The translations under genes were made by a program, and so were the position numbers. From the NCBI GenBank assembly GCA_949283305.1, contig CASDRU010000010.1, positions 1-64,000 on the forward strand: a stretch of 64,000 nucleotides of DNA, in the 5' to 3' direction. This document shows positions 1 to 64,000 of this stretch, piece by piece. Source of the DNA: an uncultured Spirochaetales bacterium (lineage in GTDB: Bacteria; Spirochaetota; Spirochaetia; Sphaerochaetales; Sphaerochaetaceae). Below the pieces are notes generated by a model, which did no database searches, was not told the origin of the DNA, and saw nothing but the letters and a program-made list of their open reading frames with translations. The first letter of the stretch is position 1, and every line of letters starts with the position of its first letter.

Positions 1-140
1 CAAGAGAATTCAAAAGAAGTTAGGATACCTTACTCCTGTTGAATTCAGGAACATGAAACTAAAGGAACTTGAAGCAGAAGAGCAGGTAATCTAGTATTGA
101 AAAAGGGCTTAGTCGTGTCTACTTTCTAGGGGTCAGTCCA
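1..140 (+). mobile_element. Right end of an IS3-family insertion sequence (partial)
   Basis: The window opens inside an insertion sequence. Bases 2-94 encode the C-terminus of an OrfB-type transposase, and 129-140 read GGGGTCAGTCCA, the reverse complement of TGGACTGACCCC, which resembles terminal repeats of IS3/IS150-group elements and ends in CA as that family does. The rest lies to the left of the window, so integrity cannot be judged. The element ends 45 bases before the start of the next lipoprotein gene and may affect its transcription. Confidence 0.6.
2..94 (+). CDS. IS3-family transposase OrfB, C-terminal fragment cut by window edge
   Basis: An open frame runs from base 2 to a TAG at 92-94 and encodes about 30 residues containing KKLGYLTPVEFR. 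That resembles the extreme C-terminus of IS3/IS150 DDE integrase-type transposases (typically a K-L-x-x-x-(S/T)-P-x-(E/Q)-(Y/F) motif) just after the catalytic core. The DDE residues themselves are outside the window, so activity cannot be assessed. The stop lies 35 bases before the inferred right terminal repeat, a normal distance for this family. Confidence 0.6.
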   Translation, partial: KRIQKKLGYLTPVEFRNMKLKELEAEEQVI

Positions 141-185
141 TTCATAATTCATAATTTTGATAAGAAAACAGATGGGAGATTTGCA

Positions 186-2081
186 ATGAAAGCAGTCAGA
201 ACCTTTGTGCTTGTGATAATATCCATCCTTGCCTTCACCTCATGCAATGGTCAGATGCAGACAGGCCGTGATGCGGCCATTACTGTGGAAGTATCAGGGC
301 TGGAGGAACTCAGAGGAACGGCAGAAAATGTTGTTTTCTTGGAGACACGCATCACGCAGGGTACCGAGACAAATAAAGAGGAGCACAATGATTCCTCCAT
401 CACCTTCTACTCCATTGCTTCTGGCAGCTGGAAGATTGATGTCACCGCCTATAAGAAATATAAGGACAATAAGTATGTCATCGCTCAAGGCTCAGCAAGC
501 ATCACTGCCGTGTCAGGAGAAACCAGGACTGCTCGGGTAACACTCAGCGAATTGAACACAGACAAGGACGGCATGATTGTTTTCAGTCTGCACGGAGGAG
601 AGTTTAAAGATGCGAAAATCAATGTCTTGAAAGAAGATAGTCCATATAAAACCCTTGATAATCTGCTGTATGTCGAAGAAGAAGGAAGCATACCTTCTTC
701 TTTCTCCCAGATCTCTCTCCCTGCTGGTTCCTATGACATTAAGATTCTGAATGGAAAAAATGAAGTGCTTTGTGAGACAAAAGGATTCAGGGTCTACGGC
801 ACTCTGACGTCAGAGTACTACAGCTACAAATCAGACAATGACTTCATAGTAAATCCTCTTGCTGTAACAAGAACACCGGAACTGAGACTGGAAGTCGAGA
901 ACCCGGACTCGAAGGTTGCTCTAAATGGGGTGCTGTATGCTGATGTTTCCGTCACAGAAATTGAGAATCCAATCTGCTTCTGGTATCTCAACGGTAAAAA
1001 AATCGAATTTCATGGGAATCAGGGTTTTATCTATTCCCTCCAAAACACAGAATTTAATGAACATGACAAGCTGGTTCTGGCAGTCATTGTCTCGGATGGA
1101 AGTATCAACTGGATTGAACAGAAAGAAGTCACAGTGACAGAAGAGACAGCACTTCCTGACTATGTGAGAATCACAGTCGAGAGCGGGACAGAACTCATCT
1201 GTGGCGAAACCACTCTTAAAGCAAGTATCAACGATTCATATTTTGAACCAGGCACTACCTTCGACTGGTATATGGGAGACACGCAGATTAATTCAACCAG
1301 TCACATAAGCAGTTACGTTGATAACGTAGCGGGAAGGAATCTTGAATTGAAGGTTGTTGCAGAACTCAATGGAGAATCAAAAGAATACGTTGCCAAAGAA
1401 CGCTTTACTGTCAGCCCAGACGTTTACATTGAAGTAGGTAATTTAGCAGAAAGAATTCCGGAAGGATGGACAAGTGCTGTTAAAATCAGCAAAAAACCGG
1501 AATCTCTCGACGTGGAAATTCATGCGAACGAAAAATATGAAGTCAGCCTGGATGAGAATAGCTGTCTTGATTTCAAAGGTGTACCTGCAGGCAAGACCAT
1601 ACTCACATGGGCATGCACGACTGGAGAAGATGAATTCAGCGGCACTATTGACTGGAGTCCTGTCATTGTAGCAAGTGAAGCTATTGCCGAGAAGCCTGCT
1701 GTCACAGAGAACAGCAAATACGACAAACTGAGCAATGAGGAGAAAATCACGCTTGTCGAAAGCCTTAAAATAAAAATCTTCTCAGACACCGAAGAACAAA
1801 AGGAATGGATAATAAATCCGGATGGCTCCTTCTTCAACATTCAGCAGACAATCAAAGGCCATGAAAATGAAGAAGGTGACAAAGAATATGAATACTTCGG
1901 ATTCAAGGTTGATGGATGGCTTGTCTGGGGAACAGCCGCACTTGGCTCTGATTCAAATCTCACCGGTGCTGATATTACAGTTCAGGATGCAGATAAAATC
2001 GTATTCTCAGTCAAACTAGATAATTCCACTGGTAGCTTACTTTTCAATGGCAAATCCCTGGATGAAGGTTCTCTGTCATGA
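186..2081 (+). CDS. Large Ig-like surface lipoprotein, function unknown
   Basis: 631 residues. The N-terminus is a short basic segment, a hydrophobic stretch and a lipobox ending FTSC with Cys20, so signal peptidase II processing and lipid anchoring are expected. The rest is hydrophilic and beta-rich with no enzyme motif that I recognise. Repeated stretches of the type LRLEVENPDSKV...FWYLNGKKIE and VRITVESGTELICGET...FDWYMGDTQI (about residues 230-410) look like tandem Ig/PKD-like folds. The C-terminus ends in a short module, KIVFSVKLDNSTG...FNGKSL, loosely like the tails of the two small lipoproteins near 48-50 kb. GGGAG at 174-178 precedes the ATG. The gene sits directly after the IS end. 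A role in adhesion or glycan binding is only a guess. Confidence 0.8.
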   Translation: MKAVRTFVLVIISILAFTSCNGQMQTGRDAAITVEVSGLEELRGTAENVVFLETRITQGTETNKEEHNDSSITFYSIASGSWKIDVTAYKKYKDNKYVIAQGSASITAVSGETRTARVTLSELNTDKDGMIVFSLHGGEFKDAKINVLKEDSPYKTLDNLLYVEEEGSIPSSFSQISLPAGSYDIKILNGKNEVLCETKGFRVYGTLTSEYYSYKSDNDFIVNPLAVTRTPELRLEVENPDSKVALNGVLYADVSVTEIENPICFWYLNGKKIEFHGNQGFIYSLQNTEFNEHDKLVLAVIVSDGSINWIEQKEVTVTEETALPDYVRITVESGTELICGETTLKASINDSYFEPGTTFDWYMGDTQINSTSHISSYVDNVAGRNLELKVVAELNGESKEYVAKERFTVSPDVYIEVGNLAERIPEGWTSAVKISKKPESLDVEIHANEKYEVSLDENSCLDFKGVPAGKTILTWACTTGEDEFSGTIDWSPVIVASEAIAEKPAVTENSKYDKLSNEEKITLVESLKIKIFSDTEEQKEWIINPDGSFFNIQQTIKGHENEEGDKEYEYFGFKVDGWLVWGTAALGSDSNLTGADITVQDADKIVFSVKLDNSTGSLLFNGKSLDEGSLS

Positions 2082-2247
2082 CTGTAATAATACTAGAGCT
2101 CGTTCATATCTGCCATTTCTGCTATCATTGATTGTTTTTATAAACATCAATAGTTTAAATGGCTCTGATTCTAATTGGTGCTCAGCATTATTTTACACAA
2201 GTCCTAGATATTACAAACTCCCATTACGTTGACTATGCCTACTCTCA

Positions 2248-5200
2248 TCAGGAAGACATAGACTTATTCATCTTATAAACAATGGTAGCATCACATTCAG
2301 CATCCCATAAAGCGGACCAAGTCTCTATCTTCTGTTCACCTTCCTGCCATGGTACATGTATCTCCTGCTCGCTTGTCCATCCGCTGAAAGCTCTTGCTTC
2401 AACGGTATCTATAGTTTCCGGTAACGTAATGCTTTTTATGTTTGTGCAATTTTCGAATGCACGGGTTCCGATGGATTCTACATTTTCAGAGAGCACAAGA
2501 TTATCAAAAGAAAGCTTCTTACATCCCCTGAAAGTGTCACCACCAATTTTTGTAACACGGTCAGGAATATTTATTTTCTCAAGATTTATGCATTCAACAA
2601 AACAGCCAACAAGCTCAAGCGGAACATTACCTTCAGCTACAACTACCTCTATAAGATCCTCACACATATAAAAACTATCAGGAATTATATTCACATTCGC
2701 AGGAATCACTACACGTTCCAGAGGTGTATGCGAGAATGGATGGTACCCTGTACTTTCAAGAGATTCAGGGAATACTACTTCTTTCAAATCGCTTGCTTCA
2801 TAAAAAGCCATTTCAGGTATTTCCTTCGTTCCCTCTCCGAATACTACCTTCTCTATATGAGGAACATAGTTGAAAAAGTACCTGTCTGTTATGCTTGAAG
2901 GAATATATATAGCAGTAAGATAATCAGGAACACTTTCCCTAGACCATTGTCCAAGTTCTGTTACAGGCAGTCCCTTATACTCTGAGGGGATTATATAGAT
3001 TTCAAGAGTATTCTCAATTTCAAAGCTTCCAGTTACTCCAGAAACTTTATAGTGACCTCCATTTTCATCATCTACAAAAATAAAGTTGAATACTCCCCAC
3101 GAAGGTTCATCCTCGTCATCATATATCATCTCAGCACTTTCAACACCTAAATTCCATTCCTTATCCCACAAAGCCCTTGTTTTTCCTTCCTGCCAAGGGA
3201 CCGTAATGCTTCTCAGATTGACACATCCTTCAAATATCCCGCTTCCCATCTCTATTACATTCTCAGGTATTACAATCTCTGAAATAGGAGTATTCGCAAA
3301 CGCAGACCTCCCTATTTCTTCAATATTCTTGCTTATTGTAATTTCTCTGAGATGGGTATCCTTGAAAGCCGTGCTTCCAATTACCTCAAGAGAATCTGGG
3401 AAGACTATTTCCTCAATCGCAAGTCCTTCAAAGGCTGAGTATCCAATACTCTTAAGATTCTGAGAAAGCTGCACTTTCTTGATCTTTGATTCCATGAAAG
3501 CTTCATATCCGATTTTTGTAACAGAATCTGGGATTATAATCTCTGTGGCACCCGTTCCGCTGAATGCTCTATAATCTATTGTTGTAACCTTATCTCCGAG
3601 TGTTATCGATGTGATATTCTCACAGCCATTTATGAATTCTCCTGGAATTACGCTCACATTCACATTTATCTCTGTGAGAGAAGTGCAACCACTGAAGCAG
3701 GCGATTCCGATGGATTCGACACTTTCTGGAATGATTATTTCAGTAAGAGAAACACAGCCTTCAAAACATGAAGATCCAATAGATTCGACGCCTGACGGGA
3801 GAATGATATTTATAAGGGATACGCATGATTCGAATGCACTGCCTCCTATTGTTTTCATCCCATCATTTAATTTAACAGTCTCAAGAGAAGAACAGCCTTC
3901 GAACGCATGAGATTCGATTTTAGCAATATGAGACGGAATCACTACACTCTCAAGGGCTATACATCCACTGAATATCCCTTCTGGAATTACAGTACATTTT
4001 TCACTGAAAGAGACTCTTGAGAGGTTGATACAGTCGGCAAATATATTATCATATCCACTCGTGGGACGATTCTCCAGATTAAGATATGGAACATCAACAG
4101 AGGTAAGTGAATTACACCCTCTGAATGCACAGTTGCCAAGAAAAGAGAGAGAATCATGAAGAATGAGAGATTCAAGCTTCACGCAATCCGAGAAAGCATA
4201 TTCTCCGATATATGTGAGAGTCTCAGGAATACAGACCTCTCTTAACCCGCTTTTCTGGAATGCTCCATAGCCTATCTTTGTGATGTTCTCAAAAGAGAAA
4301 GACTCAAGAGATGTGCATAATTTGAAAAGCTTTTCTGGAATCTCAGTAATAGTATCCGGAAGTGTAATGCTTCTTAATGATTCACAGCCCAAGAACACTT
4401 CTGTTCCAAGAGTCTTTACACTTGCAGGAATATTTATATGTTCAAGATATTTACAATTTTCAAAAGCCTGATCATCTATTATCTCAATTCCCTCCTCAAT
4501 TACCACAGCCTCAAGCTTTGAATACCATAAAGCTCCATTTTTAATTTCTTTCACAGGCAATCCTTTATATTCAGAAGGAATTATGATTTCTGTGATATCC
4601 TCATAACCTTCATTTAACCCTGATACGATATATGCAGTTCCATCTTCATTAAGAGTAAACTCTATTGCCTCCAGATTACCTTCCAAAACAGGCCTCTTGT
4701 CTTCATAACCTACAGGGATATTATCAGATCCAAGCCATGCAGAAGACCATCCATCAGGTCTTTCATTCTCTTTCCATGAAACAATCACATACTTTAGGGA
4801 AGAGCAATCAAGGAAAATATCATTTCCAACAGAAAGTACATTATCCGGTATACGCATGGATTCAAGGGAAGTGCATCCACTGAAAGCCTGAGATCCGATT
4901 GATGTAATCGTGTAAGGAATGCTGCATTCTTTGAGATTTGAGCACATAGAGAATGCCTTACTTGCTATCCCCGTAACACTGCGTCCTTCAATCATGGAAG
5001 GAATAGTTATTCTTGTTTTTGATTTATCAAGCAGTCCAGAAATAATATAAGAATCGCTTTTCTCATCATAAATGAGAGAAAGGCCATCATATTCGCTGAC
5101 AATAAGAGAACCTGAAGAATTCTCCACTGTTGCATCACTTCCATTCCAGTTCTCACTCCAACCCTCAGGAATATTTCCATCATCAATATTGGTCTTTATC

Positions 5201-6324
5201 TCAGTAAGACGCGTGCAGCCTGTGAAAATACTCTCTCCAATTGTTGAAACGTTTGATGGAATCTCGATGGATACCAGTGATGAACAGCCCGAGAATGCCT
5301 CATCTCCAATTATTTCAAGAGAGGATGGAAGCTTTAAATTCTCCAGCTGTTTGCAAGAACTGAAAGCTTTATTCCCGATGCTTCTCACAGAATCTGGAAG
5401 ATTAATCTTTCTTAGATTAATACAGTCTTTGAAAGCGCCCTCTGGGATGGCATTCAGATTTGAATCATCTTCAAATATGACTTCTTTCAGAAGCCCGCAA
5501 TAAGCAAATGCATCCGATGCTATTTCTTCAATTGTTGAAGGAATCCTGATAGACAATATATTACCAGCCAGGCTCACATCGTCAATCCTGATAACTGGAG
5601 AACCCTGATGTACAGAAGGAATCTCGATTTCAGCATCAGTATATCCAAGAGCTAATGCAGCATTGAATATGACGGCCCACGCATTCTTGCCTTCAATTAA
5701 TCTAAAAGTGAATGCGTTCTCAATTCCAGCATCCGGATCAACATATTTCCCAAAGAATTCAAGATTGTCATCTATTCTGTACGCTTTCTCATCAATCGGT
5801 GAAGTGAAATTCTCATAACGATACCATGAAGAAAATTCTAGGCCGTCCTTGCTTTCCGGAGTGAAGAACTCTATCAAAGGACTATTGATCTCATAGAAAC
5901 TTCTTTGCCCTTTTCTTACAGCATATCTGGCAACAGGAGTCCTCACTCCATTTGAAATATCATAAAGCGTGATGAAATAGTAGTCCTCTCTGTCTTTTAC
6001 ATCATCAATTGGACTCCATATGGCATAGAAAACAGTATCTTTTGTAAGTTCATAAGGAAAAGAAACAGGTGTCTCTCCTTCTTTATCCAAAGACCACCCT
6101 GAAAAAGCATATCCACTTCTCAGAGGAACGGTTTTTGGTTCAGTCAATCTGGTATTACTCCTTTCCTGCATGGAATCTACATAGCTCTGATCACTCCAGA
6201 ATGCACCATTGGGATCATATCTGTAGGAGAACATCTCCACACCAGGGAAACAAGATGAGAATATCATGATAATGATTGTGACAAGAAATAATATGAATGG
6301 TTTTCTGAATGCTGTCATTCTCAT
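2248..6324 (-). CDS. BspA-like leucine-rich-repeat surface lipoprotein
   Basis: 1358 residues. The N-terminal signal ends in a lipobox FSSC with Cys25, so it should be a lipid-anchored surface protein. Residues about 60-105 resemble one InlB/Listeria-Bacteroides repeat (SGYAFSGWSLD...DTVFYAIW). From about 235 to the end come several dozen LRR_5 (BspA/TpLRR) repeats of the form AF.GC..L..I.IP..V..IG. They are grouped into four modules: each starts with an F/Y...SG...I.IPSEYKGLPV block and ends with a tryptophan pair such as GWSENW or TWSALW. Family members in Tannerella and Treponema bind host proteins or other bacteria; the ligand here is unknown. AAAGGAG lies 6 bases before the ATG. It converges with the Ig-like lipoprotein gene. 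The 166-base gap between them has an AT-rich hairpin near 2129-2152 but no convincing U-tract. Confidence 0.93.
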   Translation of the reverse strand: MRMTAFRKPFILFLVTIIIMIFSSCFPGVEMFSYRYDPNGAFWSDQSYVDSMQERSNTRLTEPKTVPLRSGYAFSGWSLDKEGETPVSFPYELTKDTVFYAIWSPIDDVKDREDYYFITLYDISNGVRTPVARYAVRKGQRSFYEINSPLIEFFTPESKDGLEFSSWYRYENFTSPIDEKAYRIDDNLEFFGKYVDPDAGIENAFTFRLIEGKNAWAVIFNAALALGYTDAEIEIPSVHQGSPVIRIDDVSLAGNILSIRIPSTIEEIASDAFAYCGLLKEVIFEDDSNLNAIPEGAFKDCINLRKINLPDSVRSIGNKAFSSCKQLENLKLPSSLEIIGDEAFSGCSSLVSIEIPSNVSTIGESIFTGCTRLTEIKTNIDDGNIPEGWSENWNGSDATVENSSGSLIVSEYDGLSLIYDEKSDSYIISGLLDKSKTRITIPSMIEGRSVTGIASKAFSMCSNLKECSIPYTITSIGSQAFSGCTSLESMRIPDNVLSVGNDIFLDCSSLKYVIVSWKENERPDGWSSAWLGSDNIPVGYEDKRPVLEGNLEAIEFTLNEDGTAYIVSGLNEGYEDITEIIIPSEYKGLPVKEIKNGALWYSKLEAVVIEEGIEIIDDQAFENCKYLEHINIPASVKTLGTEVFLGCESLRSITLPDTITEIPEKLFKLCTSLESFSFENITKIGYGAFQKSGLREVCIPETLTYIGEYAFSDCVKLESLILHDSLSFLGNCAFRGCNSLTSVDVPYLNLENRPTSGYDNIFADCINLSRVSFSEKCTVIPEGIFSGCIALESVVIPSHIAKIESHAFEGCSSLETVKLNDGMKTIGGSAFESCVSLINIILPSGVESIGSSCFEGCVSLTEIIIPESVESIGIACFSGCTSLTEINVNVSVIPGEFINGCENITSITLGDKVTTIDYRAFSGTGATEIIIPDSVTKIGYEAFMESKIKKVQLSQNLKSIGYSAFEGLAIEEIVFPDSLEVIGSTAFKDTHLREITISKNIEEIGRSAFANTPISEIVIPENVIEMGSGIFEGCVNLRSITVPWQEGKTRALWDKEWNLGVESAEMIYDDEDEPSWGVFNFIFVDDENGGHYKVSGVTGSFEIENTLEIYIIPSEYKGLPVTELGQWSRESVPDYLTAIYIPSSITDRYFFNYVPHIEKVVFGEGTKEIPEMAFYEASDLKEVVFPESLESTGYHPFSHTPLERVVIPANVNIIPDSFYMCEDLIEVVVAEGNVPLELVGCFVECINLEKINIPDRVTKIGGDTFRGCKKLSFDNLVLSENVESIGTRAFENCTNIKSITLPETIDTVEARAFSGWTSEQEIHVPWQEGEQKIETWSALWDAECDATIVYKMNKSMSS

Positions 6325-6620
6325 CTCCTTTCAATGCTAGAAATTACCTTGCTAAAGATTCATTTAGAGAGAAATCAGATGATGCATTATCCTTAGCCAT
6401 ACAGGTTTTATTCCTCTGTGATTACATTCAAAGTCTAACATGATACATGGCAACAGGAAAGGATTATAAAACCAAAGAACTCAACCATCTGGCGTTAACA
6501 AAAAGATTTATATTTTACAGCATCCATTCAAATCATAAAAAAGACAAAGCATAAAGGCTGAAATCATTTATCAAGTGCCATATCATTATAGGAAGAAAAC
6601 AGAATACGGGGATAAAGAAC
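6325..6620. other. Divergent promoter region without a gene
   Basis: About 300 AT-rich bases separate the divergently transcribed BspA-like and cytidine-deaminase genes. No open frame with a plausible ribosome site is present. A TATCAT-like -10 box lies near 6580 ahead of the deaminase. I see no strong palindrome and cannot assign either promoter confidently. Confidence 0.5.
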
Positions 6621-7010
6621 ATGCTGAATGAAAAAGACTATATACTCATAGAAGAAGCAAGAAAGGCAATTAAAGCAAATTATGACGAAGAACACTACAA
6701 TCATACTGTTGGAGCTGCTGTCTGCTCGAAGAATGGGAAAATATATACAGGTGTGAATATTTTTTCCCTTCATGGAGCATGTGCGGAGCAGATTGCAATC
6801 GGGAATGCAGTTACAAACGGCGAAAGGGAGTTTGAAGCAATAGTTGCTGTAAGAGGAAAAGAAGGGGAAGAAATCATACCGCCTTGCGGAAACTGCCGGC
6901 AGATCCTTCATGATTATATGCCAGAATGCTGCGTCATTATACCTGATGGAAAAGAACTCAGAAAGATCAAGGCAAAAGATCTTCTGCCCTTTGCTTATTC
7001 GTTTGAATGA
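6621..7010 (+). CDS. Cytidine deaminase-family zinc deaminase
   Basis: 129 residues, the usual length of a homotetrameric cytidine deaminase or blasticidin-S deaminase. Cys54-Ala-Glu56 supplies one zinc ligand and the proton-shuttling glutamate; Pro88-Cys89-Gly-Asn-Cys92-Arg-Gln supplies the other two zinc ligands. Three cysteine ligands mark the tetrameric class. The family hydrolyses the amino group of cytidine or deoxycytidine to give uridine; the specificity-loop residues do not let me decide between a nucleoside and a drug-like substrate. A weak GGGGA site lies about 9 bases before the ATG. The gene stands alone between accessory lipoproteins and an RNA-like element. Deaminase function is well supported; the exact substrate is not. 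Confidence 0.88.
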   Translation: MLNEKDYILIEEARKAIKANYDEEHYNHTVGAAVCSKNGKIYTGVNIFSLHGACAEQIAIGNAVTNGEREFEAIVAVRGKEGEEIIPPCGNCRQILHDYMPECCVIIPDGKELRKIKAKDLLPFAYSFE

Positions 7011-7037
7011 ATCTCACATCCAAGGAAAAATAAAAAA

Positions 7038-7122
7038 CCCCACTGCGGACAAAAGGAGGTAAACCGCTATGTGGGGAACAAAAGGAGGTTCGGCAATCAG
7101 GTCTTTCTGCCTGATTCCATGA
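7038..7122 (+). ncRNA. Two-hairpin RNA-like element presenting duplicated Shine-Dalgarno motifs
   Basis: Hairpin 1 pairs CCCCAC (7038-7043) with GTGGGG (7071-7076) and GCGG (7045-7048) with CCGC (7064-7067). Its 15-base loop contains ACAAAAGGAGGT (7049-7060). The same 12-mer recurs at 7078-7089 between the hairpins. Hairpin 2 pairs AATCAGG (7095-7101) with CCTGATT (7110-7116), extended by GG/CC around one bulge. AAAGGAGGT perfectly complements the 16S anti-Shine-Dalgarno tail. The first copy could serve an 17-codon frame at 7069-7122 that covers both hairpins. It may be a leader, the 3' UTR of the upstream deaminase mRNA, or a CsrA-type (GGA-in-loop) or ribosome-binding small RNA. No upstream promoter is convincing. 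Confidence 0.4.
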
Positions 7123-7155
7123 GTACTATATAGGTTTTTCTCATATGTGTAAAGT

Positions 7156-7176
7156 ACTTTTTGAAAAGTTTTTTTT
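7156..7176 (+). terminator. Weak AT-rich intrinsic terminator
   Basis: ACTTT (7156-7160), loop TTGA, AAAGT (7165-7169), then a run of eight T. The stem is short and AT-rich but lies just downstream of the two-hairpin element, so it may define that transcript's 3' end. Confidence 0.45.
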
Positions 7177-7747
7177 AAATATTTTATTTTTAGTTTTTCT
7201 TAATAATTTATAAATTTTTTCATTTAAAATTACAAAATAAGGTTTTTATCACAGAAAATTTTATATTGCTAATTATAATATGTATATTTCTTTATTTTAA
7301 TGTGAAATATAGAAAATTAAATATACCATTCAAGAATTTGTATACAAATATATTAGAGTTAATATCCTTTGTTTCACCCTATCTGGACACCTGCTTTTCA
7401 AAGCCTTTTTCAATAATTAATTCACGTTTTAACGCATCATTTCTGCAAAATTATGAAAGTACTGCAAAACCCTGTTTAATTATTGGCAGAATCTATTTTT
7501 TAATATCAAGAAAATTGAAGTAGACCTTCTGCATTAACGCCCTGAAGGAATGAATATTTTTTAATTAGAATCTGCAACGAGCCTGAATAAAGAGGAATAA
7601 ACAGGAAGAGCCTGCTTAAGCTACAAGACTCCTCAATTCCTGAGAGTGCAGATGTATCCCTGCCCTTTGTATTCAGCTGTCATCCTTTTTTTTTCTGAAG
7701 CAAAAGCGAAAGGGAAGGATGCTGTACCCTCCCCATTTGCTGATATA
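7177..7747. other. AT-rich gene-free gap
   Basis: About 570 bases, very AT-rich to roughly 7500 and then more balanced. An 85-codon open frame at 7266-7523 has no ribosome site and a low-complexity Ile/Phe/Leu/Lys composition, so I do not call it. The part after 7560 is the downstream region of the phosphofructokinase transcript. There, CAGG/CCTG at about 7601-7616 could form a weak minus-strand terminator. I see no repeat array or tRNA. Confidence 0.5.
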
Positions 7748-9079
7748 TTATTTTGTATTCTTCATGCTTGCGGGCTGTCTTGTGTTCTCAAGCACATCAC
7801 GCCAGAGAGATCCTTCGACATCCACATGGCTTCGCTTGGAGACAGCAACCTTTATCGGAAGGTAGACAAACTGGTTGTTCACCCTGCTTGCAATACATCT
7901 TGTCTTTCCTGCCATCGCCGCATGCACAGCATGAGCTCCGAGGCGGGCACAGTAGATTGAGTCATAGCTGTTTGCCGGAGCTGAACGGATTATATATGAT
8001 GGATCAATGTATTTTATTGTTGTCGGTATGCCCTCTTCCTTGAAATATGCATTTATCTTCTCTTTGAGGAAAAGCCCTATATCCTGGTACTTTATGTTTC
8101 CAGATGCGTCTGTCTCTCCAGTTGGAGGAACAAGATCCTGCCCTGCTCCTTCTGCAACAAGGATCACAGCATGCCCTCTGTCGAGTATTCTCCTTCTCAG
8201 GTTTTCCAAAAGCCCGTTCGGCCCATCAAGGTCAAATGGGTTTTCAGGGATGAGACAGAAGTTGACATCCGACTGTGCAAGGGAAGTGTTTGCTGCTATG
8301 AAGCCTGATTCTCTTCCCATGACCTTGACAAGCCCTATTCCGTTTATGCTTGCCTTTGCCTCGACATGCGCTCCGCGCACTGACGGGACAGCACTTGCAA
8401 CAGCTGTATCAAAGCCGAAAGAGGAATCAATGAATGAAAGGTCATTGTCTATTGTCTTCGGAACTCCTACAACAGCAATCTTGAGTCCCCTTTTCTCTAT
8501 CTCTGCTCCAATATCGTCAGAGCCGCGTAGCGTTCCGTCTCCTCCGATTGTGATAAGGATGTTTATGTTCATCCTCTCAAGGCTGTCTACAATCTCCTCA
8601 ACCTGCTTTCCGCCTCCGCGTGCAGAGCCGAGGATTGTTCCTCCCTTTTCCTGGATATCGTCAACAACATCCGGATCAAGAGGAATAAGCGGCCATGGAG
8701 AATTCTCCAGAAGGCCAAGATAACCGTACTGTATTCCTGAAATCCTTCTCACACCATAGCGGTACCAGAGACATCTGACAACTGCCCTTATGACATTATT
8801 GAGGCCCGGACAGATTCCTCCGCATGTGCAGATTGCGGCATGCACATGGCTTGGGTTGAAATATATTTTCTTTCTTGGTCCTGCAAGCTCGAGAGAATCA
8901 AGATGGCGCGGAACATTCATTCCGTTTTCCCTGACTGTATCGAGGTTGTAAAGAATCCTCTGATCATCAGTGACATAATCACTGATTCCATCCCCCTGAC
9001 TGCTGCTCATGCGTATGGGGCTGTTTATCTTTGCCTCTCCAAGGCGTTCAATCTCAAAATCGTAAATCAGTTCGCTCAT
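7748..9079 (-). CDS. 6-phosphofructokinase, clade X (ATP-type active site)
   Basis: 443 residues with an N-terminal extension of about 75 residues, then the phosphofructokinase fold. It phosphorylates fructose 6-phosphate to the 1,6-bisphosphate in glycolysis. Motifs: GGICPGLNN (about 87-95) at the phosphate donor, GGDGTLRG (179-186), PKTIDND (207-213) with catalytic Asp211, and MGRESGF (254-260). Gly in GGDGT is the ATP-type residue, whereas Lys in PKTIDND is common to PPi-dependent and trypanosome-like enzymes. This combination points to the long clade-X ATP enzymes. It is the last gene of an operon: its ATG directly follows the TGA of the HTH gene, and GGAGG lies within that gene's end. 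Confidence 0.9.
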   Translation of the reverse strand: MSELIYDFEIERLGEAKINSPIRMSSSQGDGISDYVTDDQRILYNLDTVRENGMNVPRHLDSLELAGPRKKIYFNPSHVHAAICTCGGICPGLNNVIRAVVRCLWYRYGVRRISGIQYGYLGLLENSPWPLIPLDPDVVDDIQEKGGTILGSARGGGKQVEEIVDSLERMNINILITIGGDGTLRGSDDIGAEIEKRGLKIAVVGVPKTIDNDLSFIDSSFGFDTAVASAVPSVRGAHVEAKASINGIGLVKVMGRESGFIAANTSLAQSDVNFCLIPENPFDLDGPNGLLENLRRRILDRGHAVILVAEGAGQDLVPPTGETDASGNIKYQDIGLFLKEKINAYFKEEGIPTTIKYIDPSYIIRSAPANSYDSIYCARLGAHAVHAAMAGKTRCIASRVNNQFVYLPIKVAVSKRSHVDVEGSLWRDVLENTRQPASMKNTK

Positions 9080-9436
9080 TCAAACCTCCTTCTTTATTCT
9101 ATCGAGTTCCAGGCTGAAGGTCTTGTACTCCTCGCTTATTTTCTCCAGGGATTTGTTCTCGAATGATGAAAAAAGGGATGCGAAGGCCCTTCCTTTGGCA
9201 GTCAGCGAAACTCCTTCGCGTGAGGAGCCTCCCTTTTTCCTGTCAACCAGGGGAAACCCAAGCTTCTTCTCTGCCTTGTCTATCATGTGATAGCACTTGG
9301 TGTATGAAATCCCCAGGCTCGCACTTGCTTTTAAGATGCTGCCTGTCTTCTCTATCTCATCAAGGAGCCAGAGAACTCCGGGCCCCATGAACTTCTCCCC
9401 GTCTTCTAAGAGTATTATCTTGGCCTTTACTTCCAT
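9080..9436 (-). CDS. ModE N-terminal-like winged-helix regulator
   Basis: 118 residues, a single winged helix-turn-helix of the ModE/LysR N-terminal type. LWLLDEIEKTGSILKASASL followed by GISYTKCYHMIDKAEKKLG matches the helix-turn-helix of ModE, and PLVDRKKGGSSREGVSLT matches its wing. The C-terminal molybdate-binding (TOBE) domains of true ModE are absent, so the ligand, if any, is unknown. It overlaps the aminotransferase end by 10 bases and abuts the phosphofructokinase start, so all three are probably co-translated. A degenerate molybdenum-hydroxylase operon lies 3.5 kb away, but nothing in the sequence links the two directly. Confidence 0.8.
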   Translation of the reverse strand: MEVKAKIILLEDGEKFMGPGVLWLLDEIEKTGSILKASASLGISYTKCYHMIDKAEKKLGFPLVDRKKGGSSREGVSLTAKGRAFASLFSSFENKSLEKISEEYKTFSLELDRIKKEV

Positions 9437-10716
9437 AGCTCCTCTGCCGCCCTGTATACACAGTCTATCAAAGATTCTATGTTCTCCTTTTCCACAGAGC
9501 AGTATGCCAGGCGGAATGTCCTGTCAAAGATGTTGATTGCTCCAATCTGGTATTTGTCAAGAAGATAGCGCCTTAATTCCTCTGCACTGTTGTTATGGGT
9601 GTCAAAAGCCATGAAATAACCGCTGTTGAAAGGATATGGGGTAAGAAGACTATTACCTTCATACTTCTTCAAAACTCTCTTGACCTCCTCATAGCGTTCC
9701 TTGATGACAGAAAAGAGCTCTTTTTTGTCCTTTTCGTAATTTGCTCCTTTCTTTGCCCTCAGAAGGAGGCTCTGGCCCGGGCGGTCACAGTTTGAGACAG
9801 TGCACCTGATTGCTCCAAGTGTTTTCTTTTCAAGAGCATCAAGGGCTTTCTCATCAAGGGCCTTTCCCGCGTATGTGATGAATCCTATTCTGAAGCCCCA
9901 TACCATGTCTTCCTTTGTCGCGGCATCACCCTTTATGACGAATATGTTCTCATCAGCATCGGCAAGATATGAAAAGAGGCTTTCCTTTTCAGTCTCCTCC
10001 TCATAGAAAAGACCAAAATAGGCATCATCCACGATGACAAGTATCTTCTTCTGCTTTGCAACAATCTTGAGAGCATCAACAAGATCCTTCATCTCTTTTC
10101 TGCTCGGGGTGTATCCTGTAGGGTTGTTGGGGAAGTTGAGTATAAGTCTGACCTCGTTCTTCTCAGATGAAAGGAGTGCATCCTTTAACCCCTGGCTGTT
10201 CAGCCTGCCGTCCTTGAAGAAGGGGAAAGTGACAAGACGGGCGCCTGCAAGATCAGAGAATATAAGGTCATAATTGTCCCAGAAGAGATCTGGACAGAAA
10301 ATCTCATCCCCCTCATCTGCAAAGAGCGTTGCTGCTATGCTTATCGTATGAGTGAGTCCCCCGGTTACAATGCATCCTGAAGTGAGTTTCCCTTCAAGGC
10401 TAGGATTCTTTCTCATCATCTCCTCTTTCCAAAGGGCACGCAAAATCTTGTCCCCTCCTCCTGGAGCATAATTGAATATTTCAGATGGCTTGAAGTCATT
10501 CTCAAAATATTTATATATGTCGCCAAGATAAAAAGGCTGGCCGAGTCTTGTTGCTGTTCCCACTGTTGCATTCACTCTCTTTGCCTTCTCTCCTGCCTCA
10601 GCACTCTGTGCAACAATGCCTTTCGGGAAATACATCCTCTTTCCTCTTTCAGAAAGGAATGAATACATTCCTGATCTTTCAAGTTCATCATTAAGCTCTT
10701 TTGCAAGTACGTTCAT
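9427..10716 (-). CDS. PLP-dependent class I/II aminotransferase
   Basis: 429 residues, fold type I. Visible landmarks: NFPNNPTG (194-201) with the Asn that contacts the cofactor, VDDAYFG (229-235) with the Asp that pairs with the pyridine nitrogen, the Schiff-base lysine in ATKED at about Lys268, and the substrate-carboxylate arginine in GFRIG eight residues later. It probably transfers amino groups between an amino acid and 2-oxoglutarate; the amino acid cannot be read from sequence. It resembles a spirochaete aminotransferase group often labelled aspartate aminotransferase. It starts 11 bases after ligA ends, preceded by a weak GGGG site, and overlaps the downstream regulator. Confidence 0.87.
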   Translation of the reverse strand: MNVLAKELNDELERSGMYSFLSERGKRMYFPKGIVAQSAEAGEKAKRVNATVGTATRLGQPFYLGDIYKYFENDFKPSEIFNYAPGGGDKILRALWKEEMMRKNPSLEGKLTSGCIVTGGLTHTISIAATLFADEGDEIFCPDLFWDNYDLIFSDLAGARLVTFPFFKDGRLNSQGLKDALLSSEKNEVRLILNFPNNPTGYTPSRKEMKDLVDALKIVAKQKKILVIVDDAYFGLFYEEETEKESLFSYLADADENIFVIKGDAATKEDMVWGFRIGFITYAGKALDEKALDALEKKTLGAIRCTVSNCDRPGQSLLLRAKKGANYEKDKKELFSVIKERYEEVKRVLKKYEGNSLLTPYPFNSGYFMAFDTHNNSAEELRRYLLDKYQIGAINIFDRTFRLAYCSVEKENIESLIDCVYRAAEELWK

Positions 10717-10727
10717 ATCTACCCCGC

Positions 10728-12821
10728 TTAAAACAATTCCAGTTGCTCATTTAATACAACTTTTTCCTTTTTTGGAAAAGAAGAGGAGATTAGGGACATA
10801 AACTCATTCTCATCCATTATCTTCACCCCGAGCGCCTCTGCATCAGCTCTCTTGCCGCCTCCTCCTTTGCCGCAAAGAAGATATGTGGTCTTTTTTGAGA
10901 CAGCAGAAGTGGTCTTTCCTCCTCTCTTCTTTATCTCCTCAAGAGCTTTTTCTCTCGGGTTGAAGTTCTCAAAAGATCCTGTTATGCACCAGCTTGTCCC
11001 CTCAAAGATCTGGTCAAGCGTGCTTTCCTCTTTCTCCTCCCTTACCTTAAGACCGCAGGAAGCGAGAGTGGAAATGGTATTCAAAAGCCTCTGGTCAGAA
11101 AAAGCGTTCACAATCGTCCTTGCACTGACTTCACCTATTCCGCTGATACAAACAAGGTCCTCCTCCTCTGCACTTTCCAGCTTTTCAAAGCTGTCAAAGC
11201 CCGCCTTGACAAGGATTTCGGCTGTTTTCTTCCCGATTTCCGGAATTCCAAGGGAGGAAAGCAGGGTTGTGAAGCTCTGCTCTTTCGATTTCTCCACTGA
11301 CCTGATTATCTGGAAAACTGCCTTTTCCCCGAATCCCTCATAGCTGAGCGCTTTCGTATAGTCTGCCGTGTATATGTCCTCAATCTTTTTCAGTATCCCC
11401 TTGTCGTAGAAAAGAGAGACTGTCTTTTCTCCAAGGGTCTCTATGTCCATCTGCTTGCGCGAAGAGAAGAATGTTATTTCCCCCTTCACCCTGTCAGGGC
11501 AATCCCTGTTGGGGCAGAAAAGATGAGCTCCTGTCTTCTCAAGCTCTGTTCCACATGAAGGACAGATGGAGGGAAGGGAAAATGAGAGATAAGAGTCCTC
11601 GCTCTTCTCAAGGACCTCCTCGACCTGCGGAATGACATCTCCTCGTTTTGAAATGGAGACAGTATCTCCCACTGAGAGCTCAAGAGCGTTTATGTATTCC
11701 TGATTATGAAGGCTCGCCCTTCTTATCTCACTTCCTCCAAGGCGCACAGGATCGAGAATGGCAACCGGCGTTATTCTTCCTGTACGTCCGACCTGCACGG
11801 CAATCTCCCTTACCCTGCTCACAGCCTGGGGGCTTTCAAACTTGTACGCAATTGCCCAGCGCGGATGATGCTCTGTGTAGCCAAGATTTTCTCTTTTGTC
11901 GAGCTCGTTCACCTTGAACACAAGCCCGTCAATCTCATAAGCAAGACTGCTCCTCTCTCTGGTCTTCTTGTCTATATAGCTCTTTATGTCGCTGATTGAA
12001 TATGCGTCTGCCTCAAGACCTGCTTCTCTTATCTTTCTTTCTGCCTCTTCTTTTGTGGAAGCAAAATAAGAGATATGGCTGTTTATCTTGAATCCGAGAT
12101 CCTTCAGTTTCCTTAAAATCAGGAGATGCTCCTCAGGCCCTTCACTCTTTACATTCCAGAATCCTTCATAGCAGAACATATCAAGATCGACTCGCGCACT
12201 CTCGCTGCTTTTAAGCCTTCTGACTGACCCGGATGCAAGATTTCTTGCATTTGCAGCTTTCTCCTCTCCCTCAGGAAGGCTTCTGTTATAGGCATCAAAG
12301 CCTTTTTTCGATATGAACACTTCTCCACGCACTGCAAGGGAGAGCGGCTGAGAAAGACGAAGAGGCACGCTTTTTATCGTCTTGACGTTTTCCGTAACAT
12401 CATTTCCGACTATTCCGTTTCCTCTGGTTACAGCCCTCGTAAGGAGGCCCTCGCTGTAATAAAGGACCATCGAAATCCCGTCAATCTTCTCTTCTGCCAC
12501 AAAAGAAAGGCGTGCATTCTCCTTTTTAGAGCTCTTGTTTATGAAAGAGAGCACTTCTTCCTCGCTGTATGCCTTGTCAAGGGAGAGCACCGGAATAGTA
12601 TGTGTGAATTCAGGAAATGAGTTGTCAAGATCAGAGCCGACCCTCTGGGTCGGAGAATCAGGGAGAATCAAATCAGGATTCTCTCTCTCCAGTTCTTTAA
12701 GCTCATCGAAAGTCCTGTCATATTCCATGTCAGAGACTATGCTTTCTGAATCTATGTAATATGCTCTCTGCCAGCAGTTCAGCCTGTCCACCAGCTCCCT
12801 GATCTTTTCCTTTTTGTCCAT
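10728..12821 (-). CDS. ligA: NAD-dependent DNA ligase LigA
   Basis: 697 residues from the chosen start. It seals nicks in duplex DNA during replication and repair, using NAD+ for adenylation. Domain order: Ia NAD-binding region (YYIDSESIVSD.EYD), nucleotidyltransferase with adenylated Lys112 in EKIDG, OB fold, four-cysteine zinc finger (CPSCG...CPNRDCP), helix-hairpin-helix repeats and a C-terminal BRCT domain (about 615-680). A start 12 codons further upstream is possible, but the TATAAT box at 12829-12834 would lie inside that extension. The MDKKEKIREL start lies 7 bases after the -10 box, which suggests a leaderless mRNA. First gene of a four-gene operon. Confidence 0.97.
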   Translation of the reverse strand: MDKKEKIRELVDRLNCWQRAYYIDSESIVSDMEYDRTFDELKELERENPDLILPDSPTQRVGSDLDNSFPEFTHTIPVLSLDKAYSEEEVLSFINKSSKKENARLSFVAEEKIDGISMVLYYSEGLLTRAVTRGNGIVGNDVTENVKTIKSVPLRLSQPLSLAVRGEVFISKKGFDAYNRSLPEGEEKAANARNLASGSVRRLKSSESARVDLDMFCYEGFWNVKSEGPEEHLLILRKLKDLGFKINSHISYFASTKEEAERKIREAGLEADAYSISDIKSYIDKKTRERSSLAYEIDGLVFKVNELDKRENLGYTEHHPRWAIAYKFESPQAVSRVREIAVQVGRTGRITPVAILDPVRLGGSEIRRASLHNQEYINALELSVGDTVSISKRGDVIPQVEEVLEKSEDSYLSFSLPSICPSCGTELEKTGAHLFCPNRDCPDRVKGEITFFSSRKQMDIETLGEKTVSLFYDKGILKKIEDIYTADYTKALSYEGFGEKAVFQIIRSVEKSKEQSFTTLLSSLGIPEIGKKTAEILVKAGFDSFEKLESAEEEDLVCISGIGEVSARTIVNAFSDQRLLNTISTLASCGLKVREEKEESTLDQIFEGTSWCITGSFENFNPREKALEEIKKRGGKTTSAVSKKTTYLLCGKGGGGKRADAEALGVKIMDENEFMSLISSSFPKKEKVVLNEQLELF

Positions 12822-12828
12822 AGATGCG

Positions 12829-12857
12829 ATTATAACGTGACAAAACTGCATAAGCAA
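12829..12857 (-). promoter_or_regulatory. ligA promoter, leaderless configuration
   Basis: On the minus strand TTGCTT (12852-12857), 17-base spacer, TATAAT (12829-12834), 7 bases, ATG. No Shine-Dalgarno sequence can fit, so transcription probably starts at or one base before the start codon. Confidence 0.7.
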
Positions 12858-12902
12858 GCCAAGAGAGGCTGCACACTATATTCATCAGATGGATGCAGTG
12901 CT

Positions 12903-12930
12903 TTTACATCACACTTTCTTGTGATATCCT
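12903..12930 (+). promoter_or_regulatory. Promoter of the xanthine-dehydrogenase-like operon, leaderless, with embedded palindrome
   Basis: TTTACA (12903-12908), 16 bases, extended -10 TGA-TATCCT (TATCCT at 12925-12930), 6 bases, ATG. An inverted repeat ATCACA-N6-TGTGAT (12908-12925) fills the spacer, a position where a repressor would block RNA polymerase. The same TGTGATATCCTTT string recurs in the small-RNA promoter near 25433. Confidence 0.6.
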
Positions 12931-12936
12931 TTCAGT

Positions 12937-14928
12937 ATGCAGGAAAAACTCAATCTCTCACGCCTTAACATGCTCTATGGACGCATAATAGAAGCTCCAG
13001 AGGCAATGAAGATAAAGGGTATCATATACCCGGACAGTGACATTCCTTCCATCACTCTTGATGCAAACAGCATCAAGAACAACCGTTTTGACATAAACGG
13101 CACAGAAATATCTCTTTTTGCTGAAGATGAGGCCCTGTTCAAGGGGCAGTTCATTGCCGCCGTATTTTCCAGCGACTATGAAAATGCAGAGCTTATTGCA
13201 AGAGATGTGAAGATAGACGGTGAGAAAACAAACCGCGCAAATGAGACAGATAATCTGATGAGCCTTTCTTTCGGAGACATCGAGGCAGTCAGAAACGGTA
13301 GATCTGAAAAAATTGAGAAGACTGTAAAGGAAACCGATGAGGAAGGAAATGAGATTGAGAAAGTCGTTGAGGACGTTGAATACGTGCCTTACAAAAGCGT
13401 CTCTTCTGTTTTCCTCCTCAAGGAGACAGAAAGCCCTGTAAAGCTCTGGTACACAGTCAATGCAGTCTACGAGAATGGAATCCTCTATGTCTCTGCGCCC
13501 AACCAGTATCCGGGCTTTCTCAAGCGCATTGTCTCCTCTCTCACCAAAATCGAAGAAGAGAAGATAGTGTTCTATCAGAAGGACTATTATGCACCCTTTG
13601 ATGAATATCTTTTTGAAAGCGCGATGCTTGCCGCAATCGCATCTGCTGTCGCAATAGAGAACAGGCAGGCTGTCGAGATAAGAAAGCAGGCATACTCAAG
13701 ACGCGGAGAAATAAGGAGCGAGAGGCTTACATATATTACAGATGACGGGAAACTCATAGGAGAAGAAGTGACATACACTGTCGAGATGGGCGCATACCTT
13801 CCATTCAAAAGCGAGTATTTCCGTCATGTTTCGGCAGCCATTGTGCCAAACTATCCTCTTTCGGCCTTCAAGGCAGATGTGAGATTCATCAAAAGCGCCA
13901 GATACCCCTATTCTTTCTATCTTTCTCTCGGCTTTTCAGAAGCCCTTGCCTCAACTGAATACCATGAGGCGAGGATATCAGATTATCTCAATCTTTCTCC
14001 AATGGCTTTCAAGGCATACTATTACAAGGACAAGAGAAGATTCACAGACTATATTCCGGCCCTTGAGCTGGCAGAGATAAAGAAGCTGACACAGAAGACG
14101 ATGCTCAAGAGCTCATTTGAAAGGAAATGGGCATCTCATCAGCTTAAAAACAAGGATTATGCACTGCTTGGCTTTTCGAGGGGAAACGGATTTGCTTCAG
14201 GCTACTCAATCTCAGGATTCTCTACATCCTTTGCAAAAGAGCATGAATACACAAGCAAGATAACATATAACGCAAAGGACCAAATCATCGTCACGATAAG
14301 CGAGGCGGCCAACGAGAAGAGCATGAATTTATGGCGCCAGATAATAAAGAAGGAAATGGGCTATGAGAAGGATGAGTCCGTGATATTCATAAAAAGCAGC
14401 ACTTCTGACTCCGGCCCGCGCATTCTCTCACGCTATGTATCTAATTTCTCAAAGCAGCTTTTAATCGGAATAAGAAAGATAAAGGAGCTGAGGAGCACGG
14501 AAAATCCTCCGTTTTCAATCGTCCTTTCTCTGGAGAACAAATTCTTCCCGTGCGAGTTTGATGAGGGCGGTTTTGCATCAATGGCAATCTCAGTGCGTAT
14601 CGATGAGACTGACTACCAGAGCATGATCGAGGAAATCTATGCGGACTACTCGCTTGGCTACGTGCTTGATGAGAACCTGCTCTTGCCTGCGGTAAAGGAA
14701 GAAATTCTCTCAACGCTTACGGAAATGGGGGCCAGATTCACCCCTGATGTGAGAATCAGCATATCCTTTACACGAAAGGACAGCGAGAGCATCGCGAGCC
14801 CCATGCAGGTCACAAGAGCACTCGCAATAGCCGCATTTCTGAATGCTACAAGCCAGGCGCTGAAGGAAAAGAACATAGCCCTTCCCCTTTCTGATGAGGA
14901 TGTGCTTCGCTTAAGGAGAATGAGTTGA
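12937..14928 (+). CDS. Xanthine dehydrogenase-like large subunit, degenerate molybdopterin site
   Basis: 663 residues, related to the molybdopterin-binding subunit of the xanthine dehydrogenase/CO dehydrogenase family but strongly diverged. Family landmarks can be traced: the region around MLAAIASAVAIENRQAVEIRK corresponds to the helix after the GGGFGGK loop, and the C-terminal ALAIAAFLNATSQALKEKNI corresponds to the helix after the GEPP catalytic loop. The motifs themselves are replaced: GGGFGGK reads YAPFDEY (218-224), GAFRGFG reads SAFKADV, and the loop with the catalytic glutamate reads ESIASPM (617-623). A conventional hydroxylase is therefore unlikely, or the chemistry differs. The gene overlaps the 2Fe-2S gene by 4 bases. 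Family membership is fairly sure; function is open. Confidence 0.75.
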   Translation: MQEKLNLSRLNMLYGRIIEAPEAMKIKGIIYPDSDIPSITLDANSIKNNRFDINGTEISLFAEDEALFKGQFIAAVFSSDYENAELIARDVKIDGEKTNRANETDNLMSLSFGDIEAVRNGRSEKIEKTVKETDEEGNEIEKVVEDVEYVPYKSVSSVFLLKETESPVKLWYTVNAVYENGILYVSAPNQYPGFLKRIVSSLTKIEEEKIVFYQKDYYAPFDEYLFESAMLAAIASAVAIENRQAVEIRKQAYSRRGEIRSERLTYITDDGKLIGEEVTYTVEMGAYLPFKSEYFRHVSAAIVPNYPLSAFKADVRFIKSARYPYSFYLSLGFSEALASTEYHEARISDYLNLSPMAFKAYYYKDKRRFTDYIPALELAEIKKLTQKTMLKSSFERKWASHQLKNKDYALLGFSRGNGFASGYSISGFSTSFAKEHEYTSKITYNAKDQIIVTISEAANEKSMNLWRQIIKKEMGYEKDESVIFIKSSTSDSGPRILSRYVSNFSKQLLIGIRKIKELRSTENPPFSIVLSLENKFFPCEFDEGGFASMAISVRIDETDYQSMIEEIYADYSLGYVLDENLLLPAVKEEILSTLTEMGARFTPDVRISISFTRKDSESIASPMQVTRALAIAAFLNATSQALKEKNIALPLSDEDVLRLRRMS

Positions 14929-15404
14929 AAATAGATGCAATCATTGACGGAAAGACATTATCCCTTGATATAAACTCAAACAAGCCTCTTTCCCTGATTC
15001 TTATGGAGGATCTTGCCAACGACAGCATAAAAAGCCATTGCCAGGGAAACGGATGCGGGCTCTGTGTCGTGATTATGGACGGCAAAGCTGTTCTCTCATG
15101 CATGGTTCCGGCATTCCAGATCAGAGGAAAGAGCATAATAACATTTGAAAGCTTCTCAAAAAGCAGGAATTATCGCGATATAGAAAAAGCCTATGAAGCC
15201 TGCAAGGTGCGCCCATGCCCCATATGCTACAAGGCAAAGACCATGCTTTTAGAGACACTGATAAGCCAGGGCATCACGGATAAAGGAGAAATACGGAGGG
15301 AAATCAGCAGCATCAGATGCTCATGCATGGAAGCAGAATCCTGCTACCGCGTGGTGCTTTCTGCAATCGAGATAAGGAGGAGAAGGCGTGCACGCAAGTC
15401 TTAG
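14925..15404 (+). CDS. Xanthine dehydrogenase-like 2Fe-2S subunit
   Basis: 159 residues with the two-cluster layout of the small subunit of molybdenum hydroxylases. The N-terminal plant-ferredoxin-like domain has Cys39, Cys44, Cys47 (CQGNGCGLC) and Cys59. The C-terminal helical domain has Cys98 and Cys101 (CPIC) and Cys132-Ser-Cys134. All eight ligands are present, although the surrounding residues (normally QCGFCTPG and CRCTGY) are unusual. It should carry electrons between the large subunit and the FAD subunit. ATGA coupling joins it to the upstream gene, and it overlaps the FAD gene by 17 bases. Retained cluster ligands beside a degenerate molybdopterin subunit suggest the complex still does redox chemistry. 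Confidence 0.85.
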   Translation: MKIDAIIDGKTLSLDINSNKPLSLILMEDLANDSIKSHCQGNGCGLCVVIMDGKAVLSCMVPAFQIRGKSIITFESFSKSRNYRDIEKAYEACKVRPCPICYKAKTMLLETLISQGITDKGEIRREISSIRCSCMEAESCYRVVLSAIEIRRRRRARKS

Positions 15405-16284
15405 ATCCCCTACAGTACATACACCACAGACGTTCTCTGAGCTCCAGAGCATTCTCACAAGAAGTGAGAAATTCACATATTTTGCCTATGGCAGTGAGAT
15501 CATGAGACAAAAGGACTCGTATCCGGCAAAGGACAGCGCCATGGAAATAATCTCTCTTTCATCCATTGAGGAAATGAAGAGATTCCAGAGAAACGACAAG
15601 ATAGCCGAAATCGGAGCAATGCTCTCCCTTGACGAGCTTTTATCTGTCGGGCGCAGCATACTGCCAAAAATCCTTGTGGATACAATAAAGAGCTTCGGGG
15701 GCTCTGTGATTCTCCGCGGCATATCGATTGGCGGATGCCTTGCTTCAAAGAAGCTTGTAAGCTATATCTCGGGCACCCTGATTGCACTCGATGCCCAGGC
15801 GGAAATAAGATTTCTCAAAAGAAAGCGCCTTCATTCCAAGTGGTATCCAATCAGGGCTCTTTTTGATAAAGACGGACTGAAGGTCCAGGAGGGTGCGATA
15901 ATAAGCCGCATCCGTGTCCCCCTTGAGACCATGCTCTGGCAGAGATTCTATAAAAAGGGAGATTTCCTTACAGAAAGTAGCAAGGCTCTTGCTCTTTCCT
16001 TTATCGCAAATCACGAGGCTGATACACTTAACAGCATACACATCGTGATGACCTATCCTGATAAAGGAATAATATTCGGAAGGGACTATGACAACATATT
16101 CTCTTCTGTCCGTCTTCCACTTGATCAGGAGGAGACAAAAACCCTCATTGACAGCATATTGTCCCTCTGTGAGCAGAACAGAAGCCTCTCATCCCTTCAG
16201 AGGGAGAGGACAAAAGGCATCCTCAATGATATAATCTACGAACTCAACATTGAGACACTTAATCAGAGCCTTGGAGAAAAATGA
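15388..16284 (+). CDS. Xanthine dehydrogenase-like FAD-binding subunit
   Basis: 298 residues, GTG start preceded by AGGAGG. It resembles the FAD-binding subunit of molybdenum hydroxylases: an N-terminal PCMH-type region (TYFAYGSEIMRQKD...IISLSSIEEMKRF...AEIGAMLSLDELL), the segment SFGGSVILRGISIGGCLAS where the family normally has R-N-x-A-T-x-G-G-N-(I/L), and a C-terminal CO-dehydrogenase flavoprotein domain. The Asn/Thr/Gly signature is partly eroded (LRGISIGGCL), so FAD affinity is uncertain. It is translationally coupled on both sides: a 17-base overlap with the 2Fe-2S gene and an ATGA overlap with dnaE. Confidence 0.75.
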   Translation: MHASLRSPTVHTPQTFSELQSILTRSEKFTYFAYGSEIMRQKDSYPAKDSAMEIISLSSIEEMKRFQRNDKIAEIGAMLSLDELLSVGRSILPKILVDTIKSFGGSVILRGISIGGCLASKKLVSYISGTLIALDAQAEIRFLKRKRLHSKWYPIRALFDKDGLKVQEGAIISRIRVPLETMLWQRFYKKGDFLTESSKALALSFIANHEADTLNSIHIVMTYPDKGIIFGRDYDNIFSSVRLPLDQEETKTLIDSILSLCEQNRSLSSLQRERTKGILNDIIYELNIETLNQSLGEK

Positions 16285-19200
16285 GCAATTTCGTACACCT
16301 GCACAACCATACTGACTTTTCACTTCTTGACGGAGCGGCAACCATTTCAGGATATGTCAAGAAAGCTGTGAGCCTGAACATGAAGGCTCTTGCCATAACC
16401 GATCATGGAAACATGTACGGGGCACTGTATTTTTACAACGAGTGCCGCAAGGCAGGCATAAAGCCTATTATCGGCTGTGAGTTCTACGTGAACCCGAAGG
16501 ACAGGAGAAGCAGGGAAAGCGGAAACAAGTATTATCATCTGATCCTCCTTGCAACGAGCGACAAGGGCTATCATAACCTGATGGAGCTCAATTCAATAGC
16601 TTTCAAGGAAGGATACTACTATAAGCCAAGGATCGATGATGAGACACTTAAAGCGCACAGCGAGGATCTGATATGCACCTCCGCATGCCTTGCAGGAGAG
16701 ATTCTGCAGATCCTGATGACTCCTCAGAACAGAGCAGGCTTCACACGGCCTTCAAAAGCACAGGAAGAAGACAATTACGAGAAAGCGAAAGAAAGAGTGA
16801 AATGGTTCAAGGATCTCTTTCCCGGCCGTTATTTCATAGAGCTTCAGGATCATGGACTTGAGGAGCAGAAATACACAAATCCGATTCTTGTCCGCCTTGC
16901 CCACGAGATGGATGTTCCCTTAATCTGCACGAACGACATACATTACCTTGAAAAGGAAGACAGCAACGCACATGACAGTCTTCTCTGCGTCGGGACGAAC
17001 GCGAAGAAGAATGATGCAAACAGGATGAGGTTTCCAAACAGCGAATTCTACTTCAAGAGCCAGAAAGAGATGGAGGATCTCTTCTCATGGATACCCGAGG
17101 CTGTTGAGAATACAGGGAAACTTGCCGACATGGTGGATATAAACATCAATTTCCCCGGACCGATCCTGCCAAAGTGCACCATTCCAGAGCCATTCAAGAC
17201 AGAGGCTGAATATCTTGTCTATCTTGCCAATGACGGGCTCAGGAAGAGATATAAAAAGATTACAAAAACCCTTCAGGACAGGCTGGATTATGAGCTGGGA
17301 GTCATCATCAAGATGGATTTTCCGGGCTACTTCCTCATTGTCAGGGACTATATAGCATGGGCTAAGAGCCACGGAATCCCGGTCGGCCCGGGACGAGGAA
17401 GCGGTGCAGGAAGCCTTGTGGCATATGCTGTCACGATTACGGACATAGAGCCGATGAAATACTCGCTCCTTTTTGAACGTTTTCTGAACATTGAACGAGT
17501 CAGCATGCCGGATTTTGATGTAGACTTCTGCTTCGAACGCAGAGGCGAGGTTATCGACTATGTGACTGAGCACTACGGAAAGGACCGGGTCGGACAGATA
17601 GTCACCTTCGGAACCCTCAAGGCAAAGGCTGTAGTAAAGGATGTTGCGCGCGTTCTTGATATCCCGTTTGATGAATCGACGAAAATCTGCTCATTCATCC
17701 CGGATGATCCGAAGATGACAATAGAAAAAGCTCTTGAGAGCGAAGAGAAGCTCATGGAATACTATAACCGCGGAGGTGTTTATACAGAGCTTTTCGAGAC
17801 AGCAAAAAAGCTTGAAGGACTGCACCGCCATACAAGCCTGCATGCTGCGGGAGTTGTAATTGGAAGAGAGTCCCTTGAGCACTATGTTCCTCTTTGCACA
17901 GACAGCAAGACAGGTGGAATTGCCACCCAGTATACAATGAAGCAGATAGAGGACTGCGGCCTTGTCAAGATGGACTTCCTGGGCCTGAAAACGCTTACTC
18001 TGATCAAGCATACTGAGGATCTGATAAAAAAGAGGATTCCCGATTTTGACATAAACAAGATAAGCGAAGAGGATGAGAAGACCTTCAGAATGCTCTCAGA
18101 AGGAGATTCCGCATGCGTCTTCCAGTTTGAATCTCCGGGAATGAGAAGAATCCTAAAGCGTGCTGAGCCTCACTCGATCGAGGATCTGGTTGCACTCAAC
18201 GCGCTCTACCGCCCGGGGCCGATGCAGTTCATTGACCAGTACATTGACTCAAAGCAGGGAAGAATACCTATTGTATATCCCGATCCGAGTCTTGAGGATG
18301 TGCTTAAAACGACATATGGAGTAATTGTCTATCAGGAGCAGGTCATGCAGGTCGCACAGATCATTGCAGGGTATACTCTCGGACAGGCGGACATACTCAG
18401 AAGAATAATGGGAAAAAAGCAGCAGGACAAGCTTGCTGAGGAACTTGTGAAGTTCCGTGAGGGCGCAGTGAAGAGAGGCTATACAGCTGAGCATGCTGAA
18501 GAGATCTTCCATATCCTCGAGCCATTTGCTGGATACGGATTCAACAAAAGCCATGCTGTCGCCTACTCTGTCGTCGCATATCAGACAGCATATCTGAAAG
18601 CGAATTTCCCCGCAGAGTTCCTTGCCGCGAACCTCACCAACGAGATGAGGAACCCTGACAAGTTCAAGGAATATTTAAATCTTGCTCCGCAGATGAATCT
18701 CAGGATCCTTCCTCCGGACATAAACCGTTCGGACAAGCACTTCAACGTATCTGAAGGGGACATTGTATACGGACTGGCAGGAATAAAGAATGTCGGAGAG
18801 AATGCAGTTGAGGAGATTGTCAGGGAAAGGGAAAAGAACGGAGCTTACACAAGCTTCATGGACTTCATTTCACGTCAGAAAGAAAGCCCGAACTCACGCC
18901 TGCTTGAATCCCTTGTAAAGGCAGGGGCATTTGACTCTCTTGAAAAGAACAGGGCAATGCTCTGCGCAAACATCGAGGATGCCCTTCAGTATGACAAGGG
19001 CACAAGAGAGATGACAAGGGGCGGACAGATGTCTCTATTTGGAGATGATGAGGTGATGAACACCTTTACGATGAAGAATGTTCCGGACTGGAGTCAGGAT
19101 GAGAAGCTGAGGACAGAAAAGGAAATGATGGGATTCTATATCTCTGGGCATCCTCTTGACAAATACCGCGACAAGATAAGCGAATGCGTGAGGATAAGCC

Positions 19201-19721
19201 TTGATGATATATCCTCGCTTCCGCGCTCAAGGGATGTGAACCTCATTGCAATGGTCACTCAGATCAAGGTCCTGAAAACAAAGAAGGAAGAGAAGATGGC
19301 TGCGCTGAACCTTCAGACAAAGGAAGGCGAAATCGAGGCAGTAATGTTCCCTAAAGTGTATGCAAAGTTTGCACAGATGATAGAAAACGACGGCATTTAC
19401 GGTTTTACCGGTCAGATATCGGACAGAGGGGACTCAGTAAACTTTGTAATAGAAGAAGCAGTTGCCCCGGAACTTCTTGCGCCTCTTTCAATTGAAAAGA
19501 TAATGATCTATCTCTCTTCTTCACACCTGAGAGATGAAGGGGCTCTTGAGGAGCTGAAAAATGTCATCACCGCTTACAGCGGAGACAATCCGGTGTACCT
19601 TGCCCTCGGGTGGGAAAAAGAAGCAATAAAGCTCCCGTTCAATATGGGACTGAAATATTCGGCAGATGCAATAAAGGAGATAAGAGAGCTTCCCGTTGTC
19701 GAGAACCTCGTAATTTATTAG
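16281..19721 (+). CDS. dnaE: DNA polymerase III alpha subunit DnaE
   Basis: 1146 residues, full length for the DnaE1 class. It is the replicative polymerase. The N-terminal PHP domain keeps HLHNHTDFSLLDGA. The palm carries PDFDVDF (410-416) with catalytic Asp411 and Asp413, and the third aspartate lies in VKMDFLGLKT near residue 564. Fingers, tandem HhH, a C-terminal OB fold (about 985-1065) and a clamp-binding-like QMSLFG at about 915 follow. The PHP metal-binding residues look largely intact, so proofreading-type activity is conceivable. It overlaps the xanthine-dehydrogenase-like FAD gene by 4 bases, an unexpected operon partner for a polymerase. Confidence 0.97.
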   Translation: MSNFVHLHNHTDFSLLDGAATISGYVKKAVSLNMKALAITDHGNMYGALYFYNECRKAGIKPIIGCEFYVNPKDRRSRESGNKYYHLILLATSDKGYHNLMELNSIAFKEGYYYKPRIDDETLKAHSEDLICTSACLAGEILQILMTPQNRAGFTRPSKAQEEDNYEKAKERVKWFKDLFPGRYFIELQDHGLEEQKYTNPILVRLAHEMDVPLICTNDIHYLEKEDSNAHDSLLCVGTNAKKNDANRMRFPNSEFYFKSQKEMEDLFSWIPEAVENTGKLADMVDININFPGPILPKCTIPEPFKTEAEYLVYLANDGLRKRYKKITKTLQDRLDYELGVIIKMDFPGYFLIVRDYIAWAKSHGIPVGPGRGSGAGSLVAYAVTITDIEPMKYSLLFERFLNIERVSMPDFDVDFCFERRGEVIDYVTEHYGKDRVGQIVTFGTLKAKAVVKDVARVLDIPFDESTKICSFIPDDPKMTIEKALESEEKLMEYYNRGGVYTELFETAKKLEGLHRHTSLHAAGVVIGRESLEHYVPLCTDSKTGGIATQYTMKQIEDCGLVKMDFLGLKTLTLIKHTEDLIKKRIPDFDINKISEEDEKTFRMLSEGDSACVFQFESPGMRRILKRAEPHSIEDLVALNALYRPGPMQFIDQYIDSKQGRIPIVYPDPSLEDVLKTTYGVIVYQEQVMQVAQIIAGYTLGQADILRRIMGKKQQDKLAEELVKFREGAVKRGYTAEHAEEIFHILEPFAGYGFNKSHAVAYSVVAYQTAYLKANFPAEFLAANLTNEMRNPDKFKEYLNLAPQMNLRILPPDINRSDKHFNVSEGDIVYGLAGIKNVGENAVEEIVREREKNGAYTSFMDFISRQKESPNSRLLESLVKAGAFDSLEKNRAMLCANIEDALQYDKGTREMTRGGQMSLFGDDEVMNTFTMKNVPDWSQDEKLRTEKEMMGFYISGHPLDKYRDKISECVRISLDDISSLPRSRDVNLIAMVTQIKVLKTKKEEKMAALNLQTKEGEIEAVMFPKVYAKFAQMIENDGIYGFTGQISDRGDSVNFVIEEAVAPELLAPLSIEKIMIYLSSSHLRDEGALEELKNVITAYSGDNPVYLALGWEKEAIKLPFNMGLKYSADAIKEIRELPVVENLVIY

Positions 19722-19730
19722 TTTTATTTT

Positions 19731-20318
19731 ATGGTACAGATAGCAGATTTCATTTCTAAACTACTGAGCGTGTATTCCCTGCTTATATGGGTGCGTATCT
19801 TCATGTCATGGTTCATTCCGTACAGCCGTCCCGGCTCGGTCTCTTTCTATCTTTCTTCAATAGTGGACCCATACCTCAATCTTTTCCGTTCAAGGAGAAT
19901 GAGGCTCGGCTTCCTTGATTTCTCACCGCTTGTCGCAATCGGACTTCTCGCTGTTGTCCAGGCTGTGTTCTCAACATATGCACAGCTCGGCGTAATGAGT
20001 CTTGCCATAATATGCTACCTCTTCATTTCAGCAATATGGAGCTATGCAGTCTCAATCTTCCTGATTCTCGCAATCATCCTGCTTGTAATGAAGATGATTG
20101 CGTGCTTTACAAACAGCTCATTCAGTTACGGGATAAACAGCATGCCGTCCTTCCTGGACCCGATTGAGAAGAAGATAAACCGCATCTTCTTTCCTCACAG
20201 CATCCCGAAGCGCTGGGTCAGCACTCTCATAATGCTTGTCATAATGATCATCCTTTACTTTGGCCTGAGATATGCATTTGCATTTCTTGCAACAGCAGCA
20301 TTAAGCATCCCAATATGA
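19731..20318 (+). CDS. YggT-family integral membrane protein
   Basis: 195 residues with two YGGT repeats, each a hydrophobic hairpin: residues about 8-30 with IRIFMSWFIP-like sequence and 60-85, then about 90-130 and 165-190. The first repeat shows the family's W-x-R-I-x-x-S-W motif as WVRIFMSW. The family is implicated in osmotic tolerance and envelope or division-protein assembly, but no biochemical activity is known. It starts 9 bases after dnaE without a Shine-Dalgarno site. TTGTCG-N17-TAGTTT at about 19696-19724 could give a leaderless internal transcript. It overlaps recG by 4 bases. Confidence 0.85.
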   Translation: MVQIADFISKLLSVYSLLIWVRIFMSWFIPYSRPGSVSFYLSSIVDPYLNLFRSRRMRLGFLDFSPLVAIGLLAVVQAVFSTYAQLGVMSLAIICYLFISAIWSYAVSIFLILAIILLVMKMIACFTNSSFSYGINSMPSFLDPIEKKINRIFFPHSIPKRWVSTLIMLVIMIILYFGLRYAFAFLATAALSIPI

Positions 20319-22333
20319 TTGATAAAGATATCTCCTGCCTCAGCAATATAGGAAAGGCCCGTGCAAAGGATTTTGCATCCCTTGGGATAAGGACAATAAA
20401 GGACCTTATCTCCTTTGTCCCCAGAGCTTATGAAGACAGAAGATATGAAAAGAGGCTCTCATCAATCCAACCAGGAAGTGAAGACCGTCATATATACTGC
20501 AGGATACGGATAACAGGAAAATCATCATTTATTGCAAAAGGAAAGAAGGTATTCAAGATCGATGCAGAAGATGATGACCAGAAGAAGCTCAGCATACTGG
20601 CATTCAACAGAGAATATCTTGAAAGATTTTTAATAAGCGGAGAGGAATATTATATCTCTGCTGTAATCAGCAGACTGGACAAGGGCAGATATGAGACATC
20701 CTCTTTCGAGATAAAGAGAACGAAAGAGGAACTTGGAATCGGGCAGATTCTTCCCATTTACCCTTTGACTGGAAAGCTCAATGAGAATACAGTGCGCCAG
20801 GCAGTCAGATCGGCGCTCCTTTCAGCTGAGATAGAAGACACCCTTCCCTCTTCTTTCTATGAGACCTTTTCACTCATGAGGAGAAAGGATGCTTTCTTCT
20901 CCATTCATTTTCCCAAAGACCTGAGGGAAGCTGAAATGGCAAGAAAGAGCCTTGCATTTGAAGAGCTCTTTTATCTTGAGCTTTCTGCGCTCAGGACAAG
21001 AGGAAAGAAAGAGGACAGAGGAAAAGGAAGAGAAACTGAGCTTGAGAAAAAACTTATTTCTTCTCTTCCTTTTTCTCTTACAGCCGCTCAGAAAGAGGCC
21101 CTTGATGAAATAAGAAGCGACATAGAAAGCAAAAGCCGGATGACAAGGCTTCTTCAGGGGGATGTAGGATCAGGAAAGACTCTTGTTGCATATCTTGCAT
21201 CACTTAATGTGATAGCAAGGAAAGGACAGTGTGCATTCATGGCACCTACGGAGCTTCTTGCAAAACAGCATGCGGAAAATGCCGCGAAGCTTCTTCTTCC
21301 CCTTGGCATCAGGATTGCTTTTCTCTCAGGAGAGACAAAAGGAAGGGAAAGGAAACTGCTTCTTGAGAACCTTGAAAACGGCAATATAGATATCCTTATA
21401 GGAACGCATGCGCTTTTCTCGATGGATGTGCACTTCAGGAATCTGCGCCTTGCTATAATTGACGAGATGCACCGCTTCGGAGTTGAGCAGATGAAGGAGC
21501 TTGAAGGAAAAGGAAGGAATGCTGATGTCCTCTTCATGACGGCAACTCCGATTCCGAGAACACTTGCTCTCACCTTCTATGCAAATATGGATATCTCAAC
21601 AATAAAGGAAAAGCCATCGGGAAGGAAAGAGATAAAGACATATCTTGTTTCTGAAAGAAAAAGAGAGGACATGTTCAAGGCAATAGAAGTCGAGTTTGCA
21701 CGCTCGCATCAGGCATATTTTGTCTATCCGAGAATCGAAGACACTGAGGCCTCTGACCTGAAGGCCGTGACTACGATGTACGAGGAGCTCAGGAAGATAT
21801 ATCCGCAAAGAAGATCCAGGATAATACATTCAAAGCTTGATGAGGATGAGAAGATGGAAATACTTAACTCATTCCAGAAAGGAGAGCTTGACTACCTTGT
21901 CTCGACAAGCGTGATCGAGGTGGGAATCGACATACCGAAGGCCACTGTGATAGTCATAGAACACGCAGAGCGCTTCGGACTTGCCGCCCTTCACCAGCTT
22001 AGAGGAAGAGTCGGCAGGTCCTCTCTTGCCTCCTACTGCTTTCTTGTCTACTCAGACCAGATAAGCGAGGATGGAAAAGAAAGGCTTAAGATAATGAGGA
22101 GCACCAATGACGGATTCCTCATTGCAGAAAAGGATCTGGAAATAAGAGGCCCCGGAGAAATTACAGGAAACAGGCAGTCAGGCTTTATTTCCATGAAATT
22201 TGCAGACCTGACAAGGGACTATGAGATTATAAAGAAAGCAAAACTTGCCGCAGAGGAGACAGTTTCATCTGACTGGGGTCTTTTGAATGCAGAGAACGCA
22301 GTAATCCGTAAAAACCTTGAAAAAACATATTAA
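20315..22333 (+). CDS. recG: ATP-dependent DNA helicase RecG
   Basis: 672 residues, typical RecG length. It remodels stalled replication forks and branches Holliday junctions. An N-terminal HhH region (CLSNIGKARAKDFASLGI) precedes the wedge/OB domain. The helicase core has Walker A GDVGSGKT, DEMH in place of the usual DEQH/DExH box (IIDEMHRFG), MTATPIPRTL as motif III, and motif VI HQLRGRVGRS. The C-terminal TRG region is present. It is coupled by ATGA overlap to yggT, and rsmD begins 21 bases after its stop. Confidence 0.96.
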   Translation: MIDKDISCLSNIGKARAKDFASLGIRTIKDLISFVPRAYEDRRYEKRLSSIQPGSEDRHIYCRIRITGKSSFIAKGKKVFKIDAEDDDQKKLSILAFNREYLERFLISGEEYYISAVISRLDKGRYETSSFEIKRTKEELGIGQILPIYPLTGKLNENTVRQAVRSALLSAEIEDTLPSSFYETFSLMRRKDAFFSIHFPKDLREAEMARKSLAFEELFYLELSALRTRGKKEDRGKGRETELEKKLISSLPFSLTAAQKEALDEIRSDIESKSRMTRLLQGDVGSGKTLVAYLASLNVIARKGQCAFMAPTELLAKQHAENAAKLLLPLGIRIAFLSGETKGRERKLLLENLENGNIDILIGTHALFSMDVHFRNLRLAIIDEMHRFGVEQMKELEGKGRNADVLFMTATPIPRTLALTFYANMDISTIKEKPSGRKEIKTYLVSERKREDMFKAIEVEFARSHQAYFVYPRIEDTEASDLKAVTTMYEELRKIYPQRRSRIIHSKLDEDEKMEILNSFQKGELDYLVSTSVIEVGIDIPKATVIVIEHAERFGLAALHQLRGRVGRSSLASYCFLVYSDQISEDGKERLKIMRSTNDGFLIAEKDLEIRGPGEITGNRQSGFISMKFADLTRDYEIIKKAKLAAEETVSSDWGLLNAENAVIRKNLEKTY

Positions 22334-22354
22334 GAGCACTATGCTTTTGCCTGT

Positions 22355-22912
22355 ATGAGAATCACTGGCGGAAAATATGTAAGACGCAATGTCATCTGTC
22401 CTCCCGGAGTCATCCGGCCAGCCATGGACAGAATGAGAGAATCCCTCTTTTCAATACTCGGAGATCTTACAGGATGCTCCTTTCTGGATCTCTTCTCGGG
22501 CAGCGGCTGTGTCGCAATAGAGGCTGCAAGCCGAGGCGCAGATCCTGTTCATCTTGTAGAGATGGACAGGGGCAAGAAGGAGACAATCGAGAAAAACCTT
22601 GCATTTGTAAAAGAGAGGAATAAGCTCTTTCTGATGGATGCAATGACATTTATAAGAACAACAGATGAAAAGTATTCAATAATCTATCTGGACCCTCCAT
22701 TCAAAATGGAAGGAAAGATCGGGATGCTGAGAGAAATCGAAAAAAATGACATAGTAAAGGACGGAGGACTTGTCATCATCCATTATCCTGAAGAGGATGA
22801 AAAACTCTGGAAAGATGACTTTGAAACACTCCGCCTTGAAAGAATAAAGAAATATGGCCGTTCGATGGTCAGAATCTATGAGAAAGGAGAATCAGAAGAT
22901 GTTCTATCTTGA
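22355..22912 (+). CDS. rsmD: 16S rRNA (guanine966-N2)-methyltransferase RsmD
   Basis: 185 residues. It methylates G966 of 16S rRNA in the 30S subunit using S-adenosylmethionine. It opens with MRITGGKY, as family members do, followed by RPAMDRMRESLFSIL. The SAM-binding motif I is LDLFSGSGCVAIEAASRGA and the catalytic motif IV is DPPF (IIYLDPPFKMEG). No clear Shine-Dalgarno site is visible. The end overlaps the thioesterase gene by 14 bases. In many other bacteria rsmD neighbours coaD; here it follows recG. Confidence 0.94.
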   Translation: MRITGGKYVRRNVICPPGVIRPAMDRMRESLFSILGDLTGCSFLDLFSGSGCVAIEAASRGADPVHLVEMDRGKKETIEKNLAFVKERNKLFLMDAMTFIRTTDEKYSIIYLDPPFKMEGKIGMLREIEKNDIVKDGGLVIIHYPEEDEKLWKDDFETLRLERIKKYGRSMVRIYEKGESEDVLS

Positions 22913-23699
22913 CGATAAGGAATGCGTGTCCACTCTGGACCTGTATATATCCACAGCAGATACAGACAGGACTTATGATGCCACACTCCCCTTCTTCTTC
23001 GCATCCTGCCAGGAGATTGCAGGACTTCATGCAACAGAGAAAGGCATGGGACTTAAAAGCATGACAGAAGAAGAGCAGAAGACCTGGATGATAACGAGGG
23101 AGAAAATAACATTCAATTACTGGCCTCACTGGGGAGAGACAATAAAGATGAGATCATGGCCGCAGAAAGGTTTTCACCTTGTATGCCCAAGAGTGATAGA
23201 GGCAGAGACAGAAGATGGCAGGAGCGTCTTCTCCTCAATGAGCCACTGGGTTGTTCTGGACCTTGCAAGAAAGCGCCCTGTACGCCCGAAGGAAATTGAG
23301 GAGCGTCTTCCGGTCCCGAGCGAGGACAGGCATTATATTGATCCGGATATCGGAAAAATGAGGAAATATGAGGAAGAGGAGAAGCTTGAGCTCTTCCCCG
23401 TCTACTATCCTTCCCCATGCTTTTTTGATGTGGACTACAACCGCCACATAAACAATGTCGTATACACACGCTGGATAATCTCTGCTCTCCCTGATGATTT
23501 CCTGCTTGCTCATAGGATAAAGGAAATAGATGTCCAGTGGGTCAGCCAGACATTCGAGCACGATAAAATCTATGTCGAGTCTGCCATAACTGAAAGGAAA
23601 GATGATGAAGTGAGAATAAGCCAGAGGATAATGAGAGAGAATGAGGATGAAAGCATTACCCTGCTCTTTGAAAGCTCATCACTCTGGATTGGGAAATAA
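22899..23699 (+). CDS. Acyl-ACP thioesterase (FatA/FatB family)
   Basis: 266 residues forming two hotdog domains. It should hydrolyse acyl-ACP to release free fatty acids. The first domain (about 5-130) has the start FYLDDKECVSTLDLYISTAD with ITREKITFNYWPHWGET. The second contains VDYNRHINNVVYTRW (about 180-194), whose Asn and His match catalytic residues of bacterial and plant thioesterases. The ATG at 22899 was chosen because AAAGGAG lies about 10 bases upstream and MFYLDD is the natural family start. An upstream in-frame ATG would extend it into rsmD. It ends the plus-strand operon, back-to-back with slyX. Confidence 0.9.
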   Translation: MFYLDDKECVSTLDLYISTADTDRTYDATLPFFFASCQEIAGLHATEKGMGLKSMTEEEQKTWMITREKITFNYWPHWGETIKMRSWPQKGFHLVCPRVIEAETEDGRSVFSSMSHWVVLDLARKRPVRPKEIEERLPVPSEDRHYIDPDIGKMRKYEEEEKLELFPVYYPSPCFFDVDYNRHINNVVYTRWIISALPDDFLLAHRIKEIDVQWVSQTFEHDKIYVESAITERKDDEVRISQRIMRENEDESITLLFESSSLWIGK

Positions 23700-23897
23700 T
23701 CAATAATGAGGAGGACGGCGGTTTGGCCTGTCCACTCCGCCCTCTTCTATAATATCCTCTACCTTTTTCTCAAGCGCATCAAGCTTCTTCTTAAGGCCTG
23801 CAATATCCTTGTCTGCTTCAATCAAAAGCTCCGAAAGCTCTGCATTCTGCTTCTCAAGATACGCTATCTTTATCTCCAGTGCCTCTATGTTGTCCAT
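23700..23897 (-). CDS. slyX: SlyX-family coiled-coil protein
   Basis: 65 residues. An amphipathic coiled coil (IEALEIKIAYLEKQNAELSE...LKKKLDALEKKV) is followed by a Pro-rich tail ending RPPHY, the typical SlyX C-terminus. The molecular role is unknown. The stop directly abuts the thioesterase stop on the other strand. On the minus strand TAATAT (23904-23909) lies 6 bases before the ATG with no Shine-Dalgarno site, so the mRNA is probably leaderless. Confidence 0.85.
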   Translation of the reverse strand: MDNIEALEIKIAYLEKQNAELSELLIEADKDIAGLKKKLDALEKKVEDIIEEGGVDRPNRRPPHY

Positions 23898-23903
23898 AAT
23901 CTG

Positions 23904-23909
23904 ATATTA
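23904..23909 (-). promoter_or_regulatory. slyX -10 box, leaderless configuration
   Basis: TAATAT on the minus strand, 6 bases from ATG. A convincing -35 hexamer is not seen. Confidence 0.45.
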
Positions 23910-24081
23910 CACCCTAAAGGCAAAAATTATAATACACTGCTTCTACCTTTACCCCATCTGTAATTGAAAAGAGTATTCTAGGCACACGTAAAATTAATAC
24001 CAATGGAAAGAGGCATAAGAGTTGATGGAGTCTGAAAGGCTTTAAGCATGGGCTATTAAAATCTATCCAGATATTGCATTG

Positions 24082-24114
24082 CCCTTCAGTCAGATTATGG
24101 CTGAAGGGTTTTTT
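24082..24114 (+). terminator. Strong intrinsic terminator
   Basis: CCCTTCAG (24082-24089), 11-base loop, CTGAAGGG (24101-24108), then TTTTTT. No annotated plus-strand gene ends nearby: the last is the thioesterase 380 bases upstream. It may therefore end read-through or a separate small RNA. Confidence 0.8.
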
Positions 24115-24158
24115 GTTGATCAGGATTCCAGATATTACAGTCTTTCCCGATACAATAC

Positions 24159-24221
24159 ACTTCTAAAAATTTTTGAGAAGTATGTTGATTTTTTCTGACT
24201 CTTCTCAGAATTTTTGAGAAG
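24159..24221. promoter_or_regulatory. Tandem palindromes upstream of the WYL regulator
   Basis: Site 1 (24159-24181) has arms ACTTCT/AGAAGT around an AT core. Site 2 (24201-24221) has arms CTTCTCA/TGAGAAG. Their centres are 41 bases apart, about four helical turns, so two dimers would bind the same DNA face. They lie about 100-165 bases upstream of the WYL start, so control by that protein is plausible but unproven. Confidence 0.5.
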
Positions 24222-24287
24222 TCGAAGCAAGATGAAATTATATTTGCACCTCTGGAATACCCTTTGAAACAAAACGCAACAAAATCC

Positions 24288-24316
24288 TTAACTTCTCTCT
24301 CTTTCTCTGCTAGAAT
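24288..24316 (+). promoter_or_regulatory. WYL regulator promoter, leaderless configuration
   Basis: TTAACT (24288-24293), 17 bases, TAGAAT (24311-24316) preceded by TGC (extended -10), 6 bases, ATG at 24323. A GGAG lies only 2 bases before the ATG, too close for normal pairing. Confidence 0.6.
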
Positions 24317-24322
24317 GGAGCT

Positions 24323-25285
24323 ATGAAAGGGGAAAGAGTCGCACAGCTTGAACTTCTGCTTAAAAGCCACCCAGAGGGATTAAGGAGGGCTGAAATCGCA
24401 CGGCGCCTGGGGGTCCACCGCTCTACTATCTCCCGATATGTGGAGGAGCTGAAGAACAAGGTTGAGCTAATTGATGACAATAATCTCATAAAGATAAAGA
24501 ATCCGCCGGATGAACAGGAGATTGAGAACCTGAGTCTTTATGAGGCTCTTGCTCTCAATATGTCAGCTGAGGCTCTTGTGAATTCCATTGACATCCAGAA
24601 TCCTCATCTTGCATCAGGACTGAGGAAGATTGCCATGTCCATGAGAAGCTATGCCCCAAAAATCAGCGACAACATCTTCGCACTTGCCGACAAGATTGAA
24701 AAAAGCCTTGAAAACAGTACTAACAGGACAAAGGTATACAACAAGATTTTAGAAGTCCTCATTGACTGCTGGGTATCGGGGCACATTGCCAGAATGGTTG
24801 TAGAAAGCGGGGAAGAAGTTGAGATGGCACCCTACTTCATCGGCTTCAAGGAAGACTCTCTTGGACGCTATCCGATAACAGTCACAGGAAGACTTCGCCA
24901 TACAATGGACATTGTTACCATAAACATCTCAGGCATCAAGAGCGCTATAATGCTTGATGAGACATACACAATCCCTGACAATCTCAAGCCGTTCAAGATA
25001 AAGGAAAAAGCATCCGACTATGATGCAATTGACATGATTCCTCTTACAATCAAGATAAAAGAGCGCTCTGCCTTGAACAGCTTCAGCACAATAATCCACA
25101 GCGATATAGAAACTAAAATAAACGATAAGGGCGAGCTTATATGCTCCTTCAAGGCGGAAAACAGCATAGAGACAATGCTGCGCATAATACAAAGCGGAAC
25201 AAGTGTCGAAATCCTTTCTCCAGAAAGCTACAAGAAGAGGCTCCTTTCCTATCTTGAAAGCATCATAAACATTTATAGAAAATAG
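24323..25285 (+). CDS. HTH-WYL domain transcriptional regulator
   Basis: 320 residues. The N-terminal helix-turn-helix (LLLKSHPEGLRRAEIARRLG followed by VHRSTISRYVEEL, about 8-45) is of the HTH_11/DeoR-like kind. The C-terminal half carries a divergent WYL-type sensor (PYFIGFKEDSLGRYPITVTG, about 165-190) and a WCX-like end. WYL proteins bind single-stranded nucleic acid or nucleotide ligands and regulate DNA damage, phage-defence and other genes. The W-Y-L triad itself is not clear in this protein. It is monocistronic, leaderless, and preceded by two palindromes that are candidate operators. Confidence 0.82.
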   Translation: MKGERVAQLELLLKSHPEGLRRAEIARRLGVHRSTISRYVEELKNKVELIDDNNLIKIKNPPDEQEIENLSLYEALALNMSAEALVNSIDIQNPHLASGLRKIAMSMRSYAPKISDNIFALADKIEKSLENSTNRTKVYNKILEVLIDCWVSGHIARMVVESGEEVEMAPYFIGFKEDSLGRYPITVTGRLRHTMDIVTINISGIKSAIMLDETYTIPDNLKPFKIKEKASDYDAIDMIPLTIKIKERSALNSFSTIIHSDIETKINDKGELICSFKAENSIETMLRIIQSGTSVEILSPESYKKRLLSYLESIINIYRK

Positions 25286-25414
25286 ACAGATTTTCCTCGT
25301 AAATCATCGTTAAAACATATTGAGCTCAAGGATTAAACAATTATATAGCATTGTATACAAACACCTCAAGTTGAATGTATCTCATTATATTACAAGAAAA
25401 AACAAACATTTTTC

Positions 25415-25442
25415 TTGTATTTTAATCTTTTTGTGATATCCT
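25415..25442 (+). promoter_or_regulatory. Promoter of a candidate small RNA
   Basis: TTGTAT (25415-25420), 16 bases, extended -10 TGA-TATCCT (25437-25442). The spacing and the TGTGATATCCTTT block are the same as in the xanthine-dehydrogenase-like operon promoter at 12903-12930. Confidence 0.5.
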
Positions 25443-25447
25443 TTAGT

Positions 25448-25510
25448 TGTGATACACATCACACCCCCCTTTGCTGAGCTACCCGTAATCCAGGTAGCTC
25501 TCTTCTTTTT
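25448..25510 (+). ncRNA. Candidate small RNA of about 60 bases with C-rich seed
   Basis: Between a promoter (25415-25442) and an intrinsic terminator (25476-25510) lies a short segment with no open frame. Predicted parts: a 5' palindrome TGTGA-N6-TCACA (25448-25463), an exposed C-rich stretch CCCCCCTTTG, and the terminator hairpin. An unpaired C-rich segment flanked by hairpins is typical of Gram-positive small RNAs that pair with Shine-Dalgarno sequences. The 5' palindrome also matches the CRP/FNR-family consensus TGTGA-N6-TCACA, so it could instead be an operator at the start site. The 3' end touches the patatin stop codon on the opposite strand. Confidence 0.45.
25476..25510 (+). terminator. 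Intrinsic terminator
   Basis: GAGCTACC (25476-25483), 9-base loop, GGTAGCTC (25493-25500), then TCTTCTTTTT. It ends the candidate small RNA and any WYL read-through. Confidence 0.8.
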
Positions 25511-26349
25511 CAAAGGTGTTTGACGCTTTCAATCACACTCTGGGCTTTTTCATATCCGTGAATATAGAATTTCTCCAGACCAGCCCTGTCTTTCTTTGTT
25601 GTCGTGATGCCAAAAGTATCGTCCGGGGAAATAATAAGAGCTCTGCCTTCTTTTACAAGGCCCTCAGCCTCATCAAGCTCGCTGTTGTAAGTCTCTGCTC
25701 TCCTTCTGAGTGCCTCTGATGCTGCAGGATATTTTCTTTTAAGAAGCTTTACAAAGAGCTCATCATCCTCTTCTTTCCTTCTGACATATTGAGGCTTTGT
25801 GAGAATTATGATGATGAAATCTGCTCCATCCTCAATGGCTTTCCTGAAAGGAATCGGATCAGATATTCCTCCGTCAAAATACGGGACTGAATCAATTACT
25901 GTGGGCTTGTTTATGACAGGAAGGCTTGCAGTTGCTCTCATCGTGTCATTATTCTCCCGTCTTATCGTGGCTTTATCAAAATAGACGCTCTCTCCTGTAA
26001 GGCCATCGGTTGCAACCATCTTGAAAAGCGTTTCATCCTTCTCAAAAGTCTCATAATCAAAAGGATCCTCTGCCTCGGGCAGAGTCTTGTAGATATACTC
26101 CATGTCGAGAAAGGAACCCTTTTTTATGAAATTTGAAACGCTCATATATTCCTTTCTGAAGGAATAATCGGTATAAAAACGGTACATTCTCTTTTTCTGA
26201 TGCGCAAGAAATGTTGCAATATTGCTTGCTCCCGCAGAGACCCCGTATGCTGAATCGAATGTTATATTATTTTCTAAAAAGCAGTCGAATACACCGCATC
26301 CGAATATTGCGCGCATACCGCCGCCGACATCTATCACCGCTGTTCTCAT
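25510..26349 (-). CDS. Patatin-like phospholipase
   Basis: 279 residues, bacterial RssA/YjjU-like patatin. The Ser-Asp dyad is visible: nucleophile Ser38 in GVSAGAS and Asp159 in FDGG. The oxyanion loop is DVGGGMRAIFGCG (7-19). There is no signal peptide, so it is probably cytoplasmic or membrane-associated, acting on phospholipid or lysophospholipid acyl esters. A TAATAT box lies 7 bases before the ATG and no ribosome site is present, so the mRNA is probably leaderless. It follows the nifJ terminator on the same strand and is therefore its own transcription unit. Confidence 0.9.
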   Translation of the reverse strand: MRTAVIDVGGGMRAIFGCGVFDCFLENNITFDSAYGVSAGASNIATFLAHQKKRMYRFYTDYSFRKEYMSVSNFIKKGSFLDMEYIYKTLPEAEDPFDYETFEKDETLFKMVATDGLTGESVYFDKATIRRENNDTMRATASLPVINKPTVIDSVPYFDGGISDPIPFRKAIEDGADFIIIILTKPQYVRRKEEDDELFVKLLKRKYPAASEALRRRAETYNSELDEAEGLVKEGRALIISPDDTFGITTTKKDRAGLEKFYIHGYEKAQSVIESVKHL

Positions 26350-26356
26350 ACTGAGA

Positions 26357-26362
26357 ATATTA
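26357..26362 (-). promoter_or_regulatory. Patatin gene -10 box, leaderless configuration
   Basis: TAATAT on the minus strand with 7 bases to the ATG. The -35 region is weak and overlaps the T-rich nifJ terminator tail. Confidence 0.45.
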
Positions 26363-26376
26363 ATACAACAAAAGAC

Positions 26377-26404
26377 AAAAAATGAGGAGAGCTCTTCGCT
26401 CTCC
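26377..26404 (-). terminator. nifJ intrinsic terminator
   Basis: On the minus strand GGAGAGC, loop GAAGA, GCTCTCC, then a U-rich run (A-tract 26377-26382 on the plus strand). It lies 27 bases after the nifJ stop. Confidence 0.8.
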
Positions 26405-26430
26405 CCAAATTGAAATTCAGGTTAAAACTA

Positions 26431-29400
26431 TCAGATAGTCTCTCCAAGAACCTCACCGCACTTCTGGTAGAATGCCAGGCGCTCTGCTGCATCTTCTGCG
26501 CTCTTCTTGAAGAGCTCGTCAGCATGCTGCGGGTTTGTCTTGTAAAGGGATGCATATCTTGTCTCACCCTTGATGAATTCCTCATAATCACTTGTTGCCG
26601 GCTTTGTCTCCCAGACAAATCTCTTGCCCTTTTCAAGGCGCGGATCGAAGTGATAAAGCGGCCAGTAACCTGCTTCAACAGCCTTCTTAGCCTCAACCTG
26701 TGAGTATCTCATGTTGATACCGTGGTTGATACATGGGCAGTAGCAGAATACGATTGATGGTCCCTTGTAGGAAACAGCCTGCTGGAGAACATTCTGTGTC
26801 TGCTGGCGGTTATAGCCGAGAGCACAGGATGCAACATATACATGGCCGTATGACATACACATGAAGCCCATGTTCTTCTTTCCTACCTGCTTACCGCTGT
26901 TTGCAAACTTTGCAACTGCAGCAATAGGAGTACTCTTGGAAGCCTGACCTCCTGTGTTGGAGTATACCTCTGTATCGAGTACGAGGATTGTGACATTCTT
27001 GCCGGATGCTACAACATGGTCAACACCACCGTATCCGATATCATATGCCCATCCGTCTCCTCCGATGATGACAACTGCCTTGTCTGTGAAGTAGTCCTGA
27101 AGCTCGATGACCTTAGCAAGAACTTCCTTGTTCTCATCATTTGCCTTCTCTTCAGCAAGAACCTTCTGTACTTCCTTCTGAGCAGCAATTCCCTCTTCTC
27201 CGTCATTGTCCCAGAGGCTGTAGCACTTCTCGATTGCAGCCTTGAGTGCATCTGAGCATCCCTTTGAAATAAGCTCATCTGCCTTCATCTTGAGGAGGTT
27301 TCTGTTGCTGTCGATAGCAAGGCGCATACCGAGACCATACTCAGCATTGTCCTCAAAGAGTGAGTTGCCCCATGCCGGTCCTCTTCCGTCAGCTCTCTTT
27401 GTATACGGGATTGTCGGGAATGTACCTGAGTAGATTGAAGAACATCCTGTTGCGTTGGCAATGACTGCTCTCTCACCGCAGATCTGGCTGAGAAGCTTGA
27501 CATACGGAGTTTCTCCACAACCTGCACATGCACCTGAGAACTCGAAGAGAGGCTGCTTGAACTGCATTCCCTTGACTGTGTTCATATTCAGTCCGTCAAG
27601 GTTGTCATATGTGAGAGCCTCAAAGTATTCAGCATTCACGCTCTCGCCTGCATCTCTTGCATCCTGGATGCTTACGAATGAGAGTGCCTTCTCCTTTGCA
27701 GGACAAGCTTCGATACATACTCCGCAACCCTGGCAGTCCTCAGGATAAACCTGGATTCTGAACTGGAGGTTTCTGTCGTTCTTTGTATTGCTCTTGATTG
27801 TCACGAAGTTCTTCGGAGCTGCAGCAACATCTTCCGGTGTGATCTGCTTTGCTCTGATAGCTGCATGCGGACAGGAAGAAACACACTGGTTACACTGGAT
27901 ACACTTGCTGCTGTCCCAGGACGGAACGAATGCAGCTACGCCGCGCTTCTCGAGCTTTGCTGTTCCTGTCGGAAGTTTGCCGTCAAATGACATGTGTGAT
28001 ACAGGAATGTCATTGCCCTTCTGGTGCATGATTGGCTCGATGATGTTCTTTGCGAACTCATCAGCATTCTCAGGAATGAGTCTCTTCGGCTCGTAGCTGA
28101 CTGTGATTGTCTGAGGAATCTTGACCTCAACGAGAGCTGCACTTGCGCCATCGATTGCTGCCCAGTTCTTCTTGACAACCTCATCGCCCTTCTTTGCGAA
28201 TGTCTTCTGAGCATACTTCTTGATAAGAGCAATTGCCTCATCTTCAGGAAGGATCTGAGAAATCTTGAAGAATGCAGCCTGCATGACTGTGTTGATTCTT
28301 GATCCGAGTCCTACGCGCTGAGAAATCTCAAGAGCATTGATGTTGAAGAATCTGATCTTCTTGTTGATGATCTGCTCCTGCATCTCTCTTGTGAGGTGAT
28401 TGAATACCTCATCTGAAGGAATCTGAGAATTGAGGAGGAAGATTCCGCCTGGCTTGAGAGCAGAAAGCATATCGTAGCGGCCGATATAAGCCGGGTTATG
28501 ACATGCTACGAAATCTGCATGGTCAATGAGCCAAGGCATGTCGAGCTTGCCCTTTCCAAAGCGGAGATGGCTTACTGTGATACCGCCGCTCTTCTTTGAG
28601 TCATATGCAAAATATGCCTGAGCATTCTGGTCTGTGTTGTCTCCGATGATCTTGATACTGTTCTTGTTTGCACCGACTGTACCATCTGATCCAAGACCCC
28701 AGAACATGCATGATACGACTCCCTTCGGAGTGACATCGATCGGCTGACCTACAGGAATTGATCTGTGTGTCACATCATCGTTGATACCGACTGTGAAGTT
28801 ATGGAATGCATCATCTGATGCAAGGAAGTCAAATACTGCCTTTGCATGAGTCGGAGTGAAGTCCTTGCTTGAAAGACCGTATCTTCCTCCGATGACCTTG
28901 ATGCCATTTCTCTTCATGAGATCAAGAGCTGCTACGACATCAAGATAGAGAGGATCACCGATTGCACCTGGCTCCTTTGTCCTGTCGAGAACAGCAATTC
29001 TCTTTACAGACTCAGGAAGAGCAGCAACAAGATGCTCTGCGCTGAACGGGCGATAGAGGCGGACCTTGACAAGACCGACCTTTCCGCCGCGAGCATTGAT
29101 ATAGTCAACAACCCACTCGAATGTGTCTGCTGCAGAACCCATGACGATGACAACATCTGTTGCATCAGCTGCTCCGACATAGTCAAAGAGGTGATACTGT
29201 CTGCCTGTAATCTTTGCCACTTCGTCCATGTACTTCTGTACGATGGCAGGAACTGCATCATAGTACTTGTTTACAGTCTCTCTTCCCTGGAAGTATACGT
29301 CCTCGTTCTGAGCTGCAACCTTTGTCATCGGATGCTCAGGGCGCTGAGCTCTTGATCTGAAGCGCTCAACATACTCTTCTCTCACAAGCTTCTTGATATC

Positions 29401-29970
29401 ATCATAAGAGATTTCCTCAACCTTCTGGATCTCATGGCTTGTTCTGAATCCGTCGAAGAAATTCAAAAATGGCACCTGAGCCTCAAGTGTTGAAAGGTGT
29501 GCAACAAGTGCGATGTCCATTGTCTCCTGGATAGAGGAAGCACATGTCATTGCAAATCCTGTGTTGCGGCATGCCATAACGTCTGAATGGTCGCCAAAGA
29601 TTGAAAGGGACTGAGCTGCAAGAGCTCTTGCTGAAACATGGAAGACTGTAGGAATCATCTCACCTGCGATCTTGTACATGTTAGGAATCATGAGAAGAAG
29701 ACCCTGGCTGGCTGTGAATGTTGTTGTAAGAGCACCAGCTGCAAGAGATCCGTGGACAGCACCTGCCGCACCTGCCTCACTCTGCATCTCCATGATGTCT
29801 ACCTTCTTGCCCCAGAGGTTCTCCTTGCCAGTGCTGGACCACTGTTCTGCATACTCACCCATCGGGGAGGATGGTGTGATTGGGTAAATTGCAGCAACAT
29901 CGCTGAATGCATATGCTATATGCGCTGCCGCTGTATTACCGTCGATTGTAACCATTTTCTTTTCTGCCAT
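26431..29970 (-). CDS. nifJ: Pyruvate:ferredoxin (flavodoxin) oxidoreductase
   Basis: 1179 residues, full-length homodimeric enzyme with all domains fused. It converts pyruvate and CoA to acetyl-CoA and CO2, reducing ferredoxin or flavodoxin, and is the main pyruvate-oxidising step in fermentative spirochaetes. Order: domain I with TITPSSPMGE-like YPITPSSPMGEYAEQW, CoA-binding domains, two 4Fe-4S ferredoxin motifs (CIQCNQCVSSCP and CQGCGVCIEACP), the proximal cluster Cys (CAGCGETPYVKL), and the thiamine-diphosphate motif GDGWAYDIGYGG. The start has GGAGAG 8 bases upstream. Regular codon use and a strong promoter with a palindrome suggest high, regulated expression. Confidence 0.97.
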   Translation of the reverse strand: MAEKKMVTIDGNTAAAHIAYAFSDVAAIYPITPSSPMGEYAEQWSSTGKENLWGKKVDIMEMQSEAGAAGAVHGSLAAGALTTTFTASQGLLLMIPNMYKIAGEMIPTVFHVSARALAAQSLSIFGDHSDVMACRNTGFAMTCASSIQETMDIALVAHLSTLEAQVPFLNFFDGFRTSHEIQKVEEISYDDIKKLVREEYVERFRSRAQRPEHPMTKVAAQNEDVYFQGRETVNKYYDAVPAIVQKYMDEVAKITGRQYHLFDYVGAADATDVVIVMGSAADTFEWVVDYINARGGKVGLVKVRLYRPFSAEHLVAALPESVKRIAVLDRTKEPGAIGDPLYLDVVAALDLMKRNGIKVIGGRYGLSSKDFTPTHAKAVFDFLASDDAFHNFTVGINDDVTHRSIPVGQPIDVTPKGVVSCMFWGLGSDGTVGANKNSIKIIGDNTDQNAQAYFAYDSKKSGGITVSHLRFGKGKLDMPWLIDHADFVACHNPAYIGRYDMLSALKPGGIFLLNSQIPSDEVFNHLTREMQEQIINKKIRFFNINALEISQRVGLGSRINTVMQAAFFKISQILPEDEAIALIKKYAQKTFAKKGDEVVKKNWAAIDGASAALVEVKIPQTITVSYEPKRLIPENADEFAKNIIEPIMHQKGNDIPVSHMSFDGKLPTGTAKLEKRGVAAFVPSWDSSKCIQCNQCVSSCPHAAIRAKQITPEDVAAAPKNFVTIKSNTKNDRNLQFRIQVYPEDCQGCGVCIEACPAKEKALSFVSIQDARDAGESVNAEYFEALTYDNLDGLNMNTVKGMQFKQPLFEFSGACAGCGETPYVKLLSQICGERAVIANATGCSSIYSGTFPTIPYTKRADGRGPAWGNSLFEDNAEYGLGMRLAIDSNRNLLKMKADELISKGCSDALKAAIEKCYSLWDNDGEEGIAAQKEVQKVLAEEKANDENKEVLAKVIELQDYFTDKAVVIIGGDGWAYDIGYGGVDHVVASGKNVTILVLDTEVYSNTGGQASKSTPIAAVAKFANSGKQVGKKNMGFMCMSYGHVYVASCALGYNRQQTQNVLQQAVSYKGPSIVFCYCPCINHGINMRYSQVEAKKAVEAGYWPLYHFDPRLEKGKRFVWETKPATSDYEEFIKGETRYASLYKTNPQHADELFKKSAEDAAERLAFYQKCGEVLGETI

Positions 29971-29988
29971 TTAAGTTACTCTCCGATT

Positions 29989-30017
29989 AATATAGATTTC
30001 GTGGCATAAAGCCACAA
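29989..30017 (-). promoter_or_regulatory. nifJ promoter with overlapping palindrome
   Basis: On the minus strand TTGTGG (30012-30017), 17 bases, TATATT (29989-29994), giving a leader of about 12 bases. A perfect inverted repeat GTGGC-N5-GCCAC (30001-30015) covers the spacer and part of the -35 box, a repressor-like position. TTGCAACTTTGCAA (30047-30060) lies further upstream, where an activator could bind. Confidence 0.55.
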
Positions 30018-30145
30018 TAATGTTCACCATCAGGATAAATCAAGTTTTGCAACTTTGCAATCTTTGATTATCCAAAAGGAGGAAAGAAAACACGGTTTTG
30101 GAACAATGTTTCATAAGAAAAATCGAGAAAACAACAAATTATAAT

Positions 30146-30174
30146 TTGTTTTCTTTTTCCTGATGCTTTAATAT
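30146..30174 (+). promoter_or_regulatory. Promoter of the S9 peptidase gene
   Basis: TTGTTT (30146-30151), 17 bases, TAATAT (30169-30174). This predicts a leader of about 14 bases containing AAGGAG before the ATG at 30195. Confidence 0.55.
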
Positions 30175-30194
30175 TTCAGAAAAAGGAGAAAAAA

Positions 30195-32135
30195 ATGAAG
30201 AAACTTGAACTCAAGGATTTTCTCTCATATTCATTCATAAGAGAACTTACTGATGCTGAAGAAAACGGGATTCTGTTTGTCAAAAGCCAGGCGGACATCA
30301 AGAAGAACAGCTACAAAAGCGATATATGCCTGTTGAAGAACGGCAAAGTCAGGGAGCTGACTTCTGACGGAAAGACAGGAAGCATATCATATCATGGCGG
30401 AAAAGTGTATTTCACTTCAAAGAGAAAAAGCGAGGAAGAGAAAGAAGGATGCACAGATATCTATTCTCTTGCCCTTGACGGAGGTGAGGCAAAGAAAGCT
30501 TTCTCCTTTGAATACCCGACAAGCAGGATAACATTCCTCTCAGAGAACACTCTTCTTGTCAGATATACATCAGACAGCCGTACAAGAGATATGAAAACCC
30601 TGAAAGAAAGAAGAGAAAGGGAAAAAAGTGACGAGGAGTGGAAGGAGATTGACGAGCTTCCGTTCTATCTCAACGGCGCAGGCTTCATTGCAAACAAGGA
30701 AAGTCGCATCGCAATCTATGATATCAGAAAGAAAAAGTTCAGCGACATAACACCGGAAGGTTTTTCAGTAAATGACGTATGCATAAGTGAAGACAGGAAG
30801 AAAGCGCTCATAACAGCTACAAGGAAGACAGAATCTGTTAATCTGTACTCAACTGTTTTCTCTTGCTGCTTTGAATGCATGAAGACTGAGATGGTGCTTT
30901 CAGAAGAAGAAAAGATGAGCGTAAGCAAGGCCTTCTTCCTTGGAAGCAAGACAATACTCCAGGGTTCATTCATGGAAAAGCACGGAATCAACCAGAATGA
31001 TGATTTCTTCATCCTTTCAGAAGGAAAGGCCGAGAAATTCGCATCCTGGGGAGAGAGCACCTACTCTTCTGTCGGATCAGACTGCCGCTATGGCTCCAAT
31101 CCGTCATCTGCGATAAAGAACGGAAAATACTACTTCACAACAACACTCGATGATTCTTCCATGATTTACTGCCTCTCTGAAGATGCTGTCATATCCTGCG
31201 TCTCTTCTGACGGTTATTCCACTGACGGGTTCATCGTAAGGGATGATGCTATATATTCAGTGAGGATGGCAGAAGGAAAGCTGGAGGAAATCTACAAGGA
31301 TGAGAAATGCATCACAAAGCTCAACGACAAGGCTCTTAAGGGAAAATATGTCTCTCCTGTTGAAGAATTCACATTCGAAAGCGACGGTGTGAGCTTAAAA
31401 GGCTATGTGCTCTTTCCTAAAGACTTTGACAGGACGAAGAAATACCCTGCGATCCTGGATATACACGGAGGACCGAAGACTGTTTACGGAAAGGTTTTCT
31501 ATCATGAGATGCAGTTCTGGGCAAATGAGGGCTATTTCGTGTTCTTCACAAACCCGAGGGGCTCAGATGGCAGGGGTGATGATTTCGCAGACATCCGCGG
31601 CAAATACGGCACAATAGACTATGATGACCTGATGCGCCTGACTGACGAGGTCCTTGCACGCTATCCTGAAATCGACAAGGACAGAATCGGAGAAACAGGA
31701 GGAAGCTATGGAGGCTTCATGTCCAACTGGATCTTAGGACACACAGACCGCTTCAAGGCAATTGCAACACAGAGAAGCATCCTCAACTGGCTTTCCTTCT
31801 GGGGAACAAGCGACATAGGTCCATACTTTGCAGAAGACCAGTGCGGTGCAAAGCTTCTTGATATGGACATAAAGGGTCTGCTGGAGCGGAGCCCGCTTCT
31901 TGGCGTGATAGAGAATGCAAAGACGCCTACCCTCATAATCCACTCAGAAGAGGATTACCGCTGTCCTGTTGAGCAGGGCTACCAGCTGCTTTCTATCTTA
32001 AAGGAGAAGAAGGTTGAATCAAGGATGGTCATGTTCCATAAGGAGAACCATGAACTGAGCAGGAGCGGAAGACCAAAAAGCAGGATAAAAAGGCTTGAGG
32101 AAATCACGAAATGGATGGATAAACACCTCAAATGA
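30195..32135 (+). CDS. S9-family serine peptidase (acylaminoacyl-peptidase/DPP-like)
   Basis: 646 residues. A beta-propeller N-terminal half (about 1-390) is followed by an alpha/beta-hydrolase domain. The catalytic triad is readable: Ser504 in GGSYGGF, Asp587 in HSEEDYRCP and His619 in KENHELS. The family cleaves short peptides, releasing N-terminal acyl amino acids or dipeptides, with the propeller excluding folded proteins. There is no signal peptide, so it is cytoplasmic peptide turnover, consistent with amino-acid fermentation alongside glutamate dehydrogenase and serine dehydratase. AAGGAG stands 6 bases before the ATG and a strong terminator follows the gene, so it is monocistronic. 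Confidence 0.93.
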   Translation: MKKLELKDFLSYSFIRELTDAEENGILFVKSQADIKKNSYKSDICLLKNGKVRELTSDGKTGSISYHGGKVYFTSKRKSEEEKEGCTDIYSLALDGGEAKKAFSFEYPTSRITFLSENTLLVRYTSDSRTRDMKTLKERREREKSDEEWKEIDELPFYLNGAGFIANKESRIAIYDIRKKKFSDITPEGFSVNDVCISEDRKKALITATRKTESVNLYSTVFSCCFECMKTEMVLSEEEKMSVSKAFFLGSKTILQGSFMEKHGINQNDDFFILSEGKAEKFASWGESTYSSVGSDCRYGSNPSSAIKNGKYYFTTTLDDSSMIYCLSEDAVISCVSSDGYSTDGFIVRDDAIYSVRMAEGKLEEIYKDEKCITKLNDKALKGKYVSPVEEFTFESDGVSLKGYVLFPKDFDRTKKYPAILDIHGGPKTVYGKVFYHEMQFWANEGYFVFFTNPRGSDGRGDDFADIRGKYGTIDYDDLMRLTDEVLARYPEIDKDRIGETGGSYGGFMSNWILGHTDRFKAIATQRSILNWLSFWGTSDIGPYFAEDQCGAKLLDMDIKGLLERSPLLGVIENAKTPTLIIHSEEDYRCPVEQGYQLLSILKEKKVESRMVMFHKENHELSRSGRPKSRIKRLEEITKWMDKHLK

Positions 32136-32147
32136 GACTAAAAGAGA

Positions 32148-32180
32148 GAGATCCACAAAGCGTGGATCTCTTCTTTTTTT
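32148..32180 (+). terminator. Intrinsic terminator after the S9 peptidase
   Basis: GAGATCCAC (32148-32156), loop AAAGC, GTGGATCTC (32162-32170), then TTCTTTTTTT. A textbook structure. Confidence 0.93.
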
Positions 32181-32256
32181 ACCTTCTTTGCCCCGTTTTT
32201 CCCTCCTAGGGAAATGTTTTCCAAAGTCCGGTATTGCCGGAATGCCTGTCAGTTTC

Positions 32257-32472
32257 TCAGACTTCCTGGTCTTCTGAATAGCTTATGGAGTAGATATCCG
32301 TATTCCAGGGCCTGCCTACCTGTCCTCTTCTGGCTTTCAGCCATCTGTAGGTGTCCTCGTCTATCTGATACATACCCGCAATCTTCTTCAGTCCCTTCTT
32401 CTTAAGCTTTGCGGATATGGATGCAACAGATACTCCGAACTCCTCTGCTACTTCTTTTACCGTGCGAACCAT
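32257..32472 (-). CDS. Small helix-turn-helix DNA-binding protein
   Basis: 71 residues from the chosen start MVRTVKEVAEEFGVSVASIS. The helix-turn-helix (about 4-25) is of the kind found in MerR/excisionase-like or IF2 N-terminal-like domains, followed by KKKGLKKIAGMYQIDEDTYRWLKARR. The tail RRGQVGRPWNTD resembles an AT-hook Arg/Gly/Pro core. A start six codons upstream is possible, but GGGAGG is ideally spaced for the chosen ATG. It could regulate neighbouring gdhA or be a nucleoid protein; I do not recognise the family more precisely. It lies 112 bases downstream of gdhA on the same strand. Confidence 0.7.
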   Translation of the reverse strand: MVRTVKEVAEEFGVSVASISAKLKKKGLKKIAGMYQIDEDTYRWLKARRGQVGRPWNTDIYSISYSEDQEV

Positions 32473-32584
32473 AAGGCTCCTCCCCTTCAAAGACCTGTTT
32501 TAATACAAAAATAATAAATGATAAGTCCCTCCAGTTCAACTTAAATTTCGCTGAGAGACCAGTTTTTGTGTCTTAAACATTTAA

Positions 32585-33922
32585 TCAATACCCCTCCCGG
32601 CACATGGCATCTGCTACTTTTTTGAATCCAGCAATGTTGGCTCCATCCGTGTAATTGATATACCCGTCATCCTTTCTTCCATGCTCGACACAGGATGCAT
32701 GGATATTGTGCATGATCTCCTTCAGTCTTCTATCGACTTCCTCAGTAGACCATGAAAGATGCAGGGCATTCTGACTCATCTCAAGACCTGAAACTGCAAC
32801 TCCTCCTGCGTTGGCAGCCTTGCCGGGGGCAAAATTCACTTTGTTCTCTATCAGATACTCCCTGGCATCTGAGGAGACTCCCATATTTGATGTCTCGACA
32901 ACATACGAGACATTGTTGCTTACAAGCTCTTTTGCATCAGAAAGTGTCAGCTCATTCTGGATTGCACACGGGAATGCCATGTCGACCTTCTCGCCCCATG
33001 GCTTCTTGCCTGCGATGAACCTGGCACCGAAGCGCTCGGCATACGGGCTGACTATATCTCTGTTTGATGCACGGAGAGCCAGCATGTAGTCCCATTTTTC
33101 CTTCGTGTTTATTCCATCCTCATCAAGAATATACCCATCAGGACCAGAAATTGTGACGACCTTGGCTCCCATCTGGCTTGCTTTCATCACAGCTCCCCAT
33201 GCGACATTGCCGAAGCCTGATACTGCAATGCGCTTTCCTTCCATATCCTCCCCTTTCTCTTTCAGCATGTCTGAAGCAAAGTACATTGTTCCGAATCCTG
33301 TCGCCTCAGGACGCACAAGAGATCCTCCGTATTCAAGGCCCTTTCCTGTAAGGACTCCCTCATGCACGGTCTTTATTCTCTTGTACTGTCCGTAAAGGAA
33401 TCCTATCTCGCGTCCTCCTACTCCGATGTCCCCTGCCGGAACATCCTCATCCGGACCGATATATTTATAAAGCTCTGTCATGAAGGCTTTGCAGAACCTC
33501 ATGATCTCTGCATCGCTTTTCCCTTTTGGAGAAAAATCGCTTCCTCCCTTGGCTCCTCCCATCGGCAGTGTAGTAAGGCTGTTCTTGAACACCTGCTCGA
33601 AGGCAAGGAACTTCATTGTTCCAAGATTTACTGAGGAGTGGAATCTCAAACCTCCCTTGTAAGGTCCGATTGCATTGTTGAACTGGACTCGGTAGCCTTT
33701 GTTGACTTCAATATCCCCTTCATCATTTTCCCATTCAACCTTGAATGAGATCACTCTGTCCGGTTCTGTAATCCTATCAAGAATCCTGTTCTTGAGATAC
33801 ACAGGATTGCTGTTTACTGTGTCTATCACGGATTCAAGCACTTCTTTTACGGCATCAATGAACTCTACCTGGCTGGGATTCCGCCTTTCAAGTCTGGAAA
33901 TAAATTCGTCAAGATTATACAT
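32585..33922 (-). CDS. gdhA: NADP-specific glutamate dehydrogenase
   Basis: 445 residues, the hexameric class I length. It interconverts 2-oxoglutarate plus ammonium and glutamate. KGGLRFHSSVN and the catalytic-lysine motif PMGGAKGGSDF lie in the N-terminal half. The Rossmann half has GFGNVAWGA, and GANIAGF lies near the C-terminus. GGAGG precedes the ATG. The gene is flanked by a small HTH protein downstream and, divergently, the receiver/PEP-synthase-like gene. It fits the ammonia-handling and amino-acid fermentation theme of this region. Confidence 0.96.
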   Translation of the reverse strand: MYNLDEFISRLERRNPSQVEFIDAVKEVLESVIDTVNSNPVYLKNRILDRITEPDRVISFKVEWENDEGDIEVNKGYRVQFNNAIGPYKGGLRFHSSVNLGTMKFLAFEQVFKNSLTTLPMGGAKGGSDFSPKGKSDAEIMRFCKAFMTELYKYIGPDEDVPAGDIGVGGREIGFLYGQYKRIKTVHEGVLTGKGLEYGGSLVRPEATGFGTMYFASDMLKEKGEDMEGKRIAVSGFGNVAWGAVMKASQMGAKVVTISGPDGYILDEDGINTKEKWDYMLALRASNRDIVSPYAERFGARFIAGKKPWGEKVDMAFPCAIQNELTLSDAKELVSNNVSYVVETSNMGVSSDAREYLIENKVNFAPGKAANAGGVAVSGLEMSQNALHLSWSTEEVDRRLKEIMHNIHASCVEHGRKDDGYINYTDGANIAGFKKVADAMCREGY

Positions 33923-33987
33923 CTCTTCCTCCAGTTTCAGTTTAAAACAGATATTCAGGCGGTCAAGAAATATTTATTGCCAAGCTT

Positions 33988-34016
33988 TTTGCACTGCTTG
34001 AAAAATATGCTAAAAT
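33988..34016 (+). promoter_or_regulatory. Promoter of the receiver/PEP-synthase-like gene, leaderless configuration
   Basis: TTTGCA (33988-33993), 17 bases, extended -10 TGC-TAAAAT (34011-34016), 6 bases, ATG at 34023. The string TATGCTAAAAT recurs at the DUF4143 ATPase promoter. Confidence 0.6.
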
Positions 34017-34022
34017 CTTTCT

Positions 34023-36944
34023 ATGTACCTGCTTGATGAGACCTGGCTTCCGTTTTCAAACCTGATGCTGAAGCATATTTACAACGTTCTTCTTATCTGC
34101 TCGGATTACGACCGTTTCACTTTAGAAGAGGATGGAAGGGTTGAGGAAGAGCTGTATAAGGAATACACCCAGCTCGGACTTTCAAATCCTCCGAAGATAA
34201 GCCACACAAACAACCCAGATGAGGCGCTCAGCATGATAAACCGGCTGAATTTCGACCTTGTCATCACGATGCTTGACCTTGAGAGCAACAAGGTTGAAAA
34301 GCTTGCAGAAGAGATAAAGAAGATAAAGTATTCAATGCCCATAATCGCACTCTCTCCAAGCCCGGATCACAGAAAAGCAAGGGTCCTTAAAGGAGAGAAC
34401 TGTCCATACATAGACTATCTTTTCTACTGGCAGGGAAACGCATCCCTTTTCCTTGCAATGATAAAGCTGATTGAAGACAGGATGAACATCGAGCATGATA
34501 CGAAGGAAGCGGATGTCCAGGTCATAATCCTTGTAGAGGATTCTGTCAGATTCATAAGCAGCTATCTTCCTCAGATGTATACATGCCTCATCCAGCAGAA
34601 CAGATCGAGCATACTCGAGGCCCTGAATGAATGGGGAAAAACTCTAAGAATGAGAGGAAGACCGAAGATTGTTCTTGCAAGGACATACAAAGAGGCTTCA
34701 GATCTCTTTTACCGCTACAGGGAAAACATTCTCGGAGTCATTGCGGATGTCTCCTTCCCCTCAGAAAAAGGAAAGGAGAAAGCTGGAATAGAACTCTTGA
34801 AGGAAATAAAGAACGTTGACAAGGAAATACCGGTCCTCATCCAGTCGCGCGACATCAGATACAAAGAGGAGGCTGAAGAAAACGGAGCGGATTTCCTCTA
34901 TAAGCTTTCAGAGACACTGCTTCAGGATCTCTCATATCATTTCATAAAGCGCTATAATTTCGGTCCTTTCAATGTAATAGATCCAGATACAGGCAAGAGT
35001 GTCGCGACAGCCGACACGATGAGGGGAGTCCAGAATCTGATAAAGACAATGGACATCAGGTCCTTTGTCTACCACTCGAGAAGGAACGATTTCTCCCGCT
35101 GGCTCAGAGCCCAGAGCCTCTACCGCCTTGCCGGCATGATAAAAGGCATCAATTTAAATGACAGGGAGAGTGCTGAAGAAACAAGGGAAAAGCTTTACAG
35201 GACGATAAGGGACTACAGGCTCCGCCGTGCACGTGGAGTAATCGCTGAGTTCTCCCTCTCCCGCTATGACGAGACGCTTCACTTTTCAAGGATAGGAAAA
35301 GGAAGCATGGGAGGAAAGGGACGGGGACTTGCATTTTTATCCCTTGAGATGCTCTCCTCTTCCCTTGCAGAAAAATATGATTCTGTGAATCTTTCGATTC
35401 CCCGCACTGTCGTTATAACCACAGAGCTTTTTGACACATTCATGGAGGAAAACAATCTCAAAGGTCTGCAGTTCTGTGAAGAAAGCGATGAGGATATCCT
35501 CCGTCTTTTCCTCTCAAAGAAGATACCGGACGAGCTGAAGGAAGACCTTGTTGAGATACTCAAGGTGACCACAGATCCTCTTTCAATAAGATCCTCCTCC
35601 CTTCTTGAGGACTCACATTTCCATCCTTTTGCCGGAGTATATGAGACATGCATGCTGAGCAACAGAGGAAGTTTCTCTTCTCGTCTTGAAGCTCTTGAGA
35701 TGGCAATAAAGACTGTGTGGGCAAGCACATATTTTTCAAGGGCAAGAGTATATCTGAAAAGCACTGACCACACTCTTGAAGAGGAGAAGATGGCTGTAAT
35801 AATCCAGCAGATCACAGGATCAGCCCATTCCTCTTTATTCTTTCCTTCAATATCCGGGGTGGCCAGGAGCCTCAATTACTACCCCGCTCCCGGACAGGAA
35901 ATGGAGGATGGGGTCGGTCTTCTCTCCTTCGGCTTCGGCAAGATGATTGTGGATGAAGGAACAGGTTTCCGTTTCTGCCCGGCAAAACCAAAAAAACCGA
36001 GCATGAACCTGAGCGGAACTGAGATATCTCCCCAGTCCTCTTTCTATGCCCTGGACCTCTCAGGGACCTTTGATCCTGCATCTGATATAGACAACCTGAA
36101 AAGAATAAAGATAGAAGAGGCATATGAGAAATATCCTGAGGCCTTGAAGAACATAGCCTCCTCTTTCGATCCTTCAGGTTTCATGAGAGAATGCGTTGAC
36201 AAAAATTCTGTCAACATGCTCACCTTCAACGGAATTCTGAAATACGGGAGCCTTCCCCTGGCAAAGATAGTAAACGATATTCTCAAGCTCGGAGAAAAGG
36301 CAATGGCAGAGCCCGTTGAGATTGAGTTTGCTGTAAACACACAGAGCGAGAATCCTGAGTTCACAATCCTTCAGTTAAGGCCGATTTCTGAGCTGACAAA
36401 GGAGTCCAGCATAGAAGTCAGGGAGGAAGAAAAAGAAGGGGCTATCATATTCTCAGACATGGTAATGGGGAACGGGAGCATTGAGAACATTAGGGATATT
36501 GTCACAATAGATCCGCATCTTTTCAAGGCAAAGGACATGGCCATGATGGCTTCTGAGCTCAGGCATTTCAATTCAAAAATAGGATCTGACTACATTCTCA
36601 TAACCGCAGGTCGCCTTGGCTCATCAGACCCGTGGCTTGGAATCCCGTGCTCATGGTCAGATATAAGCAACGCCCGTGTGATTGCAGAGGCAAGCGTTGC
36701 CGATGTTGTTGCAGAGCCGAGCCAGGGAACACACTTTTTCCAGAACATGACCAGTTTAGGGGCGATATATCTCACTGTACAGGGAAACAGGGGGAGAAGT
36801 TTTGTTGATTTCAGGAAGCTTGAAAGCATGAATGTGATTGAAAGAAGCTCTCACTTTATGCATATTAAATCTGATGAACCGCTGATTGTAAAAGTAGACG
36901 GGAAAAACCAGATGGCAGTTGTGAAGGAGGAAAAAGATGCTTAG
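34023..36944 (+). CDS. Tandem receiver-like domains fused to a PEP synthase-type ATP-grasp domain
   Basis: 973 residues. Residues about 15-145 form a degenerate receiver-like fold (VLLICSDYDR...LVITMLDLES...MPIIALSPS). Residues about 165-300 form a second with the classic pocket: ILVEDS, GVIADVSFP as the phospho-acceptor region, and VLIQSRD. From about 420 the protein matches the PEP/pyruvate-binding domain of PEP synthase and pyruvate phosphate dikinase (GSMGGKGRGLAFL, PLSIRSSSLLEDSHFHPFAGVYETCML, ILQLRPI near 785). The TGGxTSH phosphohistidine domain and the PEP-binding barrel are missing, so full PEP synthase chemistry is not expected. It may act as a regulator or a phosphotransfer protein. 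It overlaps the alcohol dehydrogenase gene by 8 bases and is probably co-translated with it. Confidence 0.8.
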   Translation: MYLLDETWLPFSNLMLKHIYNVLLICSDYDRFTLEEDGRVEEELYKEYTQLGLSNPPKISHTNNPDEALSMINRLNFDLVITMLDLESNKVEKLAEEIKKIKYSMPIIALSPSPDHRKARVLKGENCPYIDYLFYWQGNASLFLAMIKLIEDRMNIEHDTKEADVQVIILVEDSVRFISSYLPQMYTCLIQQNRSSILEALNEWGKTLRMRGRPKIVLARTYKEASDLFYRYRENILGVIADVSFPSEKGKEKAGIELLKEIKNVDKEIPVLIQSRDIRYKEEAEENGADFLYKLSETLLQDLSYHFIKRYNFGPFNVIDPDTGKSVATADTMRGVQNLIKTMDIRSFVYHSRRNDFSRWLRAQSLYRLAGMIKGINLNDRESAEETREKLYRTIRDYRLRRARGVIAEFSLSRYDETLHFSRIGKGSMGGKGRGLAFLSLEMLSSSLAEKYDSVNLSIPRTVVITTELFDTFMEENNLKGLQFCEESDEDILRLFLSKKIPDELKEDLVEILKVTTDPLSIRSSSLLEDSHFHPFAGVYETCMLSNRGSFSSRLEALEMAIKTVWASTYFSRARVYLKSTDHTLEEEKMAVIIQQITGSAHSSLFFPSISGVARSLNYYPAPGQEMEDGVGLLSFGFGKMIVDEGTGFRFCPAKPKKPSMNLSGTEISPQSSFYALDLSGTFDPASDIDNLKRIKIEEAYEKYPEALKNIASSFDPSGFMRECVDKNSVNMLTFNGILKYGSLPLAKIVNDILKLGEKAMAEPVEIEFAVNTQSENPEFTILQLRPISELTKESSIEVREEEKEGAIIFSDMVMGNGSIENIRDIVTIDPHLFKAKDMAMMASELRHFNSKIGSDYILITAGRLGSSDPWLGIPCSWSDISNARVIAEASVADVVAEPSQGTHFFQNMTSLGAIYLTVQGNRGRSFVDFRKLESMNVIERSSHFMHIKSDEPLIVKVDGKNQMAVVKEEKDA

Positions 36945-38112
36945 CCCATATTACACCCCAACCCGCGTCACATTCGGAGAGAATGCAGAAGAGAATGTCG
37001 GAAAGGAAATAAAGAGAGAGAAGGCAAAATGCGTCCTCATACACTATGGAAGTAGCAGGACAGAGAAATCAGGACTTCTTGATAAAATCAGGAGTCTTAT
37101 TGAAAAAGAAGGCATAAAGACAGTGTGTCTTGGCGGAGTGAAACCGAATCCGAGGCTTTCCCTTGTAAGGACAGGCATAGAGCTTGCGAAAAAAGAGGGT
37201 GTGGATTTCATTCTTGCACTCGGAGGCGGATCTGTAATAGACAGTGCAAAGGCAATCGGATACGGACTATATAACAGCAACATCGATGTGTGGGATATCT
37301 ATGACAAGAAGGCAGAGGCTGAAGGCTGCACCCCTCTCGGAGTCATCCTCACACTCTCTGCAACAGGAAGCGAGATGAGCGACAGCTCTGTCATAACAAA
37401 TGAAGATGGAGGGCTCAAGAGAGGATACAACAATGACAAAAGCCGTGCACGCTTTGCTCTTTTAAATCCAGTTCTCACATACACTGTTCCCCGCTATCAG
37501 ACAGAAGCTGGCTCTGTTGACATTGCAATGCACACAATCGAGCGCTTTTTTCACGCCGGAGAGGGAATAAGCATCACAGACGAAATTGCAGGAGCACTTG
37601 TGAAGAACGTTTTCGAAAAGGCCATGATCTGCATTGACGATCCGGAGAACTATGAGGCGAGAGCAAGCCTCATGTGGGCATCATCCATTTCCCATAACGG
37701 ACTCATGGCTGTTGGAAATGACCAGAGAGGAGACTGGGCATGCCACAATATGGAGCATGAGCTTTCAGGCATGTTCGATATTGCGCACGGTGCGGGACTG
37801 GCAATCCTCTTTCCTCACTGGAGCCGCTATGTGTATAAGGAAAACCCGGAGCGCTTTGCTCTCTTGGGCAAGCTGGTGTTCGGCATTGAAGAAAAAGGTG
37901 AAGAAGGCGCACTGAAGACAATCGCGGCCTTTGAGAATGTATTCAAAGCCCTTGAGATGCCTCTTTCCTTAAAGGATGCAGGAATAAGCGCAAGCGATGA
38001 ACAGATTGATGAGATGGTCTGGAAAGCAACACTTGGGCACAGGAGAACACTCGGAGCATTCAAGATGCTTTCAGATGATGACATGAGAGCAATCTTCAAA
38101 GCAGCAAGATGA
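36937..38112 (+). CDS. Iron-containing alcohol dehydrogenase (YqhD/BdhA type)
   Basis: 391 residues, group III alcohol dehydrogenase. It reduces aldehydes with NAD(P)H to regenerate cofactor in fermentation. Nucleotide-binding GGGS (97-100) is followed by metal ligands corresponding to Asp195, His199, His270 and His284 (VDIAMH, CHNMEHE, IAHGAG). The spacing agrees with E. coli YqhD. A GGAGG site lies in the end of the upstream gene, with an 8-base overlap. A terminator follows. Substrate range cannot be read from the sequence. Confidence 0.93.
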   Translation: MLSPYYTPTRVTFGENAEENVGKEIKREKAKCVLIHYGSSRTEKSGLLDKIRSLIEKEGIKTVCLGGVKPNPRLSLVRTGIELAKKEGVDFILALGGGSVIDSAKAIGYGLYNSNIDVWDIYDKKAEAEGCTPLGVILTLSATGSEMSDSSVITNEDGGLKRGYNNDKSRARFALLNPVLTYTVPRYQTEAGSVDIAMHTIERFFHAGEGISITDEIAGALVKNVFEKAMICIDDPENYEARASLMWASSISHNGLMAVGNDQRGDWACHNMEHELSGMFDIAHGAGLAILFPHWSRYVYKENPERFALLGKLVFGIEEKGEEGALKTIAAFENVFKALEMPLSLKDAGISASDEQIDEMVWKATLGHRRTLGAFKMLSDDDMRAIFKAAR

Positions 38113-38117
38113 AAACA

Positions 38118-38143
38118 GGGACCCGGGTGGGTCCCTTGCCTTT
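38118..38143. terminator. GC-rich hairpin terminator between convergent genes
   Basis: GGGACCC (38118-38124), GGGT loop, GGGTCCC (38129-38135). The T-tract is weak on the plus strand (TTGCCTTT) and better on the minus strand (TGTTTTC), so it may serve both the alcohol dehydrogenase and the PepSY gene. Confidence 0.7.
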
Positions 38144-38151
38144 ACATAACA

Positions 38152-38859
38152 TTATATTCTGTCTTTATCCCACTCAAGGAATCTTCCTGTTGCCGCATCG
38201 ATTTCAAACTCGTACTCATAGCGTCCGCTCCAGAGCTCTCCTTTGTAAACAAGGCGTCCGTCATCATACTCTTTATAGATGTACATGTCATCCTCTGATG
38301 CACCGTCAACCCTGCTCAGGACAAGAGAGACTGCTTCCTTCTCGCTTATTGAGGTGCTGCTCTGGCTTCTGTAGTTCTTCACGCTTTTTTTCACAACAGA
38401 AGAGTCTGCTGCGTTGATCTTATACTTGTAGTATGAAGAGGATGAAGAGAACTCGACTTCATAGACCATCTGCCCGTCATCGCTGTCAAGGTGCACTCTC
38501 TCGTTCCTGTAATCTTTGACACCTGCATCGCTGATAGCGGCAGAAAGCGCCTCTGAGCTTTCAATGTTCACATCATAGCCCCTCTTTCCCTTGTATGTCT
38601 CCCACTTTTTCTCAGAGATAAAGCCGTCAGAGATTTCTATCTCATACTCATATTCCTTATCTCCTGCTCTGAAAGAGACATCGTATACAAAAGTCCCGTC
38701 ATCCCTGTCTTTATGGCTTCTCAGCGCAGAGACAGAAGAAGAAGTGAGACCTGCATCGGATAAAGCAATATCCTCAGCTTCCTTCTTTGATATATCCTGA
38801 GCAAAAAGACTTGCTGTCAAAATCATCAATGCGAATACTAAAACCAAAATCTTTTTCAT
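38152..38859 (-). CDS. Exported protein with three PepSY-like repeats
   Basis: 235 residues. The signal peptide ends LTASLFA, with cleavage likely before Gln. Three PepSY-like units follow, each beginning with an ISKKEAEDIAL- or ISEKEAVSLVL-type helix and then a beta-rich part (VYDVSFRAGDKEYEYEIE, VYEVEFSSSSSYYKYKIN, VYKGELWSGRYEYEFEID). PepSY proteins modulate peptidases or act with envelope-stress two-component systems. It is downstream of, and in line with, the sensor kinase and regulator, with AAGGAG before its ATG and an 81-base gap that could hold its own promoter. It is likely a target or accessory of that system. Confidence 0.85.
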   Translation of the reverse strand: MKKILVLVFALMILTASLFAQDISKKEAEDIALSDAGLTSSSVSALRSHKDRDDGTFVYDVSFRAGDKEYEYEIEISDGFISEKKWETYKGKRGYDVNIESSEALSAAISDAGVKDYRNERVHLDSDDGQMVYEVEFSSSSSYYKYKINAADSSVVKKSVKNYRSQSSTSISEKEAVSLVLSRVDGASEDDMYIYKEYDDGRLVYKGELWSGRYEYEFEIDAATGRFLEWDKDRI

Positions 38860-38940
38860 CTGTATTTTCTCCTTTATTCTTTGTTTCTGATTAAAGCGTA
38901 AGACATGAAGATTAAAAGAAAATTAAAAGAAAGAATTTTT

Positions 38941-40281
38941 TCAGCTTTCTCTTCCTTCATCTTCAAGGATGAAATGGAAGGTGCTTCCCTTTTTCTCCGT
39001 GCTCTCGGCATAAACTGTAGCAGAAAGAGCTTTCGCTATCTCCTTCACAATCGCAAGGCCCAGCCCGCATCCTGAGCTTCCATCGCTTCTTGACTCATCC
39101 TCCTGATAGAAGCGGTCCCAGATCTTCTCAAGGCTTTCCTTCTTTATGCCCTTCCCGTTGTCCTCGACAGAAAGATGGATCTTGTTCTCCTCTTTTTCTA
39201 GGCGCAGAAGTACAAATCCCCCGGATGGAGTATAGGCAATTGCATTGTTCAGATAGTTCACTATCACACGCGTTATGAGGCCTGAATCTGAGAATGCAAG
39301 AATGTCATCGTCTATCTTCTTGATCATCCTTATGCCTTTTTTTCCTGCGCTTTCTTCAAGGGATGAGAAGACTGCGTCGGCAAGAAGAGATAAATTGAAG
39401 ACCTCCTTTTCCACTTTCATCCTTCCTCCGTCAGAGCGTGCAAGGGACAAAAGCTCTTCAACAAGGCGGTTCATCCTCACGGCCTGGCGGTTTATCGACT
39501 CAACAGATTCTCTGACTTTCTTCTCATCATCAAGGTGCCTCATTGCATATTCGCTTTCACCAAGAATCACAGCAAGGGGGGTCCTGAGCTCGTGGGAGGC
39601 ATCTGATGTGAACTGCTTCTCCTTTTTAAAGGAGGCTTCCCTCTTTTCAAGAACGGCATCGAATGCTGAAGCCATCTGGTGTATTTCATCCTTTCCATCC
39701 CCGAGTCCTATGCGCTCAGAAGGATCATTGCTTCTTGCGATTGTCTCTGCCTTTTTTACCGCCTCATCTGCAGGACGGAATGACCTTCTTACTATGATAT
39801 ATCCTCCGAAGACTGAAAGAAAGAGAATAATGGGGAGGACAATCAGGAAAAGAAGCTGCAGGGAGGAGAAGAATGAGCTTTCCACATAGCTTCTCATCAT
39901 CGCGCGGATCTCTATTCCCTCTGCGCCTCTTTCATCAAGAACATACCAGAGCGCTCCGTCTTTTTCCACCTGCCTCATTCTTCCCTCACTGAAGGGAACA
40001 GAAGGAAAGCGCTCATCATCCTCTCCAAGAAGATATGCACCGCTTTTGTCTTTTATTACAAGATATACCCCGTCATCAAAATAATCGATGCCGTCAAGAT
40101 ATACTTCTCCCCTTCTTATGCTTATGTCCTCAAGAGCATCGGAAATTGCATCCGAAAGATCATCTGAGGCCTCGCGGCGGAGGAAATAATCGCCAAAAGA
40201 GAGCGCAAGAGCAAGAAGAGCCAGTATGAGTATGCCCATCCAGATTGAATACCAGATTATAATGCGCTTTTTAATTGTCAT
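38941..40281 (-). CDS. Two-component sensor histidine kinase
   Basis: 446 residues. Membrane segments at about 7-29 and 140-165 enclose an extracytoplasmic sensor of about 110 acidic residues. Then come HAMP, HisKA with phospho-accepting His230 in ASHELRTP, and a HATPase_c domain with an N-box (VNYLNNAIAYTP), DNGKGI and GCGLGLAI. It should autophosphorylate and pass phosphate to the regulator encoded just upstream, with which it overlaps by 11 bases. The signal is unknown. The linked PepSY gene suggests an envelope signal. Confidence 0.95.
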   Translation of the reverse strand: MTIKKRIIIWYSIWMGILILALLALALSFGDYFLRREASDDLSDAISDALEDISIRRGEVYLDGIDYFDDGVYLVIKDKSGAYLLGEDDERFPSVPFSEGRMRQVEKDGALWYVLDERGAEGIEIRAMMRSYVESSFFSSLQLLFLIVLPIILFLSVFGGYIIVRRSFRPADEAVKKAETIARSNDPSERIGLGDGKDEIHQMASAFDAVLEKREASFKKEKQFTSDASHELRTPLAVILGESEYAMRHLDDEKKVRESVESINRQAVRMNRLVEELLSLARSDGGRMKVEKEVFNLSLLADAVFSSLEESAGKKGIRMIKKIDDDILAFSDSGLITRVIVNYLNNAIAYTPSGGFVLLRLEKEENKIHLSVEDNGKGIKKESLEKIWDRFYQEDESRSDGSSGCGLGLAIVKEIAKALSATVYAESTEKKGSTFHFILEDEGRES

Positions 40282-40954
40282 TTCCCCTCCTTCCGAAGAT
40301 ATAGCCGCTTCCGCGCACTGTGTGTATGAGCTTCAATTCAAATTCATCATCAATCTTCTTTCTCAGAAGCCTTATATAAACATCAACGACATTCGACTCT
40401 CCCTCATAATCCCAGTTCCATATGTGGCTTATGAAGCTTTCCCTACTGAGCACAGCTCCTTCATTGAGCATCATGTACTCCAAAATTGCATATTCCTTGC
40501 TGCTGAGGCTTATTTCCTTTCCTGCCCTTTTTACCCTGTGGCTTTTCATATCAAGCTCAAGGTCCTCTGTCCTCAATATGCTTGTATTCTTTTCTCCCGG
40601 ACGTCTCAATACCACCCGTATTCTCGCAAGCAGCTCTGAAAAGGAAAAAGGCTTCACTATATAGTCATCGGCTCCGCCGTCAAGCCCTGCAACCCTGTCT
40701 TCCACTCCGTCTCTTGCCGTAAGGAATATGACAGGAGTCTTTCCTCCGTTTTTCCTGTATCGCTCAAGCACCTCAAAGCCGGAAAGAAAAGGCATCATCA
40801 CATCAAGAAGGGCCACATCATATGTTGTGCTCTCCAAGTAATCCAGGGCATCCTTCCCGTTATATACACAGTCTGCCGCATATCCTTCGTCCTCAAGGTT
40901 CCTGAGGATAAGCCTGTTTAAATCCCTCTCATCTTCTGCAACAAGGATTCTCAT
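40271..40954 (-). CDS. OmpR-family response regulator
   Basis: 227 residues. The receiver domain has the acidic pair in VAEDERD, the phospho-accepting Asp51 in LLDVMMP, Thr in FLTARD and Lys in IVKPFSF. The C-terminal OmpR winged helix (about 128-225) includes SSKEYAILEYMMLNEGAVLSR and DVYIRLLRKKID...IHTVRGSGYIF. GGAGG lies 5 bases before the ATG. It is first in the operon with the kinase and probably the PepSY gene. Confidence 0.95.
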   Translation of the reverse strand: MRILVAEDERDLNRLILRNLEDEGYAADCVYNGKDALDYLESTTYDVALLDVMMPFLSGFEVLERYRKNGGKTPVIFLTARDGVEDRVAGLDGGADDYIVKPFSFSELLARIRVVLRRPGEKNTSILRTEDLELDMKSHRVKRAGKEISLSSKEYAILEYMMLNEGAVLSRESFISHIWNWDYEGESNVVDVYIRLLRKKIDDEFELKLIHTVRGSGYIFGRRGNDN

Positions 40955-41002
40955 TTTTTCCTCCGCATATATAATAATCGTGCAAGATTAAAGAAAAATG
41001 AA

Positions 41003-41030
41003 GAAAAAAAGCAGGAAAGCTATTCCTGCT
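41003..41030 (-). terminator. Terminator of the parE-parC-rluA operon
   Basis: On the minus strand AGCAGGAA, loop TAGCT, TTCCTGCT, then seven T. The rluA stop codon lies inside the loop. Confidence 0.88.
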
Positions 41031-41715
41031 CTGCATTCTTTTCAAAGTATTCCCACAGCCTGTCGTGCGGAACGGGGGCTTTTATCACGAGTCTTTCCTT
41101 CCTTACCGGATGGATGAAAGAAAGCGTCCTGGAGTGCAGGCATATCCCGCCGTCCCTGTTGCTTCTCTCTGCCCCGTATTTCAGGTCTCCTTTTATATGG
41201 ATTCCTTCAGCCTGAAGCTGGCTTCTTATCTGGTGATGGCGGCCTGTGAGGAGTGCAATTGACAAAAGCGTGTATCTGTCGCTTTTTGCAAGAACGCGGT
41301 AAACAAGCTCTGCCCTCTGGCTTCCCTTCACCTCCTTTTCATATGCACGGCTTTTATTGCTCCCGCTGTCACGTACAAGAAAGTGGACAAGCCTTCCTTC
41401 TTCCTTTTTTGGGCATCTGTCGGCAATGGCCCAGTATGTCTTGTCAACCTCTCCTTTTCTGAAGGCATCGTTCATACGGCTGAGGGCCTTCTCCGTCTTG
41501 CAGAAAAGCAGGCATCCGCTTGTCGGCCTGTCAAGGCGGTGAGGAAGACCAAGGTACACATTGCCGGGTTTGGAATATGTCTTCTTCAGATAAGTCTTGA
41601 CTTCATCGATAAGGCATATATCCCCGCTCTTGTCAGCCTGACTGAGTTCACCGCATCTTTTATTTATGACAATCAGGTGATTGTCTTCATAGAGTATCCT
41701 GTCTTTGTCAATCAT
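41020..41715 (-). CDS. RluA-family pseudouridine synthase
   Basis: 231 residues without an S4 domain, so the short RluA/TruC-like class. It isomerises uridine to pseudouridine in rRNA or tRNA. The catalytic motif is GLPHRLDRPTSG with Asp62, and LLTGRHHQIRSQL is the second family signature. The target site cannot be assigned. It overlaps parC by 8 bases and is last in a topoisomerase operon. Confidence 0.93.
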   Translation of the reverse strand: MIDKDRILYEDNHLIVINKRCGELSQADKSGDICLIDEVKTYLKKTYSKPGNVYLGLPHRLDRPTSGCLLFCKTEKALSRMNDAFRKGEVDKTYWAIADRCPKKEEGRLVHFLVRDSGSNKSRAYEKEVKGSQRAELVYRVLAKSDRYTLLSIALLTGRHHQIRSQLQAEGIHIKGDLKYGAERSNRDGGICLHSRTLSFIHPVRKERLVIKAPVPHDRLWEYFEKNAEQE

Positions 41716-43702
41716 CTGAGCTCTCGAAAAGATCCGGCGTTCCGTCCCCTGAAGGGCGCGTATCCTTTGTCTGACGGATAGCTATCTTCTCAATCTCCTT
41801 CGCCGTCAGGCGCACTCCCTGTCCCCCGCTTGATTTCTGAACACGGAAGTCTGCAAATCGCATTGTCTCCTCAAGCTGCTTGTAGCCCTTTCCGCTCTTG
41901 TACTGAAGGAAAATCACGGCAGAAGGATAGAGGGATATCTTCTTCACCTTCGCTCCTTCACTCTTTATTGTCGAGTAAAGCTTTCCTGTTGTGAAGGAAG
42001 GAATCATGAAGCGCTTTATGTAGCATATCCTCTTCTGGTCCAGACGGGATTTCTCGGTATATATGATTGTGAAGATCTCTTTGCTTATGATGTCCTTTTC
42101 CGCATAGTTGATGTAGAAAATGCCATCGGTTCCGATATATTCCTTATCGGAGACAACAGTCACACGGTATTCCCCGTTGTTCTTCATGTAGAAGATCCTG
42201 TCAAACGGAGAGACCTTCAGAAGGCTCTCGCCGGTTTTTATGTTCGTTCCGATGTATCCGGTTTCCTTATCGTAGCGGATATCCATGTTGCGGACTGCGA
42301 CCTGACGTGCTGAGAGGCTCTCAAAGCTGGATATTTCTGTCTTTCTGACTCTCTCGTCCTTTCCTATCATCTTGATAAGATCGTCAATGTAGCTTACAGC
42401 ATAGCGCTTGAGATGAGAAAGCTTGTTCTTGATGTCTGCAATTTCGGCGTTTATCTCCTCAATTTCCTTCCTGTTCTTCTCGATGTCAAAAAGAGAGATC
42501 CTTCTGATAGGAATTTTCAGAAGCCTTTCAATGTCATCTGAATCCAGCTCTCTTCCCCCGACTTCGTCAAGGAAGTTCTCAAAGCCTTTTATTATGGCCT
42601 CATTCACATCCTCAGCTGTCTTCTTGTTCTCAATTTCCTTATATATCCTCTCCTCGACAAAGATGCGCTCAAGAGTCCTTGCTCTGAGTTTTGCCTCCTG
42701 CTTTCCAAGCTCCACTTCAAGCTCTGCTTTAAGCACCTCCTGGATATGGCGGGCATGAAAGCGCACCTGCTCAGAAATCGGGACTATATGAGGAAGATTG
42801 TCTTTTATCACAAGAGGATTCACAGAGACCCTTATCTGGCAGTCCGTAGTTGCATAGAGCACGTCCACCATATCCTTTGAATATGTGTTTCTCTGCCAGT
42901 GAATGACAATCTGGGCTTTTTCTGCAGTAAGGTCCTCAATCCTGTCTATTTTAAGCTGTCCGTTCTTGTTCGCGCTCTGGATTGACTCTATCAGACGCTC
43001 GCTTGTGATGCCGTATGGAAGCTCCTCGATGACAAGTTCTTTGGGGTCTTCGGCATTCATCTTTGCTCTGATTGTCACCCTTCCTGTTCCGTCATTGTAT
43101 TCGCTCACATCCATTATCCCGCCGCCCGGGAAATCTGGGAAAAGCTCAAACTCCTCTCCCCTTATTGCCTTTTTCTGCGCCTCAAGGACCTCAATGATGT
43201 TATGAGGAAGTATTGTGGTTGCCATTCCTACGGCAATGCCCTGGGTTCCCTGAATAAGGACAACAGGTATCTTTGCGGGGAAAACCACCGGCTCCTTTGC
43301 CCTTCCGTCATAGGAGTCCACATACTCTGTGATCTCAGGCGAGTACAGAACCTTCTTTGCAAGAGGAAAGAGACGGCACTCGATATATCTTCCTGCGGCC
43401 GCCCCGTCGCCGGTGAGGAAATTCCCGTAGTTTCCCTGCCCTTCGACAAAGAGGTTTGCATTTACCAGATTCACAAGAGCTTCAGTAATCGAAGCATCTC
43501 CATGCGGATGATATGCCATCGTGGCACCGACAACTCCGGCAACCTTCATGAACTTGCCCTCATCCTTTTCAAGGAGAGTATGCAGTATTCTTCTCTGAAC
43601 GGGCTTGAGGCCGTCTGTTATCTCGGGAATGGCACGCTCTCTTATTACATATGATGCGTACTCCAAAAAGTTCTTCTTGTATAATTCCTCAGCGTGTGCC
43701 AT
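41708..43702 (-). CDS. parC: Topoisomerase IV-type subunit A
   Basis: 664 residues. Breakage-reunion subunit with catalytic Tyr106 in AAGRYIECRL, the winged helix ERAIPEITDGLKPVQRRIL, and YHPHGDASI in the quinolone-resistance region. It is much shorter than GyrA (about 800-900), and I see no QRRGGKG GyrA box in the C-terminal part, so decatenating topoisomerase IV rather than gyrase is favoured. The long coiled-coil segment near 330-470 is typical. TGATG coupling links it to parE upstream. Confidence 0.92.
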   Translation of the reverse strand: MAHAEELYKKNFLEYASYVIRERAIPEITDGLKPVQRRILHTLLEKDEGKFMKVAGVVGATMAYHPHGDASITEALVNLVNANLFVEGQGNYGNFLTGDGAAAGRYIECRLFPLAKKVLYSPEITEYVDSYDGRAKEPVVFPAKIPVVLIQGTQGIAVGMATTILPHNIIEVLEAQKKAIRGEEFELFPDFPGGGIMDVSEYNDGTGRVTIRAKMNAEDPKELVIEELPYGITSERLIESIQSANKNGQLKIDRIEDLTAEKAQIVIHWQRNTYSKDMVDVLYATTDCQIRVSVNPLVIKDNLPHIVPISEQVRFHARHIQEVLKAELEVELGKQEAKLRARTLERIFVEERIYKEIENKKTAEDVNEAIIKGFENFLDEVGGRELDSDDIERLLKIPIRRISLFDIEKNRKEIEEINAEIADIKNKLSHLKRYAVSYIDDLIKMIGKDERVRKTEISSFESLSARQVAVRNMDIRYDKETGYIGTNIKTGESLLKVSPFDRIFYMKNNGEYRVTVVSDKEYIGTDGIFYINYAEKDIISKEIFTIIYTEKSRLDQKRICYIKRFMIPSFTTGKLYSTIKSEGAKVKKISLYPSAVIFLQYKSGKGYKQLEETMRFADFRVQKSSGGQGVRLTAKEIEKIAIRQTKDTRPSGDGTPDLFESSDD

Positions 43703-45501
43703 CAGATAAGATTCTCCATTATGTATTCCCTGCGCTTAGGAGTGTTGTCTCCCATGCAGAATGTCATTATGTCCCTTGTCTCCTTTATGGAAGAGATCGA
43801 CACGGGAACAAGGCGCATGTTCTCGCCGATGAACTGTCCGAACTCCTTTGCAGAAATCTCTCCAAGGCCTTTGAACCTTGTGATCTCAGCGCCTTTCAGA
43901 GTGCGTGCAGCCTCATCGCGTTCCTTCTCGCTGTAGCAGTATATGTTGGTGCTCTTGTTCCTTACGCGGAAAAGAGGTGTCTCGAGAATATAGAGATGCC
44001 CCTGTGTGACAAGCTCCTCAAAGAATGTGAAGAAATATGTCATTATCAGATTCCTGATATGGAAGCCGTCCGTATCGGCATCCGTTGCGATTATGACTTT
44101 TGCATAGCGCAGGTTCTCTATTCCATCCTCAATTCCAAGTGCGCACATTATGTTGTAAAGCTCATCATGCTTGTATATGAAGCTTCTCTTCATTCCCTCA
44201 GTATTGGCAAGCTTTCCTCGCAGAGAGAAGACTGCCTGATATCGAGCATCGCGGGCCGTGTTGATAGTTCCACTTGCAGAGTCTCCCTCAGTAAGGAATA
44301 TCATGGACTTTTCTGCCTCAGCCCGGTGGGATGCTGCCTTGTCAGTAAGATGGTATTTGCACTCCTTGAGCTTTTCGATGTTTATTGCAGTCTTCTTTGC
44401 CTTTTCCCTTGCCCCGTTTCTTACAAGCTGCTCTTCCTTATGGATCTTCTCATTGGATATGATCTTTGCCTGTATGCTCTGAGCAAGCTTTGCATTCTTC
44501 ATCAGGGCATCTACAACCGCTTCCTTGACATCTGAGACAATCCAGCCCTTCACATCAGTGTTTCCGAGCTTGTTCTTGGTCTGGCTCTCAAATACAGGGT
44601 CCTGTATCTTTATGGCAACAGCTCCTACAATGCCGTCCCTAATCTCGTTTCCGTTCCAGGATTTCTTATAATACTCATTGACACCTTTCAGTATTCCTTC
44701 CTTGAAGGCTGCAAGATGTGTTCCTCCATCCGATGTGTGCTGTCCGTTGACATAAGAGAAATAGTTTTCTCCAAATCCGTTTGTATGTGTGAATGCAAAC
44801 TCTATATTGTCTTTCTTGTAATGTATGACTTCATAAAGCGCACTGTCTCCAAGCTCTTTTGAAAGAAGGTCCATCAGACCGTTCTGGCTCTTGATGATCT
44901 CCTTGTTGAAGCTTATGGTCAGCCCGATGTTCAGATAGGCATATGCCCAGAGCCTCTCCCTTATGTAGTCCATATTGTAGGAATATTCTCCGAAGATCTC
45001 TTCATCCGGGACAAACTCAAAGTATGTTCCGTCCGCCTCATCTGTATCAAAGGCATCCTCTTTTACAAGCTTGCCGCGCTCAAAGACAGCCGAAACAGCT
45101 TTCTTTCCTCTATTGCTCACCACCTTGAAATTTGAAGAAAGAGCATTGACTGCCTTTGTTCCAACTCCGTTCAGCCCGACTGAATACTGGAATGCTTCTC
45201 CCGTGTATTTTGCTCCGGTATTGATCTTTGACACACAGTCTACAACGCTTCCAAGAGGTATTCCTCTTCCGTAGTCCCTTACTGACACCCTGTTGTTTAA
45301 AACAGTGATGACGATTCTGGAGCCGTGGCGCATGACGAACTCGTCAATTGCGTTGTCTATTATCTCTTTCAGGAGGATATAGATTCCATCGTCTATATGT
45401 GATCCGTTTCCCAGCCGCCCGATATACATTCCAGGGCGCAGCCTTATATGTTCAAGAGGAGAAAGGGAAAGTATGCTTCCCTCATCGTATTTAATTGCCA
45501 T
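43702..45501 (-). CDS. parE: Topoisomerase IV-type subunit B
   Basis: 599 residues. GHKL ATPase with EIIDNAIDEF, DYGRGIP and GLNGVGTKAVNAL; transducer; TOPRIM domain with EGDSASG and DADTDG; and the C-terminal tail. It supplies ATP-driven DNA capture for the ParC partner encoded next. Lack of the long E. coli GyrB insertion and the linkage to a short subunit A favour ParE. The start codon is 7 bases after TATAAT with no ribosome site (leaderless). It is divergent from leuS across 106 bases. Confidence 0.92.
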   Translation of the reverse strand: MAIKYDEGSILSLSPLEHIRLRPGMYIGRLGNGSHIDDGIYILLKEIIDNAIDEFVMRHGSRIVITVLNNRVSVRDYGRGIPLGSVVDCVSKINTGAKYTGEAFQYSVGLNGVGTKAVNALSSNFKVVSNRGKKAVSAVFERGKLVKEDAFDTDEADGTYFEFVPDEEIFGEYSYNMDYIRERLWAYAYLNIGLTISFNKEIIKSQNGLMDLLSKELGDSALYEVIHYKKDNIEFAFTHTNGFGENYFSYVNGQHTSDGGTHLAAFKEGILKGVNEYYKKSWNGNEIRDGIVGAVAIKIQDPVFESQTKNKLGNTDVKGWIVSDVKEAVVDALMKNAKLAQSIQAKIISNEKIHKEEQLVRNGAREKAKKTAINIEKLKECKYHLTDKAASHRAEAEKSMIFLTEGDSASGTINTARDARYQAVFSLRGKLANTEGMKRSFIYKHDELYNIMCALGIEDGIENLRYAKVIIATDADTDGFHIRNLIMTYFFTFFEELVTQGHLYILETPLFRVRNKSTNIYCYSEKERDEAARTLKGAEITRFKGLGEISAKEFGQFIGENMRLVPVSISSIKETRDIMTFCMGDNTPKRREYIMENLI

Positions 45502-45508
45502 AGCGACT

Positions 45509-45538
45509 ATTATAATCCAAATACGGCAGTTTTGACAA
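45509..45538 (-). promoter_or_regulatory. parE promoter, leaderless configuration
   Basis: On the minus strand TTGTCA (45533-45538), 18 bases, TATAAT (45509-45514), 7 bases, ATG. Confidence 0.7.
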
Positions 45539-45572
45539 AACCCCCAAATTCATCCTCGCCTCCTCTTCTCAA

Positions 45573-45601
45573 TTGAAAAAAACCTTTATAGGTTTTATCA
45601 T
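45573..45601 (+). promoter_or_regulatory. leuS promoter, leaderless, with palindromic spacer
   Basis: TTGAAA (45573-45578), 17 bases, TATCAT (45596-45601), 6 bases, ATG at 45608, so the predicted start of transcription is the A of ATG. The spacer contains an AAAACC-N6-GGTTTT inverted repeat (45579-45596), a possible operator. No room exists for a T-box leader. Confidence 0.65.
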
Positions 45602-45607
45602 GGCGCT

Positions 45608-48124
45608 ATGAGCAAATATCCTTTCAGAGAAATAGAAGAAAAATGGCAGAAATACTGGGAAGAGAACAAGTGCTTCAGAACAACTGAGGATCCGTCTTTT
45701 CCCAAAGAGAAAAGAAAGTATGTCCTTGATATGTTCCCATACCCATCGGGAGCAGGTCTCCATGTGGGGCATCCAGAGGGCTATACAGCAACAGACATAT
45801 ATTCCCGCTACTACAGGATGAAGGGTTACAATGTCCTTCACCCGATGGGATTTGATGCATTCGGACTTCCTGCAGAGAACTATGCGATAAAGACAGGCAC
45901 TCATCCTTATGTGACTACAAAGAAGAACATGGACAATTTCTCCCGTCAGCTCAAGAGCTTCGGCTTCTCATACGACTGGGACAGAGAAATTGCCACATGC
46001 GATGAAAAGTACTACCACTGGACACAGTGGATTTTCGAGCAGCTTTATAAAAGAGGTCTTGCATATGAGGCTCATACTCCCATCAACTGGTGTCCGAGCT
46101 GCAAAACAGGACTTGCAAACGAGGAAGTCAAGGAAGGAAGATGTGAGCGCTGCGGAGAAAAGGTCGAGAAGAAGAACATCCGCCAGTGGGTTCTGAAAAT
46201 AACAGCATATGCAGACCGCCTTCTGGAAGACCTTGATGAGCTTGACTGGCCAGAAAGCGTCAAGGCAATGCAGAGAAACTGGATCGGAAAGAGTGAAGGC
46301 GCCTCAGTATTATTCAAGCTTGAGGACTATGATGATTATCTTGAAGTATATACAACACGAGCTGACACGCTCTTCGGCGCAACTTACATGGTCATAGCAC
46401 CTGAGCATCCTTTTGTTGGGAAACTCACTACAGCGGAGCAGAAAGAAGCTGTTGAGAAATACATCGATGAGGCAAAGCACAAGAGCGACCTTGAGCGCAC
46501 GGACCTTGCAAAGGACAAGACAGGTGTGTTCTCAGGAAGTTATGCCATAAATCCGGTTAACGGAAAGAGGATTCCGATCTGGATTGCAGACTATGTCCTC
46601 ATAAGCTACGGAACAGGTGCAATCATGGCAGTTCCGGCTCACGACTCAAGGGACTGGGAGTTTGCAAAGAAATTCTCACTACCTATCATAGAGGTTCTGA
46701 AGAGCAAGGTGGATGTCCAGGAGGAAGTCTGGGAAGGAGACGGAGAGCATGTGAATTCCTCTTTCCTTGATGGAATGAACAAGAAAGATGCAATTGATAC
46801 AATGCTTTCCTGGCTTGAGGAGCACAAATGCGGACACAAGGCTGTAAACTACAAGCTCCGCGACTGGGTCTTCTCCCGCCAGAGATACTGGGGTGAGCCG
46901 ATTCCTGTAATCCACTGTCCGAAGTGCGGCAATGTCCTTGTTCCTGAAGAAGAGCTTCCTCTGACCCTTCCGGAAGTGACAAAGTACGAGCCAAGCGGAA
47001 CCGGAGAGTCTCCTCTTGTGAATGTAAAGAGCTGGGTCAGGACAAAATGTCCAGTATGCGGCTCTGATGCAGAAAGAGAGACAAACACAATGCCTCAGTG
47101 GGCAGGCTCCTGCTGGTATTATCTGCGCTATCTCGATCCGGATAACGAAAAAGAGTTCGTGTCCAGGGAGAAAGAAGAATACTGGATGCCGGTAAGCCTT
47201 TATGTAGGAGGAGCAGAGCATGCTGTCTTGCATCTGCTTTATGCAAGATTCTGGCACAAGGTGCTCTATGACCTCGGCCTTGTAAGCACAAAAGAGCCTT
47301 TTCATAAGCTAGTCAACCAGGGCATGATCACCTCTTTTGCTTATCAGAAGAAGAACAAGAGCCTTGTTCCTGTTGATACTGTAGAAGAGGTTGCTCCAGG
47401 AAAGTTCGTTGAAAAGGAAAGCGGGGAAGAAGTAACACAGGTGATTGCAAAGATGAGCAAGAGCCTTAAAAACGTCATCAACCCTGATGATTACATCAAG
47501 AACTACGGCGCTGACAGCGTGAGAATGTATGAGATGTTCATGGGCCCTCTTACTGAAAGCAAGCCATGGGCTACAAACGGCTTCATGGGTGTTTACCGCT
47601 TCCTTGACAGAATCTGGAGAATAACAACAGAAAAGGAAATTGCCGACACAGAAATGCAATCAGATCTTGATAAACTCATGCATAAGACAATAAAGAAAGT
47701 CACAGAGGATATCGAGAACCTTTCTTTCAACACTGCAATAAGCCAGATGATGGTCTATGTAAATGAAATCAACCGCCTTGATATCGTTCCTAAAAAAGCA
47801 ATGGAGACCCTTGCCCTTCTCCTTTCTCCTTTCACCCCTCACATTGCAGAAGAGATGTGGAGCATCTTTGGTCACAAGGCAAGCATCAGCAAAGAGCGCT
47901 GGCCAGAGTACGATGAGAAGAAGTGCATCGATGATGAGATTGAGTTCGTAGTCCAAATCAACGGCAAGCTGAGAGCCAAGTTCAATGCAGCTCGAGATGA
48001 AGAGAAAGATGTGCTTATAGCCAAAGCAAAAGCAGATCCTAAAGTGATTCCTTGGATTGAAGGAAAGACAATCGTAAAGGAAATAGTTGTTCCAAACAAG
48101 CTTGTGAACATCGTTGTGAAATAA
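45608..48124 (+). CDS. leuS: Leucyl-tRNA synthetase
   Basis: 838 residues, class I synthetase. It charges tRNA-Leu. The HIGH motif is HVGH (52-55) after PYPSGAGL. A zinc-like CPSCKTG...CERCG module and a full editing domain (about 220-400, with [13 protein letters not shown] and VPAHDSRD) are present. A second CPKCG/CPVCG pair lies near 440-480. The KMSKS loop is at 615-619, followed by the anticodon-binding and C-terminal domains. The upstream region gives no Shine-Dalgarno site. A terminator follows 12 bases after the stop. Confidence 0.97.
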
Positions 48125-48136
48125 AGGAGATGCAAT

Positions 48137-48163
48137 GGGGAGCTCAGGCTCCCCTCTCTTTTT
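48137..48163 (+). terminator. leuS intrinsic terminator
   Basis: GGGGAGC (48137-48143), TCAG loop, GCTCCCC (48148-48154), then TCTCTTTTT. Confidence 0.93.
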
Positions 48164-48171
48164 CACTTTTA

Positions 48172-48303
48172 GTACAAATAATTCTTTACAAGAAAAAAAT
48201 ACTCTACACTTTGCCTAGAAATTCAAAAACTAGGTGTATCATGAAGAAATTATTTGTTGCTCTACTTGTTCTGCTTTCTTTTATTGCAATCTCTTGCGAT
48301 GGA
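48172..48303 (+). repeat. Promoter-signal peptide cassette, copy 1
   Basis: About 130 bases covering promoter, ribosome site and the coding sequence of a lipoprotein signal peptide, nearly identical to 49367-49500. The copies diverge abruptly after the lipobox. The main difference upstream is an A7 tract here and A9 in copy 2. Confidence 0.85.
48185..48210 (+). promoter_or_regulatory. Lipoprotein A promoter with A7 spacer tract
   Basis: TTTACA (48185-48190), a 14-base spacer with seven consecutive A (48193-48199), TACACT (48205-48210). The spacer is shorter than the 16-18 bases seen at other promoters here, so this copy may be weak. AGGTG stands 4 bases before the ATG at 48241. Confidence 0.5.
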
Positions 48304-48756
48304 AATTTAAATAATCCCGGAAATGCTAGTGAAGAAAATATTCCCGCTGTCTCTGAAGATGACAAAACCCAAATAAATGAAATGAGACAGGAAGAAAAAA
48401 AGGCTCTCGCAAAAGATTATATTATTGATTTCCTAGATGCTTTTACAAAAGCAACTTCTGGCGAAGATATCCCCTCTTCTGTTTTGGGAATGAAAATAGA
48501 AAAAACCACTTATGGAAATTATTGCAGTTTAAGCGGCTTCAAAGGAGAAAAAGGGCAATACTGGGGATACTTTAAATACATAGAAGAGAAACAAGAATAT
48601 CCTTCAGAATGGACTATTAAAACAGAATCTCTGACATTTAAACTTAGTTTTGTTGGAAATGATATATTTGGAGGAAACAGCAGTGCATCTGATGTAAAAA
48701 TCAATGGTGAAAAAGTTTGTGATAATTTGACAATAAACACAGACGAGAAGCCTTAA
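48241..48756 (+). CDS. Small lipoprotein A
   Basis: 171 residues. The ATG at 48241 is preceded by AGGTG; in-frame codons upstream lie in the leader. The signal MKKLFVALLVLLSFIAISC ends at lipobox Cys19. The mature part begins with Asn/Glu-rich sequence and has one compact domain with a Trp-rich centre (GQYWGYFKYIEEKQ), ending in SDVKINGEKVCDNLTIN. I recognise no enzyme motif. The signal peptide and promoter are shared with lipoprotein B 1.2 kb downstream, but the mature parts are only distantly similar (both end with a KINGxxV element). Surface location is likely; function unknown. Confidence 0.8.
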   Translation: MKKLFVALLVLLSFIAISCDGNLNNPGNASEENIPAVSEDDKTQINEMRQEEKKALAKDYIIDFLDAFTKATSGEDIPSSVLGMKIEKTTYGNYCSLSGFKGEKGQYWGYFKYIEEKQEYPSEWTIKTESLTFKLSFVGNDIFGGNSSASDVKINGEKVCDNLTINTDEKP

Positions 48757-48782
48757 TCCTCATTTTATCTTCCGTGTTAAAT

Positions 48783-49286
48783 CTACTCGTTAAAATCTGT
48801 CTCATAGAAAGCAAGTAGCTTTCTCTCAATTTCTTTGTGCTTTTCTGTCTCAAGAAAATATATATGAAAGAGTTTGCCTTTTCTCCACAAAGAAAGAACA
48901 TTTTGATTCATTTTACAGTTAGTTGGTTGTCCTTTTTCAAAACAATTCCTCGGACTTATTTTTCCATATCCTGAAGAGAATCTCTTTCTCAGGTTCTTTG
49001 CCTCACCTATATATGACAGCTTTGGATTGCCATCAACAAGCCAGACATATACCCCGCATCCTGTAGGCAGGCTATCCATTTTGAAAGCTGTAAATTCTGT
49101 TTTCTTCTTACAGTGCTTGTTTAAGGGCAGTCCTTTTTTGTTGTTATATCTTTCCTGTGGCCTGTCTGTGACTACAGATCCGTCTTCATTTCTCTTTGGC
49201 TCGATATATCCCGCAGATGTAAACCTTAAGCTTTCATCCCTTGTTTTAAGAATAAGAAAATTTCCTTCTATTTTATAGCCTTCCAT
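48783..49286 (-). CDS. GIY-YIG-type nuclease-domain protein
   Basis: 167 residues. GVYVWLVDGNPKLSYIGEAK (about 78-97) followed by NLRKRFSSGYGKISPRNC matches the GIY-YIG fold: the first two strands with GVY and YIG, then the conserved Arg. A late Asn-rich segment TNCKMN and Glu residues in the C-terminal half could complete the metal site. Such proteins include homing endonucleases, restriction enzymes and phage-derived nucleases; specificity is unknown. A perfect AAAGGAGG precedes the ATG. It lies in opposite orientation between two copies of a lipoprotein promoter cassette, suggesting a mobile or rearranged segment. Confidence 0.75.
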   Translation of the reverse strand: MEGYKIEGNFLILKTRDESLRFTSAGYIEPKRNEDGSVVTDRPQERYNNKKGLPLNKHCKKKTEFTAFKMDSLPTGCGVYVWLVDGNPKLSYIGEAKNLRKRFSSGYGKISPRNCFEKGQPTNCKMNQNVLSLWRKGKLFHIYFLETEKHKEIERKLLAFYETDFNE

Positions 49287-49366
49287 TTTTCGCCTCCTTT
49301 TGATTTATCATAAGCTCATCCTCCAGAATTTTACTATCAGAAAAATTTAGAAAATCTTGTCTGCTG

Positions 49367-49500
49367 GTACAGATAATTCTTTACAAGAAAAAAAAATACT
49401 CTACACTTTGCCTAGAAATTCAAAAGCGAGGTGTAATATGAAGAAATTATTTGTTGCTCTACTTGTTCTGCTTTCCATTCTTGCAATCTCATGTGATGGA
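49367..49500 (+). repeat. Promoter-signal peptide cassette, copy 2
   Basis: Second copy of the cassette at 48172-48303, in direct orientation, about 1.2 kb downstream. It carries nine consecutive A in the promoter spacer and a few substitutions before the ATG and at the lipobox. Confidence 0.85.
49380..49407 (+). promoter_or_regulatory. Lipoprotein B promoter with A9 spacer tract
   Basis: TTTACA (49380-49385), a 16-base spacer with nine A (49388-49396), TACACT (49402-49407). AGGTG lies 4 bases before the ATG. Spacing is within the functional range, unlike the A7 copy. Confidence 0.55.
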
Positions 49501-49887
49501 AACACAGCTACTCCGGATGCTCCTGCAGTAAACACAACAGGAACTGAATTCATCAATAAGTATCTGAATGAAGGCAATTCGGCTATGGATGCAATTGGCG
49601 AGATTCTCTATATGCCTGTCTCCGCGATAGGTGAAAATGGCCGCCTTATTCCTGGTTCCTATGAAAACGGAACAATTATTGTAGTAAATCCTATGGAGGT
49701 TACATATAAAGGCTTTAAGAGATCAGCTGAAGAAAATGAAGCTATAAAAGAAGGAACAGAAATCATAATCTGGGGAGATTCTAGGAATTTTACCGCAAAA
49801 CTTGATGATGATGTTTTCTCAGTTACATCATCACTTAGCTTAGACGAAGGTCTTACCTACAAAATTAACGGCGTAGAAGTCAATTGA
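49438..49887 (+). CDS. Small lipoprotein B
   Basis: 149 residues. The signal MKKLFVALLVLLSILAISC (lipobox Cys19) is almost identical to that of lipoprotein A. The mature protein is unrelated or only remotely related in sequence: a short Ala/Pro-rich linker, then a compact domain with FINKYLNEGNSAMDAIGEIL and a C-terminus IIIWGDSRNFTAKLDDDVFS...LTYKINGVEVN. No enzyme motif is recognised. Transcription depends on the A9 cassette promoter. A terminator follows 31 bases after the stop. Confidence 0.8.
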   Translation: MKKLFVALLVLLSILAISCDGNTATPDAPAVNTTGTEFINKYLNEGNSAMDAIGEILYMPVSAIGENGRLIPGSYENGTIIVVNPMEVTYKGFKRSAEENEAIKEGTEIIIWGDSRNFTAKLDDDVFSVTSSLSLDEGLTYKINGVEVN

Positions 49888-49918
49888 TTATTAATGCTTT
49901 TCTCAGCTGTTAATCTTT

Positions 49919-49952
49919 AATGTGCCTCATCTTGGGGCACATTTTCATTCTT
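49919..49952 (+). terminator. Intrinsic terminator after lipoprotein B
   Basis: AATGTGCC (49919-49926), 9-base loop, GGCACATT (49936-49943), then TTCATTCTTTT. The convergent ATPase gene ends within the tail. Confidence 0.8.
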
Positions 49953-51246
49953 TTGAGGAAAGAAGCCAGGCCGCATATAAAGGAACAGAAAAGAGCCCGT
50001 CTTCAAAACCGAAATTCCTTGTAGACAGCCTGATGCTCAAAGAAGGATTATAAGTGTTCCTATATACGGACAGGCTTCTTGATCTGACATGCTCTCCTGC
50101 CTTGACCTCTACTGGAACCACATCTGTTCCATGCTGCATGAGAAAATCTATTTCAGCTCTTCCTGATGATTCCCAGTAATAAAGAGGCATCCCCGCTGAG
50201 GCAAGTGTTGCTGCGACATAATTCTCTGTAAGGCCTCCGATAAAACGTTCCCCTATCTGATTCAGAATTATCTCGCAAGGGAGACCGGACAGCCTGACCA
50301 AAAGACCAGGGTCCAGCAGATACAACTTGAAAGATGAAAGATCTTCATAAGCCTTTAGCGGAATGTCCGGAGCAGAAACCTTTGAACATCTGAGGGTAAG
50401 GCCTGCATCGCATAGCCATTCCAGAGATTTCCCAAATAGCGAGGAAGTTGCACCTTTTCTTATCAGATTGTATTGAAATTTTCTGTTCTCCTTTGCCAGC
50501 TGTGCAGGAATAGTATCGAAAGCTCGGTGAGAAAGTACCTTCTGAGAGTTTTCTGCATACTTTGCAATATCCGCTCTGTAATCAGAAATGATTTCTTCCT
50601 GCACCTCCCCTGCTTTGACATAGCTCTCTTGATCAATAAATGTTTTCACAACTTCTGGCATGCCCCCGATAACAAGGTACATTCTGTAAATAGAAAGCAG
50701 TTTCTCATGCAATGCTGAAGACAAAGGAGTTCTCTCTAAAAAAGAAGTGCGGCAATGTTCCAGCAAAATGTCTTTGCCCAGGGCAATCAGGAATTCTTCA
50801 TAATCCATCGGAAACAGACGCTCTGTCCTCACCTTCCCTACAGGAAAGGAAAAACCCTCACGGTTTATTGCTACACCAAGAAGACTTCCTGCTCCTATCA
50901 CAAAAAAGTCCTCGGCGCTGTCGCAGAAATACTTTAAGGCAGTTATTGCCCTTGGACATGCCTGAATTTCATCAAGGATGATAAGTGTTTTTCCCTTTAC
51001 GAATGAAACACCAGATATAGCTTCAAGCTGTGCAATTACAACATCTGGAGCAAGATCTCCGTCAAAAACTCTTCTTATATTAGGATTTTTCTCAAAATCA
51101 ACGGAAATGACAGAATCAAATTCCTCTCTTGCAAATTTTTCCATGACATACGATTTCCCCGTCTGTCTGGCACCTGTAATTAGCAAAGGTTTACGTCCCT
51201 GTGTTTCCTTCCACTCTTTTAATGTTCTCTCTATCTTCCTGTACAC
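49945..51246 (-). CDS. AAA_14/DUF4143 ATPase
   Basis: 433 residues, GTG start. The N-terminal ATPase has Walker A GARQTGKS (25-32), Walker B LIILDEIQ (about 88-95) and an Arg-rich sensor region. The C-terminal DUF4143 domain ends with a PD-(D/E)XK-like pattern, RAEIDFLMQ...VVPVEVKAG. The family is widespread in anaerobes, often in multiple copies near mobile or defence genes, with no firm function. TAAAAT with an extended TGC lies 6 bases before the GTG, another leaderless start. It is divergent from the AAA/TOPRIM pair with a 296-base spacer. Confidence 0.88.
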   Translation of the reverse strand: MYRKIERTLKEWKETQGRKPLLITGARQTGKSYVMEKFAREEFDSVISVDFEKNPNIRRVFDGDLAPDVVIAQLEAISGVSFVKGKTLIILDEIQACPRAITALKYFCDSAEDFFVIGAGSLLGVAINREGFSFPVGKVRTERLFPMDYEEFLIALGKDILLEHCRTSFLERTPLSSALHEKLLSIYRMYLVIGGMPEVVKTFIDQESYVKAGEVQEEIISDYRADIAKYAENSQKVLSHRAFDTIPAQLAKENRKFQYNLIRKGATSSLFGKSLEWLCDAGLTLRCSKVSAPDIPLKAYEDLSSFKLYLLDPGLLVRLSGLPCEIILNQIGERFIGGLTENYVAATLASAGMPLYYWESSGRAEIDFLMQHGTDVVPVEVKAGEHVRSRSLSVYRNTYNPSLSIRLSTRNFGFEDGLFSVPLYAAWLLSSKE

Positions 51247-51252
51247 ACCATT

Positions 51253-51261
51253 ATTTTAGCA
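51253..51261 (-). promoter_or_regulatory. DUF4143 ATPase extended -10 promoter, leaderless configuration
   Basis: On the minus strand TGC-TAAAAT (TAAAAT at 51253-51258), 6 bases, GTG start at 51246. The -35 region is weak, as is usual for extended -10 promoters. Confidence 0.5.
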
Positions 51262-51471
51262 TAAATGATTTTTAAATCCAGAAAAATCATTCTTTAGTGA
51301 TTAAATTGAAGATAAAAATCTCTTTAATTGTTTATTATGATATTGGATGGAAAAAAGATTCGAAATGACTCTCAAGGCAACTGTGGGAGAAGATACAGGT
51401 CTAACAGGCGGAGGAACTCTTTGTGGGGAAGAATATTCTGGAGTTTTGTCTTCTGTTTGATGAAATTTAAT

Positions 51472-51499
51472 GGTGCACTTCTTTGAGCACTCTTTTTTT
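51472..51499 (+). terminator. Weak terminator-like hairpin ahead of the AAA/TOPRIM pair
   Basis: GGTGC...GCACT arms with an A-A mismatch, followed by TCTTTTTTT. It could insulate the downstream operon from read-through. Confidence 0.4.
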
Positions 51500-51526
51500 G
51501 CCTTCTCCTCTTCTCTGTATTAAAAT
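51498..51526 (+). promoter_or_regulatory. Promoter of the AAA/TOPRIM operon
   Basis: TTGCCT (51498-51503), 17 bases, TAAAAT (51521-51526). This predicts a leader of about 10 bases that still contains GGAG ahead of the ATG at 51543. Confidence 0.6.
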
Positions 51527-51542
51527 ATGAGTGGAGATTGAC

Positions 51543-52904
51543 ATGAGTACAACCAGAATAGTCTCAATCACACTTAATGACTTTAAAAACGTTAAGAAGG
51601 GAAGCATAATAATGCCCCGTTATATAAAGGGCGGAGAAAAGAACAGGGATATCCTGGGAATATACGGGCAGAACGGCAGCGGAAAGACTGCGATAATCGA
51701 TGCTCTGTTCATCCTGCAAAAAATAATGAGCGGCTTTCCTCTCCCGGAGCGCAGCAGGAATTACATCAACATAGAAAGCTCTTCGTTCTCTTTATCTCTT
51801 ACTCTGGATATTTCTCCTTTTTTCTACACATATTCAGTCACTATTTCAAAAGACAACGGCAAAGCATATATTTCCAAGGAAACGCTTTTCATGAAAGAGC
51901 AAGGCAAAAGAGAAACCATACTTGCATCATACTCACGCGAGGACAGAAAGATTTCCCCTTCTTCTGCTCTGAAGAAAATATGCGCAGATGACAAGGAAAA
52001 AGAACTTGATCTTCATGTCTCCTCCCGCCTTATGGAAAAGAACAATGAGAGTTTCCTGTTTGGAAACGACACGGCATTCTCCCTTCTCTCATCTTCTGGC
52101 TATGAGGAACTGAAAAAAGCGCTTACTGATATAAAGGATTATGCTGACAGCAACCTGATTGTCCTCTCTGCAAAAGAAAGCGGGCTTTCTAGTGACTACC
52201 ACATGATGCTCACATACCAGAAAAAGGAAAACGGCGAGATAAAGAAAGGAACAATGAGCATAGATCTGAACAAGCCAGCGCTCCTTTCAAAGGATGAAAG
52301 AAGGACTCTTGGAAGAATCATAGCAGAAATGAACAGAGTACTTTCTGCTGTAGTGCCCCACCTTGTTCTTTCTGTATACGATGCAGGAAAAGAACTTACA
52401 GAAGAAGGAGAGAGTGCATGCCGCGTTGAGCTAGTATCGCTTAAAAACGGAAAGGCAATCCCTCTCAGATACGAGTCGGAGGGAATAATAAAGATAATCA
52501 GCCTAGTGAACCTCCTTCTCTTTGTCTACAACAATCCTTCTGTATGCCTTGTGATTGATGAATTTGATGCTTCAATCTTTGAATATCTGCTTGGAGAGAT
52601 AGTCCTCATATTCTCGAAAAATGCGCTGGGGCAGCTCATCTTCACAAGCCACAACCTCAGGATCCTTGAGATGATAGACAAGGACAACATCATATTCAGC
52701 ACTTCAAACGCAGAAAACCGCTACATCAGAATGACAGGATCCAGGAGGGCAAATCTGAGGGACCGCTATATAAGCAGCATCCTGCTTGGCGGAAGTAAGG
52801 AAAACATGTACGAAGAGACTGACACATATGAGATTGGAAAGGCACTCAAGGACGCCTGGGTGAAATATGATGAAGAGGAAGAAACTGATACTCTTCATAG
52901 TTGA
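51543..52904 (+). CDS. AAA_15-type ATPase of a two-gene putative defence module
   Basis: 453 residues, SMC/OLD-like ABC ATPase. ITLNDFKNVKKGSI is the opening strand. Walker A is GQNGSGKT (42-49). Walker B VCLVIDEFDAS has Asp339 and Glu340, and TSHN is the H-loop. Between them lies an insertion of roughly 250 residues rather than a long coiled coil. ABC ATPases of this type pair with a TOPRIM or nuclease effector in several anti-phage systems (PARIS, AbiL, Gabija, retron-linked OLD). A GTG four codons upstream could start the frame, but GGAG is spaced 6 bases from the chosen ATG. It overlaps the downstream gene by 38 bases. Confidence 0.82.
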   Translation: MSTTRIVSITLNDFKNVKKGSIIMPRYIKGGEKNRDILGIYGQNGSGKTAIIDALFILQKIMSGFPLPERSRNYINIESSSFSLSLTLDISPFFYTYSVTISKDNGKAYISKETLFMKEQGKRETILASYSREDRKISPSSALKKICADDKEKELDLHVSSRLMEKNNESFLFGNDTAFSLLSSSGYEELKKALTDIKDYADSNLIVLSAKESGLSSDYHMMLTYQKKENGEIKKGTMSIDLNKPALLSKDERRTLGRIIAEMNRVLSAVVPHLVLSVYDAGKELTEEGESACRVELVSLKNGKAIPLRYESEGIIKIISLVNLLLFVYNNPSVCLVIDEFDASIFEYLLGEIVLIFSKNALGQLIFTSHNLRILEMIDKDNIIFSTSNAENRYIRMTGSRRANLRDRYISSILLGGSKENMYEETDTYEIGKALKDAWVKYDEEEETDTLHS

Positions 52905-53565
52905 AGGGTCGACTGATGAGAATGCTCTGTACCCTATAATGCGCTCTTTCTTTCCAGATGCGATTGTGAAATTCCATGTAGCACATGGAGATCTGATGCT
53001 GGATGCAGACAAGAGTGAGGATCCTCTCAATCTGATAAGGCGAATAGTCGCACAGGAAAGAAAGCGCTATGGCCTCAAGATGTCTGACATCCTGTCAGTA
53101 TTTGAGATAATAGACACGGACGGAGCATTTTCCGACTCCTCTTTTGTCATATTTAAAGAGGACGCAAACAAGGCAGAATACACAGAAGATGCAATCTACA
53201 CAGCACACAGGCTGTCATTCTTGCAACGAAACAGGAAGAAAAGCAGAAACGCAAACCTTCTGAGCATGGCAAGATTGCTGACAGATGAGATCCCATACCG
53301 TCTTTATTATATGTCAAGAAATCTTGAACATGCCCTCTTTGATATAGCAGAAAGCGTCAGCGACAACAGGAAGACGAATCTTTCCGATCATTTTTCTGAT
53401 GAAGTCAGAAATCATATTGCCTTCATATCGTTTCTTGAAAAGGAAGGCCTTGTTGAGAAAATCAATTACACACAGAGCTGGGAACTGATAAACAGAAATA
53501 ATGAATCGCTGAAAAGACACACGAACATATATCTGCTTTTTTATGAGTTCAGATACCTTTCTTAG
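52867..53565 (+). CDS. TOPRIM-like putative effector partnered with the AAA ATPase
   Basis: 232 residues. [15 protein letters not shown] (7-21) with Glu13 matches the first TOPRIM motif of OLD-type nucleases, and [12 protein letters not shown] (79-90) with Asp83 and Asp85 the second, metal-binding DxD motif. The C-terminal half ([36 protein letters not shown]) is helical and not recognised. No signal peptide or membrane segment. In comparable two-gene systems the TOPRIM protein is the nuclease released or activated by the ATPase. That role is inferred here from gene pairing and motifs only. Its stop overlaps the serine dehydratase stop by 4 bases. Confidence 0.72.
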
Positions 53566-54764
53566 AGCTCATATACGCGGGCCAGTCCTCCCATGCTTGT
53601 CTCCCTATAGAGGGATGGAAGAGCATGCCCTGTCTCCATCATGACTTCAACAACATCGTCAAAAGAAATCTTGTGCCTTCCATCCCCAACAATGGCAAAG
53701 GAAGAATGATCGATAGCTCTCATGCAGGCAAATCCGTTTCTCTCAATGCATGGAATCTGGACAAGACCCTTAAGAGGGTCGCATGTAAGACCAAGATGGT
53801 GCTCAAGCCCCATTTCCGCAGCATATTCTATCTGATATATTGTTCCGCCAAGAAGCTGTGTGACTGCAGCGCCCGCCATTGCGCATGCAACCCCTATTTC
53901 TCCCTGGCATCCGACTTCTGCTCCGCTTATCGATCCGTTTGCCTTGACGATATTGCCGACCATGCCGGCTGTAAGAAGTGCCCTGAGTATCCTTTTCTCT
54001 GGTATGTCGTATTCTTTCTGGATGTAGTAAAGAGCTCCGGGAAGAACTCCGCAGCTTCCGCATGTGGGGGCTGTGACTATCCTGCCTCCCGCGGCATTCT
54101 CCTCGCTTACTGCAAGCGCGTATGAATGGGCGACAAGAGTGTTTCCAAGAGCCCCTGCCATGTTCATTGCCTGTTCGTGGACAAGGCATGCCTTTCTGGC
54201 AAGCTTGAGTCCGCCGGGAAGCACTCCCTCATTCTCAAGACCTCTTTTTATGGCATCCTTCATTACATTCCAGACATTCTCCATGTATGAGAGGATCTCT
54301 TCTCCCTCGAACTTGAGTGCAACCTCCCAGAGCTGATAGCCCTCGCTGTCGCAATATTTCAGAAGCTCTTCCATGTTTGAGAACGCAGATGAGGGATAAA
54401 CTTCCTCTGCCTTCTTCTCCTCTTCTCCCTCTCGGACAATCTTGCCGCCTCCGGTTGAATAATATGTCTCGCTTGCACTGTCATCCGCGGCCTTTATTCT
54501 CAGGCAGTTCGGATGATAAGCCTTGAATATATCTGCATTCCAGTAGATCTCGACATCTATGCCCCTGTCTTTGAACACATCTCTTATCGCCTTGTCGGTA
54601 AGATGGCCCTTGCCTGTTGCCGCAAGGGAGCCATAAAGGTCAGCGACAGCACTCTTTACATCGGGATGACGGGAAATGAAATCCTCACATGCTTTTCTGG
54701 GGCCCATTGTATGGCTGCTGCTGGGACCGTATCCTATGTTATATAGCTCCCTTAATGATTCCAT
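53562..54764 (-). CDS. sdaA: L-serine ammonia-lyase, iron-sulfur-dependent, single chain
   Basis: 400 residues. It converts L-serine to pyruvate and ammonia. The N-terminal beta-type domain begins [22 protein letters not shown], which holds the SSSHT signature. The C-terminal alpha domain has [12 protein letters not shown] and [19 protein letters not shown], whose cysteines bind a 4Fe-4S cluster. The product feeds pyruvate:ferredoxin oxidoreductase. TTGAAA-N17-CATAAT precedes the ATG by 7 bases with no ribosome site, so the mRNA is probably leaderless although the gene lies 19 bases after the lipoprotein. Confidence 0.95.
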
Positions 54765-54771
54765 ATGCAGG

Positions 54772-54800
54772 ATTATGACTTATTTAAAACCATTTTTCAA
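54772..54800 (-). promoter_or_regulatory. sdaA promoter, leaderless configuration
   Basis: On the minus strand TTGAAA (54795-54800), 17 bases, CATAAT (54772-54777), 7 bases, ATG. The -35 box lies inside the end of the upstream lipoprotein gene. Confidence 0.7.
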
Positions 54801-55506
54801 TCTTGGATATCTTTTCCAGCTTCTGTCCGTCTGAAAGCACCAGGAGTGTAAGCATCCTGTCCTCCTCGATGTTGAGAAAGCGGTATACGCCCTCATAGAG
54901 CTTTACTGTCTTTTCATTCTCATCTCCGCTGATTCTGATGTCATCGACATATGGATTCTCGCTTTGCCAGAGGCCCTCAGAAAGACTTTCAATCCTGATT
55001 TCAAAAAGAGTGGCTTCAATTTCGCTTTTCTCATCAAGGATGCCGCCTTCAAGAGCAGAGAGAAAGAGAGCTTTGTCTATTGATGAGAAATCTGGATAAA
55101 GCTCTTCCAGAGATGAAAGGCAAAGGGATCTTACTATCCCGCTTCTGTATGTGGAAACAGACAATAGAAAATCCATAAGGCTTCCTCTTGTGTATGTAAA
55201 ATACACTTCCTTTTTGCTACCCGGCTCATAATAAGACCCAAGCGGCGCATAGTTTTCTGCAGGATAGAGAGCAAGTATGACAGTTGACCCCTTTTTCACT
55301 TTTACAGGAACTCTCTTTGTCCCGACAGGAACAGAAATATTTCTTATTTCACTTCCTGTGAAAACACGGAGCGTGTATCTTATGCTTTCACCACTCATAT
55401 CCTCAAGAGGTATGATGGAGGGAATGACTGCAACAATTTCCTCTTCTATATCCAGAGTGCAGGAGATGATTACAAATGGCAGAAAAATAACAGCAAGAAG
55501 TCTCAT
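54784..55506 (-). CDS. Lipoprotein of unknown function
   Basis: 240 residues. The short signal MRLLAVIFLPFVIISC has lipobox Cys16. The mature protein starts with a beta-sandwich-like section (YTLRVFTGSEIRNISVPVGTKRVPVKVKKGS), suggesting a carboxypeptidase-regulatory or Ig-like fold, and ends with a helical and beta region without known motifs. It follows DUF4416 by 15 bases and is probably the last gene of the DAHP synthase fusion operon, apart from read-through into sdaA. Likely periplasm-facing or surface-exposed. Confidence 0.75.
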   Translation of the reverse strand: MRLLAVIFLPFVIISCTLDIEEEIVAVIPSIIPLEDMSGESIRYTLRVFTGSEIRNISVPVGTKRVPVKVKKGSTVILALYPAENYAPLGSYYEPGSKKEVYFTYTRGSLMDFLLSVSTYRSGIVRSLCLSSLEELYPDFSSIDKALFLSALEGGILDEKSEIEATLFEIRIESLSEGLWQSENPYVDDIRISGDENEKTVKLYEGVYRFLNIEEDRMLTLLVLSDGQKLEKISKIEKWF

Positions 55507-55521
55507 GCAAGAAGAGAAACC

Positions 55522-56058
55522 TTACTTTTCCTCCTGCGCACCCTCTTTCCTCAATTTTTTGTATATTTCCCTGATTTTCATCAGCTCATTCTGGATTTTC
55601 TTGTCCTTGTAATCAGAATATGTCCAGGAAAAACTCTCATAGCCTGAGCGATGATATATAAGCGTCACTTCTGCATAAAGATTATGCCCTATCGCAATAC
55701 GGTGCGCTCTGTTCTTTGTCGTTGCAAGAATGATGTTTGAAATTCCCATGAGCCCGGGGTCGAGATTTATCTTCCTCTTTCCATCCTCTGAATATCTTTT
55801 TTCAATCTCATTTGAAAAAAGCTTTGCCTGCGCCAGGCAATCCGGCATTACAAGGCGTTCAAATGCAAGGAAGAATCTCTTTATCCCCTCTCCCATCTCA
55901 TCTATATAATAATCCGTGTAATTGAAGTCGAAATCGGGAGAGGTATAGACAATTCTTCCCCATCGCTCTTCAAGCTCCTCCTTCAGCGAAGAAGGAAAAC
56001 CTCGGCTTGTCAGAACGCCGCAGAAAAGAAGGGACGGCTCATACTTTCTTTCTTCCAT
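55522..56058 (-). CDS. DUF4416 family protein
   Basis: 178 residues with the DUF4416 pattern: PSLLFCGVLTSR near the start, WGRIVYTSPDFDFNYTDYY, and a strongly conserved block INLDPGLMGISNIILATTKN followed by RAHRIAIGHNLYAEVTLIYH. The family occurs in spirochaetes and several anaerobes and has no known function. The INLDPG block and a charged pocket hint at nucleotide or phosphate binding, but this is a guess. TGATG overlap couples it to the aromatic biosynthesis fusion upstream. Confidence 0.8.
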   Translation of the reverse strand: MEERKYEPSLLFCGVLTSRGFPSSLKEELEERWGRIVYTSPDFDFNYTDYYIDEMGEGIKRFFLAFERLVMPDCLAQAKLFSNEIEKRYSEDGKRKINLDPGLMGISNIILATTKNRAHRIAIGHNLYAEVTLIYHRSGYESFSWTYSDYKDKKIQNELMKIREIYKKLRKEGAQEEK

Positions 56059-57968
56059 CAGTGATTCTTCTCAAAAACTCCATGAAGGACAAAGGATGTT
56101 GTCTCCGCCTTTATATCATCAAGGCAGGAATAGAGCACGCTGTCCTTTTCAAACTCCACCTCGATAAACAGAGAATACTCCCAAGGCCTGCCGAGAATAG
56201 GACGGGACTCAAGCTTCTTCATGTTCATATTGTTCTTCTTGAAGATATCAAGGACCTTTAGAAGAGAGCCTGCTTCATCTGCAACTGTAATGCTCATTGC
56301 AGCCATGTCCGGCTTGCCGCGTGAAAGGAACTCCTCAAGATTCTCCTGCATGGAAATCACATAGAATCTTGTATAGTTCTTCGGGTCTGTTTCTATTCCT
56401 GTCGCAAGAATTTCCATGTCGTTATATTTTGCGGCAGGGCTTCCTGCAATGGCCGCAGCATCCATCATTTTCTCTTTCTTTATGTACGTGACTGCACCCG
56501 CCGTGTCAAAGAAAGGAATGCGCTCAGCCTTCTCAAAATGCCTGTCAAGGTATTCCTTGCACTGTGCAAGCCCCTGCGGGTGGGAATATATTTTCCTTAT
56601 ATCCTCGCTTTCAACACCTTTGTTGACAATAAGGTTATGAATGATCCTTACCTGGATTTCGCCGGCAACGCGCACATCCTTATGAAGGCGCAAGAGATCT
56701 ATGTTCTCATAGATCGTGCCTCCTAGAGTGTTCTCAACCGGTATTACCCCGTACTTGACTTCCTTCTTTCTCAGAGCATCAAAGACAGCGCGGAAAGTCT
56801 CGCAAGGCTTCACCTTCTCTTCCTCTGAAAACAGCATTCTGACAGCAAGCTCGCTGAATGCACCCCGCTCTCCCTGGAAAGCAACAATGTCTTCAGCCTT
56901 ATCTGTAAGCGCAGCACTCTCTTCATTTATCGTGGAGGGAACAAAGCGAGGTATCTTCTCAAGTGCTTTGTTCACCACAGGGCAGAGTGCCTCGATATCC
57001 CTCATCAGTTTCTCAAACTGCTCAGGAAGAAGGGACTGAGGTCCGTCTGAGAGTGCGCATTCAGGATGATCATGCACCTCTACCATTATGCCGCTTGCTC
57101 CCCCTGCAATTAGGGAAAGAGCCATTGGAGAGACCATATCCCTGATTCCTGTTGCATGGGACGGGTCCCCTATAACAGGAAGATGTGTGAGCTTCTGCAC
57201 AACTGGAATTGCAGAACAGTCCAGAGTGTTCCTCGTAGCTTTTTCAAATGTCCTTATTCCTCTTTCGCAGAGCACGACCTGGTCTGTTCCGCTTGCCATA
57301 AGATACTCAGCCGCCATAAGCCATTCTTCTATTGTGGCAGAAAGTCCTCTCTTTAAAAGAACAGGCATTCCGGTCTTTCCCACTTCCTTTAAAAGCTCGA
57401 AGTTCTGCATGTTTCTTGCTCCGATCTGGAACATGTCGACATATTTGGCCATAGTGGGAACATCTTTAGGACTCACGACCTCGCTTGTTATAGGAAGGCC
57501 GTATGCATCTCCTGCTTTCTTCAAGAGCCTGAGCCCTTCTTCTCCAAGGCCCTGGAATGAATAGGGGCTTGTTCTTGGCTTGTAAGCCCCTCCCCTGAGA
57601 ATCACAGCCCCAGCTTCCCTTACCTTCTTTGCAATGCGCATTATCTGCTCTTCGCTCTCAACGGCGCAGGGCCCTGCGATGACAGCAATCCTGTTTCCTC
57701 CGATGCTGACATTCTTCAGCTTTACTATCGTATCCTCTTTTTTCAGCTCACGGGATGCAAGCTTGTAAGGTTTGCTGATCGGAATTACTTTTGACACCCC
57801 TTCCATCAGCTCTATGCTTCTCGGATCCAGACGGGATAATCCCACTGCTCCGAACACTGTCTCTTCCTTTCCGACTATTTCCTTTACAATGTAGCCATTG
57901 TCTTTCAGATGTTTCTTTATCTTGGCTTTATCAGAATCTGCTATGTCTTTCTTTAAGATGATAATCAT
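56058..57968 (-). CDS. Fused DAHP synthase - prephenate dehydratase
   Basis: 636 residues joining the first committed step of the shikimate pathway to the phenylalanine branch. Residues 1-70 are a ferredoxin-like regulatory domain. Residues about 90-345 are a type I-beta DAHP synthase with AGPCAVES, KPRTSPYSFQG, LLKRG, GDPSHATG and DGPQSL. Residues about 355-530 are prephenate dehydratase with FQGERGAFSE, PVENTLGGTI and TRFYVIS. Residues about 540-630 are an ACT domain with the phenylalanine-sensing ESRP. Feedback control of the whole protein by phenylalanine is likely. No chorismate mutase domain is present. The ATG at 57968 was chosen because a ferredoxin-like domain starts MIIILKKD; an upstream start adds 13 unlike residues. 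Confidence 0.92.
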   Translation of the reverse strand: MIIILKKDIADSDKAKIKKHLKDNGYIVKEIVGKEETVFGAVGLSRLDPRSIELMEGVSKVIPISKPYKLASRELKKEDTIVKLKNVSIGGNRIAVIAGPCAVESEEQIMRIAKKVREAGAVILRGGAYKPRTSPYSFQGLGEEGLRLLKKAGDAYGLPITSEVVSPKDVPTMAKYVDMFQIGARNMQNFELLKEVGKTGMPVLLKRGLSATIEEWLMAAEYLMASGTDQVVLCERGIRTFEKATRNTLDCSAIPVVQKLTHLPVIGDPSHATGIRDMVSPMALSLIAGGASGIMVEVHDHPECALSDGPQSLLPEQFEKLMRDIEALCPVVNKALEKIPRFVPSTINEESAALTDKAEDIVAFQGERGAFSELAVRMLFSEEEKVKPCETFRAVFDALRKKEVKYGVIPVENTLGGTIYENIDLLRLHKDVRVAGEIQVRIIHNLIVNKGVESEDIRKIYSHPQGLAQCKEYLDRHFEKAERIPFFDTAGAVTYIKKEKMMDAAAIAGSPAAKYNDMEILATGIETDPKNYTRFYVISMQENLEEFLSRGKPDMAAMSITVADEAGSLLKVLDIFKKNNMNMKKLESRPILGRPWEYSLFIEVEFEKDSVLYSCLDDIKAETTSFVLHGVFEKNH

Positions 57969-58070
57969 AGATAAATTCCTATTCTTTTTGTTTTCTTTGG
58001 TCAACAATCAGAACATGTAGAGATATTCTTTTACTGACTTTTTCTTCTTTTCCTGTTAATAATTCAAGAT

Positions 58071-58733
58071 ATGGAAAGACTCTCTTTTGATCTTCTTTTT
58101 ACTCTTGTAAACGAAAAGCTTGAGAAAGAAGGGATCCCCCTTCCTTCAGTCAGCCAGATAGCGCTGACTGGAAGAGATGCTTACAAAATCCTTTTTTCAA
58201 CCATCCTCTCTTTAAGGACAAAGGATGCTGTGACCATTGAAGCCTCCAGGCGCCTCTTTGAAAAAGCAGATGACATAAAAGCCTTCTCTTCCCTCGATGA
58301 GGAGACTGTCTCTGCACTCATCTATCCTGTTGCGTTTTATAAGAGAAAGGCTTCATCTCTCAAGAAAATTGCAGAGATAATAATAGAAGATTATGACGGA
58401 GAAGTTCCTTCCACCATGGAAGCACTCCTTTCTCTTCCTTCAGTTGGCTTAAAGACAGCAAGCCTCACGCTGAATCTTGCATACGGAATCAATGCAATCT
58501 GTGTGGACTGCCATGTGCACCAGGTTTTGAACCGTCTTGGCCTTGTGGACACAAAAAGTGCGGATGAGACAGAAAAGGTGCTCAGGAAAATTCTTGATGA
58601 GAAATACTGGATTCCGCTTAACGAGCGCCTTGTTATGTTCGGTCAGAGGATATGCACGCCAGTATCTCCTTTCTGCTCAGCTTGCCCGCTTGAGAGATAC
58701 TGCGCTAAAAAAGGTGTCAGGAAATCAAGATGA
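58071..58733 (+). CDS. nth: Endonuclease III
   Basis: 220 residues. Base-excision repair glycosylase/AP lyase. The helix-hairpin-helix LPSVGLKTASLTLNLAYG contains the catalytic lysine, and VDCHVHQVLNRLGL has the catalytic aspartate. The iron-sulfur loop is complete: Cys-x6-Cys-x2-Cys-x5-Cys in CTPVSPFCSACPLERYC. No ribosome site is visible, and an AATAAT sequence 7 bases before the ATG could serve a leaderless mRNA. The stop abuts that of the convergent envelope operon. Confidence 0.95.
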   Translation: MERLSFDLLFTLVNEKLEKEGIPLPSVSQIALTGRDAYKILFSTILSLRTKDAVTIEASRRLFEKADDIKAFSSLDEETVSALIYPVAFYKRKASSLKKIAEIIIEDYDGEVPSTMEALLSLPSVGLKTASLTLNLAYGINAICVDCHVHQVLNRLGLVDTKSADETEKVLRKILDEKYWIPLNERLVMFGQRICTPVSPFCSACPLERYCAKKGVRKSR

Positions 58734-59777
58734 TCACCAGCCGAGAGAGACAGCAAGGGCAAGATAGTCCTGCCTCTCTCCCTTCAAAACAGGTGAATAT
58801 GTCTTTATTCCATATGCAAGATCAAGACGAAGGACAAAAAGATCTAGAAATGCTCTGTAATTCATATAGCCTTTAAGACACTCTGCTTCAAAGCCGAGTG
58901 CGTCAAAAAGAACAAAGCCGGCCCGGACAGCCATCATATCCGCAAAAGTCACTCCTTCATTTACAAACGGAGAGAGTGTATCAACAAGCGAGAGCTCTGC
59001 ATAAAGGGAAAAATGCTTCCACTCTTTCTTCCAGCCTGCACTAATATCAAGGGAAGGCAGGAGGAAGAAGGATTCATCTGATGAGAGTGTGTAGTCAAAC
59101 ACGCTGTATAAAGCCAGAGTCGTGAAAAACCCATAAGGAAGATAAACAGATGCAGATAAATCAAGAGGCGCAGAAAAATACCAGGAGACAGGCACATCCT
59201 GCTCAAAGAAAGATAAAAGAGCATCAGGCTCTCCTGCATTAATCCTTCTTACAATGTCCTTGATGCTCTCTGCTCCTATTCCATTTATCTTCCCTCCTTC
59301 TGCATTCATCATGCTGGCTCTTATGTGCGGAGCAAAGCTGAAGATGATAATCACATCATCGGAAACAGAGAAGGGAAAAGTGAAGGAAGAAGATATGTCC
59401 AGGCTCATAAAGAGAGAGAATGTGGAACTTATGTCACTGTATCCTGATTTTAAAAGACGGGCATCAAGGACTGCATGAAAGTCATAGTCAGAAACTGAAA
59501 ATCCTGTTTCTGCACCAAGGGATAAAATATCCCTCACACCTGGAGGAATGTTGTTTATAAAGCCGATAAGAACATCCTCCATCGCACCGTTTTCAAAAAT
59601 GTTCCTGTTGTCATAAATATTGTAAACGCGCATTGAAAGCTGAGGAACTGTGAGAGAGAATTCACTGCTGTCTCTCATCTCGTTTTCACGGCTGTAATAG
59701 AAATAAGTTTCTGTCTCTGAGGAAAACAGAGGAAAAAGACATGTAAACATGAGCAGAATTAAAACAGTCTTTCTCAT
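58734..59777 (-). CDS. Putative outer-membrane beta-barrel protein
   Basis: 347 residues. The signal peptide MRKTVLILLMFTCLFPLFSS is cleaved before Glu/Thr. The remainder alternates hydrophobic and polar residues in many short strands (SWYFSAPLDLSASVYLPYGF, FSLYAELSLVD, AVRAGFVLFDA) and ends LALAVSLGW, a terminal aromatic typical of barrel proteins recognised by BamA. I cannot name the family. It is translationally coupled (ATGA) to the preceding lipoprotein gene, so the two probably work together at the outer membrane. Confidence 0.65.
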   Translation of the reverse strand: MRKTVLILLMFTCLFPLFSSETETYFYYSRENEMRDSSEFSLTVPQLSMRVYNIYDNRNIFENGAMEDVLIGFINNIPPGVRDILSLGAETGFSVSDYDFHAVLDARLLKSGYSDISSTFSLFMSLDISSSFTFPFSVSDDVIIIFSFAPHIRASMMNAEGGKINGIGAESIKDIVRRINAGEPDALLSFFEQDVPVSWYFSAPLDLSASVYLPYGFFTTLALYSVFDYTLSSDESFFLLPSLDISAGWKKEWKHFSLYAELSLVDTLSPFVNEGVTFADMMAVRAGFVLFDALGFEAECLKGYMNYRAFLDLFVLRLDLAYGIKTYSPVLKGERQDYLALAVSLGW

Positions 59778-60577
59778 TTCAGAAGCTCTCCCAGGCTGTC
59801 AAGATTGAGGATTGAAGAAGATGAGTTAAGGGTGTTTGCTATGCTGTAGAGCTCTGTTACTGCCTCAAGAGCTCTGCTCTGGCGGGAAAAAAGCGTGGAG
59901 ACTATCCACTTCTCAGGATCTTCTCCTATGCTTTTGACATACTCCTCGACATTCATTGATGAAGAAGAGAAATCGAGGAAGACTGACTCTATAAGAATCT
60001 CATAAAGCGACAGGACTGTTTTCTGGACAATCACCACATCAGAAAGCGTTATGTCGCTGCTTCTGATGCTGATGAAAGAGGAAAGAGAATAGTTTTCTGC
60101 ATTCAGAAAAGCAATCAGGTCTTTTGTTGCAGCAATTGCACCTTCATAGCGTTCTTCTGAGGTCTCCAGTTTCAAAGAGAGCATGTCGTTTATATATTCA
60201 ATGTCCTCCCTTCTTTCAAGAGAGAGAATGTCCTTTGATATCTCCTCATCAAGGCCGTTGAAGAAAGAAGGAAAGGAAAGTGTGATTACAAGCCCTTCTC
60301 CTTCTTCGTAATACTTTTCCATGAAAGAAGAAGAAAGGACGGCATAATATATCTTTTTCTTTTCTTCCTTGCTGATGACATCTTTCCCGATAAGATTGTC
60401 TATCGCTTCATCGACATTGACTTTCTTGTCACCGTTTTTTATTGACGCAATCTCCCTGTCGATGGAAACAAAAAGATCCTTGGCTTCTTCGCTTGCCTTT
60501 ATTCTTACAAACAGGTTCTCATAAGGAGAACAGGAAATGAGAAAAAGAGAAAAAAGAAGTACAAGGATCTTCCTCAT
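59774..60577 (-). CDS. Lipoprotein, envelope operon
   Basis: 267 residues from MRKILVLLFSLFLISC, with lipobox Cys16. The start was chosen because it forms a proper lipoprotein signal and overlaps the upstream stop by one base (TGATG); a longer frame would add 16 unlike residues. The mature part is mostly helical and charged, with no catalytic motif recognised. Four-gene-scale coupling (membrane protein, lipoprotein, barrel) suggests one assembly. Function unknown. Confidence 0.75.
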   Translation of the reverse strand: MRKILVLLFSLFLISCSPYENLFVRIKASEEAKDLFVSIDREIASIKNGDKKVNVDEAIDNLIGKDVISKEEKKKIYYAVLSSSFMEKYYEEGEGLVITLSFPSFFNGLDEEISKDILSLERREDIEYINDMLSLKLETSEERYEGAIAATKDLIAFLNAENYSLSSFISIRSSDITLSDVVIVQKTVLSLYEILIESVFLDFSSSSMNVEEYVKSIGEDPEKWIVSTLFSRQSRALEAVTELYSIANTLNSSSSILNLDSLGELLK

Positions 60578-60999
60578 CAGGCAACTATTTTCTTGAATGC
60601 TGATTTTGATGCATTGAGAATGCATGTAAGTATCAGCAGATGATATATGAATGTCTCCATCCAGTAGAAAATCTCTATTCCGCTTATACCCCTGAAGCCA
60701 TAGACAAAATCAGATATCACTATGATGAGAATCCAGACAACTGCTGTCACTATCATGGACCACTTTGTCAGCGATGCTTTTATTGCTCCTGCTGTGAAAA
60801 GCGGGATTATTATGAAAAGCCCGCAAAGAAGGAGAACTATGCCCAAAATGATGTTGACTGTGTTATTGCCGATCTCCCTATAAAGATCATTGCTTCTCTC
60901 TCCGGCAATTCCCTGAATTCCGATACATATGAACAGAAGACCCACAAGGAGCTTCAACAGAAAATCTCCTGCCGCCTTCACACTAGCTTTCTTTGCCAT
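60577..60999 (-). CDS. Small four-helix membrane protein
   Basis: 140 residues, start chosen at MAKKASVKAAG because GGAGG lies 4 bases upstream. Four hydrophobic segments are visible (about 11-30, 43-65, 75-95, 110-130), with a basic N-terminus. The shape resembles small DoxX- or DUF-type inner-membrane proteins, but I do not recognise a family. It is first gene of the operon with a lipoprotein and a putative barrel protein, divergent from pth with 48 bases between start codons. Confidence 0.65.
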   Translation of the reverse strand: MAKKASVKAAGDFLLKLLVGLLFICIGIQGIAGERSNDLYREIGNNTVNIILGIVLLLCGLFIIIPLFTAGAIKASLTKWSMIVTAVVWILIIVISDFVYGFRGISGIEIFYWMETFIYHLLILTCILNASKSAFKKIVA

Positions 61000-61011
61000 A
61001 TTATTCCTCCA

Positions 61012-61041
61012 TTGCATTATCTGCTTTTTTCGAATTATATT
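61012..61041 (+). promoter_or_regulatory. pth promoter, leaderless configuration
   Basis: TTGCAT (61012-61017), 18 bases, TATATT (61036-61041), 6 bases, ATG at 61048. Confidence 0.6.
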
Positions 61042-61047
61042 CTCTTT

Positions 61048-61554
61048 ATGGCAAAACTCATAGTTTTTTTGGGCAATTACGGAAAAGAATACGAAAACAC
61101 AAGGCATAATGCGGCCTTTGCTCTCTTTAAAAGAATGTATCCGGATATAAAGCTTTCAAACAAATTCCATTCCCTTTTCTCAGATGAGGGAAAAGCAAAA
61201 CTCATGCTTCCTATGACTTATATGAACAAGAGCGGAATTGCTGTAAGCGAGGCAAAGAAATTCTATAAGCTTTCTGATGAAGATATCCTCATCTGCCATG
61301 ATGACACAGAACTTGATGCAGGAAAGGCTGTTATCCAGAAAGGAGGTGCAGCAAGGGGGCATAACGGCCTCAGAAGCATCATCGAGATGACAGGAAGCAG
61401 TGCTTTCAGCCGTCTGAGAATCGGGATCGGAAGGCCTAAACATAACGACATGCGCATTCATGTCCTCTCTCCTTTCAGTCAAAGTGAGCAGATTGCCCTG
61501 GAAACTGCATTTGACGAATGTGAAAAACTCATATCTTCATTCTTAAATTGCTGA
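61048..61554 (+). CDS. pth: Peptidyl-tRNA hydrolase
   Basis: 168 residues from MAKLIVFLGNYGKEYENTRHNAAF, which holds the catalytic His and Asn of the family (LGNPG-Y-TRHN pattern, here LGNYGKEYENTRHN). PMTYMNKSG, HDDTELDAGK and KGGAARGHNGLRSI are the other conserved blocks. It rescues peptidyl-tRNA released from ribosomes. It is slightly shorter than the E. coli enzyme (194). Longer in-frame extensions upstream overlap the divergent operon and are not credible. The leaderless start is consistent with TATATT 6 bases ahead. Confidence 0.95.
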   Translation: MAKLIVFLGNYGKEYENTRHNAAFALFKRMYPDIKLSNKFHSLFSDEGKAKLMLPMTYMNKSGIAVSEAKKFYKLSDEDILICHDDTELDAGKAVIQKGGAARGHNGLRSIIEMTGSSAFSRLRIGIGRPKHNDMRIHVLSPFSQSEQIALETAFDECEKLISSFLNC

Positions 61555-61570
61555 ACCATTGCATTTTCCA

Positions 61571-61579
61571 TGCTATAAT
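61571..61579 (+). promoter_or_regulatory. Extended -10 promoter of the GH13 gene
   Basis: TGC-TATAAT (TATAAT at 61574-61579) with weak -35. It leaves a leader of about 16 bases with AAAGGAGG before the GTG. Confidence 0.55.
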
Positions 61580-61601
61580 GTACTAGTCAAAGGAGGCCGG
61601 T

Positions 61602-64000
61602 GTGGAAAAACGCGATTTACGCATTTCAAATTTGGTCAGGAAGAAGCTGGATGTAAAGAATCCGGTATTTGAAACCTCTCAGGATATTGCAAGCCTCTAT
61701 AAAGAAGCTCTCACAATATCTTTTTCATACAACCAGAGGATGAAGGAAGAAGGAAAGAGCGAATTTGTCTCTGCGGCAAAACTGCATGCGACAAGCGTTC
61801 TTCATCTGCTTTATCAGACAGTGCTTACAAGGCTGATGGCAGAAGGTCAGAGCGATTTCTTCACACGGAAAATCAACCTTATAAACTCCAATGATGAGCT
61901 GAAAAAGGCTCTGGATTTCTACAGCACTGCCTTCCCCTCCCCTGAACTTGAGGAAAGAAGGAAAAAGAATGAAAGCCCTGTTCTTCTCGAAGAGGAGGAT
62001 TCAAGAGCCTTCTTCATACACCAGATAATGCTGAACAACCCTGCAATGATTTCAGCCTGCAGGGCGTTCATAAACCCGGAAGGTCTTGTTTATCCATCAG
62101 GGACAGCAAGCCTTGCATCCCTGCTTTCCGCTTACATAAAGGATGAATCGAGAAACGGAAAGGCCCTTGAGGATGAGGATTTCTTCACCCTGCTGACAAA
62201 GCCTGCCCGCCTTTACCCGAACTCTCTTTCAGAGCAGATTAAATACATAATCAGAGAGTGGGCACATCTTTTGCCTGACTATCTTATTGACATACTCAAG
62301 CAGGCACTCGATTTCATCAGGGAAGAGGAAAAAGACAGAGGAATGCCAGGACCTCCCGGACCGATGCCTGTAACAGACTATTCAGAAGAAATGAATGAGT
62401 ACGAGGCTTTCAGTGATGACTCCAACTGGATGCCGCGTGTTGTCATGATGGCAAAGTGCACGCTTGTCTGGCTCGATCAGCTGTCAAAGATGTACAAGAG
62501 GGAGATAACCCGTCTTGACCAGATTCCTGACAGGGAACTCGATTTATTGAAAGAGAGAGGATTCACAGCCCTCTGGCTTATCGGACTCTGGGAGAGAAGC
62601 GATGCATCAAAGAGAATAAAGAATCTCTGCGGCAATCCGGATGCAGAGGCAAGTGCATACAGCCTAAAGGACTATGACATATCTTCGCAGATCGGAGGAT
62701 GGGAAGCCCTTGACAACCTCCGCCAGCGCTGTAAGGCGCGGGGAATACGCCTTGCCTCCGACATGGTCCCGAACCATACAGGTCTTGATGGCAACTGGGT
62801 CTATGAGCATCCTGATTACTATATCAGCCAGGACTGGCCTCCATTCCCGTCCTACACATATAACGGCCCGGATCTTTCCAATAATCCGGATTTCGAAGTC
62901 AAGATTGAAGACCATTACTATGACCGCACGGATGCGGCTGTAACATTCCGCCTTGTTGACAGGAGAAATGGGAAAGTGCGCTATGTCTTCCACGGAAATG
63001 ACGGTACAAGCATGCCTTGGAATGACACTGCGCAGCTGGATTACCTTAATCCTGAGACAAGGGAAGCTGTTATCCAGAAGATCATCCATGTGGCAAAGAA
63101 CTTCCCTATCATCCGCTTTGATGCAGCAATGACTCTGGCAAAGAGGCATATACAGCGGCTCTGGTATCCGAAGCTCGGTGAGGCTGGAGACATTGCAGGA
63201 AGAGCATCTCACAGCATGTCTAATGAAAACTTCAACGCATCAATTCCAAATGAGTTCTGGCGCGAGGTCGTCGACAGGATTGCTTCTGAGGTCCCCGATA
63301 CTCTCCTTCTTGCAGAAGCTTTCTGGATGATGGAAGGCTATTTTGTCAGGACACTCGGAATGCACAGAGTATACAACTCTGCATTCATGAACATGCTCAA
63401 GAACCAGGAGAATGAGAAATACCGTCTTGGCATAAAGAACACTCTTGTATTCGAGCCGGAAATTTTGAAGCGCTATGTAAACTTCATGAACAACCCTGAT
63501 GAAGAGACTGCAATTGCCCAGTTCGGAGACGGAGACAGGTACTTTGGAGTTGCAACTCTTCTTGCTACCCTTCCGGGCCTTCCGATGGTCGGACATGGCC
63601 AGATTGAAGGATACCACGAAAAATACGGAATGGAATACAAGCGAGCCTACTGGGATGAGAGACCTAATGACTATCTTGTAGGAGAACATTACCGACGTAT
63701 ATTCCCGCTGTTCAAGAGAAGATATCTCTTCAGCAATGTCGAGCATTTCAACATCTACGACTGCTACGACAACGGAAGAGTTGAAGAAAGCGTCTACGCA
63801 TACGTGAACGGAGAAGGAAATGAAAGGACTCTGGTCCTTTATAACAACCGCTATGAACGTGTTTATGGAAACATAAAGACCTCTGCTCCCAAAAAAGTCA
63901 GAGGAAAGGAGAATGAGACCCGTACAATCCAGCTTGCTGACAATCTCGCTCTTTCTTTCCGCGCCAGACGCTATGTCATATTCGAGAACTTCTCTGACGG
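61602..64000 (+). CDS. GH13-type alpha-amylase family glycosidase, truncated by window end
   Basis: A frame opens at GTG 61602 with AAAGGAGG upstream and stays open to the window edge, giving about 799 residues. The N-terminal 300 residues are helical and charged, then the (beta/alpha)8 barrel begins. GH13 regions: I is DMVPNHT, II is PIIRFDAAM with the nucleophile Asp, III is LLAEAFW with the acid Glu, and IV reads FMNNPDEET, where Asp is kept but the usual His before it is Pro. The enzyme acts on alpha-glucans or maltodextrins; the unusual region IV and long N-terminus suggest a spirochaete-specific subgroup. There is no signal peptide, so it is probably cytoplasmic. Confidence 0.88.
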   Translation, partial: MEKRDLRISNLVRKKLDVKNPVFETSQDIASLYKEALTISFSYNQRMKEEGKSEFVSAAKLHATSVLHLLYQTVLTRLMAEGQSDFFTRKINLINSNDELKKALDFYSTAFPSPELEERRKKNESPVLLEEEDSRAFFIHQIMLNNPAMISACRAFINPEGLVYPSGTASLASLLSAYIKDESRNGKALEDEDFFTLLTKPARLYPNSLSEQIKYIIREWAHLLPDYLIDILKQALDFIREEEKDRGMPGPPGPMPVTDYSEEMNEYEAFSDDSNWMPRVVMMAKCTLVWLDQLSKMYKREITRLDQIPDRELDLLKERGFTALWLIGLWERSDASKRIKNLCGNPDAEASAYSLKDYDISSQIGGWEALDNLRQRCKARGIRLASDMVPNHTGLDGNWVYEHPDYYISQDWPPFPSYTYNGPDLSNNPDFEVKIEDHYYDRTDAAVTFRLVDRRNGKVRYVFHGNDGTSMPWNDTAQLDYLNPETREAVIQKIIHVAKNFPIIRFDAAMTLAKRHIQRLWYPKLGEAGDIAGRASHSMSNENFNASIPNEFWREVVDRIASEVPDTLLLAEAFWMMEGYFVRTLGMHRVYNSAFMNMLKNQENEKYRLGIKNTLVFEPEILKRYVNFMNNPDEETAIAQFGDGDRYFGVATLLATLPGLPMVGHGQIEGYHEKYGMEYKRAYWDERPNDYLVGEHYRRIFPLFKRRYLFSNVEHFNIYDCYDNGRVEESVYAYVNGEGNERTLVLYNNRYERVYGNIKTSAPKKVRGKENETRTIQLADNLALSFRARRYVIFENFSD

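Follow-up and report, generated by a model that had tools for sequence, protein, structure and literature searches.

Promoters with homopolymer spacers before lipoprotein genes of Candidatus Ornithospirochaeta, candidates for phase variation by tract slippage

Two otherwise different lipoprotein genes downstream of leuS in a spirochaete of the chicken-gut type share a nearly identical promoter and signal peptide segment, the two copies differing in length only by an A tract of seven or nine bases between the predicted −35 and −10 boxes. Comparison across the genus showed that these putative A-tract promoters belong to a conserved class found mostly before lipoprotein genes. We lean towards slipped-strand phase variation of the lipoprotein promoters as the explanation, with A9 likely the ON state and A7 a weak or OFF state. 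The locus lies in a window (the whole stretch of DNA analysed, 64,000 nucleotides) of a MAG of 1.49 Mb in 22 contigs, 96% complete and assigned to Candidatus Ornithospirochaeta (Spirochaetota).

The shared segment behind leuS

In the window, leuS ends at 48124 and is followed by its terminator-like hairpin (48137–48154, plus strand), upstream of the first cassette. Next come lipoprotein gene 1 (48241–48756, plus strand; 171 aa), a GIY-YIG domain protein that separates one cassette from the other (48783–49286, minus strand; Pfam PF01541, E = 5e-4, under its gathering cut-off), lipoprotein gene 2 (49438–49887, plus strand; 149 aa) and an AAA_14/DUF4143 ATPase on the minus strand. Both lipoproteins carry a lipobox, with the cysteine at residue 19, and would be surface or envelope proteins; a lipobox is also present in most of the genes behind such promoters in relatives. 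A Pfam scan of both lipoproteins matched no family, profile comparison of their bodies by hhalign did not show homology (probability 2%), and their predicted structures (pLDDT 41 and 53) were too poor for use.

Copies 1 (48172–48305, plus strand) and 2 (49367–49502, plus strand) of the segment span 134–136 bp at 91% identity, a likeness that is not due to chance since the blastn E value is 3e-49. Similarity begins 13 bases ahead of the −35 box and stops just past the lipobox cysteine, and the abrupt divergence after the cassette described in the earlier note was recovered in the alignment. That note had also put the near-identical stretch from −35 box to lipobox at about 130 bases; the near identity holds, and the length is corrected to 113 bp, about 134 bp being the entire shared stretch, in which similarity is uneven, with a breakpoint near codon 13 inside the signal peptide. 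Consensus calls place promoter 1 at 48185–48210 (plus strand; 52 bits with a genus promoter model), with TTTACA at 48185–48190, TACACT at 48205–48210 and a 14-bp spacer, and promoter 2 at 49380–49407 (plus strand; also recognised by the model), with TTTACA at 49380–49385, TACACT at 49402–49407 and a 16-bp spacer. Between these consensus hexamers both promoters contain a homopolymer, A7 at 48193–48199 and A9 at 49388–49396 (both plus strand), the latter being one of 13 genome-wide A/T runs of exactly 9. The local alignment of the two copies holds one gap, of two bases, inside the A tract; the reported difference of A7 from A9, and of 14 from 16 bases in the spacer, is thereby borne out as the sole indel. 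When the window was scanned for the consensus with 16–18 bp spacers, promoter 2 was found and promoter 1 was not.

Comparison with a sister species (G020), the nearest relative among the genomes compared, revealed an uneven ancestry of copy 1. There, leuS is followed by a lipoprotein of the lipoprotein 2 type (60% identity to lipoprotein 2), the ATPase and a lipoprotein of another type, and the GIY-YIG protein of the window is missing at the corresponding place; at the site of the second G020 cassette lipoprotein, the window has just a short intergenic stretch (51246–51531). The promoter and codons 1–12 of copy 1 are of the lipoprotein 2 type, those codons (48241–48277, plus strand) matching copy 2 at 37 of 37 bases, silent sites included. 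Past codon 13 lipoprotein 1 instead resembles the second G020 gene, as it does in some short motifs of the body (29% identity over the mature protein). Informative sites side with copy 2 against the second G020 gene by 13 to 1 before the breakpoint and by 5 to 12 after it (Fisher P = 7e-4, an optimistic value because the breakpoint was picked from the same data). Copy 1 is a mosaic, and we attribute its 5′ segment to recombination or gene conversion. The modularity claimed earlier is supported by this mosaic and by another relative (G024), in which a promoter of about 100 bp is common to different lipoproteins with G11 against G12, an arrangement like that of the window.

An ordinary duplication of a lipoprotein gene, with fast-diverging bodies, a 5′ end held by purifying selection and an incidental A7/A9 difference, would fit the presence of two such genes behind leuS in G020 as well, each body in the window having its own counterpart there. 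Against it stand the perfect match of codons 1–12 down to silent sites, the shift of allegiance past codon 13 and the occurrence of the same promoter class in front of further genes elsewhere in the genus; since the mosaic already tells against it, this account appears improbable to us. Still less credible is a mobile expression cassette placed in front of resident genes, which the earlier note had proposed. One 5′ segment does precede different bodies here, with similar sharing in G024; however, the further copies that the note had proposed looking for were sought in the MAG by blastn, by pattern and with the promoter model, and none was found besides the two at this single locus. The mobile cassette is unsupported because the genome holds only these two copies; furthermore, no terminal repeats were seen in the copy alignments, and Pfam annotation of the neighbours (leuS, the GIY-YIG protein and the AAA_14/DUF4143 ATPase) gave no transposase or recombinase. 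Lipoprotein switching driven by a recombinase (Vpma type) was considered separately and rejected, the copies being direct, not inverted, repeats and the scanned flanking genes containing no recombinase domain.

Promoter classes with A and G tracts across the genus

When the flanking bases were included in the pattern, just six sites were retrieved in 48 genomes (one match for the reversed control). A sequence model trained on seven promoter copies identified 21 sites at E<1e-3 among genomes of the genus, defining the consensus TAAATnTTKACAGG-A(6-10)-TACnC-TAnnnT (core TTKACA-NN-A6..A10-TACnC-TAnnnT); outside the tract, conservation extends over ATAAnTnTTKACARG on its 5′ side and TACTCTA on its 3′ side. 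Reading of the translations assigned 16 of the genes behind these sites to lipoproteins, with signal peptide and lipobox. The other five sites comprise one gene cut by a contig end, one site without a clear gene and three other proteins (in G068, G063 and G027), these last counting against phase variation. Of the 14 sites that did not serve to train the model, at least 10 precede lipoproteins, compared with 42 of 1441 genes in the genome under study, a proportion far from chance, although some of those genes are mutual orthologues. An unbiased poly-A pattern yielded 23 sites against 11 in reversed controls; this excess is only twofold, far weaker than that for poly-G, and the class therefore depends on its flanks no less than on its tract. 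Upstream A tracts of at least seven bases within the genome under study were not significantly enriched before lipoproteins (4 of 42, versus 61 of 1276; P = 0.15).

A parallel class carries G tracts. The pattern TTGACA-N2..14-G8-N0..6-TATNNT gave 49 matches, among which a single site appears two times, across 21 of the 48 genomes, with no match for the reversed pattern and one when C replaced G. The tracts, of G8–G12, lie directly before the −10 box, and lipoprotein genes were read behind 38 of the 40 sites inspected (L117–L136 and L137–L156). Isolated cases occur in other Spirochaetia, several of them in a single family, perhaps that of the treponemes. The genome under study has five G tracts of at least eight bases: three immediately precede lipoprotein genes, a fourth precedes another reading frame, and the fifth, close to a contig end, has no clear gene behind it. 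At C9:549, a G8 tract lies five bases upstream of the start codon (ATG) of an 819-aa lipoprotein; it might therefore influence translation instead of the promoter. Separately, an insertion-sequence-like end, CTACCTTTTGGGGGTTAGTTCA, adjoins a poly-G tract in all three of its copies in this genome (C3:30748, C5:13046 and C11:36771), where at C11 the opposite strand carries a transposase-like reading frame, and a similar end lies beside a poly-G tract in G061 (L064). Judged from these positions, a preference of the insertion sequence for poly-G promoters is possible.

Tract length and the case for switching

Across 23 sites the A tract measured A9 in 12, A7 in four, A8 and A10 in three each and A6 in one. 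An orthologous promoter in G033 and G064 is identical over roughly 120 bp save for A9 in the former and A7 in the latter, the two lengths that also distinguish the window copies, and a further pair (G017 and G071) differs by A9 versus A10. The G071 orthologue of the G017:C1 lipoprotein (G071:C27, L113), with the A10 tract, has also lost 4 bases from its signal peptide region, which shifts the frame. All these length differences lie between species or between loci, the window being read from one consensus genome. Counting against phase variation, A9 is the length not only in copy 2 but also in the two G020 copies, hence in three of the four nearest copies, and length has not changed in those orthologues. 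In its favour, A/T runs of at least nine bases are depleted in the genome under study (15, versus about 55 expected from a first-order Markov model; tract counts cover 1.491 of 1.493 Mb), yet one of them lies in copy 2. Missing mismatch repair was rejected as a cause of instability, MutL being present in all 18 genomes of the genus searched; its presence suggests that slippage may be slow, or dampened in short A tracts.

According to the reading that we favour, the variable locus holds two small lipoprotein genes, each with a predicted sigma-70-type promoter and an A tract in the spacer, in which replication slippage would alter the distance between the −35 and −10 boxes. A9 (16 bp) would then fire and A7 (14 bp) would be weak or silent, turning lipoprotein expression on or off. 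Poly-G spacers probably act likewise for many lipoproteins of related species, and would be better candidates than A tracts for frequent switching. The possibly phase-variable lipoprotein system put forward in the earlier note gains comparative support from the conserved promoter class, the A9/A7 difference between identical flanks and the poly-G class, and is a plausible reading.

The A tract could instead be a static structural element, bending the DNA or forming part of a regulator site with the conserved TAAATATTKACAGG flank, its length drifting neutrally without switching. Conservation on both sides of the tract, the predominance of A9, the presence of MutL and the modest excess of unbiased poly-A sites all accord with such a promoter. 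In contrast, tract length is the sole variable in otherwise identical promoters, where a 2-bp change takes the spacer from 16 to 14, and the parallel class with G tracts, found within this genus and before this type of gene, argues that length matters; on balance we consider a static element rather unlikely.

Returning to slippage, relatives with dozens of lipoprotein promoters containing A or G runs suggest that surface lipoproteins are probably switched through run length. More tentatively, Candidatus Ornithospirochaeta may possess a genus-wide contingency system of homopolymer-spacer (A or G) promoters dedicated to lipoproteins and spread by recombination of 5′ segments, with an insertion-sequence end beside poly-G tracts.

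Implications and relation to known systems

If this reading is correct, a large group of uncultured gut spirochaetes varies its lipoprotein coat at many loci by promoter slippage, extending to commensals a mechanism studied in the syphilis spirochaete. It would furthermore add an A-tract form, reveal how switch promoters pass from one lipoprotein gene to another and supply promoters that could be tested with metagenome reads already at hand. Run-length slippage itself is an already known mechanism and the genus would be its new setting; among open-licence papers, no published report of such switching in Candidatus Ornithospirochaeta was found.

The vlp paralogues of Mycoplasma hyorhinis have their promoter and 5′ region in common. 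These lipoprotein genes switch through a promoter-region poly-A tract (PMC10502178, a review), and the window likewise has an A tract in the promoter region and lipoproteins as the gene type; unlike vlp, the genes described here belong to an unrelated phylum and are candidates for switching. The Treponema pallidum gene tp0126 has a poly-G tract between its −35 and −10 boxes and is transcribed best when the tract gives a spacing of 17 bp (PMC7864442). Like tp0126 (and the poly-G promoter phase variation of tprE/G/J/L), our case concerns a spirochaete and genes of outer-membrane type, as predicted here, and the tp0126 homopolymer likewise sets the −35/−10 spacing. Here, in contrast, the tracts are poly-A in the window and poly-G in relatives, lipoproteins are the candidate targets, some species having several of them in one genome, and switching is a prediction. 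The tp0126 and vlp examples make the slippage reading plausible by analogy, and it is now better supported than before. In porA of Neisseria meningitidis, a poly-G spacer makes output dependent on spacing (cited in PMC7864442); the homopolymer within the spacer is the shared feature, while porA, in contrast to the promoters described here, is a single porin gene with poly-G.
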